A stretch of DNA of 64,000 bases from Blumeriella jaapii. Lineage: Eukaryota > Ascomycota > Leotiomycetes > Helotiales > Drepanopezizaceae. The DNA lies in contig VWND01000083.1 in assembly GCA_009599575.1 (NCBI GenBank), positions 62,001-126,000 of the forward strand, in the 5' to 3' direction. How positions within the stretch are numbered: position 1 is the stretch's first letter; each line of letters begins with the position of its first letter. The notes under the pieces were generated by a model. It worked only from the letters and a program-made list of their open reading frames with translations. It had not been told where the DNA came from and did no database searches. The position numbers and the translations under genes were made by a program. Below, in pieces: positions 1 to 64,000 of the stretch.

Positions 1-690
1 TTCCGCCTTCTGAACGTTTGAAAAATCGACCAAAAAATCGGCGATCTTTTTTATTAATTTTTCGGAAAATGTAAAATCGGAACGGTTCAAAATACGCGGG
101 GTTAAAAACTCTTTTGCTACGCCTTCGGTTTAATCGAATATATAATTCTTGCGAAATCGATCGTTAACGAAATAGTCGTAATAAAATTCGAAATTGTCGA
201 AAACTTTAATTTCCTAATGGCGTGTTTTATAATTTTTACTATTATTTAATTTAAACTTAAAGTTCGAAACGCGTTTTATGCGAGCTAATCGAAAATCAGC
301 AGATAAATAGAAACTATAGCGTTCAAAAAGCGCGCTAAGATTTTGGCCGTTAAAAGAAAATTTAAAAAAAGTTCGCGAAAAGCGTAAAAGTTGATTTGCA
401 GCGTTTGTTAATTAAAATGAAACGTTGCGAAAAAATAAAACAGCAGATTCGCGATTGGCAAAAGCACGTTCGATAAATTCTACCAAACGCTTTGATTAAA
501 AGGTCTGTCGCAATCGTATAGCTTCCAAAAGTTGTCGTTTACGCTTTTGCGCTTTCTTCAGTTGATTTTGCAAAAGTTTCAACTAAACGCTTTTAGCGCT
601 AGGCTGAAAGATGGCAGGCGAAATGGTTAGCGCTCTGCCTTTTCTTTTGTTTTTTTCTTCGGAGAAAAAACTGTTTTTCAAAAGAAAAAG
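1..690 (-). pseudogene. gag fragment of element A4
   Basis: Degraded copy of the A1 gag N-terminal half, read leftwards. The Glu/Gln/Lys-rich N-terminal segment (about 480-620), expected to form a coiled coil, is followed by the capsid-like region that continues off the window edge. Several TAA/TAG codons occupy CAA/CAG positions. Gag would form the particle shell around the element RNA in the cytoplasm. No intact product is possible. The start is not fixed: the open frame runs into the leader without a clear ATG. Confidence 0.7.
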
Positions 691-919
691 CTTTTGGGAA
701 AAGCTGCTTTTTCGCTAATTAAAAAAAGGAAGGTTATGGTATAATAGCAGGAGCTGAAAAGCTTTGCTAAAGGAAAGATCGTTGAACAAAAGCCATTTTT
801 CGCGAAATGCGGAAATAAGCTTTTTCACGACCGGTCGATCATTTTGGTATGACCCGTAAGGAATTCGAGGAAAAAGATAGTTTACGCCGTCGCCAGCGTA
901 AAAAAAGAATTGTTAATAA

Positions 920-1189
920 TATAACGATTTAATTAATCGAAGGGCTAAAAGATCAGTCAACTAGTCGCTTTGTTTATATGATATAAAAAAACGAGCCTTT
1001 GATTCTGTAACAAAGATATTCATTTAAAATCAATAACTGCAAAAGGCAGAAGTTGCTAAAAAAAGAAAGTTTTATATATATGAATAGTTTCCATAGTTAA
1101 TAGAAAGACCCACCAGGAAACCAGGGAGCTTGCAGCTATACGTAGTTGCTGGGGTGATACGCGAGGTGGCAAAAAAGTGAATCGTCACA
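920..1189 (-). repeat. 5' LTR of A4 (270 bp)
   Basis: It begins TATAACGA (from TGTGACGA by G-to-A change) and ends TCGTCACA. A TATA-like run on the minus strand lies at about 1073-1084. It holds one copy of the GCAGCTATACGTAGTTGC near-palindrome, where both A1 LTRs hold two. Confidence 0.9.
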
Positions 1190-1229
1190 CGTACCATCGT
1201 TTCCTTTGACGTTACTAATTTTATTAAAA

Positions 1230-2640
1230 ATCGAAAATATTTTATTATTAAAGCGCGACGATTCTTTAATTTCTTTTATCGAAAAAATTATTAAAAAAAG
1301 CCACGCTTAAAGCGATTCGGAAAAACTTTCCATCGAAACTTTAATTTATTTAATTAATAAACGAATCCGCGAACAAAAAAAAAACGATAAACGTAAGAAA
1401 ATAAAAGAAATACAAGCTAAAATAAAGCAAAAAAAAACTAAAAAAAAAGTCTACGAAATAATTAAAAAACTCGAAAAAACCAAAAGACGCCGAAACGAAT
1501 TTCGAAAAAAAATTAAATAATTTTAACAAGAATTTAACGCTTTCGAAAATATCGAAAAAAAAGTTTTTATATTTTTTAATACCGTTCTAATTAAAAAAAG
1601 ACAGAAAATAACCTAAGCCGGCGATTATTATAAAATATTCTCGAAGCATTACGATAATAATATTTATTAAAAACGATCTAGCATTTTCTTTAAATATATT
1701 ATACTTTTTATAAAAAACACAGCGAATTCGAGCCGAAAAATATTAAAAATAAAAGACTTTTTAATATATCGAAAGAAAAATACTAAAAAAGCTTAATTTT
1801 TCATTCGGCGTGCAAAGCGAAGCTTCCGCTAAAATAAAAAAATAATATTTTGTACCGATTAAAAAAAAATTAACGCTTATGTTTTAGCTTTCGACGATAA
1901 AATAAAAAAAAAATAAACCGGATACGAACGACGTTTTACGAATATTCGAATTATATAAAACGATTTTAAAAAATGGATATTAAACTTTTTGATAAATGCG
2001 GAAAATCGAAAAATCGCGGCTTCGAATTTATACGATAAAGCGAAGCAAAAAAAGTATAAATTAATTAACGATTTCGTTGCTTATTTAAATAATTTCGAAT
2101 AGCAGTTGCAAATAATAAACGATGCGATTAAAAAAAAAATGCTTTTCGCAAAACTCCGATTTACTTTTCGAAAAAAAATTATTAAACGAAATAATATTGC
2201 AATTATAAGTTCGTACGAAAAATTAATATTAATTGCTCGTCGTATCGAAAATGCTAATAAAATTATCAGCGACGAAACGAAAAATAATAAACGACGAAAC
2301 GAACGCAAAAAAAAAAAAAAAAAAAAAGATTTATATTTACGATTAAAGCTTAAAAGCTAAAACAAATACATATCGTTTTCGATTCGAAAATACGTTATAA
2401 AAAGAAAAACGAAAGCGAAAAAACGATAATTTTAATAAAATCCTTTGAAATCTTAAAATTTTTAACGATTTTTTTTACTTTTCGAAATGCAGTCGCTATT
2501 AAAAAAAAAGGCATCGTATAGCCAATTGTTTAAAAATCGAATGTTATAAATGTAACAGAAAAAAATATATAACTTTAAACTGCCCCGAAGCTAACAAATC
2601 TAAAGATTCGGAAAAAGCTTCCGCTCGATTTTAATTTCGT
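1230..2640 (+). pseudogene. gag of element C2
   Basis: Gag-like frame reading rightwards, rich in Lys, Glu and Arg, with two long basic helical stretches (about 1340-1500 and 2230-2320). A nucleocapsid zinc knuckle CYKCNRKKYITLNC lies at about 2541-2582; it fits CX2CX4HX4C with the His changed to Tyr, as RIP would do (CAT to TAT). The best-preserved run is 2106-2360. C1 carries the same region on the minus strand at 39480-40870. Stops are TAA/TAG at glutamine positions, plus frameshifts, so the frame is dead. Confidence 0.75.
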
Positions 2641-2659
2641 CGCTGCCAACAAAATCGAA

Positions 2660-2952
2660 CGAAAAAAAAAAATAAAAATAATAATTTCAGTCGAAATTAA
2701 AAAAGCCAAAAGCGAAACTCGTACGAAACGAGCTTTTATCGATTGCGGCGCGGAAAAAAACTGCGTAATCCAAAAATTATTAATTAAATATAAATAAAAA
2801 CCAATTCAAAAACGTATTAATTTATCTACGGTTAAAAAAAAAAAAAGTAACCATCTACGGCACGCATACGCAACTTATTCGCGCCATTGATAATTATAAA
2901 ACAACTAAAAAAATACAAAGCGATTTCGTAGCTTGCGATATAAATATCCTAA
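2660..2952 (+). pseudogene. retropepsin (protease) region of C2, interrupted by B1
   Basis: The motif AFIDCGAEKNCVIQKLL at about 2732-2782 corresponds to the aspartic protease active site (usual form ALIDSGAxxxFI). The catalytic Asp is present and Ser is replaced by Cys. The domain would cut the Gag-Pol polyprotein inside the particle. The reading is broken at 2952, where the 3' LTR of B1 begins; the linker towards RT resumes at 31956. C1 has the same motif on the minus strand near 39300. Confidence 0.75.
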
Positions 2953-3219
2953 TGTAAAAATAGGTAGGAAAACCAGACTGATACGGCCACATATCGGTGG
3001 GTAAAATAGTTTAGGAAATTCCTAGAAAAGACTGAAAAAAGGAAAAGAAAAATAAATAAAAGTATGAATTGGACTGCGTGTTTATAATATTATTTAAAAG
3101 AATGCTTTGCTTTTATATCTGTTAAAAATAGTTAATAGTAAAAGGTTTCGGAAGGGTCTATGCCTCGATTATAGCTAAAATTATTAATTTTTATTAATAC
3201 AAAATATTACCGTTTTATA
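2953..3219 (-). repeat. 3' LTR of B1 (267 bp)
   Basis: It starts TGTAAAAATAGG and ends ACCGTTTTATA (TACA before mutation). It aligns without gaps to the other 267-bp B LTRs at 19773, 30771, 31685, 51486, 52144 (reversed) and 56006 (reversed). The minus-strand TATA box TATAAAAG of the family is present here in altered form. Confidence 0.92.
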
Positions 3220-3364
3220 TTCTGTTTTAAATAATATACGTAATTGTTTTTAATTACGACTAAAAAAAAATATAATTTTAATAAATGCAATTTAATTTAT
3301 TTTATATGATTTAAAAACTAATTAATTAAAACCAAACTTTTTAGTTTTATACTCTTTTGGTTTT

Positions 3365-5044
3365 CTAATCCGTTTTTGATCTTTTTGCTGTTGGTTTCTG
3401 CGGAAAAATAGCGTTTCGCTTATCGTTTAAATTATTTTGTTTATTTTGTTTTTTTAAAAAATAATTCGATAAAATATTAATCGAAGTATCGTTTAGATTT
3501 ACAAACGTTTTAATAATTTTTTCGTCGATAATATTATTAAATATCGCCGCGACGAATGCTTTTTACGATTTTTTTGCGTAAATAATAAATTTCAGCTTTT
3601 AAATATAGTTTTACGCTTTGCAAAAAGCGCTAAAAAGTTTTATATTAAAATCGTAAAAGTAATCGATTAATTCGTTATAATTAAAACCGATTAACGCTTT
3701 TGCTTCGCGTAAAACTAATAGATCGGACCACGGTTATTTACCGACGAATACTTTTAAAAAAGCTTCGAAGCTTATAAAAAAAACTATTTTACGAAATAAT
3801 TCGAAAATAATCGTTTGTAATCGAAATTACCGAAAATGCTGTAATTATTTTCGCCGCAATACAAATAATATCAAATTGCCTATCGGATTATTGTTTTCGA
3901 AATAATTTTTGTATTTTTGCGCCGTATAATTATTCGAATAAACCAGTATTACGCCGTCGGTTTTTTAAATCTTAAATTTAACGAAAACCTTTTGCTTAAT
4001 CGAAAAGCTGACAAAAGTTATTTTATTTTTTATTTCGTAGCTTTCGGTTTCGTAATCCGATAAAATAGCCGAAGCCATTGTTTTAAACGCGCTAAAATAC
4101 GAAAAAGCCGGGCTTTTCTAAATGGTTTTAATTAGCTTGGCGTCGTAATATAATTGCAAATAAGCTTCGATTATTTTCGAATTGTATACGAATACAAGCA
4201 AAACGTAATAATCGAAAATAGCGTCGGTAAAATCTTCGATTTTTTTTTTTTTTTAAAAATCGGCGATATCGAATTTTATAATTATAATACGATCGGAATC
4301 AGCGAAACCTAAAGCGATCGGAACGTTAAAATAAATTATAAAACGGCAGTTTCCGAAATTCCGAATAATTAAAACAGCGAAATAAAAGCCGGGGTGCATT
4401 TTAAAAGCTTATTAAATAAAACTGTAAAATATATTAGCGAAAAAAGCTGTAGGCGCTTTTTAAATTTTAACCAGTCGAAAATAATACTTATATATAATTT
4501 TTTTTTTTTTTATAAAATACAGCAATAGTTTGTTTTTTCCGTTATAAGATTTTACGTAATTAACGAATTCGCAATTTAGTTTAAATAAGTTTTAAAACAT
4601 ACCGTCGGTCGAAAAGCCAAAAGAGTCGGCTTTTAAAAATATTCGTTGCTTTTATTTTTTTACGTTTTAATCGAATTTTATAATCGCGTTAAAAACCTTA
4701 AGATTTATTTTAAAATTTACGTAGCCTAAATAAATTTTAGCACGTGCTTAAATAATTTTCGCAATTTTTCGTCGAAATATAAATTAATTATTAAAATTAA
4801 TTTCGAATACGTCGTAATCCGAATTTTTAATAATAGCGAATCGATTAGCAAAGCCGATAACGTCGATTTTTTTTATAATTAAATCGCAGTACGCCGCGTA
4901 ACAACGTATATAAAAATAGCAAAACTTGCCGTTTTTTTTGGCGTTAATGTTATTCGTAAAAACGAAATTAAAAAATCGGAATTTTTTAACGAAAAAAAGC
5001 TCGAATAAAAACGAATCACCGTTTTCAAAAGTTTTTTTTATTTA
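3365..5044 (-). pseudogene. C-terminal part of extra ORF of B1 (unknown function)
   Basis: Homologous to the C-terminal half of the large B2 frame at 20186-23515. The frame ends in Lys-Thr-Asp and TAG at 3365-3367. Only TAA/TAG codons at CAA, CAG or TGG positions interrupt it over most of its length. The tail is rich in Lys, Asn and Gln. A1 cuts the frame at 5044, and the N-terminal part continues at 11511. I do not recognise the protein family; see the B2 entry for the fullest copy. Confidence 0.6.
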
Positions 5045-5341
5045 TGTGACGATCTAATCAGTCGAAGGGCTGGGAAATCAGTCAACTGGTCGCCGAATTC
5101 ATATGATATGAGAAACGAGCCTTTGGTTCTGTAACAAAGATATTCACTTAGAATCAACAATTGCAAAAGGCAGAAATTGCTAAAAGAAAAGAGCCTTATA
5201 TATATAAATAGTTTTTACAATTAATGGAAAGATCCATCAGAAGACCAGGGAATTTGCAGCTATACGTAGTTGCTGGGAAGCTTGCAGCTATACGTAGTTG
5301 CTGAGATGACACGAAAGGTGGCAACAGAGTGAATCGTTACA
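5045..5341 (-). repeat. 3' LTR of A1 (297 bp)
   Basis: It begins TGTGACGATC and ends TCGTTACA, the least mutated A LTR ends in the window. It contains two tandem 28-bp units at about 5251-5309, each centred on GCAGCTATACGTAGTTGC. The terminal 8 bp form an inverted repeat (TGTGACGA / TCGTNACA). Confidence 0.95.
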
Positions 5342-5356
5342 TTACCCCCCCGTCCG
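5342..5356 (-). promoter_or_regulatory. Polypurine tract of A1
   Basis: On the minus strand CGGACGGGGGGGTAA directly precedes the 3' LTR. A G-rich purine run in this position is the usual primer site for plus-strand DNA synthesis. It overlaps the last codons of pol. Confidence 0.7.
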
Positions 5357-6980
5357 AAAAAAGCGCGCCTTCGAGCTTTTATCTATTGGGACGTCGCTAT
5401 CCAAATAATCGTACGAATCCAAATCTTCGGAATACGCTTTCAGCCAATTTACAAGTTTTGCAAAAGGACCGGGAAGCTTTTTATGCGCCAAATGAAAGTC
5501 GCGCATTTTCAAAAAAGCATATATAAAATCAAACGCGGAATACCACGTAAAATCTTTATTTAAGCTTATCCAAAAAGCTTTATATTAAAAGGTTTTTCGT
5601 TGCATTCGATAAGCGATTAATTTTTCGACTTTGTATTCAAGCTTATTAATTATATTAATAAATTCAAAAGCTAGGTTAATCTGATCTGAAAGCGCGTCGT
5701 TAGCTGCTTTACGCAGTCGATTAGCGTGAAAAACTGAGTGTACGTTTATAATACTAAAAAAGTCTAGCTTGAAAACGTTATCGAAGATTTTAGCTACAAT
5801 TTTAAAAAAGCCGTTTGTAAGATTGTCGAGCTTGCGAAAAGGCCGGAAAATCGGAAATAAACGCATATCGAATTATACGTAGTCGCCAACGTTAAAATCG
5901 ATCGCGCGGCGAAATTTATTCGCATTTCTTTTTATTTTGTCGTGGGCTTATTAGAAATGCGATTTGACGAGGTTTTAAGCGTCGTAATAACGGCGAGCGT
6001 ACGCACGAGCTTCGTTTGCGTTTAATTTATATAAAAAATTGGAAAAAGAAAAAGTGTCGAGCTTCCAGTTTCAATTAATATAGAAAGTATAACCGTATAT
6101 AATTTTAAAAAGTGAAAAGCCATCTAGACTTTCGTAAAAAAAAACCATTTAAGCGAAATCTATTATTAAAAAAAATTCGCTTTAATCGTTTTAATAAAAA
6201 TTCACGAAAGGTCGAAAGCGTTTTTGCAAATATTAATTGTAAATCTCGGTCTGACCGTCGGTTTCAAAATAAACGGCTATCGAAAGCTTTAATTGCGTAT
6301 CGAATATTTTATTCAATTCAGATCAAAAAGTAAACCAATACTAAAAGCTACGATCGCTAATAATACTTTTTGAAAAGCCAAAATACTTATACATATAAAA
6401 TATATACAATTTAGCGAAGCTTCGAGCGTCGATATTTTTGTAACAAAGAATCGAAATAACCTGCTTGAAAAAACGATTTATCACTACGAACACGTTATCG
6501 TAATCGTATTTGTTTTTGTTAAAGCTGCAAAAGTCTATTATAACGTGCTTTTAAAAGTGGTCAAAAACAAAAAGAGGCTGAAAAAAGCCGGGGCGCTTAT
6601 TTCTTAAAACAGAACTTTTTCGACAAACGTAGCAGTTGCGATAATATTGTTTTACGAAAGCTATTATATCTCGTTAATAATATTGGTCCGAAAGCAATTG
6701 CGTAATTTTGCGAGCGCTGAAATAAGCGGTAAAAATCTGGTCGTGTATTTTTCGTATAAAAGCCAAACGAAAATGATCGACGTTTAGTATTATCAAACGA
6801 TCGTAATATAGCAGCAGATCGCGTTTAAGTATATACGAAATATTGTTAGCGTCGTTCCTTTTCGTAGCGTCTCGTACAGCTTCCTTTCGAAAAGCTATCA
6901 GGCTGCTAGCTGTGCGATTAGCGTGGAAAAGCTGGTCAACGACACGAAATACGGATAAAAAATCAGCTATTTCGACGATA
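5342..6980 (-). pseudogene. integrase with chromodomain, A1
   Basis: Reading leftwards: an HHCC zinc-binding domain at about 6560-6760 (NCYVCRKSSVLRNKRPG), then the rve catalytic core with all three acidic residues recognisable as VIIDF (near 6535), SDRS (near 6350) and GQTE (near 6247). A C-terminal module and a chromodomain follow (about 5400-5650, motif EYKVEKLIAYRMQRKTFQYK). The pol frame ends at TAA 5342-5344, touching the LTR. Chromodomains of this class bind histone marks and steer integration, which defines chromoviruses. Stops at Gln/Trp positions make this copy inactive. Confidence 0.85.
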
Positions 6981-6989
6981 AAAACAGCT

Positions 6990-8640
6990 GTTTCGAAAGC
7001 CGTAAAAAGTCGAAGTTTTTTAGTTAAAAAGCGATGATCGATTTAATCGGTTTGAAAAAGGATTTGCAAACGCTGAATGCGTTTAAAAGAGTTTTAAAAA
7101 TCGAGTTCGGTCGTACGACGTATTAATGCGTCAGCCAAAAGATTGTGTTTACTTGGTTTGTACGTAATAAAAAAGTTGTAGTCGGCGAAAAGCTCGGCCC
7201 AGCGTGCTTATCGAACGTTTAAGGATTTGAAAATCATAAAGTATTCCAAAGCTTTATGATTAATAATTATTTTGATTTAATAAACTAAACTAGCTAGTTT
7301 AATACGAAAATTGCTTAAAAATCTCACGATTGCGAGCATTTTTTTGTCGTGTACGACGTAATTTAGCTTTGCGAAAACTATAATTTTGCTAAAATAAGCG
7401 ATTAAAAGCCAGTCGTCGTTATAAAGCTGCGAAAACACAAAAGCTACTACGCCGTCGAAAGCGTTAATTTTTAATATACAGGAAAGGTTTTGCTTGTAAT
7501 ATTATAAAACTAATGCAATAATAAAAGCTAATATAAAAAGGTCGAAACTCTCCTGACATTCAAAAATGAAATTGTAAAAAACGTTAGTTTTGGTCAAATA
7601 AACCAAAAGCTTTGCAATTATACCGTAGTCTCGAATAAAACGTCGGTAAAAATTACAAAAACCAAAAAAGCTTTATATATTTTTTATAATAATAAAAGAT
7701 TTCCAATGGACGACTACGGAAACCTTTTCTGAATTTACTTCTAGGCTTTTAATCGAAATAATAAAACCTAAATAGCGGATCCGAATAACGTTGAATTTAA
7801 ACTTCCGAATATCGGCCTATAATTCAGCGTCAGCGAGCCTTTAAAACATTTTGCGAACGTATATAACGTATTTTAAAAAGTCGGACGAATAAATAAAAAT
7901 GTTATTCAAATATACAATATAAAAATCGTTTAAATAATCGAAGAAAACGTCGTTTATATAGCGTTAGTAAATTGCGGATTTATTAATAAAGCCAAAAAAT
8001 AGCACTTTGCATTTATAAGCGCCGTAACGCGTACGAAACGTCGTTAGTTTTTTACTAACGGAATCCATACGAATTCTGTAAAAAACTTAACGAATATCGA
8101 GCTTCGTAAAAATTCGCGCTTTCGAAAAACGAGCAAAAGTCTTATCGATAAAAAAAAAAAAGTAGCGATTCTTACGAATAACATTATTAAAAGCTCGATA
8201 ATCGATACAAAAACGCAATAAACCATCGGGTTTTTTAGCGAAAAGCATTAAAGCAACAAAAAAAGCGATAAAAGATTCGATAAAGCTTTTATCAAAGTTA
8301 TTTTGCAAATAAATTTTAATAATTTCGAATTCCGGAATCGATATCTTATATAAAAAAATGTATTTCAGCTTTTTTTTACTTACAGTAAGCTCGATCTTAT
8401 GATCGTAAAGCCGGTAAAAGGCTAGCTCGTTACTAGCGGCCTTAAAAAACACGTATTCGAAATTTTTGTATTTCGGAGAAAAAAATTCGAGAAAAAGTTT
8501 ATTCGAAATTAGCTTTGCTAAGCTGATTAAAAAAATCGAAATCGATATTTTATTAGTTTTGAAACGTTCGAAAAAACTGTAAAATTAGGTCTTGAAAAAA
8601 GTGTTGTACGTAAAGTCGTTTAGTATTCTGTCGATCTCGT
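6990..8640 (-). pseudogene. reverse transcriptase and RNase H, A1
   Basis: RT motifs read leftwards: FAKKPDGLLRFCIDYRAFNN (about 8170-8240), then IFTKLDIR (near 8090-8110) and the active-site segment IVYLNNIFIYSS (7895-7930). There the usual YLDD has become YLNN, which two G-to-A changes explain. The RNase H part (about 7150-7600) includes the conserved loops FDGVVAFVFSQ and SKHNLLADALIRR. The best-preserved run is 8087-8452. The enzyme would copy element RNA into DNA in the cytoplasmic particle. Loss of both active-site aspartates means this copy cannot work. Confidence 0.85.
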
Positions 8641-9388
8641 ACAAAAAGATTAAAAACACTTTAACTGCTTCTTTTCTGGAAATCAGCTTAAAAGCGTATG
8701 CAATAATCTGGCAGATGGAAATTGGATAAACAATAGGTTAAAGGACTCGTCTTCGAACTGGTTTAGAAGGTTCAAAAAGTGGCTTGTCTGAATTATCGAT
8801 TATATTAAGCTGAAAAGCTATCGCGGCGAGAGCCTTCCTTCGGTCTTTGATATAACTATTCTTCGTAGAACGAGGAAGCTGTTCTGTCGAAAGGAAAAGA
8901 AAAAAAAAAGAAATAATAAAAAAGGGGTCGGCAGCCTGGAAAAATGGTGTAATTTCTTGTATTATTCCATTAGCGTCGCCATCGAAATTGACACCGCGAA
9001 TGAAATTCGATTTTTTCGCGCTTCGCACAGCGTCGTAGGTTTGCCACAATTGATCAAGGTTTTTGTTACGTTTTATAACGTCGTTTTAATAGCGAGATTA
9101 AATCTTTCGGAAGTGCAAATAAAAGATTTTAATACAACGAGCGTAAAAAGCTGTAAAAGAGTAAAACTTCGGCTAATAAAGCTTGCGTTTATTACAATTT
9201 AATAAAACTTAGTATTCGGCCAACCAAGCTTTTTTTAAAATCATATTATAATTTCCGAAGTTGATAATTAAAAAAAAAGTAAACGATTGTATTCGATTAT
9301 TAATAATAAAATTAAAAAGCGTAAAATATATGATTAAATAGCCACGAGCTTTATTATACTTTTTTATAAAAAAAAAAGCCGGGAAAAA
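8640..9388 (-). pseudogene. Protease-RT linker, A1
   Basis: Open, moderately preserved frame (clearest at 8738-9049) joining the protease to the RT. It includes an acidic and Ser/Pro-containing stretch but no domain I can name. Linkers of this type are cut out of the polyprotein. It has no neighbour other than its own pol domains. Confidence 0.5.
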
Positions 9389-9600
9389 TTAAATTAAAAG
9401 TTTTAAAAAAAAAAAAAAGAATTTGATCAGCGCCGAATCGATTAACGCATAACCGTTCGCTTTAAAATCGGCGAGCGCTTTTATTTTGTACGAAAAGCTA
9501 TTTTTAGTAAATGTAACGGGAATTGTTAATAAATCGCTACTAAAAAGCTTTCGAACGTTAAAATAACGCATATCGCGCAACACGCCCAAAAAAGAAGCTT
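9389..9600 (-). pseudogene. retropepsin region, A1
   Basis: The segment IKALADFKANGYALIDSALI at about 9423-9482 matches the aspartic protease active-site loop (ALxDSGAxGxAFID in relatives). The Asp remains, while Ser-Gly are read as Phe-Lys, as expected after mutation. Upstream lies a short linker from gag with VLRDMRYFN. Confidence 0.65.
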
Positions 9601-9639
9601 TGCTTAAACCTGGGCGTTTTCCCGACTGGCGGAAAAGCT

Positions 9640-10990
9640 TTTAATTTTTTCGTATGCGTCTTAAAAATCGTTTAAAAAAGGATTTTCGTTTTTACTATTA
9701 TTATCAAAAGGCAAATCTTCGGCCGGTTCGACCTCGTTTATACCTACCAGCCTAAAAGGGCCTTTGGATAGAACCGAAGATCGGCCCGTAAAAAGTCGTG
9801 CAAATTAGCCTCGAATCTTTTGAAATAAAATAAAAACGAGCGTTATCGTTGGTCCGATCGAAAAAAAAAAACGCCAAAAAGGGCGTTTTAGCGTGGAAAA
9901 AAAGGAAAAACAAAGGGCTGAAAAAAAGCTTGTGAAGCATTAGAACGATTTTCGTACGTACGATTTGACTCGTAATACGCTTTAATTAAAAACCTACCAC
10001 TTTGATAAATAATAGACTTAATTAAAAAACGATTCGCGTATAAAATTCGTTCAGCTAACTGACTTTGTTTTTTTTGTCGAACGGCGGTGAGCCAATTTTT
10101 TAAAAGTCGTTGTACGCGCCTATTCCAAATGCAGCTTTTTTTATAAACGCTTTGGTATTTTGTCGCGAAAAGCGTTTCGAAGCTATTTATTAGTTCGTAT
10201 TTAAGCGTTCGCTGCGAAAATGGAAAATCGCAAATAAAATCGCCAAAAGTCGTCGTGCGTATTTATTGCAAGCATTTTAAACTCGTCTTCGGCCCTCTGA
10301 ACGTTTGAAAGATCGGCCAAAAAATCGGCGACTTTTTTAACTAATTCTTCGGGAAATATAAAATCGGAACGGTTCAAAATACGCGGGATCAGGAATTCTT
10401 TTGCCACGCCTTCGGTCTGATCGAATATATAATTTTTGCGAAATCGATCGTTAGCGAAATAGTCGTAATAAAATTCGAAGTTGTCGAAAACTCTAGTTTC
10501 TTAATAGCGTGCTTTATAATTTTTACTATTATTTAACTTAAACTCAAAATTCGAAACGCGCTTTATGCGAGCTAATCGAAAATCAGCAGATAAATAAAAA
10601 CTATAGCGTTTAAAAAGCGCGCTAAGGTTTTGGCCGTTATAAAAAGATCCAAAAAAAGTTCGCGAAAAACGTAAAAATTGGTTTGCAGCGTCTGTTAATT
10701 GAAATAAAACGTTGCGAAAAAATGGAGCAGCAAATTCGCGATTAGCAGAGGCACGTTCGATAAATTCTACCAAACGCTCTGATTAAAAAGTCTGTCGCAG
10801 TCGTATAATCTTCAAAAGTTGTCGTTCACGCTTTTGCGCTTCTTTCAGTTGATTTTGCAGAAGTCTCAATTAAACGCTCTCAGCGCTAAGCTGTGAAGAA
10901 ATGGCAGGCGAAATGGTTAGCGCTCTGCCTTTTCCTTTGTTTTTCTTTCCTCGAAGAAAGGACTGTTTTTCAGAAAAAAAAGCTTTTGGG
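9640..10990 (-). pseudogene. gag of A1
   Basis: Gag frame read leftwards. The N-terminus (about 10780-10990) is basic, then rich in Gln/Glu/Leu as for a coiled coil. The capsid region covers 10501-10773 (AAPFFRNVLFQLTDAANQFL) and 10201-10407 (FLIPRILNRSDFIFPEELVK), followed by a C-terminal segment to about 9750. No zinc knuckle is recognisable, either lost or absent. A4 and A2 carry the same gag. The start is uncertain; no ATG with context stands out. Confidence 0.72.
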
Positions 10991-11208
10991 GGAGGCTGCT
11001 TTTTTGCTAATTAAAAAAAAGGTTGAAGTGTAGTAGCAGGAGCTGAAAAGCTTTGCTAAAAAAGGGATCGTTGAACAAAAGCTATTTTTCGCGAAATGCG
11101 GAAATAAGCCTTTTCACGACCGGTCGATCACTTTGGTATAACCCGTAAGAAATTCGAGAAAAAAAATAGTTTACGCCGTCGCCAGCGTAAAAAAAAAGTT
11201 ATTAATAA

Positions 11209-11505
11209 TATAACGATTTAATTAATCAAAAGGCTGGGAAATCAATTAACTGATCGCCGAGTTTACATAATATAAAAAACGAGCCTTTGGTTTTGTAACA
11301 AAAATATTCACTTAGAATCAACAACTGCAGAAGGCAGAAGTTGCTAAGAAAAAAAAGCTTTATATATATGAATAATTTCCACAGTTGATAGGAAGACCCA
11401 CCAGAAAACCAGGGAGCTTGCAGCTATACGTAGTTGCTGGGGAGCTTGCAGCTATACGTAGTTGCTGGGATGACACGAGAGGTGGCAACAGAGTGAATCG
11501 TCACA
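11209..11505 (-). repeat. 5' LTR of A1 (297 bp)
   Basis: It begins TATAACGATT (TGTGACGA with two G-to-A changes) and ends TCGTCACA, so it has exactly the length of the partner at 5045. The double 28-bp unit is at about 11412-11470. Confidence 0.95.
11359..11370 (-). promoter_or_regulatory. TATA-like box in A1 5' LTR
   Basis: The minus strand reads CATATATATAAAGC here, the best TATA candidate in the family-A LTR. It is shared in position by the LTRs at 920, 5045 and 45910. Function is inferred from position only. Confidence 0.5.
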
Positions 11506-11510
11506 ATTTA

Positions 11511-13190
11511 ATCCGGCGTATTATATTTGCAATTTTCCGAAAAAAGTTTAATTTAATTTTCGTTCGAAGTAAAAAAAAAAAAACTAACGGGTTTATTTGG
11601 TTTTTATATAAAAATATCGAAATAAAACTTTTAAATCGTTTCGTCGTCGAAAACGAAAGTTTTAAATAAAATAATTTGATTTTATGCTTTTTGTATAATT
11701 TTTTTCGTAATAATTTCGATATTTTCTTTCAGGCCTTTTCGGTCGAAACGTATAATAATCGAAATTTTAAATGCTTTTATTAAAATTTGAAATATTAATA
11801 ATAACGGTACGACGTTTTTAAACGCAGCAGGCGTTTTTGATATTTACGTATTTAGTTTCGAAAAATCAAATTCAAAATCGTTTGAATTTTTTCTTTTCGG
11901 AATGCCGGCGTTTTTTAAATCTGATTCCGTAAAATCGTCGCGTTTTTTATTAATTAGTTTAAAACTTATAGCCCGGCGTCGATTTCCGGCTGTTTTATTC
12001 GCGGTGTTTTTTTTGCTAACGACGCGAATAATTTTTTTTTTTCGAACAGAAAATATTTCGAAAATGTCGGCGCGCTTTTTTACGTTTTTTATTTTTATTT
12101 TTTCCGGAATTATTTTTACAAATATAATAGGTTTTTTATATTCGAATAAGCGATTGTTTGCCGTTACGCTTTTGATTTCGTTTTCGAATTCGTTTTCGAT
12201 AATTAAAAATAAAAATCGCTAAATTGTTTTAGCTGTTTTAAAAATATTAATTGCTACCGCGTATGTTTTTTCGAATTAAACGAAAATAATATTAGCTTTT
12301 TCGTTTTTTTCGTCGTCGTAAATTTAAAATATCGAAATGGCGTCGTTTTTTTTTTTCGGTATAAAAATGCCGTATTTAGCGATATTTAATTTTTTGCTTT
12401 AAAAAAAAGTCAGATTTAAAATTTCGCAGCCGATTAAAACTTTTTTTAGCGATTATATAGCGTCGTCGACCAATTTGCAAATAGCTGTAAAAAAGCTTGT
12501 AAATCTGCGGGCTTTTAAATTGTTAATTTTTAAAATTTGCGCTTTAAAAATATAAGCGTTTAATATTTAAACTTTTTTTTTCGTAAAAGTAATAATTTCG
12601 AAAAAGCGAGCGAAATGTCGAAATAAAATAACACCGGTGATTTTATTAAAAACGTATTTTTAAATATTTTTTTTTCGTTGATTTAGCAAAAAACGCAAAA
12701 CTCGGTCTGTTATTTTTTTTTTATTATTTCGTGCTTTTTTTGCTTCGGCGAAAGCTTTTAAAGCGTTATCGTAATTTAGCAGAAATTTGTCGTAATTAAA
12801 GCTTTTGCGAACGAATTCAATTTTAACGAAGCTTTCGTAATCGAATAGAAATTCGTTAACGTTTTTAATTATTATATCGAATTGCTTTATAAACGTTTTT
12901 ACGAAAGCTGTTTATTAATTTAAAATAGCGGTATTATATATTTGTTTAAATTCGAAAAGATTGCGTATAATAATTTCGTTTTAAAATAAATTAAAAATAA
13001 GCTTGTTAAATTTAGCAACGCTTTGCTTAAAAAACGATATAATATCGATAGATTTGTTAATTAAAAAAGTATGTTATATTTATTAAAAAGTAAATAAAAA
13101 AAAATACGGAAATTGTAAAATATTTGTATTTAAAAGTTACGGAAATCCGCATATTGTTTTTTTAATAAATTATAACTGTTTAAGCAGGCA
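11511..13190 (-). pseudogene. N-terminal part of extra ORF of B1
   Basis: Continuation of the frame cut by A1 at 5044, colinear with B2 at about 21865-23515. It carries one 33-bp inverted-repeat cassette at 11997-12029 in the same phase as in B2. Recognisable conserved words shared with B2 and B4 include EFLFDYE and NYDKFLLNYDN. Function unknown. It is interrupted by many TAA/TAG and some frameshifts. Confidence 0.6.
11997..12029. repeat. 33-bp inverted-repeat cassette, B1 site 1 (extra ORF)
   Basis: Starts ATTCGCG and ends CGCGAAT, 33 bp in all, in frame inside the extra ORF. Read on the minus strand it gives Phe-Ala...Arg-Ile like the other cassettes. Confidence 0.8.
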
Positions 13191-13550
13191 TCCGTTCAGA
13201 ACAACGAAAAAAGTAAACAATGCAGAAAATAGCAAATAATAAAATACATAAAAAATAGTTTTCGTAAAATATGCGAATAATACAAATATATTAAATATAC
13301 GGCTTAAATATATACAAAGCTTTTGTTTTGGTAAACAAAAGTATAATTAAATAAAAGAAAAGTACAGTAAATGTCCCAAATAATATAAAAAAAGGTTTTA
13401 AAAATAAATAGTATATATCAAAACAAAAATAATAAAACAGCATATAATAAAAAAAAAAATAATAAATAACAAAAACAATAAAACAATTAGTAAACAATCT
13501 TATATGCACCTTTTTTCTTTTCGGTTATAAATGGAATTACGATTTAAATT
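13190..13550. other. A+T-rich spacer between integrase and extra ORF, B1
   Basis: Very A+T-rich, with hydrophobic short frames on both strands that are not kept between B1, B2 and B4. I see no domain. It may hold the start of the extra ORF, but no start codon can be chosen. Confidence 0.5.
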
Positions 13551-15000
13551 ATGTTTTTAATAGCGGAATTATCGTTCGGCTGTTTTCAAACCTTTCCAGA
13601 AAATTCTTTTTTTTTAGAAATATAATCGCTTTGGTCGGAATCGTCGTCGGAATCGTTGAAATCGAAATCGCTTTTTAATTTAAAATCCAAAAGGTAAATT
13701 GCTAATTTTTTTTGTAAAATCGCTTTAACCGATTAGCGGCGAACGTTTTTTTTAGTTTTGTTTTATCGAGTTTCGTAAGCTTATAATAGCTTTTATTTAA
13801 TTCGGCTTCGTATATTTCGTAGAATCCGAGCTATTTATAATTAAACTTAATATCGGCCGATTTATTAATAGCGCGCTAAACGTCGTAAATTAAAACCAGG
13901 TTTTTTTTTTTAATTAATGTTTTTTTTAAAACTTTGGTTTTATTTTAAATTTTTTTAGCTGCTTTTTTATATTTTTTTTTTTAAAAATTATTTTTTTTAT
14001 ATTTATATCGCGGTAATCGAGCTGTTTAAATTTTATTATTAATAAATCTGCTTTCGTTTTTATTTTAACTACGTTATAAAGCTTTTATATAAGTTATTTT
14101 GTTTTTAAAAGCAGTCGAGCGTTTTTGCCGTATTAAATAAAAAATAAAATTATTTTAATAAAAGCGTATATATATATACGTATAATAAAAAGCATTTCCG
14201 AAAATTTCCGCGACTAACGCTTATAATTTTTTCGAATAACTTTTAAAAAGCCGTCGAAAATATTTTTATAGCTTCGTTCGACGAATCCGTTGCTTTTCGA
14301 ATTATAAGCTAAAATTTAAATACGTTGGATTTCGTATTTTTTTATAAAAGTTTCGATAACGCTTTTGTTTTCGGATTTATTATCGACGTTTAATTTGCTA
14401 AATAAACCGTATCGATATATAACGTTTTTTTAAAAAAGTCGTTATAATTTCGAAAATAGCGTTTCGGAAAAATCGCTTTTCAAGCTATTTAAACAGATCG
14501 TCGATAGCGAATATAAAATACGTATATCCGCGGTCGGTAATCGGCACGCGTATAACGTCGAAATTAATTTTTTTTTAAATTTTAAAAAACCACGTCGGAT
14601 ATAATAAATTTTTTTTTCGTTTTGGCTTTCGTTTTTAACAAAAAATACAATTTTTAATAAAGGTTTTGCAATTTTTAAAATATTTTTTTTATCAGAAATT
14701 GTTTTTAATTCGGTAATAAATAGTTTTAGCTTTTTTATAAAACACTTTTTCGTAGGTTTTTTTTATAATTTAAAACTTATCGGTTTTATTATTTACTACT
14801 AAGCGTTTTTAATATATATTATTTTTTATTTTATATAACTTTTTGTCGGTTAAAATATAATCGAAAACTTGGTTTTTAAATAATTTAAATTAATAATTTA
14901 ATACGCTAAATAATTTAAATAAAATAATTAAATAATATACGATTAAATAAAAGTTTTCGATTTCGTAATTATCGATCAAAAGTTTATTTTCGTTGCTAAT
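13550..15000 (-). pseudogene. integrase of B1
   Basis: Same order as in B2 and B4: rve core at about 14200-14640, a GPF/Y-like C-terminal module near 13740-13880 (cognate of LNYKWLGFYEICEAEL in B2), then an acidic Asp/Ser tail at about 13625-13680. It would insert the DNA copy into the host chromosome. It is more decayed than B2, with most Gln codons now stops. Confidence 0.75.
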
Positions 15001-15031
15001 CGGCTTATTCCGATCGTTTTCGGCCAAATTT

Positions 15032-15127
15032 ATTCGCGGTGCCAGCCGAAATAATAACGCGAATGCTTTTTCGGCCCGAAAATTAATATTTTTTATTCGC
15101 GGTGCTAGCCGAAATAACAACGCGAAT
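15032..15127. repeat. Paired 33-bp inverted-repeat cassettes, B1 sites 2 and 3
   Basis: Two cassettes, 15032-15064 and 15095-15127, separated by 30 bp. The spacer contains the palindrome TTTTCGGCCCGAAAA in degraded form. All three modules lie in one frame between RNase H and integrase on the minus strand and encode FALLFRLAPRI-type peptides. Confidence 0.85.
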
Positions 15128-15129
15128 GG

Positions 15130-17000
15130 TTTTGGTTTTATAAAACCTAAAGCGCAAATAGCGAAGCATCCGATTTCGTTAGCGATTTATTCGTCGATAT
15201 TTTATTCGTTTTGTTTAACGAAATTAAACGAATAAAAACGTTTTCGTTTGAAAAAGTTATTTGCCGTTGTATTAATTATTTTTTTAATATATTTGATTTC
15301 GAAATTTATAAATCGCATTTAAGCTATTTAATTAATAACGAGCGCTTTTAATAAATTATTAGTTTTTTCGTTTAATTAATCGATAAAAACTTTTGCGTTT
15401 ATTTCCAAAATAAAATATACGCCGTATAATTCGCTTTTTATTTTTTTTATTATTTTAAAAGCGCTTCGATATTTTCGTTTAATAATATCGTAGCGTGTTT
15501 TAGCGAAAAATTATAAGCCGTTTTCGAATCGTAAAAAATGCCGTTTTTTATTTTCGTTTATTTATTATAATATAATTTTCTAACCGAAAATATTAGCGTC
15601 GATAATTAAAATAATTTTTTTTGCGTTTGGGTTATAATCGATTCGTATAAACGATAAAACCGATAAAAAATCGTTTTTAAAGATTTCTATAGTTTTATTT
15701 TGTTTTTTTTTCCAAACGAAATCGATTTTTTTTTTCGTAACGTAAATAAATACAGTTTTTTAAAAAAAGTTTTTAATTTAATTGCGGTAATAAATTATAA
15801 CGCTAATAAAAGCTTTAGCTTCGGTAATATTTTCATATTTTTTTTATTCGCAAATCTTTTTAATTTTTTTTCGTTAAAAATAACGGCCAGCGTTATTAAT
15901 TATATAATTAACGATATTTATTTCGGATATACAAAATTTTAATCGAAGGCCAATAATAGCTTTGGCTTTTTCGAAGCAAATTATAACTTTGTCGATGTTT
16001 TAAATATATTTTATTATATAACGTCGAATTTTAGAAAAGATTTTTTTATTATTATAATATAATTTAAAATTTTTTATTTTAACGTCGTTAACGTAAAAAA
16101 AAATAATATCAGAAATGCAAATAATAAAAATTTTATATACGATTTTCACGAATTAAACGACTGAATTAATAATTTTCATAAGTATTTTGGTTATACGTAA
16201 TAAATCGATTGAAATTTAAATTACCGTTATATTTCGAAATCGTAAATTAAATATTAAATAATCGTAGCCGAAAAACAAATCGAAAAAAAAAGCGATCGTT
16301 AATTTTGCGAATTCGTTTAAAAATTAATCGACGTTGAATAGCACGTTAGCGTTTCGTATCGTTATTTTGTTTATTTCGACGATTGCGATAATAAATTTGT
16401 AAATGCTTTTTTTTTTTTTTCGCAACGATAAATTATTTGTTTTTATATAAGCCGTAGCAAAATTCGAAAATCTTTTGTTTAATTCGTTTTTTTAGTATTT
16501 CGATTATTTTATTTTAAAAAGTTTTAAAAACTAAAAAGATTTTTTTTTGCCAGATTTCGTAAAGCACGGTTTTGATATTAATATAAAACGTAACGTTAAA
16601 ATTGAATTAGCCTATTTCGGTAAAATCGAAAGCTATAGCTTTTTTTCGGTTGCGTAAAATTTCGTACAAAACCTTTTTTTTTTTTAGCAAAAATTAAGTT
16701 CCGATTGCTAAATTATCAAATCGTTTTTTTATAAATCGGCTGTCAAATAATAAGCTGGAAAATCGGCCGGTGATAAATCTTTCGAATTCGCTAATAATTA
16801 ATTAAAATAATTTTGTTACTTCGTTTTTTTCGAATTAATCGTTTATTTTTCCGAAAATATTTCCACCGGATTCGCTAAAATTTACGAATCGTATTTTATT
16901 AGTTTTGCGCTTGTAAAAAATGCTGATATTAATATAAAAAAGTAAAATATATAAGTCGGATTTATTTAATACGAAAACGAAATTTTCGGAACTTTTATTT
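15130..17000 (-). pseudogene. reverse transcriptase and RNase H of B1
   Basis: Colinear with B2 at 25480-27350. RNase H is at about 15200-15680 and the RT palm at about 15930-16420. The frame is split by stops and small indels; identity rests mainly on the better-preserved B2 and B4 copies. Confidence 0.7.
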
Positions 17001-17039
17001 CCGAATTAATAGCCAAAAATATTAATATTAGCTAATTTT

Positions 17040-17072
17040 ATTCGCGATATTATTTCGATTAATAATATAAAT
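17040..17072. repeat. 33-bp inverted-repeat cassette, B1 site 4
   Basis: Left arm ATTCGCG intact, right arm decayed to ATATAAAT. Same place as 27392, 48106 and 59613, between protease and RT. Confidence 0.7.
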
Positions 17073-17379
17073 GCTTTTAGCTAAGTATTTTCTAGATTTT
17101 GTTATAATTTAGCGTTTGTTTTAAAACCAAAGCCGGTTATTCGTTTTTCGATAAAACGTCGATTAAAAAAATTTTATCGCCGGCGACGATAATTTGATTT
17201 TGAAAAAATCGGTTTTAGTTTTAGAAAAAAGCTTTTATTTAGCCTTTCCGGTATATTTAAAACTAACGAAACTTTTCAAAATCCAAAGCATTTTAAAAAT
17301 AATAAAATAAAAGCATTTTTTTATTATTAAAAAGTTTTTATAAATAATAATACTTTTAATATCGACTTTTATATTTCGT

Positions 17380-17640
17380 ACAATTTTATTAAACTTAATA
17401 ATATTTTTATTAATAATAATATAAATTATTCGTTTATCGGTAATAATCGAAATACTATTAGTTTCGGCTGTTTTTTGATTTATATAATTGATTTCGGCTT
17501 TATTATCGAATAAAGCGAAAACGGTTGTATTTTTCTTAAATATAATTTTTATTTTTAGCGCTTTTATAGCCGTATAAAAGCAATTTCGTCGTTTTAACTT
17601 TTGGGTTTTTATAACGAAAGCTAAAAAGCTGATTTCCGAA
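17380..17640 (-). pseudogene. retropepsin region of B1
   Basis: Colinear with the B2 protease (27729-27977). The active-site word corresponding to ALLDNKAEVNCINQ is mutated but alignable. Confidence 0.6.
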
Positions 17641-18139
17641 GATTTCTTTTTATCGGCTAAATTAATTATGATATTGTAAATTTCTTTTTAATCTTTTTCT
17701 AATTTAAAATCGTTTTTTTTTCGAATAATTTCAATTTTTTCGTTTTTTTTTAATATAGGGATTTGTTTATTAATAATTTTATCGAATTTTTCTTCTGTGC
17801 TAAATAAATCGTTAAATTTTAATTTAATCTTTTGTTTTATAATTTTTTTAATAGCTTCGTCGACGGCTTCGGAGCTAATATATTTGTCGATCTATTTTTC
17901 GCTTCGTATTAATAATAAGCGTTTAAAAGCTAATACTTTTTAAATAATTTAAACCGGAATATCGGTGTCGATATCTTTTATATCGTCGTTAATTTTTTTT
18001 ATTATAAACGTTTTTTTAATAATTTTATCGATTTTTTTTCGAATTTCAAAATTTTTTTTTTTTTCGATTTTAACGTTTTTTTTCATACCAGTTGGTTTGG
18101 CGAATAAAACAAAAGCATTTTGCTTTTTTATGATTCGCT

Positions 18140-19772
18140 AGTTTAATTATGCAGCCATAATATTTGCAAATGCGATATTTGCATTAGCAATATATATATT
18201 TGTTTTTTATTTATATATTTAAATTTTATTTATATTTAAAATAAAAGTTTTTTTTTTAATTAATACGCTTTTTGGGATATTTTTTTTTTATTAATAAAAA
18301 TCGTTTTTGCATCTTTTCTGTTTTTTAAACAGTCGTTTTATTCCGTACCTTTTATTTTTAAGCGAATAGTATTTAATTAGCTCTGATTTTCAGCTTTATT
18401 AAAAAGGCCTATTCTTGCTTCCGTCGGTCCGAAGCAAATCGTTTTATACTTATTAATATAGCAAATATTATTATTTATATAAAAATTAAATGCTTTGTAT
18501 TTAAAGCGAATATAAGATTTTTCGCAATAAATTTTTTTATTATTACAAAATTCATATTTAGGGCTACGGAGTCTGTTTTAATAATTATTTCTACCATTTT
18601 GATAGCCGCGATTTTGGTTTCCGCGTTGATTTCCTTTTTTCTTTTGATAATTGTTATTATAATTAATATTTCGCTGATCCTAATCGCTAGCACGAGAAAG
18701 TTGCCATTAGGCAGCTATTATTTCTACGATGGCTTAGCGAAGCTGATCGCTTCGCGCATTTTAAAAAAAGTAATTATTATAAAAGCTATTTTAATCGTTT
18801 TTATTATTCGAATTAACGTAAAAAAGTTTTTTCTGCTGTTATATAAAACCTTCGATTTTGCTTTATAATTTTTGAATTTTAATATCGGTAAATTTTAATA
18901 CGAGAGTTTCGATATTCTTATTAAGTTTTTCCAAGCCTGTAAATTTTGCAAAACGATTAAATAATATAATAATTAATTATTTTTAGCGATTTCGGTAACT
19001 TTTAATAGCTGGGCATGTTTTTGTATTAAAACTTCCACGTTTTTTTTATAAATAGAAAAGGGCGATTTTTTTTGATTTATAGCTTCGATAATATATTCGC
19101 TTTAATCTTGTTTAAAAACGAATTTTACAAATTTGAAATATTAATCGAAAATTTCAGAGTTTTGTTTATTAATTTTAAAATATTTAATAGTTTTGTTGCG
19201 AATGCTGGTTGGAAGGCCAAATAAAAACAATTTTTTTTGTTTAATCTCGTTTAAAACTTTTTTATTAACGAAAACGTCAGAAACTCTCGTATAAATACGA
19301 TAATAAGCCTTAAGTTTTTTAGCTTGGCGAATTGTTATAATAAACTGTTTAAAAAAAGCGATAATATCGCGAATTTGCTAGCGATCGTGGTTTCGGAATT
19401 CCGATTTCAAAGTTTTAACTAGCTTACGCCAGTTTCGAGCCCTAATAGTTTTTTATTTATTTATCGATTTAATAATATCTTTGATAATTAGGTTATAATA
19501 GCGAAAAAGTTTATCGAATATTTTAATTTTAAAAATTCCGAAATCTTCATAAGTTTTTTTATATTTCTCGATAAAATCGGTGATATTAGCGCTACCGAAT
19601 AAAAGTGCATCAGAGGAATCAAAAAAAAGCATACGGCCTCGCATAAAAAAACGAAAAGCGTCGTTATCTATAATATTAGCGAAAATATTAATAAAATTTG
19701 AATTAAATAAATAAATGTTTTCTGAAATTGCAAATTAAGGGTTTTTAATATAAAAAAAATCGTTTTTAATAA
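18140..19772 (-). pseudogene. gag of B1
   Basis: The gag core begins near 19644 with a Met-Arg-Gly-Arg-Met start-like word and continues with NITDFIEKYKKTYEDFGIFK (19580-19520). A Cys-rich nucleocapsid segment follows near 18480-18560. B2 entered at 19772, cutting off the N-terminal extension that now lies at 31038-31684. The inserted element explains why this copy seems to lack the 650-bp leader seen in B2, B3 and B4. Confidence 0.75.
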
Positions 19773-20039
19773 TATAAAAGTAGGTAGGAAAACCAGACTG
19801 ATACGGCCATATGTCGGTGGGTAAGATAATCTAGGGAATCCCTAGAAAAAACTGAAAAAAAAAAAAAAAAAATAAATAAAAATATAAATTAAACTGCGTG
19901 TTTATAATACTATTTAAAAAAGTGTTTTGCTTTTATACCTGTTAAAAGTAATTAATAGCAAAAGGTTTCGGAAGGATTTATGCCTCGACCATAACTAAAA
20001 TTACTAATTTTTATTAATACAAAATATCACCGTTTTACA
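19773..20039 (-). repeat. 3' LTR of B2 (267 bp)
   Basis: It starts TATAAAAGTAGG (TGTAAAAG before mutation) and ends CCGTTTTACA. Confidence 0.93.
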
Positions 20040-20185
20040 TTCTGTTTTAAATAATATATATAATCGTTTTTAATTACGACCAAAAAAAAATATAATTTTA
20101 ATAAATGCAATCTAGTCTATTTTATATAATTTAAAAACCAATTAATTAAAAACCGAATTTTTTAGCCTTATATTTTTTCGGTCTT

Positions 20186-23100
20186 TTAATTCGTTTTTGG
20201 CTTTTTTATTATTAGCTTTTACGAAAAAATAGCGTTTCGCTTATCGTTTAAATCATTTTGTTTATTTTGCTTTTTTAAAAAATAATTTAATAAAATATTA
20301 ATCGAAATATCGTTTAAATTTACGAACGTTCTAATAGCTTTTTCGTCGATAATATTATTAAATATCGCCGCGACAGATATTTTCTACGATTTTTTTTCGT
20401 AAATAATAAATTTTAGCTTCTGAACGTAGTTCTACGCTTTGCAAAAAGCGTTGAAAAGTTTCGTATTAAAATCGTAAAAATAATCGATTAATTCGTTGTA
20501 ATTAAAACCGATTAACGCTTTTGCTTCGCGCAAAACTAATAAATCGGACTACGATTGTTTACCGACGAATGCTTCTGAAAAAGCTTCAAAGCTTATAAAA
20601 AAAACTATTTTACGAAATAGTTCGGAAATAGTCGTTTGCAATCGAAACCACCGAAAATACTATAATTATTTTCGCCGCAATATAAACAATATCAAATTGC
20701 TTATCGGATTATCGTTTTCGAAATAGTTTTTATATTTTTGCGCCGTATAATTATTCGAATAAATTAGCATCGCGCCATCGGTTTTTTGGATTCTGAATCT
20801 AACGAAAACCTTTTGCTTAGTCGAGAAACTAATAAAAATCATTTTATTTTCTATTCCGTAACTTTCGGTTTCGTAGTCCGATAAAATAGCCGAGGCCATT
20901 GTTTTAAACGCGCTGAAATACGAAAAAGCTGAGCTTTTCTAAATAGTTTTAATCAGCTTGGCGTCGTGATATAATCGTAAATAAGCTTCGATTATTTTCG
21001 AATTATATACGAATATAAACAAAACGTAATAATCGAAAATAGCGTCGATAAGATTTTCGATTTTTTTTTTTTTTTAAAAATCGGCGATATCGAATTTTAT
21101 AATTATAATACGATCGGAGCCAGCGAAATTTAAAGCGATCGAAACGTCAAAGTATATCACGAAACGGCAGTTTCTAAAGTTTCGGATAATTAAAATAGCG
21201 AAATAAAAGCCGGGGTGTATTTTAAAAGTTTATTAAATAAAACTGTAAAATATATTAGCGAAAAAAGCTATAAGCGCTTTTTGGGTTTTAACCAATCGAA
21301 AATAATATTTGTATATAATTATTTTTTTTTTTATAAAATGCAGCAGTAGTTTGTTTTTTCCGTTATAAAACCTTACGTGGTTAACGAATTCGCAGCTTAG
21401 TTTAAGTAAATTTTAAAATATATTTTCGGTCGAAAAGCCAAAAAAGTCGATTTTTAAAAATATTCGTTGCTTTTATTTTTTTACGTTTTAATCGAACTTT
21501 ATAATCGCGTTAAAAATTTTAGAATCTGCTTTGAAATTTGCGTAGCCCAAATAAATTTTAGCACGCGCTTAAATAATTTTCGCAGTTTTTCGTCGGAATA
21601 TAAATTAATTATTAAAATCAATTTCGAATACGTCGTAATCCGAATTTTTAATAGCAGCGAATCGATCAGCGAAGCCGATAACGTTAACTTTTTTTATAAT
21701 CAAATCGTAATACGCCGCGTAACAACGTACGTAAAAATAGCAAAATTTGCCGTTTTTTCTAGCGTTGACGTTATTTGTAAAAACGAAATTAAAAAATCGA
21801 AGTTTTTCAACGAAAAAAAGTTCGAATAAAAACGGGTCACCGTTTTTAAAAATCTTTTTTATTTGTTTTAACGTATTATATTTACAATTTTCCGAAAAAA
21901 GCTTAATTTAGTTTTTATTCGAAGCAAAAGAAAAAAAGCTGACGGATTTATTTGGCTTTTATATAAAAATGCCGAAGTAAAATTTTTAAATCGTTTCGTC
22001 GTCGAAAGCGAAAGTTTTAAGCAAAGTAATTTAATTTTATATCTTTTGTATAATTTTTTCCGCGATAATTTCGATATTTTTTTCCAGGCTTTTTCGGTCG
22101 AATCGTGCAATAATCGAAATTTTAAATGCTTTTATTAAAGTTTGAAATATTAGCGGTTCGACGTTTTTAAACGCAGCAAGCGTTTCTGGTGTTTGCGTAT
22201 TTAATTTCGAAAAATTAAATTCAAAATCGTTTAAATCCTTTCCTTTCGAAATGCCGGCGTTTTTTAAATCCGATTTTGTAAAATCGTCGCGTTTTTTATT
22301 AATTAGCTTAAAGCTTATAGCTCGGCGTCGATTTCCGGCTGTTTTTATTCGCGATGCTTTTTCCGCTAGCGACGCGAATAGTTTTTTTTTCCGAACAGAA
22401 AAAGTTTCGAAAATATCGGCGCGCTTTTTTACGTTTTTTATTTTTATTTTTTTCGGAATCGTTTTTATAAATATAATAAGTTTTTTGTATTCGAATAAGC
22501 GGTTATTTGCTATCACGCTTTTAATTTCGTTTTCGGATTCGTTTTCGATAATTAAAAATAAAAATCGCTAAATTGTTTTAGCTGTTTTAAAAATATTAAT
22601 TATTACCGCGTATGTTTTTTCGAATTAAACGAAGATAATATTAGCTTTTTCGTTTTTTTCGTCGTTGTAAATTTAAAATATCGGAATAGCGTCGTTTTTT
22701 TTTTTCGGTATAAAAATGCCGCATTTAGCGACGCTTAGTTTTTTGCTTTAAAAAAAAGTCAGATTTGGGATTTCGCAGCCGATTAAAATTTTTTTTAGCG
22801 ATTATATAGCGTCGTCGATCAGTTTGCAAACAGCTGTAAAAAAGCTTGTAAATCTGCGGGCTTTTGGATTATTAGCTTTTAGAATTTGCGTTTTAAAAAT
22901 ATAAGCGTTTAATATCCAGACTTTTTTTTTCGTAAAAATAATAATTTCGAAAAAGCGAGCGAAATGCCGAAATAAAATAATACCGGTAATTTTATTAAAA
23001 ACGTATTTTTGAATATTCTTTTTTCGTTGATTTAATAAAAAGCGCAAAACTCGGTCTGTCACCTTTTTTTTGTTATTTCGAACTTTCCGTGCTTCGGCGA

Positions 23101-23515
23101 AAGTTTTTAAAACGTTGTCGTAATTTAGCAGAAATTTGTTATAATTAAAATTTTTGCGAACGAATTTAGCTTTAACGAAACTTTTGTAATCGAATAAAAA
23201 TTCGTTGATATTTTCAATTATTATATCGAATTATTTTATAAATATTTTTACGAAAGCTGCTTATTAATCTGAAATAACGGCATTATATATTTGCTTAAAT
23301 TCGGAAAAATTGCGTATAATAGTTTCGTTTTAAAGTAAATTAAAAATAAATTTGCCAGGTTTAGCAATGCTTTGCTTAAAAAACGATATAATATCGATAA
23401 ATTTATTAATTAAAAAAATATGTTGTGTTTATTAAAAAATAGTTAAGAAAAAGTACGAAGATTATAAAGTATTTGTATTTAAAAGCCACGGGAATCCGCA
23501 TGCTGTTTTTTCAAT
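20186..23515 (-). pseudogene. Large extra ORF of family B, about 1,110 codons, unknown function
   Basis: One continuous reading frame downstream of integrase on the same strand, ending at TAA 20186-20188 after Pro-Lys-Thr-Asn. I followed the frame from about 23515 to the stop: points at 23062, 22516, 21838, 20899 and 20437 are all in phase. The internal stops I met are TAA/TAG, where CAA, CAG or TGG is expected. Features: helical N-terminal part (NKFLLNYDNVLKTFAEARK, near 23100), a Lys/Arg-rich middle with one inverted-repeat cassette (22347-22379), and a Lys/Asn/Gln-rich basic tail. I see no membrane anchor, protease or nuclease motif and do not recognise a family. The true start is not determined. 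Parts recur in B1, B4, B5 and B6. Confidence 0.7.
22347..22379. repeat. 33-bp inverted-repeat cassette, B2 site 1 (extra ORF)
   Basis: ATTCGCG...CGCGAAT. On the minus strand it reads Phe-Ala-Ser-Leu-Ala-Glu-Lys-Ala-Ser-Arg-Ile in the frame of the extra ORF. Both arms are intact. Confidence 0.88.
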
Positions 23516-23890
23516 AAAATATAATTATTTAAATAAGCATCCGTTTAAAACAACGAAAAAAATAAATAATACAGAAAGTAGCAAATAATAAAATATATAA
23601 AAGATAGTTTTCGTAAAATATGCGAATAATATAAATATATTAAACGTGCGGCTTAAACATATACAAAGCTTTTGTTTTGGTAAATAAAAAGTACAGTCAA
23701 ACAAAGAAAAATATAGTAAATGTTTTAAACAATATAGAAAAAGGTTTTAAAAATAAACAGTGTATATTAAAATAAAAACAATAAAATAGTATATAATAAA
23801 AAGAAAAATAATAAATAACAAAAAACAGCAGAACAGTTAATAAATAATTTTGTATATACTTTTCTTTTTTTCGGTTATAAATGAAATCAC
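23516..23890. other. A+T-rich spacer between integrase and extra ORF, B2
   Basis: No domain visible. Short hydrophobic frames reflect base composition. The extra ORF may begin in here. Confidence 0.5.
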
Positions 23891-25260
23891 GATTTAAACT
23901 GTGCTTTTAATAGCGGGGTCGTTATTCGGCTGTTTCCAAACCTTTCCAAAAGATTTTTTTTTTAAAAAATATAATCGTTTTAATCGGAATTGTCGTCGAA
24001 ATCGCTGAAATCGGAATCGCTATTTAAATTAAAATTCAAAAAATAAATTTGCTGATTTTTTTGTAAAATCGTTTTAACCGATTAGCAGCGAACGTTTTTT
24101 TCAGTTTTGTTTTATCGAATTTCGTAAGCTTATAATAGCTTTTATTTAATTCGGCCTCGCATATTTCGTAAAATCCGAGCCATTTATAATTAAGCTTAAT
24201 ATCGGCCGATTTATTAATAACGCGCTGAACGTCGTAAACCAAAACCAAATTTTTTTTTTTAATTAGCGTTTTTTTTAAAACCTTGATTTTATTTCAGATT
24301 TTTTTAACTGCCTTTTTATATTTCTTTTTTTTTAAAATTATTTTTTTTATATTTATATCGCGGTAATTTAATTATTTAAATTTTATTACTAACAGATCCG
24401 CTTTTATTTTTATTTTAACCACGTTATAAAACTTTTATATAAGCTATTTTGTTTTCAAAAGCAATCGAGCGTTTTTGCCGTATTAAATAAAAAATAAAAT
24501 TATTTTAATAAAAGCGTGTATGCATATGCGTATAACAAAAAGCATTTTCGAGAATTTCCGCGACCAACGCTTATAACTTTTTCGAATAGCTTTTGAAAAG
24601 CCGTCGAAAATATTTTTATAATTTCGTTCAACAAATCCGTTGCTTTTCGAATTATAAACTGAAATTTAAATACGCTAAATACCGTATTTTTTTGTAAAAG
24701 TTTCGATAACGCTTTTGTTTTCGGATTTATTATCGACGTTTAATTTGTTAAACAAACCGTATCGATATACAACGTTTTTTTAAAAAAAGATCGCTATAGC
24801 TTCGGAAATAGCGTTTCGGAAAAATCGCTTTTTAGGCTATTTAAATAAATCGTTAATAGCGAATACGAAGCATATATAACCGCGATCGGTAATCGGTACG
24901 CGTATAACGTCGAAATTAATTTTTTCTTAGATTTTAAAAAACCACGTCGGATATAATAAGTTTTTTTTTCGGCCAAACTTTCGTTTTTGACAAAAAATAC
25001 AGCTTTTGACGAAAGCTTTACAGTTTTCGAAATACTTTTTTTATTAAAAATCGTTTTTGATTCGGTAATAAATAATTTCAGCTTTTTTATAAAACATTTT
25101 TTCGTAGGCTTTTTTTATAATTTAAAACTTATCGGTTTTATTATTTATTATTAAGCGTTTTTAATATATATTATTTTTTATTTTATATAGTTTTTTATCG
25201 GCTAAAATATAATCGAAAGCTTGGTTTTTAAATAATTTAAATTAATAATTTAGCACGCTA
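23890..25260 (-). pseudogene. integrase of B2
   Basis: Catalytic core read leftwards: VPITDRGYICFVFAINDLF (about 24845-24905), then VDNKSENKSVIETFTKKYGI (near 24690-24750) and SNGFVERNYKNIFDGFSKAI (near 24590-24650). These supply the D, D, E positions, with the glycines before the second Asp and Glu partly mutated. The C-terminal GPF/Y-like module is at 24036-24248 (LNYKWLGFYEICEAEL, TKLKKTFAANRLKRFYKK). An acidic Asp/Ser tail follows near 23975-24030. This fits a Ty3/Gypsy integrase without a chromodomain. Confidence 0.82.
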
Positions 25261-25383
25261 AATAATTTGAATAAAATAATTAAATAATATACGATTAAAT
25301 AAAAATTCTCCGTTTCGTAATTGTCGATTAAAAGTTTATTTTCGTCGTTAATCGGCTTATTCCGATCGTTTTCGATTAAATCC

Positions 25384-25479
25384 ATTCGCGATACTAGCCG
25401 AAATAATAACGCGAATGCTTTTTCGGCCCGAAAATTAGTGTTTTTTACTCGCGGTGCCAGCCGAAATAGCAACGCGAAT
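25384..25479. repeat. Paired 33-bp inverted-repeat cassettes, B2 sites 2 and 3
   Basis: 25384-25416 and 25447-25479 with a 30-bp spacer containing TTTTTCGGCCCGAAAA. Translated on the minus strand both give LFRLAPR-type peptides linked by NTNFRAEKAF. The second left arm reads ACTCGCG. Confidence 0.88.
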
Positions 25480-27380
25480 AGTTTTGGCTTTATAAAATTC
25501 AAAGCGCAAATAGCGAAATAACCGATTTCGTCAGCGATTTATTCGTCGATATTTTGTTCGTTTTATTTAGCGAAATCAAACGAATAAAAGCGTTTTCGTT
25601 TGGAAAGGCCGTTTGCCGTTGTATTAATTATTTTTTTAATATATTTAATTTCGAAATTTATAAATCGCATTTAAGCTATTTAATTAATAACGAGCGCTTT
25701 TGATAAATTATTAGCTTTTTTATTTAATTAATCGACAAAAACTTTTGCGTCTATTTTTAAAATAAAATATACGCCGTATAATTCGCTTTTTATTTTTTTT
25801 ATTGTTTTAAAAGCGCCTCGATATTTTCGTTTAATAGCATCGTAGCGTGCTTTCGCGGAAAACCATAAATCGCTTTCGAATCGTAAAAAATGCCGTTTTT
25901 TATTTTTATCGATTTATTATAATACAGCTTTTTAACCGAAAATATTAGCGTCGATAGTTAAAATAATCTTTTCTGCGTTTGGGCTGTAATCGATTCGTAT
26001 AAATAATAAGGCCGATAAAAAGTCGTTTTTAAGAATTTTTATAATTTTATTTTGTTTTTTTTTTTAAACGAAATCGATTTTTTTTTTTATCGTAGCGTAA
26101 ATAAATGCAGCTTTTTAAAAAAAATTTTTAATTTAATTACGGTAGTAAATCACAACGCTAATAAAAGCTCTAGCTTCGGTAATATTTTTACACTTTTTTT
26201 ATTCGCAGATTTTTTTAATTTTTTTTCGTTAAAAGTGGCGGCCAACGCTATCAGTTATATAGCCAACGATATTTATTTCGGATATGCAAAATTTTAATCG
26301 AAGGTTAATAATAACTTTAGCTTTTTCGAAGCAAACTATAATTTTATCGATGTTTTAAATATATTTTATTATATAACGTCGAATTTTAGAAAAAATCTTT
26401 TTATTATTATAATATAATTTAAAGCCTTTTATTTTAACGTCGTTAATATAAAAAAAAACAATATCGAAAATGCAAATTATAAGAATTTTATATATTATTT
26501 TTACGAATTAAACGATTGAATTAATAGCTTTTATAAATACTCTGGTTATACGCAGCAAACCGATTGGAATTTAAATTGTTATTATATTTCGAAATCGTAA
26601 ATCAAGCATCAAATGATCGTAGCCGGAAAACAAATCGAAAAAAAAGCGATTATTAATTTTGCGAATTCGTTCGAAAATTAATCGACGTTAAATGGCACGT
26701 TAGCGTTTCGAATCGTTATTTTGTTTATTTCGACGACCGCGGTAATAAATTTATAAATGCTTTTTTTTTTTTTCGCAACGATAAACTATTTGTTTTTGTA
26801 TAGGCCGTGGCAAAACTCGAAGATCTTTTGCTTAATTCGTTTTTTCAGCATTTCGACTATTTTATCCTAAAGGGTTTTAGAAACTGAAAAGGTCTTTTTT
26901 TGCCAGGTTTCGTAAAACACGGTTTTGATATCGATATAAAGCGTAATATTAAAACTGAATTAGCTTATTTCGGTAAAATCGAAAGCTATAGCTTTTTTTC
27001 GATTGCGTAAGATTTCGTATAAAATCTTTTTTTTTTTAGTAAAAATTAGGTTTCGATTGCTAAATTATTAAATCGTTTTTTTATAAATCGGCTGCCAGAT
27101 GATAAATTGAAAAATCGGCCGGTAATAAATCCTTCGAATTCGCTAGTAATTAATTAAAATAATTTTGTTATTTTATTTTTTTCAAACCAATCGTTTATTT
27201 TTCCGGAAATATTTTTACCGAATTCGCCGAGATTTACAAATCGTATTTTATTAGTTTTGCGCTTGTAAAAAATACTAATATTAATACAAAAAAATAAAAT
27301 ATATAAATCGGGTTTATTTAATACGAAAACGAAATCTTCGAAACTTTTATTTCCGAATTAATAATTAAAAATATTAATAT
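25480..27380 (-). pseudogene. reverse transcriptase and RNase H of B2
   Basis: RT fingers/palm: RNANVPFNVDQFSNEFAKL and FFFDLFSGYDHLMLDLRFR at about 26590-26710, which match the fungal form D-F-F-S-G-Y-D-Q with its catalytic Asp. The second active-site pair appears as FFYINDVKIKG (FIDD-type in relatives, one Asp now Asn), near 26450. RNase H follows at about 25560-26020, with SPNAEKIILTIDANIFG-like sequence and a tether region before the cassettes. Stops at Gln/Trp and one or two frameshifts. Confidence 0.78.
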
Positions 27381-27391
27381 TAGCCAATTTT

Positions 27392-27424
27392 ATTCGCGGT
27401 GCTATTTCGATTGATAACGCGAAT
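27392..27424. repeat. 33-bp inverted-repeat cassette, B2 site 4
   Basis: ATTCGCG...CGCGAAT, both arms intact, between protease and RT. On the minus strand it reads Phe-Ala-Leu-Ser-Ile-Glu-Ile-Ala-Pro-Arg-Ile. Confidence 0.88.
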
Positions 27425-27699
27425 GCTTTTAGCCGAGTATTTTCCAGGTTTTGTTATAGCCTAGCGTTTATTTTAAAACCAAAGCCGGTTATTTGTTTCC
27501 CGATAAAACGTCGATTAAAAAAATCTTATCGCCGGCGACGGTAATTTGATTTTAAAAAAATCGGTTTCAGTTTTAAAAAAAAGCTTTTATCTGGCCGTTT
27601 TCGGTGTATTTAAAGCTGACGAAACTTTTTAGAATTCAGAGCATTTTAAAAATAATAAAATAAAAGCATTTTTTTATTATTAAAAAGTTTCTATAAATA

Positions 27700-27990
27700 A
27701 TAATACTTCCAACGTCGACTTTTATATTTTATATAATTTTATTAAACTTAATCGTATTTTTATTAACGATAATATAAATTATTCGCTTATCGGTGATAAT
27801 TAAAATATTATTGGTTTCGGCTGTTTTCTGGTTTATACAATTGACTTCGGCTTTATTATCGAGTAAAGCGAAAGCGGTTATATTTTTTTTAAGTATAATT
27901 TTTATTTTTAATATTTTTATAGCCGTATAAAAGCAGTTTCGTCGTTTTGACTTTTGGGTTTTTATAGCGAAAATCAAAAGGCTGACTTTT
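27700..27990 (-). pseudogene. retropepsin region of B2
   Basis: FALLDNKAEVNCINQKTAE at about 27826-27882 is the aspartic protease active-site loop, with Asp retained and Ser-Gly changed to Asn-Lys by G-to-A. The frame is open over 27729-27977. Confidence 0.72.
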
Positions 27991-28489
27991 CCGAAGATTT
28001 CTTTTTATCGGCTAAATTGATTGCGATATTATAAATTTCTTTTTGGTTTTTTTTTAATTTAAAATCGTTTTTTTTTCGAATGATTTTTATTTTTTCGTTT
28101 TTTTTAATGCAAAAATTTATTTATTAATAATTTTATCGAATTTTTCTTTTATATTAAATAAATCGCTGAATTTTAATTTAATTTTTTGTTTTATAATTCT
28201 TTTAATAGCTTCGTCGACGGCTTCGAAGCTAATATATTTGTCGATTTATTTTTCGCTTTGCATTAGTAATAAGCGTTTAAAAATTGATACTTTTTAAATA
28301 ATTTAAACCGAAGTGTCGGTGTCGATATCGTTTATATCGTCGTTAATTTCTTTTATTATAAGCGTTTTTTAATAATTTTATCGGTTTTTTTTCGAATTCC
28401 AAAATCTTTTTTCTTTTCGATTCTAACGTTTTTTTTTATATTAGTTAATTTAACGAATAAAACAAAAGCATTTTGCTTTCTTATAATTT

Positions 28490-30110
28490 GCTAGCTTAAT
28501 TATGCAATTATAATATTTGCAAATGCGATATTTGCATTAGAAATATATATATTTATTTTTTAATTATATATTTGAATTCTATTTATATTTAAAATAAAAG
28601 TTTTCTTTTTAATTAATACGCTTTTTGGAATGTTTTCTTTTTTACTAATAAAAATCGTTTTTGCATTTTTTTTATTTTCCAAGCAATCGTTCTATTCCGT
28701 ACTTTTCATTTTTAAACGAATAATATTTAATTAGCTCTGGTTTTCAGCTTTATTAAAAAGGCTTATTTCTGCTTCCGTCGGTCCGAAGCAAATCGCTTTA
28801 TACTTATTAATATAGCAAATACTATTATTTATACAGAAATTAAATGCTTTGCATTCAAAGCGAATATAAGGTTTTTCGTAATAAATTTTTTTATTATTAC
28901 AAAATTCACACTTAAAGCTACGGAATCTGTTTTAATAATTACTTCTACCATTTTAATAGCCGCGATTTTGATTCCCGCGTTGGTTTCCTTCTTTTTTCTA
29001 ATAATCGTTATTGTAATTAATATTTCGCTGATTTTAATCGCTAATACGGAAAAATTGCTACTAAGCAGCTATTACTTTTACGATAGCTTGGCGAAATTGA
29101 TCGTTTCGCGCATTTTAAAAAAAATAATTGTTGTAAAAGCCATTTTAATCGTTTTTATTATCTGAATTGACGTAAAAGAATTTCTTCTGCTATTGCATAA
29201 AACCCTCGACTTTGCTTTAAAGTTTTTAAATTTTAATATCGGTAAATTTTAATACGAAAATTTCGATATTTTTATTAAGTTTTTCCAAGCCAATAGATTT
29301 TGCAAAACGATTAAATAATATAATAACTAGTTATTTTTTAGCGATTTCGGTAATTTTTAATAATTGAGCATATTTTTATACTAAAGCTTTCACGTTTTTT
29401 TTGTAAATAAAAAAAAAAAATTTCTTTTGGTTTATAACTTCGATAATACGTTTATTTTAGTTTTGTTTAAAAACGAACTTCACAAATTTGAAATACTAAT
29501 CGAAAGTTTCAGAATCTTGTTTATTAATTTTAAAATGCTTAATAATCTTGTTGCGAATACTGGTTGGAAAACTAAATAAAAACAATCTTTTTTGCTCAAT
29601 TTTGTTTAAAACTTTTTTATTAACGAAAACGTTAGAAACTTTCGTATAAATACGATAATAAGCCTTAAGTTTTTTAGCTTAGCGAATTATTATAACAAAT
29701 TGTTTAAAAAAAGCGATAATATCGCGAATTTGTTAGCGGTCGTAGTTTCGGAATTCCGATTTTAAAGCTTTAACTAGCTTACGCCAGTTTCGAACCCTAA
29801 TAGCTTTTTATTTATTTATCGATTTAATAATATCTTTGGTAATTGGGTTATAATAACGAAAAAATTTATCGAATATTTTAGTTTCGGAGATTCCGAAATT
29901 CTTACAAGTTTTTTTATATTTCTCGATAAAATCGGTAATATTGGCGCTATTAAATAAAAGTGTACCAAAAAAGCCAGGAAAGGGCATGCGGCCTCGTATA
30001 AAAAAACGAAAAGCGTCGTTGTTTATAATATTAGCGAAAGTGTTGATAGAATTTAAATTAAATAAATAAATGTTTTCTAAAATTGCAAATTGTGAGTTTT
30101 TAATATAAAA
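28490..30110 (-). pseudogene. gag core of B2
   Basis: Begins near 30001 with Arg-Gly-Arg-Met-Pro-Phe-Pro-Gly, followed by LLFNSANITDFIEKYKKTCK, a signature of fungal Ty3/Gypsy gag (N-terminal capsid helix). The nucleocapsid Cys cluster CEFCNNKKIYYEKPYIRFEC lies near 28840-28920, probably a zinc knuckle with mutated ligands. Downstream it is rich in Lys/Asn and runs into the protease without a clear stop, suggesting one Gag-Pol frame. RIP stops throughout. Confidence 0.78.
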
Positions 30111-30121
30111 GAAATCGTTTT

Positions 30122-30770
30122 TAATAAAAAAGCTATTAAAAAAGTTTTTGTGTTTTTTAAAAAAATTAAATAAAATAAAATTGCGTTTAAATATTTAAAT
30201 AGCGTATTAAAAAACTTGTTTTTTAATAAGTTAACTGGATTGATATAATATTATTATATAATCCACGGTTTCGATATTCCGTGGCTTAAGCTAATGCACG
30301 TACAATTATTTTTTTATTGTTTTTAATAAAAAGCCGCAAATTGTAATTATTATAATCATAAAACGTAAAATCAAAAGGTTAAGTTTTCGCCAGGCGTTTG
30401 ACCAAAAGAAATTTAGTTTAAAAGGGCCGAGCGCAGCGGTCGAAGCGTACGAACCAATATTCGATTTATTATTTTTAGACAAAAAAGCGACTTTCGAGCT
30501 TTGAACTTCGTACGGTTCAGAATTGCCTGATCGCAATTTCAAACGTTTCTAAGATATATTACACTTTTGTAATTTAATAATTATGCGCAAAATAAAAAAA
30601 GCTATTAAAAGTCTTTTATATAATACAGCTGCGAATAATACTATATAAAAGATTTTTTAAGCCGTAATAGCGAAATATCGAAATCGATTTTGATTCCGAA
30701 TCTGAAAAATGCATCGGCGAATATATAAAAACGAAACGCCGAAGTTTGAATTCCTGCGTAAATTATTAAA
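30122..30770 (-). pseudogene. Leader and gag N-terminal extension of B2
   Basis: 650-bp segment between the gag core and the 5' LTR. A frame at 30306-30542 includes KLRSGNSEPYEVQSSKVAFL and ASTAALGPFKLNFFWSNAWR, and recurs in 31038-31684, 50843-51485 and 56273-56925. In B4 this frame is in phase with the gag core, so it is likely a gag N-terminal extension rather than untranslated leader; in B2 the two are out of phase by one base. Confidence 0.6.
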
Positions 30771-31037
30771 TATAAAAGTAGATAGGAAAATCAAATTAAT
30801 ACGGCTATATATCGGTAGGTAAAATAATTTAGAAAATCCCTAGAAAAAATTGAAAAAAGGAAAAGAAAAATAAATAAAGGTATAAATTAAACTGCGTGCT
30901 TATAATACTATCTAAAGGAATGTTTTGCTTTTATATCTGTTGAAGGTAGTTAATGGCAGAGGGTTTCGGAGGGGTTTATGCCTCGACCATAGCTAAAACT
31001 ACCAACTTCTATCAATACAAGGTATTACCGTTTTATA
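30771..31037 (-). repeat. 5' LTR of B2 (267 bp)
   Basis: Starts TATAAAAGTAG, ends CGTTTTATA. The minus-strand TATA box TATAAAAG is intact at 30928-30935. Confidence 0.93.
30928..30935 (-). promoter_or_regulatory. TATA box in B2 5' LTR
   Basis: TATAAAAG on the coding strand, about 100 bp into the LTR. It is kept in most B LTRs (for example 56108-56115 in B4). Promoter role inferred from sequence and position. Confidence 0.55.
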
Positions 31038-31684
31038 ATAAAAAAGCTATTAAAAAGGTTTTTGTATTTTCTGAAAGAATTAAATAAAATAAAATTGTAT
31101 CCAGATATTTAAATAATATATTAAAAAACTTGTTTTTTAATAAATTAACTAAATTAATATAATATTACTATATAATCCACGGTTTCGATATTTCGTGGCT
31201 CAAACCAATGCACGTACAGTTATTTTTTTATTACTTTTAATAAAAAGCCGCAAATTATAATTGTTATAATCACAAAGCGTAAAATCAAAAAATTAAGTTT
31301 TCGCCAGGCGTTTAACCAAAAAAGATTTAATTTAAAAAGGCCGAGCGCAGCGGTCGAAACGTATAAATTAATATTCGATTTGTTATTTTTAAATAAAAAA
31401 GCGATTTTCGAGCTTTAAATTTCGCACGGTTCAAAATTGTCTGACCGTAATTTCAAACGTTTCTGAAATATATTGCATTTTTGTAATTTAATAACTGTGC
31501 GCAAAATAAAAAAAGCTATTAAAAGTCTTTTATATAATACAGCTGCGAATAATATTATATAAAAAATCTTTTAAGCCGTAATAGCGAAATATCGAAATCG
31601 ATTTTAATTATAAATTTAAAAAATATATCGGCGAATATATAAAAACGAAATACCGAAGTTTGAATCTCTGCGTAAATTATCAAA
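31038..31684 (-). pseudogene. Leader and gag N-terminal extension of B1
   Basis: Displaced start of B1, separated from its gag core (ending at 19772) by the B2 insertion. It is colinear with 30122-30770. The words ASTAA and FKLNFFWSNA of the extension are still traceable near 31330-31370. Confidence 0.65.
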
Positions 31685-31951
31685 TATAAAAATAAATAGG
31701 AAAACCAAATTAATACGGCTATATATCGATAAATAAAATAATTTAGAAAATCCTTAGAAAAAACTGAAAAAAGAAAAAAAAAAATAAATGAAAATATAAA
31801 TTGGACTGCGTGCTTATAATACTATCTAAGGGAATGCTTTGCTTTTATACCTGTTGAAAATAGTTAATAATAAGGGATTTCGGAAGAATCCATGCCTCGA
31901 CCATAGCTAAAACTACCAACTTCTATTAATACAAGGTATCACCGTTTTACA
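31685..31951 (-). repeat. 5' LTR of B1 (267 bp)
   Basis: Starts TATAAAAATAAATAGG and ends CCGTTTTACA, followed by the target duplication CTAA and then C2 pol. Confidence 0.93.
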
Positions 31952-31955
31952 CTAA

Positions 31956-33560
31956 AGATTTCATTTATTCTAAAATTCCTTTGGTTGCGAAATATCGACT
32001 CCGCTATAAGCTTTCGAACTAAATCGTGGCGATACCCAATCGAACGCTTACAGCTTAATTTCGTTACAATCAAACGTTTTAAAAAAAAATCCAAAAGAAA
32101 GCAAGCGTTTTATATCGTTTTAAAAAAAGCTACTGAAAAACAATACCAATTACCCTTCAAATACGACGATTACGCCGACGTATTCGACGATACCGCCGCG
32201 GTTACCCTAGCTTCTTACCATCCTATAAAGCATCGAATAAACCTCGCGGAGGGGAAGGACCCTTTTTGGGAACCAGTTTATTTTTTGTCGAAATCTAAAC
32301 TCACCGAATTACGCGAATATTTCGATTCGAATTTAAAAAAAAGCTAAATAAGAAAATCTATTAGTTCTGCCGGCGCACCGGTAATATTTATACCGAAAAA
32401 AAACGGGAATTTACGATTATGCGTCGATTATAAAAGTTTAAACGCAGTTACGGTTAAAAATCGAACTCTTTTACCTTTTATCAGCGAAACTTTAAATCGT
32501 TTGAAAAAAACTAAAATATTTATCAAACTAAATTTTATTTGGGCGTACCACCGCCTTCGAATAAAAGAAAAAAATAAATAGAAAACTGCGTTTCGCATTC
32601 GTTACGGACACTTCGAATACTGCGTATTATTTTTCGGCCTTTCGAACGCATCAGCAATTTTCTAAGTATATATTAATTAAGCTTTAATCGGTTTAATAAA
32701 TATTACGTATATAATTTACTTCGACGATATTTTAATATTTTCCGAAAACTCCGACGATTATATAAACGCGGTAAAAAAAGTTTTCGAAAAACTTCGTATT
32801 AACAAATTTTACGAAAATCTGAAAAAATATACTTTCGATACGAATAAGATTAAATTTCTAAGCTTCGTCGTTATTCCTACGGAAATTAAAATAGACCCAA
32901 AAAAAATAAATAATATTCGGAAATAGCCCCTTTTTATTACGTGGCGAAATATTCAAATATTTTTAGGTTTCACCAACTTTTACAAACGTTTTATTAAAAA
33001 CTACGTTAAGCTTTGCCGATTTATTACAAATCTTTTAAAAAAAATGTAACGAAGAAAAATGTCGGATTTTTTTCGTTTTTTATTCGAAGCGAAGCTTGCT
33101 TTTTTATTTTTAAAAAAAAAGTTTTGCTAAGCACCGATTCTACGCTATTTCGATTTTTGATTAAAAATCCAAATTAAAATAAACGCTTCGAAATTCGTTA
33201 TAAACGGAATATTATTTTAATTGTTCGGAAAAAATGCGAAAGCATATTAGCATTTTATCGTATATTATTCGAAAAAGCTTTTTTTTATAAAATAAAAATA
33301 CAAAATTTACGACGCTAAGCTAATAGCTATAATTTACGCTTTTAAATAATAAAACCAATATTTACGTAGCGTTTCCGACGTTATTATTATACGTATAAAT
33401 TATTATAATTTGAAATATTTTTTTACAAAAAAACGTTTAAACGGACGCCAAGCGAAATAGGCCGACGAGCTAGCTAAATACGATTTTGCAATCGAATATA
33501 AAACAGAAGTTTTTAATCCGGCGGATGGTTTTTTTTGCCGGCCAAATTTAAAAAAAAATT
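31956..33560 (+). pseudogene. reverse transcriptase and RNase H of C2
   Basis: The protease-RT linker 31985-32347 is open for 120 codons with its Gln codons intact (DDYADVFDDTAAVTLASYHP). RT motifs follow: IPKKNGNLRLCVDYKSLNAV (about 32394-32455), IFIKLNFIWAYHRLRI (near 32520-32570) with the motif-A Asp changed to Asn, and IIYFDDILIFSEN, whose YFDD at 32717-32728 is intact. RNase H and connection follow from about 33040 (LRYFD, NEQLPTLYRKLKLAY near 33575). Only scattered TAA/TAG interrupt it. This is the least mutated pol stretch in the window. Confidence 0.87.
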
Positions 33561-34078
33561 TAAAAAAAAATAACGAGCAGCTGCCTACGCTGTATCGTAA
33601 GCTAAAACTAGCTTATTTAAGAAATTTTAAAATATTCTTCGCAGTAAAAACACGCTTAAAATCGGAGCATAAACTATTTCGCGCCGATAAGTATTCGAAG
33701 CTTTTGTTAACGGAATCAAAAAGTAAAAAGCAAACGGGAAAAAGCCAAATAAAAAGCTTTTTCGCCGGACTGTTTTTTGCTGGTATTATTAATTGCAAAT
33801 AATACATATTACAAAGCGTAGCCGTTATATTGCTATAATCCGAAACGGCTAATAACGAACTAGCAAAACCGATTTACAAAATTATTTTTAAATTGCAAAA
33901 ATTTAATTTTTTTATATTATAAAAAACGTACGAGTCGGCCTCGCAAAGCAGTCGAGCCGGATCCGAAAAACATTAACGTATAAATTAAAATAAATTACTA
34001 CGTTACAAAAAACATACGTATATTCCGAATAAAAGCGCTATTAAAAACGAAATATTAAAAATTAATTACGACGATTCG
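33560..34078 (+). pseudogene. RNase H to integrase tether and start of integrase, C2
   Basis: Pol continues rightwards with RTYES-like and NKSAIKNEILKINYDDS sequence leading into the HHCC domain. It is cut at 34078 by C1 and resumes at 41445 (DRRPLKLSANAKTGRKKYFW in translation). The join is exact once the ATTCG duplication is counted once. Confidence 0.75.
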
Positions 34079-34490
34079 TGTAAGGATTGAAAGGCAGGGA
34101 AACACTAGTTCAGATAATAGAGCTCAGATAAGGTTGGGTTGATAGTCAGACTGATTTCTACTTTTTATATCTCTAGTAAAAGGCGTGTATAAGTATAAAA
34201 GAAGGGGTGGAGCCCTCGAAAAAGTATTTCCCAGGAAACCAGGCGAATCCTATTTAATATGCTTTTCCAGCCTCTATTCCGACCTTTTTTTATTTTTTTT
34301 AATATAATTTTAATAACTGGTTTTTTAGCAATTATTTTTATAAAATATTTTATTTAAATATTATTTCCAACTTTTATAATATTATCCGGCCTTTACGGTT
34401 TATCCGCAGAAAGTGCTATTCGAAGATTAGTAAAAAGCAGAAGGTTTTGGCGGATTATTTGACTTATATATATAATATTGGTTTTTAATA
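34079..34490 (-). repeat. 3' LTR of C1 (412 bp)
   Basis: Starts TGTAAGGATTGAAAGG and ends GGTTTTTAATA (GGTTCCTGACA in the partner). Confidence 0.94.
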
Positions 34491-34724
34491 TTACCCCCTT
34501 TTTTAGGCTTTTGGTTTCCAAAAGCGACTGATTTTTTTATGCGTATATTTCCGTATATAACGTACGTTACGCCTTCGAAATAACGTGCAGTTTTTTTCGC
34601 TTTTGGTCGTGAATTATAGCTGTTTCGTCCGTTTTCGGTCGTGAATTATAGCTGTTTTGCTGTTTTGTTTTTTTTGTTTTCGGTAGCGTTCGTATTTTCG
34701 TTTGAAAAAGCCTTTTTTTTTAAA
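34491..34724. other. Spacer between C1 3' LTR and antisense ORF
   Basis: No coding frame seen. It contains two copies of a short unit around GTGAATTATAGCTGTTT (about 34608-34660), also present in C2 near 43750-43800. It may hold the promoter of the antisense ORF, but nothing definite is visible. Confidence 0.4.
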
Positions 34725-34745
34725 ATGGCCGCTATTTTCCTATTT

Positions 34746-34782
<37 letters not shown>

Positions 34783-35579
34783 CGTCAGCTTTCTTTTATT
34801 TTAATTAATTGCTTTTCGCCGCGTTCGCCGCGAATTTTCAAAATGCTTTTGATTTCTATTTGCTTTCGATACGCCCGTCTGATTTTACGCGAAAGTATTA
34901 TAACGGACTTTTTGCTTTTTTGCGTTTTCGAACTTTTTAGCGTAAAATACAATCGTTGTAAAGTTTCGTATATTTAATACTTTTTTGTAAATCTTTTAAA
35001 CTTTTATTCGAATTCGCTTTTAATTAGCTATAAGTTTCTGCCGTACGCGCTATCGAGGCGCAAACTTTTTTCGCGAGCTTTAACGATTTTATAAATCGTT
35101 TCGATACTGCTATCGCCGCTGCCGCTTTTTTTTTTTTTATTGCCGAAGCTAAAGCTTTTGCTAAAACTTTTATCGATTTTATTATTTACGACGCTTATAT
35201 AAATCGTTTAAAAAAAAATAACGCTTCGGCTTTTATAATAATCGGAAATCGTACGAATCGCGCCGCGGCTCGAGCTGCCGCTGCTGCTGCTGCTGCTGCG
35301 TCCGTTTTTGCCGGTTTAGCGGCTGCTGCTGTTTTGAAAGCTTTGGCTGCGCCGGCCCTTTTATTTAACGACGCTAATATAAAACGTATTTTCCGACGTT
35401 TCGAAAACGTCGCTCGGATTTATTCTGATTAATTAAATTAAATTCTGGATTTTTACGAAAATATCGTAATTGCAATTTAAAATTCGATTACGGCTATCGT
35501 AAAAGCTTTAATTAAAATAAATCGAATATTTTGCGAATTCGTTTAATATTAATTTTTTTTAGCCTGCCGCTGCTTTTGA
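34725..35579 (+). pseudogene. Antisense ORF of family C (284 codons), unknown function, C1 copy
   Basis: Starts ATG at 34725 (Met-Ala-Ala-Ile-Phe) and stops TGA at 35577-35579, on the strand opposite to gag-pol, between integrase and 3' LTR. About eight internal TAA/TAG codons all fit CAA/CAG origins. Features: a Phe run from a long T tract (34748-34782), mixed helical segments (NAFDFYLLSIRPSDFTRKYY, AEAKAFAKTFIDFIIYDAYI) and an alanine run of GCT/GCC/GCG codons (35274-35300) after NRTNRAAAR. It ends with RIFRRFENVARIYSD and a short hydrophilic tail. C2 keeps the same frame, so this is not a chance opening. No family recognised. It is G+C-richer than its surroundings. Confidence 0.65.
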
Positions 35580-35990
35580 ATTTAAAAAAAATAGCGATAA
35601 TAATAAAAAAAAAAATAATAATAAAAATAAATTAGCTTAACGGCGGTTCTAAGGTTTTCTAAATATTTTTTTTTTTTTTTTTTATTTTTACGGCGCGTAT
35701 TCGTTATTGCTCCGTTGCTATTATTTATCGTATTTTTTAAATATTTTTTTACAACCTTTTTTGCGTTTGTAAAATGGTTTTCTGACTTTTAAAAGTTTTC
35801 GCTTAATAAATAACTTTTTTATCGCATTAAATAATATCGGCCTTTTTTTGTATTTTTATAAATTTGTATTAATTTAACCTTGTATTTTTCTGATTTTTAA
35901 AATTTTATTATATTATTTTTCGGCTCGGCGTCGTTCCGACCTTGCTAAAATTTTAATAAAAAAACGTGGAAAATATCGTAAATACGATAT
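35580..35990. other. Spacer between antisense ORF and integrase, C1
   Basis: A+T-rich with long A and T runs (35600-35690). No frame kept in C2. Nothing else recognised. Confidence 0.4.
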
Positions 35991-37080
35991 TAAAAAAAAA
36001 GCTCGAATTAATAAGCTTGGCCGTGCTCGTGTATAATTCGCTTAATTTTAAAAAATCTTAGATATTTATTTAAAAGCTTTCGAAAAAATCGCAGCTGTCG
36101 AAGGTTTTTGATCGATAATAATATTTTGTCGTTTATTTGAAATTTAGTTTTTTTATATTTAGCGTCGTAAAACTTTTTGTAATTCGCGTTGGCTTTTTTT
36201 AACTTTTTATTAAATATTTTTTTTTTTTTTTGCAATATTTTAATTCGTTTTTCCGCTGACGATACTTTTTTTTTTACGACGTCGTTTTCGATATTGCTGC
36301 TAAGTTTTGAATGAAAACCGTATAATATATAAAAAAAAGTAAAACCCGTAAAAGCGTATATCGAATTGTTATACGTAAATTCGGCTAAAGCAAATTTCGT
36401 AGCCTAATCGTTTTGTCGATAATCGTAATACGTGCGAAAGTAGAATTTTAAAATTTAATTTTAACGTTTCGTTTGGCTATCGGTTTAAAAATGAAAAGCG
36501 GTGTTTAATCGACGTCGTATTTGTAAATAAAATATTATTAAAAATTAAAATTTATTAATAAAAACTAATTTTTTGTTTATAATAATTTTCTGAAAACAGC
36601 CAAAATTTTTATAAACGTGTTATATAAATATTTTAGCTAAATCTGAAGCTAAAATCGTTTTTTGTATCGGTATATATTTCGATAATTTCGTATATCGGTT
36701 TATTATAACAAATATAAAATCGTAAATACGATTTCGTTTTTTATTAAAAAGTAAATCCGTAATAAAATTTATAATTATTTTTTTCCAAAGTTTCGTAAGA
36801 ATCGAAAAAAAAACTAATTCGCTATAAAATCGGTGTTTTTTAAGCTTGCTTTTTTAATACTTTCCATACGTATTAACGTAACGTTTTACGTCGCTTCGTA
36901 AACCAGGCCAGAAATACTTTTTTTCGACCAGTTTTAGCGTTCGCCGAAAATTCTAATAGCCGGCGGTCGAATCGTCGTAATTAATTTTTAATATTTCGCT
37001 TTTAATAGCGCTTTTATTCGGAATATACGCACGTTTTTTATAACGTAATAATTTATTTTAATTTATACGTTAATATTTTT
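35990..37080 (-). pseudogene. integrase of C1
   Basis: HHCC domain around 36870-36990 (KKYFWPGLRSDVKRYVNTYG), with Cys read as Tyr. Catalytic core: the three acidic positions appear as IINFIT, IIINKK and SQTKRQN, that is Asp to Asn, Asp to Asn and Glu to Lys, each one G-to-A step. The C-terminal basic module is open at 36008-36235 (ANYKKFYDAKYKKTKFQIND), similar to the end of Ty3/Gypsy integrases. This copy is catalytically dead in all three positions. Confidence 0.82.
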
Positions 37081-37419
37081 CGAATCCGGCTCGATTGTTT
37101 TGCGAAGCCGATTCGTACGTTTTTTATAATATAAAAAAATCAAATTTTTGCAATTTAAAAATAATTTTATAAATCGGTTTTGCTAGCTCGTTATTAGCCG
37201 TTTCGGATTATAATAATACAGCGGCTACGCTTCGTAGTATATATTATTTGCAATTAATAATATTAGCAAAAAACAGTTCGGCGAAAAAACCTTTTATTTG
37301 GCTTTTTTCCGCTTGTTTTTTATTTTTTGATTTCGTTAACAAAAACTTCGAATATTTATCGGCGCGAAATAATTTATACTTCGATTTTAAGCGTGTTTTT
37401 ATTACGAAAAACATTTTAA

Positions 37420-38800
37420 AATTTTTTAAATAAATTAGTTTTAGTTTACGATGCAGCGTAAACAGCTGTTCGTTATTTTTTTTTAAATTTTTTTTAAAAT
37501 CTGGCCGGCGAAAAAAATCATTCGCCGGATTAGAAACTTTTGTTTTATATTCGATTGCAAAATCGTATTTAGCTAACTCGTCGGCCCATTTCGTTTAGCG
37601 TCCGTTTAGACGTTTTTTCGTAAAAAAGTATTTCAGATTATAATAATTTGTACGTATAATAATAACGTCGAAAGCGCTACGTAAATATTAGTTTTATTAT
37701 TTAAAAGCGTAAATTATAATTATTAGCTCAGCGTCGTAGATTTCGTATTTTTATTTTATAGAAAAAAGCTTTTTCGAATAATATACGATGGGATGCTAAC
37801 GTATCTTCGTATTTTCTCCGAACAATTGAAATAATATTTCGCTTATAGCGAATTTCGAAACGTTTGTTTCGATTTGGATTTTTAATCGAAGGTCGAAATA
37901 GCGTAAAATCGGTGCTTAGCAAAACTTTTTTTTTAAAAATAAAAAGACGAGCTTCGTTTCGAATAAAAAACGAAAAAGGTCCGATATTTTTTTTCGTTGT
38001 ATTTTTTTCAGAAAATTTGTAATAGATCGGCAAAGCTTAACGTAGTTTTTAATAAAACGTTTATAAAAGTTGGTGAAATCCAAAAATACTTAAATATTTC
38101 GCTACGTAATAAAAAAAGGCTATTTCCGAATATTATTTACTTTTCCTGGGTCCATTTTAATTCTCGTAAAAATAACGACGAAGCCTAAGAACTTAATCGT
38201 ATTCGTATCGAAAGCATATTTTTTTAAATTTTCGTAAAATTTATTAATACGAAGTTTTTCGAAAATTTTTTTTACCGCGTTTATATAATCGTCGAGGTTT
38301 TCGAAAAATATTAAAATATCGTCGAAATAAATAATATACGTAATATTTATTAAATCTATTAAAGCTTGATTAATATACGTTTGGAAAGTTGCTGGTGCGT
38401 TCGAAAGGCCGAAAAGTAATACGCAGTATTCGAAATGTTCGTAACGAATGCGAAACGCAGTTTTCCATTTATTTTTTTTTTTTATTCGAAGGCGATGATA
38501 CGCCCAAATGAAATCTAGCTTAGTAAATATTTTAGCTTTTTTCAAACGATTTAAAGTTTCGTTTATAAAAAATAGAAAAATTCGATTTTTAATCGTAACT
38601 GCGTTTAAACCCTTATAATCGACGCATAATCGTAAATTTCCGTTTTTTTTCGGTATAAATATTACCGGTGCGCCGGCAGAGCTAATAGACCTTTTTATTT
38701 AATCTTTTTTTAAGTTCGAATCGAAATATTCGCGCAATTCGATGAATTCAGATTCCGACAAAAAATAAATTAATTTTTAAAAAAGGTTTTTTTTTTCCGC
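37420..38800 (-). pseudogene. reverse transcriptase and RNase H of C1
   Basis: IPKKNGNLRLCVDYKGLNAV at about 38600-38665, IFTKLDFIWAYHRL in an open run 38120-38545, and the active site YFDD intact at 38318-38329 followed by ILIFFEN. The connection and RNase H include 37728-38033 (NEARLFIFKKKVLLSTDF) and a tether to about 37430. RIP stops occur between the open runs. Confidence 0.85.
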
Positions 38801-39059
38801 GAGATTTATTCGATGTTTTATAAAATAGTAAAAAGCTAGGATAACCGCGGCGGTATCGTCGAACATGTCGGCGTAGTCGTCGTATTTAAAAAATAATTAA
38901 TGCTGTTTTTTAATAGCTTTTTTCAAAACGATATAAAACGCTTGCTTTTTTTTAGATTCTTTTTTAAAACGTTTAATTATAACGAAATTAAACTATAAGC
39001 GTTCGATTAAATATCGCTACGATTTAATTCGAAAGCTTATAACGGAATCGATATTTCGC

Positions 39060-39420
39060 AACTAAAAAAAATCTAAAATAAATAAAACTTTTGAGATATT
39101 TATATCGCAAGCCACGAAATCGTTTTGTATTTTTTTAATTGTTTTATAATTATTAATAACGCGAATAAATTGCGTATACGTGCCGTAAATAATTTTTTTT
39201 TTTTTTTTTAACCGTAAATAAATTAATACGTTTTTAAATTGGTTTTTATTTATATTTAATTAATAATTTTTAAATTACGCAGTTTTTCTCCGCGCCGCAA
39301 TCGATAAAAGCTCGTTTCGTACGAGTTTCGCTTTTAGCTTTTTTAATTTCGACTGAAATTATTATTTTCTGCTTTTTTTTTTCGTTCGATTTTATTAATA
39401 ACGACGAAATTAAAATCGAA
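39060..39420 (-). pseudogene. retropepsin region of C1
   Basis: RAFIDCGAEKNCVI at about 39270-39315, the same unusual D-C-G-A active-site word as in C2. It is followed by the conserved NLFTV and GTYTQFIRVI segments. Confidence 0.72.
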
Positions 39421-39479
39421 CGGAAGCTTTTCCCGAATTTTTAGATTTGTTAGCTTCGAAGCAGTTTGAAATTATATAT

Positions 39480-40880
39480 TTTTTTTTATTATATTTATAA
39501 TATTCGATTTTTAAATAATTGGCTATGCGATGCTTTTTTTTTTGGCAGCGACTGCATTTCGAAAAGTAAAAAAAATCGTTAAAAATTTTAGGATTTTAAA
39601 AAATTTTGTTAAAATTATCGTTTTTTCGCTTTCGTTTTTTTTTTATAACGTATGTTCGAATCGAAAACGGTATATATTTGTTTTAATTTTTAAATCTTAA
39701 TCGTAAATATAAGTTTTTTTTTTTCTTTTTTTTTTGCGTTCGTTTCGTCGTTTATTATTTTTCGTTTCGTCGCTAATAATTTTATTAACATTTTCGATAC
39801 GACGGGCGATTAATATTAATTTTTCGTGCGAATTTATAACTGCAGTATTGTTTCGTTTAATAATTTCTTTTCGAAAAGTAAATCGGAGTTTTACGAAAAA
39901 TATTTTTTTTTTAGTCGCATCGTTTGTTATTTGCAATTGTTATTCGAAATTATTTAAATAAGCAACGAAATCGTTAATTAATTTATGTTTTTTTTATTTT
40001 GCTTTATCGTATAAATTCGAAGCCGCGATTTCTCGATTTTCCGTATTTATTAAAAAATCTAATATCCATTTTTTAAAATCGTTTTATATAGTTCGAATAT
40101 TCGTAAAACGTCGTTCGTATCCGGTTTATTTTTTTTTTATTTTATCGTCGAAAGCTAAAATACAGGCGTTAATTTTTTTTTAATCGATACAAAATATTAT
40201 TTTTTTATTTTGGCGAAAGCTTCGTTTTATACGCCGAATAAAAAATTAAGCTTTTTTAATATTTTTTCCTTGATATATTAAAAAGTTTTTTATTTTTAAT
40301 ATTTTTCGGCTCGAATTCGCTATATTTTTTACAAAAAATATAATATATTTAAAAAAAATGCTAAATCGTTTTTAATAAGTATTATTATCGTAATGCTTCG
40401 AAAATATTTTATAATAATCGCTAGCTTGGGTTATTTTCTGTTTTTTTTCAGCTGGAACGATATTAAAAAATATAAAAATTTTTTTTTCGATATTTTCGAA
40501 AGCGTTAAATTTTCGTTGGAATTATTTAATCTTTTTTCGGAATTCGTTTCGGCGTTTTTTGATTTTTTCGAGTTTTTTAATTGTTTCGTAAATCTTTTTC
40601 TCAGTTTTTTTCTGTTTTATTTTAGCTTGTATTTTTTTTATTTTTTTACGTTTATCGTTTTTTTTTTGTTCGACGCGGATTCGTTTATTAGCCAAATAAA
40701 TTAAAATTTCGATAAAAAGTCTTTCCGAATCGCTTTAAACGTGGCTTTTTTTAATAATTTCTTCGATAAAAAAAATTAAAAAATCGTCGCGCTTTAGTAA
40801 TAAAATATTTTCGACCTTTAATAAAGCTAATAACGTTAAAAAAAACGATGGTACGAAGTCTTTTTAAGCAGCCGAAAATG
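39480..40880 (-). pseudogene. gag of C1
   Basis: Lys/Arg/Glu-rich gag frame. The open run 39697-39936 (KLRFTFRKEIIKRNNTAVIN) matches C2 at 2106-2340. The zinc knuckle region near 39485-39530 has lost its cysteines. The long hydrophobic frame on the opposite strand (40393-40704) is its shadow. Upstream, 40880-41027 is leader without recognisable features. Confidence 0.72.
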
Positions 40881-41027
40881 CTGAATTTTTTTAAATAGCT
40901 GGAAATATTTGTTTTCTGCGAATGCGAAAAGTTATAATATCGATAATAACGATATAAATATAATAATATAATAGAAAATTGTTTTAATAATATCGAACTG
41001 CCGTTTCGGTAAATAAAAAAATCAAAA

Positions 41028-41439
41028 TATAAAAATTAAAAAGCAGGGAAATACTAGTTTAAATAATAAAGCTTAAATAAAATTAAGTTGATAATCAAAC
41101 TGATTTCTACTTTTTATATTTTTAGTAAAAAACGTGTATAAGTACAAAAAAAGGGGTGGAGCCTTCGAAAAAGTATTTCCCAAGAAACCAGGCGAATTCT
41201 ATTTAATATGCTTCTTCAGCCCCCATCCCGACCTTTTCTCATTCTTTTCAATATAACCCTAATAACTGGTTTTTTAGCAATCATTCTTATAAAATGTTTT
41301 ACCTAAATGTTATCTTCAGCCCTTATAATATTATCCGGCCCCCACGGCCTATCCGCAGAAAGTGCTATTCGAGAGTTGGTAGAAGGCAGAGGGTCTTGGC
41401 GGATCACCTGACTTATACACGTGATATTGGTTCCTGACA
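41028..41439 (-). repeat. 5' LTR of C1 (412 bp)
   Basis: Starts TATAAAAATTAAAAAGCAGG and ends GGTTCCTGACA. The right half (41210-41439) is much less mutated than the left. Confidence 0.94.
41111..41118 (-). promoter_or_regulatory. TATA-like box in C1 5' LTR
   Basis: The coding strand reads ATATAAAAAGTAG; GATATAAAAAGTAG in the other LTR. Inferred promoter element. Confidence 0.45.
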
Positions 41440-41444
41440 ATTCG

Positions 41445-42480
41445 ACCGCCGGCCACTAAAGCTTTCGGCGAACGCTAAAACTGGTCGAAAAAAAGTATTT
41501 TTGGCTTGGTTTACGAAGCGACGTAAAACGTTACGTTAATACGTATAAAAAGTGCTAGAAAAACAAGCTTAGAAAGCACCGACCCTATAGCGAGTTAGCT
41601 TTTTTTTCGACTTTTACGAGATTTTAGAAAAAAATAATTATAAATTTTATTACGGATTTATTTTTTAGCAAAAAACGAAATCGTATTTACGATTCGATAT
41701 TCGTTATAATAAACCGATATACGAAGTTATCGAAATATATATCGATATAAAAAACGATTTCAGCTTCAGATTTGGCTAAAATATTTATATAACACGTTTA
41801 TAAAAATTTTGGCTGTTTTAAAAAAATTATTATAAACAAAAGATTAGTTTTTATTAATAAATTTTGGTTTTTAATAATATTTTATTTATAAATACAACGT
41901 CGATTAAGCACCGCTTTCCATTTTCAAACCGATAATTAAACGAAACGTTAAAATCAAGTTTTAAAATTTTATTTTCGCACGTATTGCGATTATCGACAAA
42001 ACGATTAAATTACGAAGCTTGTTTTAGCCGAATTTACGTATAATAATTCGATATACGCTTTTACGAGTTTTATTCCTTTTCGTATATTATACGGCTTTTA
42101 TTTAAAACTCGGTAGCAACGTCGAAAGCGACGTTGTAAAAAAAAAAGTATCGTTAGCGGAAAAACGAATTAAAATATTATAAAAAAAAAAAAAAATATTT
42201 AATAAAAAGCTAAAAAAAGCCAACGCGAATTATAAGAAATTTTACGACGCTAAATACAAAAAAACTAAATTTTAAATAAACGATAAAATATTATTATCGA
42301 CCAAAAACCTTCGATAGCTGCGACTTTTTCGAAAGCTTTTAAATAAATATCTAAAGCTTTTTAAAATTAAGCGAATTATATACGAGTACGGCCAAGCTTA
42401 CTAATTCGAGCTTTTTTTTTAATATCGTATTTACGATACTTTTTACGTTTTTTTACTAAAACTTTAGCAGGGTCGGAACG
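41445..42480 (+). pseudogene. integrase of C2 (remainder)
   Basis: Continues from 34078 after C1. KKYFWLGLRSDVKRYVN-like sequence lies at about 41490-41540. The core region (41640-42060) is frameshifted, and the C-terminal basic module is at about 42120-42330 (cognate of 36008-36235). TAA/TAG at Gln sites. Confidence 0.75.
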
Positions 42481-42850
42481 ATACCGAGCCGAAAAATAAT
42501 ATAATAAAATTTCAAAAATCCGAAAAATACGAGATTAAATTAATACAAGTTTATAAAAATATAAAAAAGGGCCGATATTATTTAATACGATAAAAAGGCT
42601 ATTTATTAAGCGAAAACTTCTGAAAGTCAGAAAACTATTTTACGAACGTAAAAAAAGTTGTAAAAAAATATTTGAAAAATACGATAAATAATAGCAACGA
42701 AGCAATAACGAATGCGCGCCGTAAAAGCAAGAAAAAAAAAAAATAAAAACATTTAGAAAATCCTAGAACCGCCGCTAAACCAATTTATTTTTATTATCGT
42801 TATTCTTTTTCCTATTGTTATCGCCATTTTTTTCAGATTCAAAAGCAGCG
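42480..42850. other. Spacer between integrase and antisense ORF, C2
   Basis: A+T-rich, matches 35580-35990 in inverted orientation; no coding signal seen. Confidence 0.4.
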
Positions 42851-43682
42851 GCAAGCTAAAAAAAAAATTAATACTAAACGAATTCGCAAAATATTCGATT
42901 TATTCCAGTTAAAGCTTTTACGATAGCCGTAATCGAATTTTAAATTACAATTACGATATTTTCGTAAAAATCCAGAATTTAATTTAACTAGTTAGAATAA
43001 ATTCGAGCGACGTTTTCGAAACGTCGGAAAATACGTTTTATACTAGCGTCGTTAAATAGAAGGGCCGGCGCAGCCAAAGTTTCTAAAACAGCAGCAGCCG
43101 CCAAACCGGCAAAAACGGACGCAGCAGCGGCAGTCCGAACCGCGGCGCGATTCGTACGATTTCCGACTATTATAAAAGCCGAAGCATTACCCTTTTTTAA
43201 ACGATTTATATAAGCGTCGTAAATAATAAAATCGACAAAAATTTTAACAAAAGCTTTGGCTTCGGCAATAAAAAAAAAAAAAACGCGGCAACGGCGGTAG
43301 CAATATCGAAACGATTTATAAAATCGTTAAGATCCGCGAAAAGTATTTACGCTTCGATAGCGCGTGCGACAGAAATTTATAGCTAATTAAAAGCGAATTC
43401 GAATAAAAGTCTAAAAGATTTACAAAAAAGCATTAAATATGCGAAGCTTTGCAACGGTTATATTTTACGCTGAAAAGCTCGAAAACGTAAAAAAGCAAAA
43501 AGTCCGTTATAATGTTTTCGCGTAAAATTAAACGAACGCACCGAAAGCAAATAAAAATCAAAAGTATTTTAAAAGTTCGCGGCGAACGCGGCGAAAAGCA
43601 GTTAATTAAAATAAAAAAAAGCTAACGAAAAAATAAAAATAAAAAAGAAAAAAAAGAAATTAAACAGGAAAATAGCGGCCAT
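42850..43682 (-). pseudogene. Antisense ORF of family C, C2 copy
   Basis: ATG (minus) at 43682 with the same Met-Ala-Ala-Ile-Phe start as in C1. The frame stays open, apart from TAA/TAG at Gln positions, to about 42850. Words shared with C1 include IYDAYINRLKK, NRTNRAA and RIFRRFENVARIYS. The alanine run is shorter (about three or four residues, 43124-43135) and the Phe run is broken by Ile. Amino-acid differences are partly conservative. A small indel near the 3' end shifts the frame. Confidence 0.65.
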
Positions 43683-43915
43683 TTTAAAAAAAAAAGCTTT
43701 TTCAACGAAAATACGAACGCTACCGAAAATAAAAAAAACAAAACAGCAAAACAGCTATAATTTACGACCAAAAGCGGAAAATACAGTTATAATTCACGAT
43801 CGAAAGCGAAAAAAACCGTACGTTATTTCGAAAGCGTAACGTACGTTATATACGAAAGCATACGTATAAAAAAATCAATCGCTTTTAAAAACCAAAAGCT
43901 TAAAAAAAAAAATAA

Positions 43916-44328
43916 TATCAGAAACCAATATTATATATATAAATTAAATAATCCGTCAAAACCTTCTGCCTTTTATTAATCTTCGAATAATACTTTTTAC
44001 GAATAGGCCGTAAGGGCCGGATAGTATTATAAAAGCTAAAAATAATATTTAAATAAAACATTTTATAAGAATAATTGCTAAAAAACCAGTTATTAAAATT
44101 ATATTAAAAAAAATTGAAAAAAGGTCGGAATAAAGGCTGAAAAGCATATTAAATAAGATTCGCCTGGTTTTCTGGGAAATACTTTTTTCGAAGGCTCCAC
44201 CTCTTTTTTTGTATTTATACACGCTTTTTATTAAAAATGTAAAAGATAGAAATCAATCTGACTATTAACCCAATTTTATCTGAGCTTTATTATTTGAACT
44301 AATGTTTCCCTGCCTTTTAATCCTTACA
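43916..44328 (+). repeat. 3' LTR of C2 (413 bp)
   Basis: Starts TATCAGAAACC (TGTCAGGAACC before mutation) and ends AATCCTTACA. Inverted with respect to the C1 LTRs, as expected for opposite elements. Followed by AAAGC, probably one half of its target duplication in A2. Confidence 0.92.
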
Positions 44329-44339
44329 AAAGCTTTCGA

Positions 44340-45690
44340 TTTTCTCGTATGCGTTTTGAAAATCGTTTAAAAAAAGGTTTTCGTTTTTATTATTATTATT
44401 AAAAAGCGATTTTCGGCCGGTTCGATTTCGTTTACATTTACTAGCTTGAAAGGGCTTTTGGATGGAACCGAGGGTCGGCTCGTAGAAGGTCGTGCAAATT
44501 GGCTTCGAATTTTCTGATATAAAGTAAAAAACGAGCGTTGTCGTTAATCCGATCGAAAAGGAAAAACGCCAAAAAAAGCGTTCTGGCGTGAAAAAAAAGG
44601 AAAAACAGCAAAGGGCTAAAAAAAAGCTTGTAGAACATTTAAGCGATTTTCGTACGTACGATTTGACTCGTAATACGCTTTGATTAAGAATTTATTATTT
44701 TAATAAATAATAAATTTGATAAAAAAGCGACTCGCGTATAAAATTCGTTTAGCCAATTGATTTTGTTTTTTTTAACGGACGGCGGTGAGCTAATTTTTGA
44801 AAGTCGTTGTACGCGCCTATTTTAAATGCAGCTTTTTTTATAAACGCTTTGGTATTTTATCGCGAAAAGCGTTTCGAAACTGTTTGTTAATTCGTATTTA
44901 AGCGTTCGCTGCGAAAATGGAAAATCGCAGGTAAAATCGCTAAAAATCGTCGTGCGTATTTATTACAAATATTTTGAATTCGTTTTCGGCTTTCTGAACG
45001 TCGGAAAAGTCGGCCAGGAAATCGGCGACTTTTTTTATTAATTTTTCGGAAAAAGTAAAATCGGAACGGTCTAAGATACGCGGGGTCAGAAACTCTTTTG
45101 CTACGCTTTCGGTTTAATCGAATATATAATTTTTGCGAAATCGATCGCTAGCAAAATAATCGTGGTAGAATTCGAAATTATCGAAAATTTTAGTTTTTTA
45201 ATAGCGTGCTTTGTAATTTTCATTATTGTTTAATTTAAACTTAAAGTTCGGAACGCGTTTTATACGAGCTAGTCGAAAATCAGCAGATAAATAGGACTTA
45301 TAGCGTAAAAGGCGCGCTAAGGTTTTGGCCGTCAAAAGAAAATTTAAAAAAAATTTTCGAAAAGCGTAGAAATTGGTTTGCAGCGTTTATTGGTTGAAAT
45401 AAAACGTTGCGAAAAGAAAAAGGAGCAGCAGATTCGCGACTGGCAGAAGTACGTTCGATAAATTTTACTAAACGCTTTAATTAAAGGGTTTGTCGCAATC
45501 GCATAGCTTTCAGAAATTATCGTTTACGCTTTTGCGCTTTTTTCAGTTGATTTTGCAAAAGTCTTAACTGAACGTTTTCAGCGCTAAGCTGCAAAAAAAT
45601 GGCAGGCGAAATGGTTGGCGCTTTGCTTTTTCTTTTGTTTTTTTTTTCTCGGGGAAAGGACTGTTTTTCAGAAAAAAAAGCTTTTGGGAG
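44340..45690 (-). pseudogene. gag of A2
   Basis: Same layout as A1 gag: coiled-coil-like N-terminus near 45540-45640, capsid region 44900-45480, C-terminal part to 44340. Fragmented by stops; no open run longer than about 70 codons. Confidence 0.68.
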
Positions 45691-45909
45691 AGGCTACTTT
45701 TTCGCTGATTAAAAAAAAAAAGATTAAAATGTAATAGCAGAAGCTGAAAAGCTTTGCTGAAAAAAAAATCGTTAAACAAAAGCTATTTTTCGTAAAATGC
45801 GGAAATAAACCTTTTTACGACCGGTCGATCATTTTGATATAACTCGTAAAAAATTCGAAAAAAAAGATAGTTTACGCTGTCGCCAGCGTAAAAAAAAAGT
45901 TATTAATAA

Positions 45910-46177
45910 TATAACGATTTAATCAGTCGAAAGGCTAGGAGATTAATTAATTGGTCGCCGAGTTTATATAATATAAAAAACGAGCTTTTGGTTTTGTAAC
46001 AAAAATATTTATTTAAAATTAACAACTGCAAAAAACAAAGGTTGCTAAGGGAAAAAAGCCTTATATATATGAATGGTTTTTATAATTGATGGGAGATTCA
46101 CCAGGAGACCAGGGAGCTTGCAGCTATACGTAGTTGCTGGGATGATACACGAGGTGGCAAAAGAGTGAATCGTCACA
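45910..46177 (-). repeat. 5' LTR of A2 (268 bp)
   Basis: Starts TATAACGATT and ends TCGTCACA. It has a single copy of the 28-bp unit. Confidence 0.92.
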
Positions 46178-46239
46178 GAAATAACAACGCGAATAATTTC
46201 GGCTTTATAAAATTCAAAGCGCAAATAACGAAACAGCCG

Positions 46240-48060
46240 ATTTCGTTAGCAATTTATTCGTTAATATTTTATTCGCTTATTTAACGAAATCAAACGAATA
46301 AAAGCGTTTTCGTTTGGAAAAGCCGTCTGCCGCTGTATTAATTGTTTTTTTAATATATTTAATTTCGAAATTTATAAATCGCATTTAAGCTATTTAATTA
46401 ATAACGAATACTTTTGGCAGATTATTAGTTTTTTTATTTAATTAATCGATAAAAACTTTTACGTTTGTTTTTAAAATAAAATATACGCCGTACAATTCGC
46501 TTTTTATTTTTTTTATTATTTTAAAAGCGCTTCGATATTTTCGTTTAATAACATCGTAGCGTGCTTTTGCGAAAAATTATAGGCCGCTTTCGAATCGTAA
46601 AAAATGCCGTTTTTTATTTTTATCGATTTATTGCAATACAATTTTTTAATCGAAAATATTAACGTCGATAATTAAAATAATTTTTTTTGCGTTTGGGCTG
46701 TAATCGATCCGCATAAACGATAAAATCGATAAAAGATCGTTTTTAAAAACTTTTATAATTTTGCTTTGTTTTTTTTCTTAAACGAAATCGATTTTTTTTT
46801 TATCGTAACGTAAATAAATACAGCTTTTTAAAAAAAGTTTTTAATTTAATTGCGATAATAAATTACAACGCTAATAAAAGCTTTAGCTTTAGTAATATTT
46901 TTATATCTTTTTTATTCGCAGATTTTTTTAATTTTCTTTCGTTAAAAATAGCGGCCAGCGCTATTAATTATATAACCGACGATATTTATTTCGGATATAC
47001 AAAATTTTAATCGAGGGCCAATAATAGCTTTGGCTTTTTCGAAGCAAACTATAATTTTATCGATATTTTAAATATATTTTATTATATAACGTCGAATTTT
47101 AGAAAAAATCTTTTTATTATTATAATATAATTTAAAGCTTTTTATTCCGACGTCGTTAACGTAAAACAAAATAATATCGAAAATGTAAATTATAAGAATT
47201 TTGTATACGATTTTCACAAATTAAACGATTAAATTAATAGCTTTTATAAATATTTTCGTTATACGTAATAAACCGATTAGTATTTAAATTGCCGTTATAT
47301 TTCGAAATCGTAAATCAAATACTAAATGATCGTAGCCGAAAAACAAATCGAAAAAAAAAGCGATCGTTAATTTGCGAATTCGTTTGAAAATTAATCGACG
47401 TTAAATAGCATATTAGCGTTTCGTATCGTTATTTTATTTATTTCGACGATTGCGATAATAAATTTGTAAATGCTTTTTTTTTTTTTCGCAACGATAAACC
47501 ATTTGTTTTTATATAAGCCGTAGCAAAATTCGAAAATTTTTTGCTTAATTCGTTTTTTCAGCATTTCGATTATTTTATTCTGAAAAGCTTTAAAAATTAA
47601 AAAGGTTTTTTTTTGCCAAGTTTCGTAAAGCACGGTTTTAATATCGATATAAAGCGTAACGTTAAAACTAAATTGGCTTATTTCGGTAAAATCGAAAATT
47701 ATAGCTTTTTTTCGGTTGCGTAAAACTTCGTATAAAACTTTTTTCTTTTTTAGCAAAAATTAAACTTCGATTGCTAAATTATTAAATCGTTTTTTTGTAA
47801 ATCGGCTGTTAAATAATAAGCTGGAAAATCGGCCGATAATAAATCTTTCGAATTCGCTAATAACTAATTAAAATAGTTTTGTTATTTTATTTTTTTCAAA
47901 CCAATCGTTTATTTTTTCGAAAATATTTTCATCGGATTCGCCGAAATTTACGAATCGTATTTTATTAGTTGTGCGCTTATAAAAAATGCTAATATTAATA
48001 CAAAAAGATAAAATATATAAATCGGGTTTATTTAATACGAAAACGAAATCTTCGAAACTT
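46240..48060 (-). pseudogene. reverse transcriptase and RNase H of B3
   Basis: Colinear with 25500-27350. The open run 47391-47756 covers the RT fingers, with ISQFSFNVTLYIDIKTVLYE and RNANMLFNVD. The RNase H part is at about 46300-46760. Many stops. Confidence 0.75.
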
Positions 48061-48105
48061 TTATTTCCGAATTAATAGCTAAAAATATTAATATTAGCTA
48101 ATTTT

Positions 48106-48138
48106 ATTCGCGGTGCTATTTCGATTAATAACGTAAAT
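48106..48138. repeat. 33-bp inverted-repeat cassette, B3 site 4
   Basis: ATTCGCG left arm intact; the right arm reads ACGTAAAT. Confidence 0.75.
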
Positions 48139-48439
48139 GCTTTTTGCCGAGTATTTTCCAGGTTTTATTATAATTTAGCGTTTGTTCTAAAACCAAAGCC
48201 GGTTATTCGTTTTTCGATAAAACGTCGATTAAAAAGATTTTATCGCCGGCGACGATAATTTAATTTTAAAAAAACCGGTTCCAGTTTTAAAAAAAAACTT
48301 TTATTTAGCCGTTTTCGGTATATTTAAAATTAACGAAATTTTTTAAAATCCAAAGCATTTCAAAAATAATAAAATAAAAGTATTTTTTTATTATTAAAAA
48401 GTTTTTATAAATAATAATATTTTTAACGTCGATTTTTAT

Positions 48440-48710
48440 ATTTCGTATAATTTTATTAAATTTAATAATATTTTTATTAATAATAATATAAATTATTCGT
48501 TTATCGGTAATAATCGGAATATTATTAGCTTCGGCTGTTTTTTAATTTATACAATTAACTTCGGCTTTATTATCGAATAAAACGAAGGCGATCGTACTTT
48601 TTTTAAGTATAATTTTTATTTTTAGCGCTTTTATAACCGTATAAAAGCAGTTTCGTCATTTTGATTTTTGGGTTTTTATAGCGAAAGCCAAAAAGCTAAT
48701 TTTTTCCGAA
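48440..48710 (-). pseudogene. retropepsin region of B3
   Basis: Colinear with 27700-27990; the Asp-containing active-site loop lies near 48560-48590. Confidence 0.65.
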
Positions 48711-49149
48711 GATTTCTTTTTATCGGCTAAATTAATTGCGATATTATAAATTTTTTTCTGGTTTTTTTCCAATTTAAAATCGTTTTTTTTTCGGATAATT
48801 TCAACTTTTTCGTTTTTTTTTAATATAAAAATTTATTTATTAATAACTTTGTCGAATCTTTTTTTTATGCTAAATAAATCGCTGAATTTTAATTTAATTT
48901 TTTGTTTTATAATTTTTTTAATAGCTTCGTCGACAATTTTGAAACTAATATATTTGTCGATTTATTTTTCGCTTCGTATTAATAATAAGCGTTTAAAAGC
49001 TAGTATTTTTTAAATAATTTAAATCGGAATATCGGTGTCGATATTTTTTATATCGTCGTCAATTTTTTCTATTATAAGCGTTTTTTTAATAATTTTATCG
49101 GTTTTTTTTCGAATTTCAAAATCTTTTTTCTTTTCGATTTTAACGTTTT

Positions 49150-50842
49150 TTTTTATACCAGCTGATTTGGCGAATAAAACAAAAGCATTTTGCTTTTTTA
49201 TGATTCGCTGGTTTAATTATACAATTATAATATTTGCAAATACAATACTTGTATTAGTAATATATATATTTGTTTTTTATTTATATATTTAAATTTTATT
49301 CACGTTTAAAATAAGAGTTTTTTTTTTAATTAGCACGTTTTTTGGAATATTTTCTTTTTTACCAGTAAAAATCGTTTTTGCATTTTTTTTATTTTTTAAA
49401 TAATCGTTTTATTTCGTATTTTTTATTTTCAAGCGAATAGTATTTAATTAGCTTTGATTTTCAGTTTTGTTAAAAAAGCTTATTTTTGCTTCCGTCGGTC
49501 CGAAGCAAATCGTTTCGTATTTGTTAATATAACAAATATTATTATTTATATAAAAATTAAATGCTTTGTATTTTAAGCGAATATAAGGTTTTTCGCAGTA
49601 AATTTTTCTGTTATTACAAAATTTACATTTAGGGCCACGGGATTTGTTTTAATAATTACTTTTACTATTTTAATAGCCGCGATTTTAGTTTTCGCGTTGG
49701 TTTTTTTTTTTTTTTATAATCGTTATTATAATTAATATTTCGCTGATTTTGATCGCTAATACGAAAAAATTGCCATTGGGCAGCTATTACTTTTACGGTG
49801 GCTTAGCGAAACTGATCGCTTCGCGCATTTTAAAAAAAGTAATTGTTATAAAAGCTATTTTAATCGTTTTTATTATTCGAATTAACGTAAAAAAGTTTTT
49901 TCTGCTATTGCATAAAACTTTCGATTTTGTTTTAAAATCCTTGAATTTTAATATCGGTAAATTTTAATACGAAAGTTTCGATATTTTTATTAAGCTTTTC
50001 CAAGCCAATAAATTCTGCAAAACGATTAAATAATATAATAACTGATTGCTTTTTGGCGATTTCGGTAATTTTTAATAATTAAATATATTTCTGCATTAAA
50101 ACTTCCACGTCTTTTTTATAAATAAAAAAGGAAGATTTCTTTTGGTTTATGATTTTAATAATACGTTCGCTTTGGTTTTATTTAAAAACGAATTTTATAA
50201 ATTTGAAATACTAATCGAAGATTTTAAAGTTTTGTTTATTAATTTTAAAATATTTAATAGTTTTGTTGCGAATGCTGGTTGGAAGGCCAAGTAAAAACAA
50301 TCGTTTTTGCTTAATTTCGCTTAAAACCTTTTTATTAACGAAAACGTCAAATACTTTCGTATAAATACGATAATAAGCTTTGAATTTTTTGGCTTAGCGG
50401 GTTATTATAATAAACTGTTTGAAAAAAGCGATAGTATCGCGAATTTGTTAGCGATCGTGGTTTCGGAATTTCGATTTTAAAATTTTAATTAACTTACGCC
50501 AGTTTCGAGCTTTAATAGCCTTCCATTTATTTATCGATTTAATAATATTTTTAATAATTAAATTATAATAACGAAAAAGTTTGTCGAACATTTCAGTTTT
50601 AAAAATTCCGAAATCTTTACAGGTTTTTTTATATTTTTCGATAAAATCGGTAACGTTGGCGCTATTAAATAAAAATACATTAAAAGAACTAAAAAAAGGC
50701 ATGCGGCTTCGCATAAAAAAACGAAAAGCGTCGTTGTTTATAATATTAACGAAAATATTGGTAAAATTTAAATTAAATAAATAAATGTTTTTTAAAGTTG
50801 CAAATTAAAAGTTTTTAATATGAAAAAAATCGTTTTTAATAA
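49150..50842 (-). pseudogene. gag core of B3
   Basis: The start-like word at 50714 is followed by LFNSANVTDFIEKYKKTCKD; the frame is open to 50448 (88 codons), the longest intact gag core in the window. The Cys-rich part is near 49560-49640. Confidence 0.78.
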
Positions 50843-51485
50843 AGGAGCTATTAAAAAAGTCTTTGTATTTTCTAAAAAAATTAAATAAAATAAAATTGCG
50901 TTTAGATATTTAAATAATATATTAAAAAACTTGTTTTTTAATAAATTAACTAAATTAATATAATATTGCTGTATAATCTACGGTTTCGATATTCCGTAGC
51001 TTAGACCAATATACGTATAACCATTTTTTTATTATTTTTAATAAAAAGCCGCAAATTGTAATTGCTATAATTATAAAGCGTAAAATCAAAAGATTAAGTT
51101 TTCGCTAAGCGTTTAATTAAAAGAAATCTAATTCAGAAAAGCCGAGCGCAGCGGTCGAAACGTACGAATTAATATTCGATTTGTTATTTTTAAATAAAAA
51201 AACGATTTTCGAATTTTAAATTTCGTACGGTTTAAAATTGCCTGACCGTAATTTCAAACGTTTTTAAAATGTGTTACATTTTTTTAATTTAATAATTATA
51301 CGCAAAATAAAAAAAGCTATTAAAAATCCTTTATATAATGCAGCTGCGAATAATACCATATGAAAAGTTTTTTAAGCCGTAATAGCGAAATATCGAAATC
51401 GATTTTAATTATAAATTTAAAAAATGTATCGGCGAATATATAAAAACGAAACACCGAAATTTAAATCCTTGCGTAAATTACTAAA
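50843..51485 (-). pseudogene. Leader and gag N-terminal extension of B3
   Basis: Matches 30122-30770. The extension peptide is traceable near 51090-51250 but broken. Confidence 0.6.
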
Positions 51486-51752
51486 TATAAAAATAGATAA
51501 AAAAACCAAACTAATACGGCTATATATCGATAAGTAAAATAATCTAAGAAATCTCTAAAAAAAACTGAAAAAAAAAAAAGAAAAATAAATGAAAATATAA
51601 ATTAAACTGCGTGCTTATGGTATTATTTAAAAAAATGCTTTGCTTTTATACCTGTTAAAGGTAGTTAATAGCAGGGGGTTTCGGAGGGGTCCATGCCTCG
51701 ACCATAGCTAAAACTACCAACTCCCATTAATACAAGGTATCACCGTTTTACA
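51486..51752 (-). repeat. 5' LTR of B3 (267 bp)
   Basis: Starts TATAAAAATAGATAA and ends CCGTTTTACA. The last 120 bp are lightly mutated. Confidence 0.93.
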
Positions 51753-51996
51753 TCACGTTCAAAAGCTGGAATTTATTATTTACGAAGAAAAATCGTAGAA
51801 AGCATCCGTCGCGGCGACGCTTAATAATATTATCGACGAAAAAGCTATCAGAACGTTCGTAAGTCTGAACGACACTTCGACTGACATTTTATCGAGCCAC
51901 TTTTCAAAAAAGCAAAATAAACAAAATAATTCAAACAATAAGCGAAACGCTATTTCTCCGCAGAAGCCAACAGCAAAAAAGCCAAAAACGGATTAA
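51753..51996 (+). pseudogene. C-terminal end of extra ORF, B5
   Basis: Lightly mutated copy of the extra-ORF C-terminus. The frame from 51756 reads through LNDTSTDILSSHFSKKQNKQ to KKPKTD and TAA at 51994-51996, with only one or two internal stops. It gives the best view of the native tail, rich in Lys, Asn and Gln. It confirms that the ends of the B1 and B2 frames are real. Confidence 0.7.
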
Positions 51997-52143
51997 AAAA
52001 ATCGAAAAAATATAAAGCTAAAAAGTTCGGTTTTTAATTAATTGGTTTTTAAACCATATAAAATAAACTAAATTGCATTTATTAAAATTATACTTTTTTT
52101 TAATCGTAATTAAAAACGATTACGTATATTATTTAAAACAAAA

Positions 52144-52410
52144 TATAAAACGGTAATATTTTGTATTAATAGAAATTAATAATTTTAGCTATAATCGAAG
52201 CATAAATCTTTTCGAAACCCTTTGTCACTGACTATTTTCAACAGATATAAAAGCAAAGCACCCTTTTAAATAATATCATAAGCACGCAATCTAATTCATA
52301 CTTTTATTTATTTTTCTTTTCCTTTCTTCAGTCTCTTTTAGGGATTTCCTAGACTATTTTACCCACCGACATATGGCCGTATCAGTCTGGTTTTCCTACC
52401 TACTTTTACA
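52144..52410 (+). repeat. 3' LTR of B5 (267 bp)
   Basis: Starts TATAAAACGG and ends ACTTTTACA; reverse complement of the other B LTRs. Followed by ATAA, a likely target duplication in D. Confidence 0.92.
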
Positions 52411-53000
52411 ATAACCAAAGATTCGAACAGATCATATCTCGTATTAAATACAGTAAGCCATTCATAGCCTTTTTTTATTCGAATTTTATTGAAAGCAGCG
52501 AAAACGTCGAGTTTAATATAAAATTTGACTTTGCTTAGTCGTAAAAGCGTTTTTTAAACCAATAGTAAAAAGTATCGGTTTTTAATTATAATAGCGTTAA
52601 AAGCTTTGTAATCGACGCAAAATCGTAGTTTTTCTTTTGGTTTTTTCGCGAATAGGATTGAAAAGACTGCGGAGAAAAAGCTCGCTCGGATTCAGCCTTT
52701 TTCGAAGTTTTTTTTTTTTTAAAAATTTGCGTAAAATTTAAAGTTCGTCGATTAATATATTATATAAAAAGCCGTATGAAAATACTGCTTCAAATCGAAG
52801 TTTTATCGTATAATTAACGTTTTTTTTATAAAATGCAAGTTTATCAGCTTCGATAGAATCAAAAGCGGCTAAATGATAATAGTAATAAAAAAAGAGTTTT
52901 ATTCGAAAATCGATTGGCGGTTTGATTTGGAAAGCTAAACGAATATTTTTTAGTAAAGCTTTAGCGAAGTAAAGTTCGGCTAAAAGTTATTATCGTGCAA
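52411..53000 (-). pseudogene. reverse transcriptase (N-terminal half) of D
   Basis: ILFAKKPKEKLRFCVDYKAF (about 52600-52660) and FYIKLDVFAAFNKIRIKKGY (near 52480-52540), the latter with the motif-A catalytic Asp intact. The sequence stops at 52411, where B5 entered, so the second Asp pair is missing from the window. The motif order and wording fit Ty3/Gypsy RTs of the Tf1-like fungal group. Only few stops in this part. Confidence 0.85.
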
Positions 53001-53289
53001 TTTAAAAAAAGCTTATTTTTTTGCAATTAATCGATTTTAAATAATATAATAAAAGGAGATTCGTCGGTTGGAGCGCTTAGTTTATGTAATTATTAATTAA
53101 TTTCGTACAAAAAGGCTGAAAATACCTCGACTTTTGGTTAAAAGGCCAAAATAATAAACACAGCTGCTTTTGTACGACGAAGTGTAGCTGATAGAACGAC
53201 AGTTTTGTAAAAATAGCGTTTTTGGACTAGGCCTGAAACGGCTAATTAATAAATGCGTTAAAATAAGCAATTCGTACGGCAAAAGTCTG

Positions 53290-53650
53290 AATTAAAACAA
53301 AAGGTGTTCGTGGTTCAGTTAATATAAGAGTTGTATGTCCGAAGCCAGGACTTTTCTAAAATAAAATCGTATTTTTCTAATATTATAATAAAAGCTGTAA
53401 TTAGTTCGGTATGGCCGGCGGTATTAATTTAAAAAAAGATTTGATAAGTAACGTCGCCGTAGATAGAAAAGCGTCCGTCAACTACGATAAGTTTACGTGG
53501 GTTGATAAGTAAAACAAAAGTTAATTCGTAGTATTATACGAAAAAATAATTAATAAAATTATCGGTAGCTCCGGAATCGTTTAAAAAATAAGTTTTAATA
53601 TATATACCATTAATAATTATAATATAAGGCAATATTAAATATGATTCCGG
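53290..53650 (-). pseudogene. retropepsin of D
   Basis: LNDSGATDNFINYFFV with an intact D-S-G-A-T active site at about 53563-53580, followed by INPRKLIVVDGRFSIYGDVT and DFILEKSWLRTYNSYIN, the C-terminal part of the fold. Two or three Gln/Trp stops. The best-preserved protease in the window. Confidence 0.85.
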
Positions 53651-53739
53651 AACGCCGTCTAAAGCAAATAATTCCAATTTATTTTTCAAAGGTTTCTGAT
53701 AATAATAATTATTAAAAACAGTCAGTTTTCCGACTTTTT

Positions 53740-54640
53740 TGCTTCGGCTTTAGCTTTTTTGACCCAAAAGGAATCGGAGCAATCAGCAGCGCGGTGTTTA
53801 TCGCTAACATATTATAAGCAAAAATTATTAGCAAAAAGGTAGGTTCGGCGCGCTAATTTCTCGGCATTATCTATTAAGCGTTTGTTTTTGGCTATATCGG
53901 CTGCGGTTTATATAATTGCTTTGGTTTGAATAGCGCTAAAGTTTATAAAATCGTTTTAAATAATAGTCGTAATAGCAGTTTTGAATATAAAAGCAAAAGA
54001 AATGATTTCCGTATTGCGGCCTTCGGTTTTGTAATAATTAAAATTTAATTATCGAAGAACGGTATCGGTTTCGCGTATTTAAACGCAAAAACCAATAAAA
54101 TCGGTTTTCAAATCGAAAAGATTGGTATAAAATAAGCGGATAATTATATTAAAATAAAAAGCTTCGCGCAAAATAGCGATAGCGGCTTCGTTATTAAATT
54201 TAATATAACTTTTAATTTCCAGCCAAATAAAAAAAAAATAAACAAAAGTTAATTGCTTTGCTTAAAAAATAAAATTCTTTTAATTACATCTGCTTATTAA
54301 TTAAAAATACCGAACGATTATTGGAAAACTTAAATCATTTTTGCAATAGTCAAATAAAAAAAAATGCCGTCCGTACGTAAACTTTTTTGTAAAGCGCTTT
54401 TGGCTGTATCGAAAAAGCGGGAAAAAAAGTAATTTATGCGATTTTATTCGGTCGCATATCAATTCTGATTAAAACGAAGCTTTAGAATTATATTTTAAAA
54501 AAAAGTGGTAAAATGCTTCGTAACGTTGCCGATGCCATCCGAATTTGTAAACTTATCGGGGTCGGAAAAAGCAGGTGTTTTTTTTTTTGCGTTTAAAATG
54601 TTCGATGTATTTTGATTGATAAAAGCTTGTTTTCGGAAGT
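53740..54640 (-). pseudogene. gag of D
   Basis: Capsid-like frame from FSDPDKFTNSDGIGNVTKHF (about 54530-54470) through AAIAILREAFYFNIIIRLFY to a zinc knuckle near 53790-53835 that reads C-L-stop-Y-V-S-D-K-H-R-A-A-D-C. This is CX2CX4HX4C with the second Cys turned to Tyr. The last part is Lys-rich. RIP stops at Gln and Trp. Confidence 0.75.
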
Positions 54641-54670
54641 TGGCAAAATCGGCTTCGCGGTCTTAAATCA

Positions 54671-54939
54671 TGTAAAAGTAGGTAGGAAAACCAGACTGAT
54701 ACGGCCATATGTCGGTGGGTAAGATAGTTTAGGGAATTTCTAGAAAAAACTAAAAAAAAAAAAAAAAAAAAAAAAATAAAAGTATAAATTAAACTGCGTG
54801 CTTATAATATTATTTAAAAAAATGCTTTGCTTTTATATCTGTTAAAGGTAGTTAATAGCAAAAGGTTTCGGAAGGGTCTATGCCTCGACCATAACTAAAA
54901 TTACTAATTTCTATTAATACAAAATATTACCGTTTTATA
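54671..54939 (-). repeat. 3' LTR of B6 (269 bp)
   Basis: Starts with an unmutated TGTAAAAGTAGG and ends CCGTTTTATA. An expanded A run (54753-54776) explains the extra 2 bp. Confidence 0.92.
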
Positions 54940-55085
54940 TCCTGTTTTAAATAATATACGTAATCGTTTTTAATTACGACCAAAAAAAAATATAATTTTA
55001 ATAAATGCAATTTAGTTTATTTTATATGATTTAAAAACCAATTAATTAAAAACCGAACTTTTTAATTTTATATTCCTTTGGTTTC

Positions 55086-56005
55086 TTAATCTGTTTTTAG
55101 CTTTTTTGCTATTGGCTTTTGCGAAAAAGTAACGTTTCGCTTATCGTTTAAATCATTTTGTTTATTTTGCTTTTTTAAAAAATAGCTCGATAAAATATCA
55201 ATCGAAATATCGTTTAAATTTACGAACGTTTTAATAGTTTTTTCGTTGATAATATTATTAAGCGTCGCCGCGACGGATGCTTTCTACGATTTTTTTTCGT
55301 AAATAATAAATTTCAGTTTCTAAACGTAGTTCTACGTTTTGCAAAAAGCATTAAAAAATCTTATATTGAAATCGTAAAAGTAATCGATTAATTCGTCGTG
55401 ATTAAAACCGATTAACGCTTTTGCTTTACGTAAAACTAATAGGTCGGACTACGGTTGTTTACCGACGAATGCTTTTAAGGCTCCGAGATCTGTAAAAAAA
55501 ATTATTCCACGGAATAGTTCGGAAGTAATCGTTTGCAATCGAAACTATCGAAAATGCTATGATTGCTTTCGCCGCAGTATAAACAGTATTAAATTGCTTA
55601 TCGGATTGTCGTTTTCGAAATAGTTTTTATATTTTTACGCCGTGTAATTGTTCGAATAAATTAGTATTACGCCGTCGGTTTTTTAGGTTTTAAATTTAAC
55701 GAAAGTTTTTTGCTTAATCGAAAAGCTGACAAAAGTTATTTTATTTTTTATTTCGTAGTTTTCGGTTTTGTAATCCGATAAAATAACCGAAGCTATTATT
55801 TTAAACGCGCTAAAATATAAAAAAGCCGGGCCTTTTTAAATAGTTTTAATTAGCTTGGCGTCGTAATATAATTGTAAATAGGCTTCGATTATTTCCGAGT
55901 TATATACGAATATAAATAAAACATAATAATCGAAAATAGCGTCGGTAAAATTTTCGATTTTTTTTTTTTTTTAAAAATCGGCGATATCGAATTTTATAAT
56001 TATAA
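55086..56005 (-). pseudogene. C-terminal part of extra ORF, B6
   Basis: Ends with Lys-Thr-Asp and TAA at 55086-55088, the same terminus as in B1, B2 and B5. Heavily mutated. It continues to the B4 insertion point. Confidence 0.6.
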
Positions 56006-56272
56006 TATAAAACGGTGATACCTTGTATTAATAGGAGCTGGTAGTTTTAGCTATAATCGAGGCATAGACCCCTCCGAGACCCCCTGCCACTAACTACCTT
56101 CAACAGGTATAAAAGCAAAACACTCCCTTAAATAATACCATAGGCACGCAGTCTAATTCATATCTTTATTTATTTTTCTTTTCTTTTCTTCAGTCTTTTC
56201 TAGAAATTCCCTAAACTATTTTACCCACCGATATATAGCCGTATTAGTTTGGTTTTTCTATTTATTTTTACA
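56006..56272 (+). repeat. 5' LTR of B4 (267 bp)
   Basis: Starts TATAAAACGGTG and ends TTTTTACA. The TATA box TATAAAAG is at 56108-56115. The stretch 56030-56160 is among the least mutated B LTR sequence. Confidence 0.93.
56108..56115 (+). promoter_or_regulatory. TATA box in B4 5' LTR
   Basis: AGGTATAAAAGC on the coding strand. Inferred promoter of gag-pol transcription. Confidence 0.55.
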
Positions 56273-56403
56273 TTTGATAATTTACGCAAAAATTAAACTT
56301 CGGTATTTCGTTTTTATATATTCGCCGATGCATTTCTTAAATTTACAATTAAAATCGATTTCGATATTTCGCCATTACGGCTTAAAAAACCTTTTATATA
56401 ATA

Positions 56404-58560
56404 TTGTTCGCAGCTGCATTATATAAAAAACTTTTAATAGCTTTTTTTATTTTGCGCATAATTATTAAATTACAAAAATGCAACACATTTCAAAAACGTC
56501 TGAAATTACGGTTAGGCAATCTTGAACCGTGCGAAATTCAAAATTCGAAAATCGCTTTTTTGTTTAAAAATAATAAATCGAATATTAATTCGTACGCTTC
56601 GACCGCTGCGCTCGGCCTTTTTAAATTAGATTTTTTTTGGTCAAACGCCTAGCGAAAACTTAATCTTTTGATTTTACGCTTTATAATTATAATAATTACA
56701 ATTTGCGGCTTTTTATTAAAAATAATAAAAAGATGGCTGTACGTATATTAGCCTGAGCTACGGAATATCGAAACCGTAGATTATATAATAATATTATATC
56801 AATTTAATTAATTTATTAAAAAACAAATTTTTTAATATATTATTTAAATATTTAAACGTAATTTTATTTTATTTAATTTTTTCAGAAAATACAAAAACTT
56901 TTTTAATAGCTTTCTTATTGAAAACGATTTTTTTTATACTGAAAACTTTTAATCTGCAACTTCAGAAAACACTTATTCGTTTAATTTAAACCTTACCAAT
57001 ATTTTTATTAATATTATAAACAACGACGCTTTTCGTTTTTTTATGCGAGGCCGCATGCCCTTTCCTGGCTCCCCTGGTGCATTTTTATTTAATAGCGCCA
57101 ACGTTACCGATTTTATCGAAAAATATAAAAAAACTTATAAAAATTTCGAAATTTTTAAAACTAAAATATTCGATAAACGTTTTCGCTATTATAATTTAAT
57201 TACTAAAAATATTATTAAATCGATAAATAAATAAAAAGCTATTAAGGCTCGAAACTGGCGTAAGCTAATTAAAGCTTTGAAATCGAAATTCCGAAACCAC
57301 GATCGCTAATAAATCCGCGATACTATCGCTTTTTTTAAATAGTTTATTATAACAATTCGTTAAGCTAAAAAACTCAAAGCTTATTATCGTATTTATACGA
57401 GAATTTTTAACGTTTTCGTAAACAAAAAAATCTTAAGCGAAATCGAACAAAAAGAATTGTTTTTATTTGGCTTTCCAATCAGCGTTCGTAACAAAACTAT
57501 TAAGCATTTTAAAATTAATAAATAAAATTTTAAAACCTTCGATTAATATTTCAAATTTGTAAAATTCGTTTTTAAATAAAACCAAAACGAACGTATTATC
57601 GAAGCTATAAACTAAGAAAAATTTTTCTTTTTTATTTATAAGAAAAACGTAAAAGCTTTAATGCAAAAATATGCCCAGCTATTAAAAGTTACCGAAATCG
57701 CTAAAAGGCAATCAGTTATTATATTATTTAATCGTTTTGCAAAACTTATAAACTTGGAAAAGCTTAACAAAAATATCGAAACTTTCGTATTAAAGTTTAC
57801 CGATATTAAAATTTAAAAATTTCAAAGCAAAATCGAAGGTTTTATACAATAGCAGAAAAACTTTTTTACGTTAATTCGAATAATAAAAACGATCAAAATA
57901 GCTTTTATAACAATTACTTTTTTTAAAATACGCGAAGCGATCAGCTTCGCTAAGCTATCGTAAAAATAATAGCTGCCTAATAGCAATCTTTCCGTATTAG
58001 CGATCAGAATCAGCGAAACATTAATTACAATAACGATTATTAAAAGAAAAAAAATCAACGCGGGAATCAAAATCGCGGCTATTAAAATGGTAAAAGTAAT
58101 TATTAAAACAAACTCCGTAGCTTTAAATATAAATTTTGTAATAACAAAGAAATTTACTGCGAAAAACCTTATATTCGCTTTGAATATAAAACATTTAATT
58201 TTTGTATAAACAATAAAATCTATTATATTAATAAATACGAAGCGATTTGTTTCGAACCGACGAAAGCAGAAATAAGCTTTTTTAACAAAGCTAAAAATCA
58301 GAGCTGGTTAAATATTATTCGTTTAAAAGTAAAAGATACGAAATAAAACGATTATTTAAAAAACAGAAAAAATGCAAAAACGATTTTTATTAATAAAAAA
58401 GAAAATATCCCAAAAAGCGTATTAATTAAAAAAAAAACCTTTATTTTAAGTATAAATAAAATTCAAATATATAAATAAAAAACAAATATATATATTACTA
58501 ATGCAAATATCGCATTTACAAATATTATAGCTGCATAATGAAACTAGCGAATTACAAAAA
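56404..58560 (+). pseudogene. gag of B4 with N-terminal extension
   Basis: From 56404 the same reading phase runs through the extension (SYASTAALGLFKLDFFWSNA), on past 56652 with only TAA/TAG interruptions, and into the gag core at 57043 (RMPFPGSPGAFLFNSANVTD). The capsid region continues to about 58000 and a Cys-rich nucleocapsid segment lies near 58120-58260. It shows that the segment upstream of the core can be coding. No later end is clear; the frame approaches the protease, as for a single Gag-Pol protein. Confidence 0.75.
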
Positions 58561-59039
58561 AGCAAAATGCTTTTGTTTTATTCGCCAAACCGACTAATAT
58601 AAAAAAAAACGTTAAAATCGAAAAAAAAGATTTTGAAATTCGAAAAAAAACCGATAAAATTATTAAAAAAACGCTTATAATAAAAAAAATTAACGACGAT
58701 ATAAAAAATATTAATACCGATATTCCGGTTTAAATCATTTAGAAAATACCAGCTTCTAAGCGCCCATTATTAATACGAAGCGAGAAATAAATCGATAAAT
58801 ATATCAGCTCCGAAGCCGTCGACGAAACTATTAAAAAAATTATAAAACAAAAAATTAAATTAAAATTCAACGATTTATTTAATATAAAAAAAAGATTCGA
58901 TAAAGTTATTAACAAACAAATCCTTATATTAAAAAAAAACGAGAAAGTTAAAATTATCCGAAAAAAAAACGATTTTAAATTAAAAAAAAATTAAAAAAAA
59001 ATTTACAATATCGTAATTAATTTAGCCGATAAAAAGGAA

Positions 59040-59300
59040 TTTTCGGAAAAAGTCAGCCTTTTAGCTTTCGTTATAAAAACCCAAAAATCAAAACGACGAA
59101 ACTGCTTTTACACGGTTATAAAAACGTTAAAAATAAAAACAATGCTTAAGAAAAGTACGACCGTTTTCGTTTTATTCGATAATAAAGCCGAAATTAATTG
59201 TATAAACCAAAAACAGCCGAAATTAATAATATCTCGATTATTACCGATAAGCGAATAATTTATATTATCGTTAATAAAAATACGATTGAATTTAATAAAA
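59040..59300 (+). pseudogene. retropepsin region of B4
   Basis: AFVIKTQKSKRRNCFYTVIK leads to VLFDNKAEINCINQK at about 59165-59215. The catalytic Asp is kept; Ser-Gly are read as Asn-Lys. Followed by the IISRLLPISE segment. Confidence 0.72.
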
Positions 59301-59612
59301 TTATACGAAATATAAAAATCGACGTTAAAAGTATTATTATTTATAAAAACTTTTTGATAATAAAAAAATGCTTTTATTCTATTATTTTTAAAATGCTTTG
59401 GATTTTGAAAAGTTTCGTTAGTTTTAAATATACCGAAAACGGCCAAATAAAAGCTTTTTTCTGAAATTAAAACCGATTTTTTTAAAATCAAATTATCGTC
59501 GCCGGCGATAAAATTTTTTTAATCGACGTTTTATCGAAAAACGAATAGCCGGCTTTGGTTTTAGAACAAACGTTAAATTATAATAAAACCTGAAAAATAC
59601 TTAGCTAAAAAC

Positions 59613-59645
59613 ATTCGCGTTATTAATCGAAATAGCACCGCGAAT
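59613..59645. repeat. 33-bp inverted-repeat cassette, B4 site 4
   Basis: ATTCGCG...CGCGAAT with both arms intact, between protease and RT, same position as 17040, 27392 and 48106. Confidence 0.88.
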
Positions 59646-59699
59646 AAAATTAGCTAATATTAATATTTTTAATTATTAATTCGGAAATAAAAGTTCCGA

Positions 59700-61557
59700 A
59701 AATTTCGTTTTCGTATTAAATAAGCCAAATTTATATATTTTACTTTTTTGTATTAATATCAGCACTTTTTACAAACGTAAAACTAATAAAATACGATTTG
59801 TTAATTTTAATAAATCCGATAAAAATATTCTCGGAAAAATAAACGATTAATTCGAAAAAAACAAAGCAATAAAACTATTTTAATCAATTATTAGCGAGCT
59901 CGAAGAATTTATTACCGGCCGATTTTCCAATTTATTATTTAACAGCCGATTTACAAAAAAACGATTTAATAACCTAGTAATCGGAATTTAATTTCTGCTA
60001 AAAAAGAAAAAAGTTTTATACGAAATCTTACGCAACCGAGAAAAAACTATAATTTTCGATTTTACCGAAATGGATTAATTCAGTTTTAACGTTACGCTTT
60101 ATATCGATATTAAAACCGTGTTTTACGAAACTTAGCAAAAAAAAACCTTTTTAATTTTTAAAGCTTTTTAAAATAAAATAATCGAAATGCTAAAAAAACG
60201 AATTAAATAAAAGATCCTCGAATTTTACCACGGTTTATATAAAAACAAATAATTTATCGTTGCGAAAAAAAAAAAAGCATTTACAAATTTATTATCGCAA
60301 TCGTCGAAATAAACAAAATAACGATACGAAACGTTAACGTACCGCTTAACGTCGATTAATTTTCAAACGAATTCGCAAAATTAACGATCGCTTTTTTTTT
60401 CGACCTGTTTTTCGGCTACGATTATTTAATATTTAATTTACGATTTCGAAATATAACGGCAATTTAAATTTCAATCGGTTTATTACGTATAACGAAAATA
60501 CTTATAAAAGCTATTAATTTAATCGTTTAATTCGTAAGAATCGTATACAAAATTTTTATGATTTGCATTTTTAATATTACCTTTTTTTACGTTAACGACG
60601 TCGGAATAAAAAGCTTTAAATTATATTATAATAATAAAAAAATCCTTTTTAAAATTCGACGTTATATAATAAAACATATTTAAAACATCGACAAAATTAT
60701 AATCTGCTTCGAAAAAGCTAAAGCTATTATTAGTTTTCGATTAAAATTTTATATATCCGAAATAAATATCGTCGATTATATAATTAACAACGCTAACCGC
60801 TATTTTTAACGAAAAAAAATTAAAAAGATTTACAAAAAAAAAAAATATAAAAATATTACCGAAGCCAAAACTTTTATTAGCGTTATAATTTACTACCGCA
60901 ATTAAATCAAAAATTTTTTTTAGAAAGCTGCATTTATTTACGCTACGATAAAAAAAAAAATCGATTTCGTTTAGGAAAAAAAACAAAACAAAATTATAAA
61001 AATTTTTAAAAACGATTTTTTATCGGCTTTATCGCTTATACGGATCGATTACAGCCCAAACGCAAAAAAAATCATTTTGATTATCGACGCTAATATTTTC
61101 GGTTGAAAAACTATATTGCAATAAATCGATAAAAACAAAAAACGATATTTTTACGATTCGAAAACGGCTTATAATCCTTCGCGGAAATACGCTACGATAT
61201 TATTAAACGAAAATATCGAAGCGCTTTTAAAAAAAAAAATAAAATAAAAAGCGAATTATACGACGTATATTTTATTTTGGAAATAAACGCGAAAGTTTTT
61301 ATCGATTAATTAAATAAAAAAGCTAATAATTTATTAAAAGCGCTTATTACTAATTAAATAACTTAAATGCGATTTATAAATTTCGAAATTAAACATATCA
61401 AAAAAACGATTAATACAACGGCAAACGGTTTTTTCAAACGAAAACGCTTTTATCCGTCTGATTTCGCTAAATAAAACGAATAAAATATTAACGAATAAAT
61501 CGCTAACGAAATCGGCTGCTTTGTTATTTGCGTTTTAAGTTTTATAAAATCAAAACT
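59700..61557 (+). pseudogene. reverse transcriptase and RNase H of B4
   Basis: LLASSKNLLPADFPIYYLTA (about 59895-59955), the RT palm with FSGYD-equivalent sequence near 60400, and a thumb region near 60700-60960. RNase H follows: DFLSALSLIRIDYSPNAKKI near 61010-61075 and IIDANIFG with the first acidic residue. The tether runs to the paired cassettes. Several frame changes and stops. Confidence 0.78.
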
Positions 61558-61653
61558 ACTCGCGTTATTATTTCGGCTGGCACCGCGAATAAAAAACATT
61601 AATTTTCGGGCCGAAAAAGCATTCGCGTTATTATTTCGGTTGGCATCGCGAAT
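61558..61653. repeat. Paired 33-bp inverted-repeat cassettes with palindromic spacer, B4 sites 2 and 3
   Basis: 61558-61590 and 61621-61653. The 30-bp spacer contains TTTTCGGGCCGAAAA (61602-61616), itself a perfect 7-bp-arm palindrome. All modules are in frame on the plus strand, coding for RLAPR-type peptides. Confidence 0.88.
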
Positions 61654-61659
61654 GGATTT

Positions 61660-63139
61660 AATCGAAAACGATCGGAATAAGCCGATTAACGACGAAAATA
61701 AACTTTTGATCGATAATTACGAAACCAACGATTTTTATTTAATCGCATATTATTTAACCATTTTGTTTAAATTATTTAGCGTATTAAATTATTAATTTAA
61801 ATCGTTTAAAAATCAAGCTTTCGATTATATTTTAGCCGATAAAAAATTATATAAAATAAAAAATAATATATATTAAAAACGCTTAGTAGTAAATAACAAA
61901 GCCGATAAATTTCAAATTATAAAAAAAACCTACGAAAAAGTGTTTTATAAAAAAACTAAAACTATTTATTACCGAATTAAAAACGATTTTTAATAAAAAA
62001 AGTATTTCGAAAACTGCAAAGCTTTCGTTAAAAATTACATTTTTTGCTAAAAACGAAAGCCTAGCCGAAAAAAAAACTTATTATATCCGACGTAATCTTT
62101 TAGAATCTGGAAAAAGATTAATTTCGACGTTATACGCGTACCGATCACCGACCGCGGATATACGTATTTCGTATTCGCTATCGACGATTTATTTAAATAA
62201 TTTAAAAAGCGATTTTTTCGAAACGCAATTTCCGAAGTTATAACGATTTTTTTTTAAAAAAACGTTATATATCGATACGGTTTATTTAGCAAATTAAACG
62301 TTAATAATAAATCCGAAAACAAAAGCGTTATCGAAACTTTTATAAAAAAATACAATATTTAGCGTATTTAAATTTTAGCTTATAATTCGAAAAACAACGG
62401 ATTCGTTAAACGAAACTATAAAAATATTTTCGACGACTTTTCAAAAGCCATTCGAAAAAGCTATAAGCGTTAATCGCGGAAATTCTCGGAAATGCTTTTT
62501 ATTATGCGTATATATATATACGCTTTTATTAAAATAATTTTATTTTTTATTTAATACGGCAAAAACGCTCGACTGTTTTTAAAAACAAAATAACTTGTAT
62601 AAAAGCTTTATAACGTGGTTAAAATAAAAACGAAAGCAAATCTGTTAGTAATAAAATTTAAATAATTCGATTACCGCGATATAAATATAAAAAAAATAAT
62701 TCTAAAAAAGAAAAAGTATAAAAAAGCAGTTAAAAAAGTCTGAAATAAAACCAAAGTTTTAAAAAAAACGCTAATCAAAAAAAAAAATCTAATTTTAATT
62801 TACGACGTCCAGCGCGCTATTAATAAATCGGCCGATATTAAGCTTGATTATAAATAGCTCGGATCTTACGAAATATACAAAGCCGAATTAAATAAAAGCT
62901 ATTATAAGTTTACGAAATTCGATAGAACGAAACTAAAAAAAACGTTCGCCGCCAACCGATTAAAGCGATTTTACAAAAAAAATCAGCAAATTTACTTATT
63001 AAATTTTAATTTAAAAACCGATTCCGACTTTAGCGATTCCGACGACGATTCCGACCAAAGCGATTATACGCTTAAAAAAAAAAACCTTTTAAAAAAGTTT
63101 AAAAACAGCCGAACGATAATCCCGCTGCTAAAACCATAA
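61660..63139 (+). pseudogene. integrase of B4
   Basis: Runs from DRNKPINDENKLLIDNYETN (61670-61730) through the core (62100-62480, NKSENKSVIETF-like word near 62310) to the C-terminal GPF/Y-like module (62790-62980; SADIKLDYK, KTFAANRLKRFYKK). It ends with an acidic tail TDSDFSDSDDDSDQSD at about 63019-63066. The frame seems to end at TAA 63137-63139 after Leu-Leu-Lys-Pro, though this TAA could be a mutated CAA. Confidence 0.78.
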
Positions 63140-64000
63140 TTCAAATCGTGATTTCATTTATAATAAAAAAAAGAAAAATGCTTATAAAATTATTTACTAA
63201 TTGTTTTACTGTTTTTATTATTTATTATTTTCTTTTTTATTATATATTGTTTTATTGTTTTTGTTTTGCTTTGCTTTGTATATAAACTATTTATTTTTAA
63301 AACCTTTTTTTATATTATTTAAAACATTTATTATATTTTTTTTTGTTTAATTATACTTTTATTTACCAAAACAAAAGCTTTGTATATATTTAAATCATAT
63401 ATCTGATACATTTATATTATTCGCATACTTTACGAAAACTATTTTTTATACATTTTATTATTTGCTATTTTCTGCACTATTTGCTTTTTTTGCTATTTTA
63501 AACGAATGCTTGCCTAAACAGTTATAATTTATTAAAAAAACAGCATACGAATTTCCGTAATTTTTAAATACAAATATTTTATAATTCCTATACTTTTTTT
63601 TAATTACTTTTTAATAAATATAATACATTTTTTTAATTAATAAACCTATCGATATTATATCGTTTTTTAAGCAAAACGTTGCCAAACCTAGCAAATTTAT
63701 TTTTAATTTATTTTAAAACGGAATTATTATACGCAATTTTTCCGAATTTAAGCAAATATATAATACCGCTATTTTAAATTAATAAATAGCTTTCGTAAAA
63801 ATATTTATAAAACAATTCGATATAATAACTGAAAACGTTAACGAATTTTTATTCGATTACGAAAACTTCGTTAAAGCTGAATTCGTTCGCAGAAGCTTTA
63901 ATTACGACAAATTCTTATTAAATTACGATAACGTTTTAAAAGCTTTTGCCGAAGCAAAAAAAGCTCGAAATAACAAAAAAAAAATAACAAACCGAATATT
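63140..64000 (+). pseudogene. Start of extra ORF, B4 (cut by window edge)
   Basis: An A+T-rich stretch without clear coding (63140-63490) is followed by the extra-ORF N-terminus: NACLNSYNLLKKQ near 63510, then FLFDYENFVKAEFVRRSFNY and DKFLLNYDNVLKAFAEAKKA (63846-63960). This is closely similar to B2 but with a frameshift near 63630. The Ala and Glu residues of B4 give a less mutated view of the N-terminal helical part. Confidence 0.65.

Follow-up and report, generated by a model that had tools for sequence, protein, structure and literature searches.

A short palindromic unit shared by the coding regions of two retrotransposon families of Blumeriella jaapii

The window analyzed here, a stretch of 64 kb from the fungus Blumeriella jaapii, contains copies of the retroelement families B and C that carry a short palindromic unit within their coding regions. 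An earlier note on this DNA had described the unit as an inverted repeat of exactly 33 bp, ATTCGCG...CGCGAAT, and had named twelve coordinates for it, all in family B. We found the unit at 12 of 12 coordinates, and exact arms at a spacing of 15–25 were far more frequent in the window than expected (8 vs 0.04). Arms with up to three mismatches, numbering 14 vs 9.94 expected, were within the range of chance, so that the signal is carried by the exact arms. The proposed exact form holds in part: the arms are letter-perfect in 8 of the 12 units, whereas those at 25447 and 61558 retain 13, that at 48106 retains 12 and that at 17040 retains 10 of the 14 arm letters. In addition, the unit is almost everywhere bordered by a pyrimidine before it and a purine after it, and because this border is almost constant, a length of 35 bp describes the unit better than one of 33 bp. 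Two units had been overlooked, one with a single arm mismatch at 8969–9001 in the different family C, and a family B remnant at about 46178–46194 that is truncated by a long terminal repeat (LTR). The units are given below at 35 bp, with B1 denoting the site in an extra open reading frame (ORF), B2a and B2b the two sites in the linker between RNase H and integrase, and B3 the site upstream of the reverse transcriptase (RT), where the adjoining protease label is the putative assignment of the earlier note.

8968..9002, plus strand: homologous unit of family C (C coding strand minus), between presumed protease region and RT
11996..12030, minus strand: B1, copy 1; exact arms; FASLAKKTPRI; extra ORF
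15031..15065, minus strand: B2a, copy 1; exact arms; FALLFRLAPRI; RNase H-integrase linker
15094..15128, minus strand: B2b, copy 1; exact arms; FALLFRLAPRI
17039..17073, minus strand: B3, copy 1; 10/14 arm letters; upstream of RT
22346..22380, minus strand: B1, copy 2; exact arms, fold; inside open stretch 22040-22567
25383..25417, minus strand: B2a, copy 2; exact arms
25446..25480, minus strand: B2b, copy 2; 13/14 arm letters
27391..27425, minus strand: B3, copy 2; exact arms
46178..46194, minus strand: B2b, copy 3, remnant; cut by a family C LTR that ends at 46177
48105..48139, minus strand: B3, copy 3; 12/14 arm letters
59612..59646, plus strand: B3, copy 4; exact arms, fold
61557..61591, plus strand: B2b, copy 4; 13/14 arm letters
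61620..61654, plus strand: B2a, copy 4; exact arms, fold

As the earlier note had proposed, a single reading phase is used throughout family B, all 12 units encoding F/L-(A/T/I)-x6-(P/S)-R-(I/M/V). The extra ORF bearing B1 (window 22040–22567, minus strand) and the 98-residue linker piece of family B gave no Pfam match; the assignment of family B to the Ty3/gypsy class is taken from the domains of its protein relatives, which carry PF00078, PF17919, PF17917, PF17921 and, in some cases, PF00665. The B copies at 15, 25 and 46 kb of the window are spaced by about 10.35 and 20.71 kb, which suggests tandem or LTR-sharing arrays. When the sites were compared with each other, B1 and B2 in the window shared 23–27 of 33 letters in reverse complement and 19–23 in forward orientation, and in less decayed copies the counts were 25 and 23 vs 22 and 22. 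On visual inspection, the reversal concerns mostly the loop, as the arms agree forward. At B3, two versions of the 5' arm predominate, TTCGCG and TTTACG, and these are found in mixed combination with two inner versions, which looks as though parts had been swapped between units.

Family C is a Ty3/gypsy element with RT, RNase H before integrase (Pfam) and LTRs with TG..CA ends. Its 35-bp unit was present in 29 of 29 other copies compared, these being the best-scoring among 40 scored of 684 candidates retrieved with a query that included the unit, which would have placed copies lacking the unit further down the ranking. Only one of the six frames of the region, on the minus strand, lacks a stop common to 80% of the copies; in undecayed copies this frame is open, continuous with the RT and encodes NFTRGANFDGDASG. 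The unit falls near residue 228, between a weak protease match (70–171, below the Pfam cut-off) and the RT (487–646), and it is reversed relative to the coding direction, in a phase unlike that of B and with an unrelated peptide. To compare the families, a letter profile built from 15 B units only was scanned over the undecayed C region. It scored 29.0 bits on the C unit, on the strand opposite to coding, and 17.4 bits on the other strand, while the next best place in the region reached -5.4 bits and the best of 5,999,320 simulated positions 17.1 bits. Three 3-kb family A loci contained no unit by the same profile (best -5.5 bits). The B units and the C unit thus share sequence, and because the C unit is reversed and in another phase, we argue for copying of the nucleic acid over repetition of a peptide.

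We extended the comparison to protein relatives. The family C polyprotein matched 126 proteins, 120 of which were listed, with named matches from Monilinia, Sclerotinia and Clarireedia; in the 31 of these 120 that were aligned, the linker was highly variable and the unit peptide was found in none. Family B matched 11 proteins, of which seven were aligned: three (P0121, P0124 and P0127) have much shorter linkers, and the other four have long linkers without the unit peptide. Six motif patterns, one per frame, likewise detected no unit peptide among the 131 listed relatives, and two shorter patterns gave, respectively, no match and a single four-letter match elsewhere. The unit-free relatives would agree with a later insertion, with the qualification that a clean gap cannot be shown because the linkers do not align.

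The appearance of the units is partly shaped by the decay of the surrounding repeats. With a G+C content of 27%, depletion of CA and TG and an observed/expected ratio of 3.22 for CG, the window has the look of repeat decay. Across 29 family C copies compared with the less decayed copy L074, 1371 of 1381 changes were C>T or G>A, and C was lost at 38% of CpA, 53% of CpT and 44% of CpC sites vs 1.1% of CpG sites. The corresponding losses were 42%, 58%, 38% and 2.6% for family A (16 copies vs L043) and 62%, 64%, 47% and 6.2% for family B (nine sequences vs L072, a reference that is itself partly decayed). In the RIPCAL account (PMC2621366), the usual target is CpA, with CpT or CpG reported for some fungi; a decay that affects CpA, CpT and CpC to a comparable extent but spares CpG looks unusual. 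Because this decay spares CpG, CGCG persists while its surroundings turn into A/T, converting CACTCGCG to TATTCGCG. The ATTCGCG arms in their exact form are hence partly a decay product; the palindrome is original, but that hundreds of places show it in exact form is in large part due to decay and descent rather than to fresh copying. Less decayed A and C copies of about 0.43–0.52 G+C (L042, L043, L049, L051–L055 and L074–L076) also occur beside heavily decayed ones, several of the former having long open frames.

The original structure is best seen in the least decayed B unit, that of L072, which reads CACTCGCG-T-TGCCA-TTTCGGC-TGGCA-C-CGCGAGTG and forms a 35-bp hairpin with 13 of 14 arm positions paired and a fold of -21 kcal/mol (z -5.0). 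Both undecayed outer arms were matched exactly at two places, L072 among them. For three B units of the window, fold energies range from -8.8 to -13 kcal/mol, with z values of -2.1 to -2.7, whereas the C unit forms a weaker hairpin with 11 of 14 pairs, its decayed window copy folding no better than shuffles (z 0.22). The main rival to a history of copying, which we consider unlikely, is that the units represent sites under selection as DNA or RNA, such as a protein-binding palindrome or a hairpin for packaging or reverse transcription, kept for their function. The strong fold of the least decayed copy and the filled state of the B3 and C copies examined would suit such a role, and a palindrome can work either way round. 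However, fixed presence is also expected from inheritance within a repeat family, and the C unit is the poorer palindrome. Moreover, the units examined share a T at position 9 opposite a C, or its decay product T, at position 27. This common asymmetry points to descent and, being shared, disfavours selection for the palindrome alone.

The earlier note had compared the unit with mobile palindromic elements and had asked whether it exceeds chance in the genome and enters other coding genes. In the genome of 47,372,573 bases on 91 contigs, the exact 33-bp pattern occurred 1083 times vs 0 for a backward control, and the excess fits family B copies sharing sites. Since scattered units would have unlike flanks, varied neighbouring letters would be expected from dispersal; A or G directly preceded ATTCGCG at only three places, and G or C stood three bases before the unit at only four. 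Checked singly, six of these seven proved to be locally altered B sites; the remaining one, L006, is a B3 site at whose end lies a family C LTR. Thus, spread into other coding genes was not borne out, as these flank-letter tests, which are blind to decayed units and to units whose flanks agree by chance, revealed no setting outside families B and C. Viral-contig and prokaryote-genome collections also lacked the pattern, which is no surprise for a fungal sequence.

The sites themselves gave a similar picture. With one pair of flank anchors we recovered 17 filled B3 sites, two of them the window's own, all of equal length, and no empty one. A separate anchor search yielded no empty C site, without a filled count for those anchors, and an empty-site pattern found none among 76 loci. 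Nor was a consistent target duplication seen in the flanks, where there was no empty site for comparison. Most simply, these results mean that the four sites are fixed in family B and were amplified along with it. The situation named earlier as speaking for ancestral sequence, the same four sites in all relatives, nearly obtains within this genome. The exception is the B copy L073 (1501–1535), which has one unit, not two, between RNase H and integrase; recombination between neighbouring units may explain this as well as an older state would.

Family C LTRs were observed within or at the end of units at window position 46177, in L076 (1605/8017) and in L006 (1534), the last having been chosen by a pattern that favours an odd base after the unit. 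The LTR in L076 lies in the unit of another C copy, with GACGC flanking both ends. LTR ends TGTGACGAT within 28 bases of TTCGCG numbered 23 genome-wide vs 1 for the control, and by eye 4 of the 23 were in units and 2 doubtful. We set aside the idea of an integration hot spot and claim no enrichment from these 23 near ends.

A mini-element still moving in this genome, of the Rickettsia or the MITE kind, could account for the in-frame position, the inverted-repeat structure and the two host families. We consider it very unlikely, however, given that the flank-letter tests found no other contexts, that the anchor searches found no empty B3 or C sites and that no consistent target duplication was seen in the flanks. 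MITEs have inverted ends around a short centre, and the units do possess terminal inverted repeats, but no spread beyond two host families was found. Furthermore, an undecayed end half plus pyrimidine, absent from the known B and C sites, occurred once in the genome and once in the control, so that no longer or autonomous transposon with these ends is suggested by a search that misses decayed ends. Rickettsia palindromic elements, in the account cited, are likewise palindromic repeats in frame in coding sequence, but they measure about 150 bp and occur in many unrelated genes of several genomes (PMC10969869), whereas the units described here measure 33–35 bp and, with the patterns tried, were found at five fixed sites in only two retrotransposon families. 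The analogy drawn in the earlier note therefore extends to an in-frame palindrome in linkers, but not to length or to dispersal in unrelated genes. In size and shape, the units also resemble the double-hairpin elements, GC clusters and palindromic repeats of fungal mitochondria, very short hairpin repeats that have been argued to be mobile (PMC7218506). As described there, those hairpins belong to organelle DNA, and their presence varies from species to species; the present units are found in the coding sequence of LTR elements that have RT, RNase H and integrase domains, and no optional sites were found. Judged by length, spread and location against what these sources describe, membership in neither group holds.

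It is also possible, and in our view improbable to a similar degree, that duplications within B combined with a chance likeness in C, exaggerated by the CpG-sparing decay. Such decay leaves CpG words and hence more look-alikes, and plain identity sets the unit apart less clearly: B2b matches the C unit at 27 of 35 letters, the C region is matched at up to 25 of 35 letters by 35-mers from elsewhere in the B copy L072, and window position 2172 matches the most decayed unit at 25 of 33. On the other side, the comparison used undecayed C copies, the profile score is far outside the simulation and the entire palindrome is in register. Least credible is a repeated peptide duplicated within B, for example a protease cleavage site between polyprotein domains, which would suit the position between domains and the constant phase of the 12 B units, but which we set aside since the C unit lies on the other strand in another phase with an unrelated peptide, the codons are much the same at each B site and the motif occurs in none of the 131 listed relatives.

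Our favoured explanation is copying of the nucleic acid, in which a small hairpin, in the form of DNA or RNA, probably entered the coding sequence of two families at five or more sites. All units would descend from one imperfect palindrome of 33–35 bp, with an 8-bp stem, one mismatch, a 5-bp stem and a 7-nt loop, and its copying into the coding regions of the two Ty3/gypsy families, at least five events in all, would be ancient. Insertions may have survived only in variable linkers and only if the frame was preserved. The most likely route would be strand transfer at the hairpin during reverse transcription of the element RNA, rather than a transposase, a preference that stems from the hosts being retrotransposons, from the hairpin formed by the unit and from the failure to find an element with its ends. 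The unit would then have frozen, reaching about a thousand copies only through multiplication of its host elements, before the CpG-sparing C-to-T decay erased other sequence and left the CGCG arms prominent. Since an empty site, a target duplication and a source element were not found, we infer the insertion itself, as we do the selection for frame and the copying route. The reverse-complement likeness of B1 and B2 speaks against the proposal, as simple copying does not explain it, and so do the four of seven aligned B relatives whose linkers are long yet lack the unit. The less striking plain identity of the C match and the weaker hairpin of the C unit count against it as well. Taken as a whole, one ancestral palindrome copied at least five times into two Ty3/gypsy families and then frozen, we give this account an even chance. 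Of the earlier proposal, the in-frame palindromic unit in linkers is retained, as a sequence shared by two families, whereas present mobility is not supported. That it is a self-copying RNA hairpin riding on retrotransposon RNAs through strand transfer by the RT, tolerated only in frame in linkers and lacking a protein of its own, we regard as rather doubtful. Titles and abstract openings of the literature on palindromic inserts in fungal retrotransposons revealed no such case.

CpG-sparing decay can make ancient short repeats seem freshly conserved, a trap wherever decayed fungal repeats are interpreted. Should the copying route indeed be reverse transcription, hairpins of such small size could represent a class of retroelement parasites, able to add peptides to polyproteins and to move between unrelated families.
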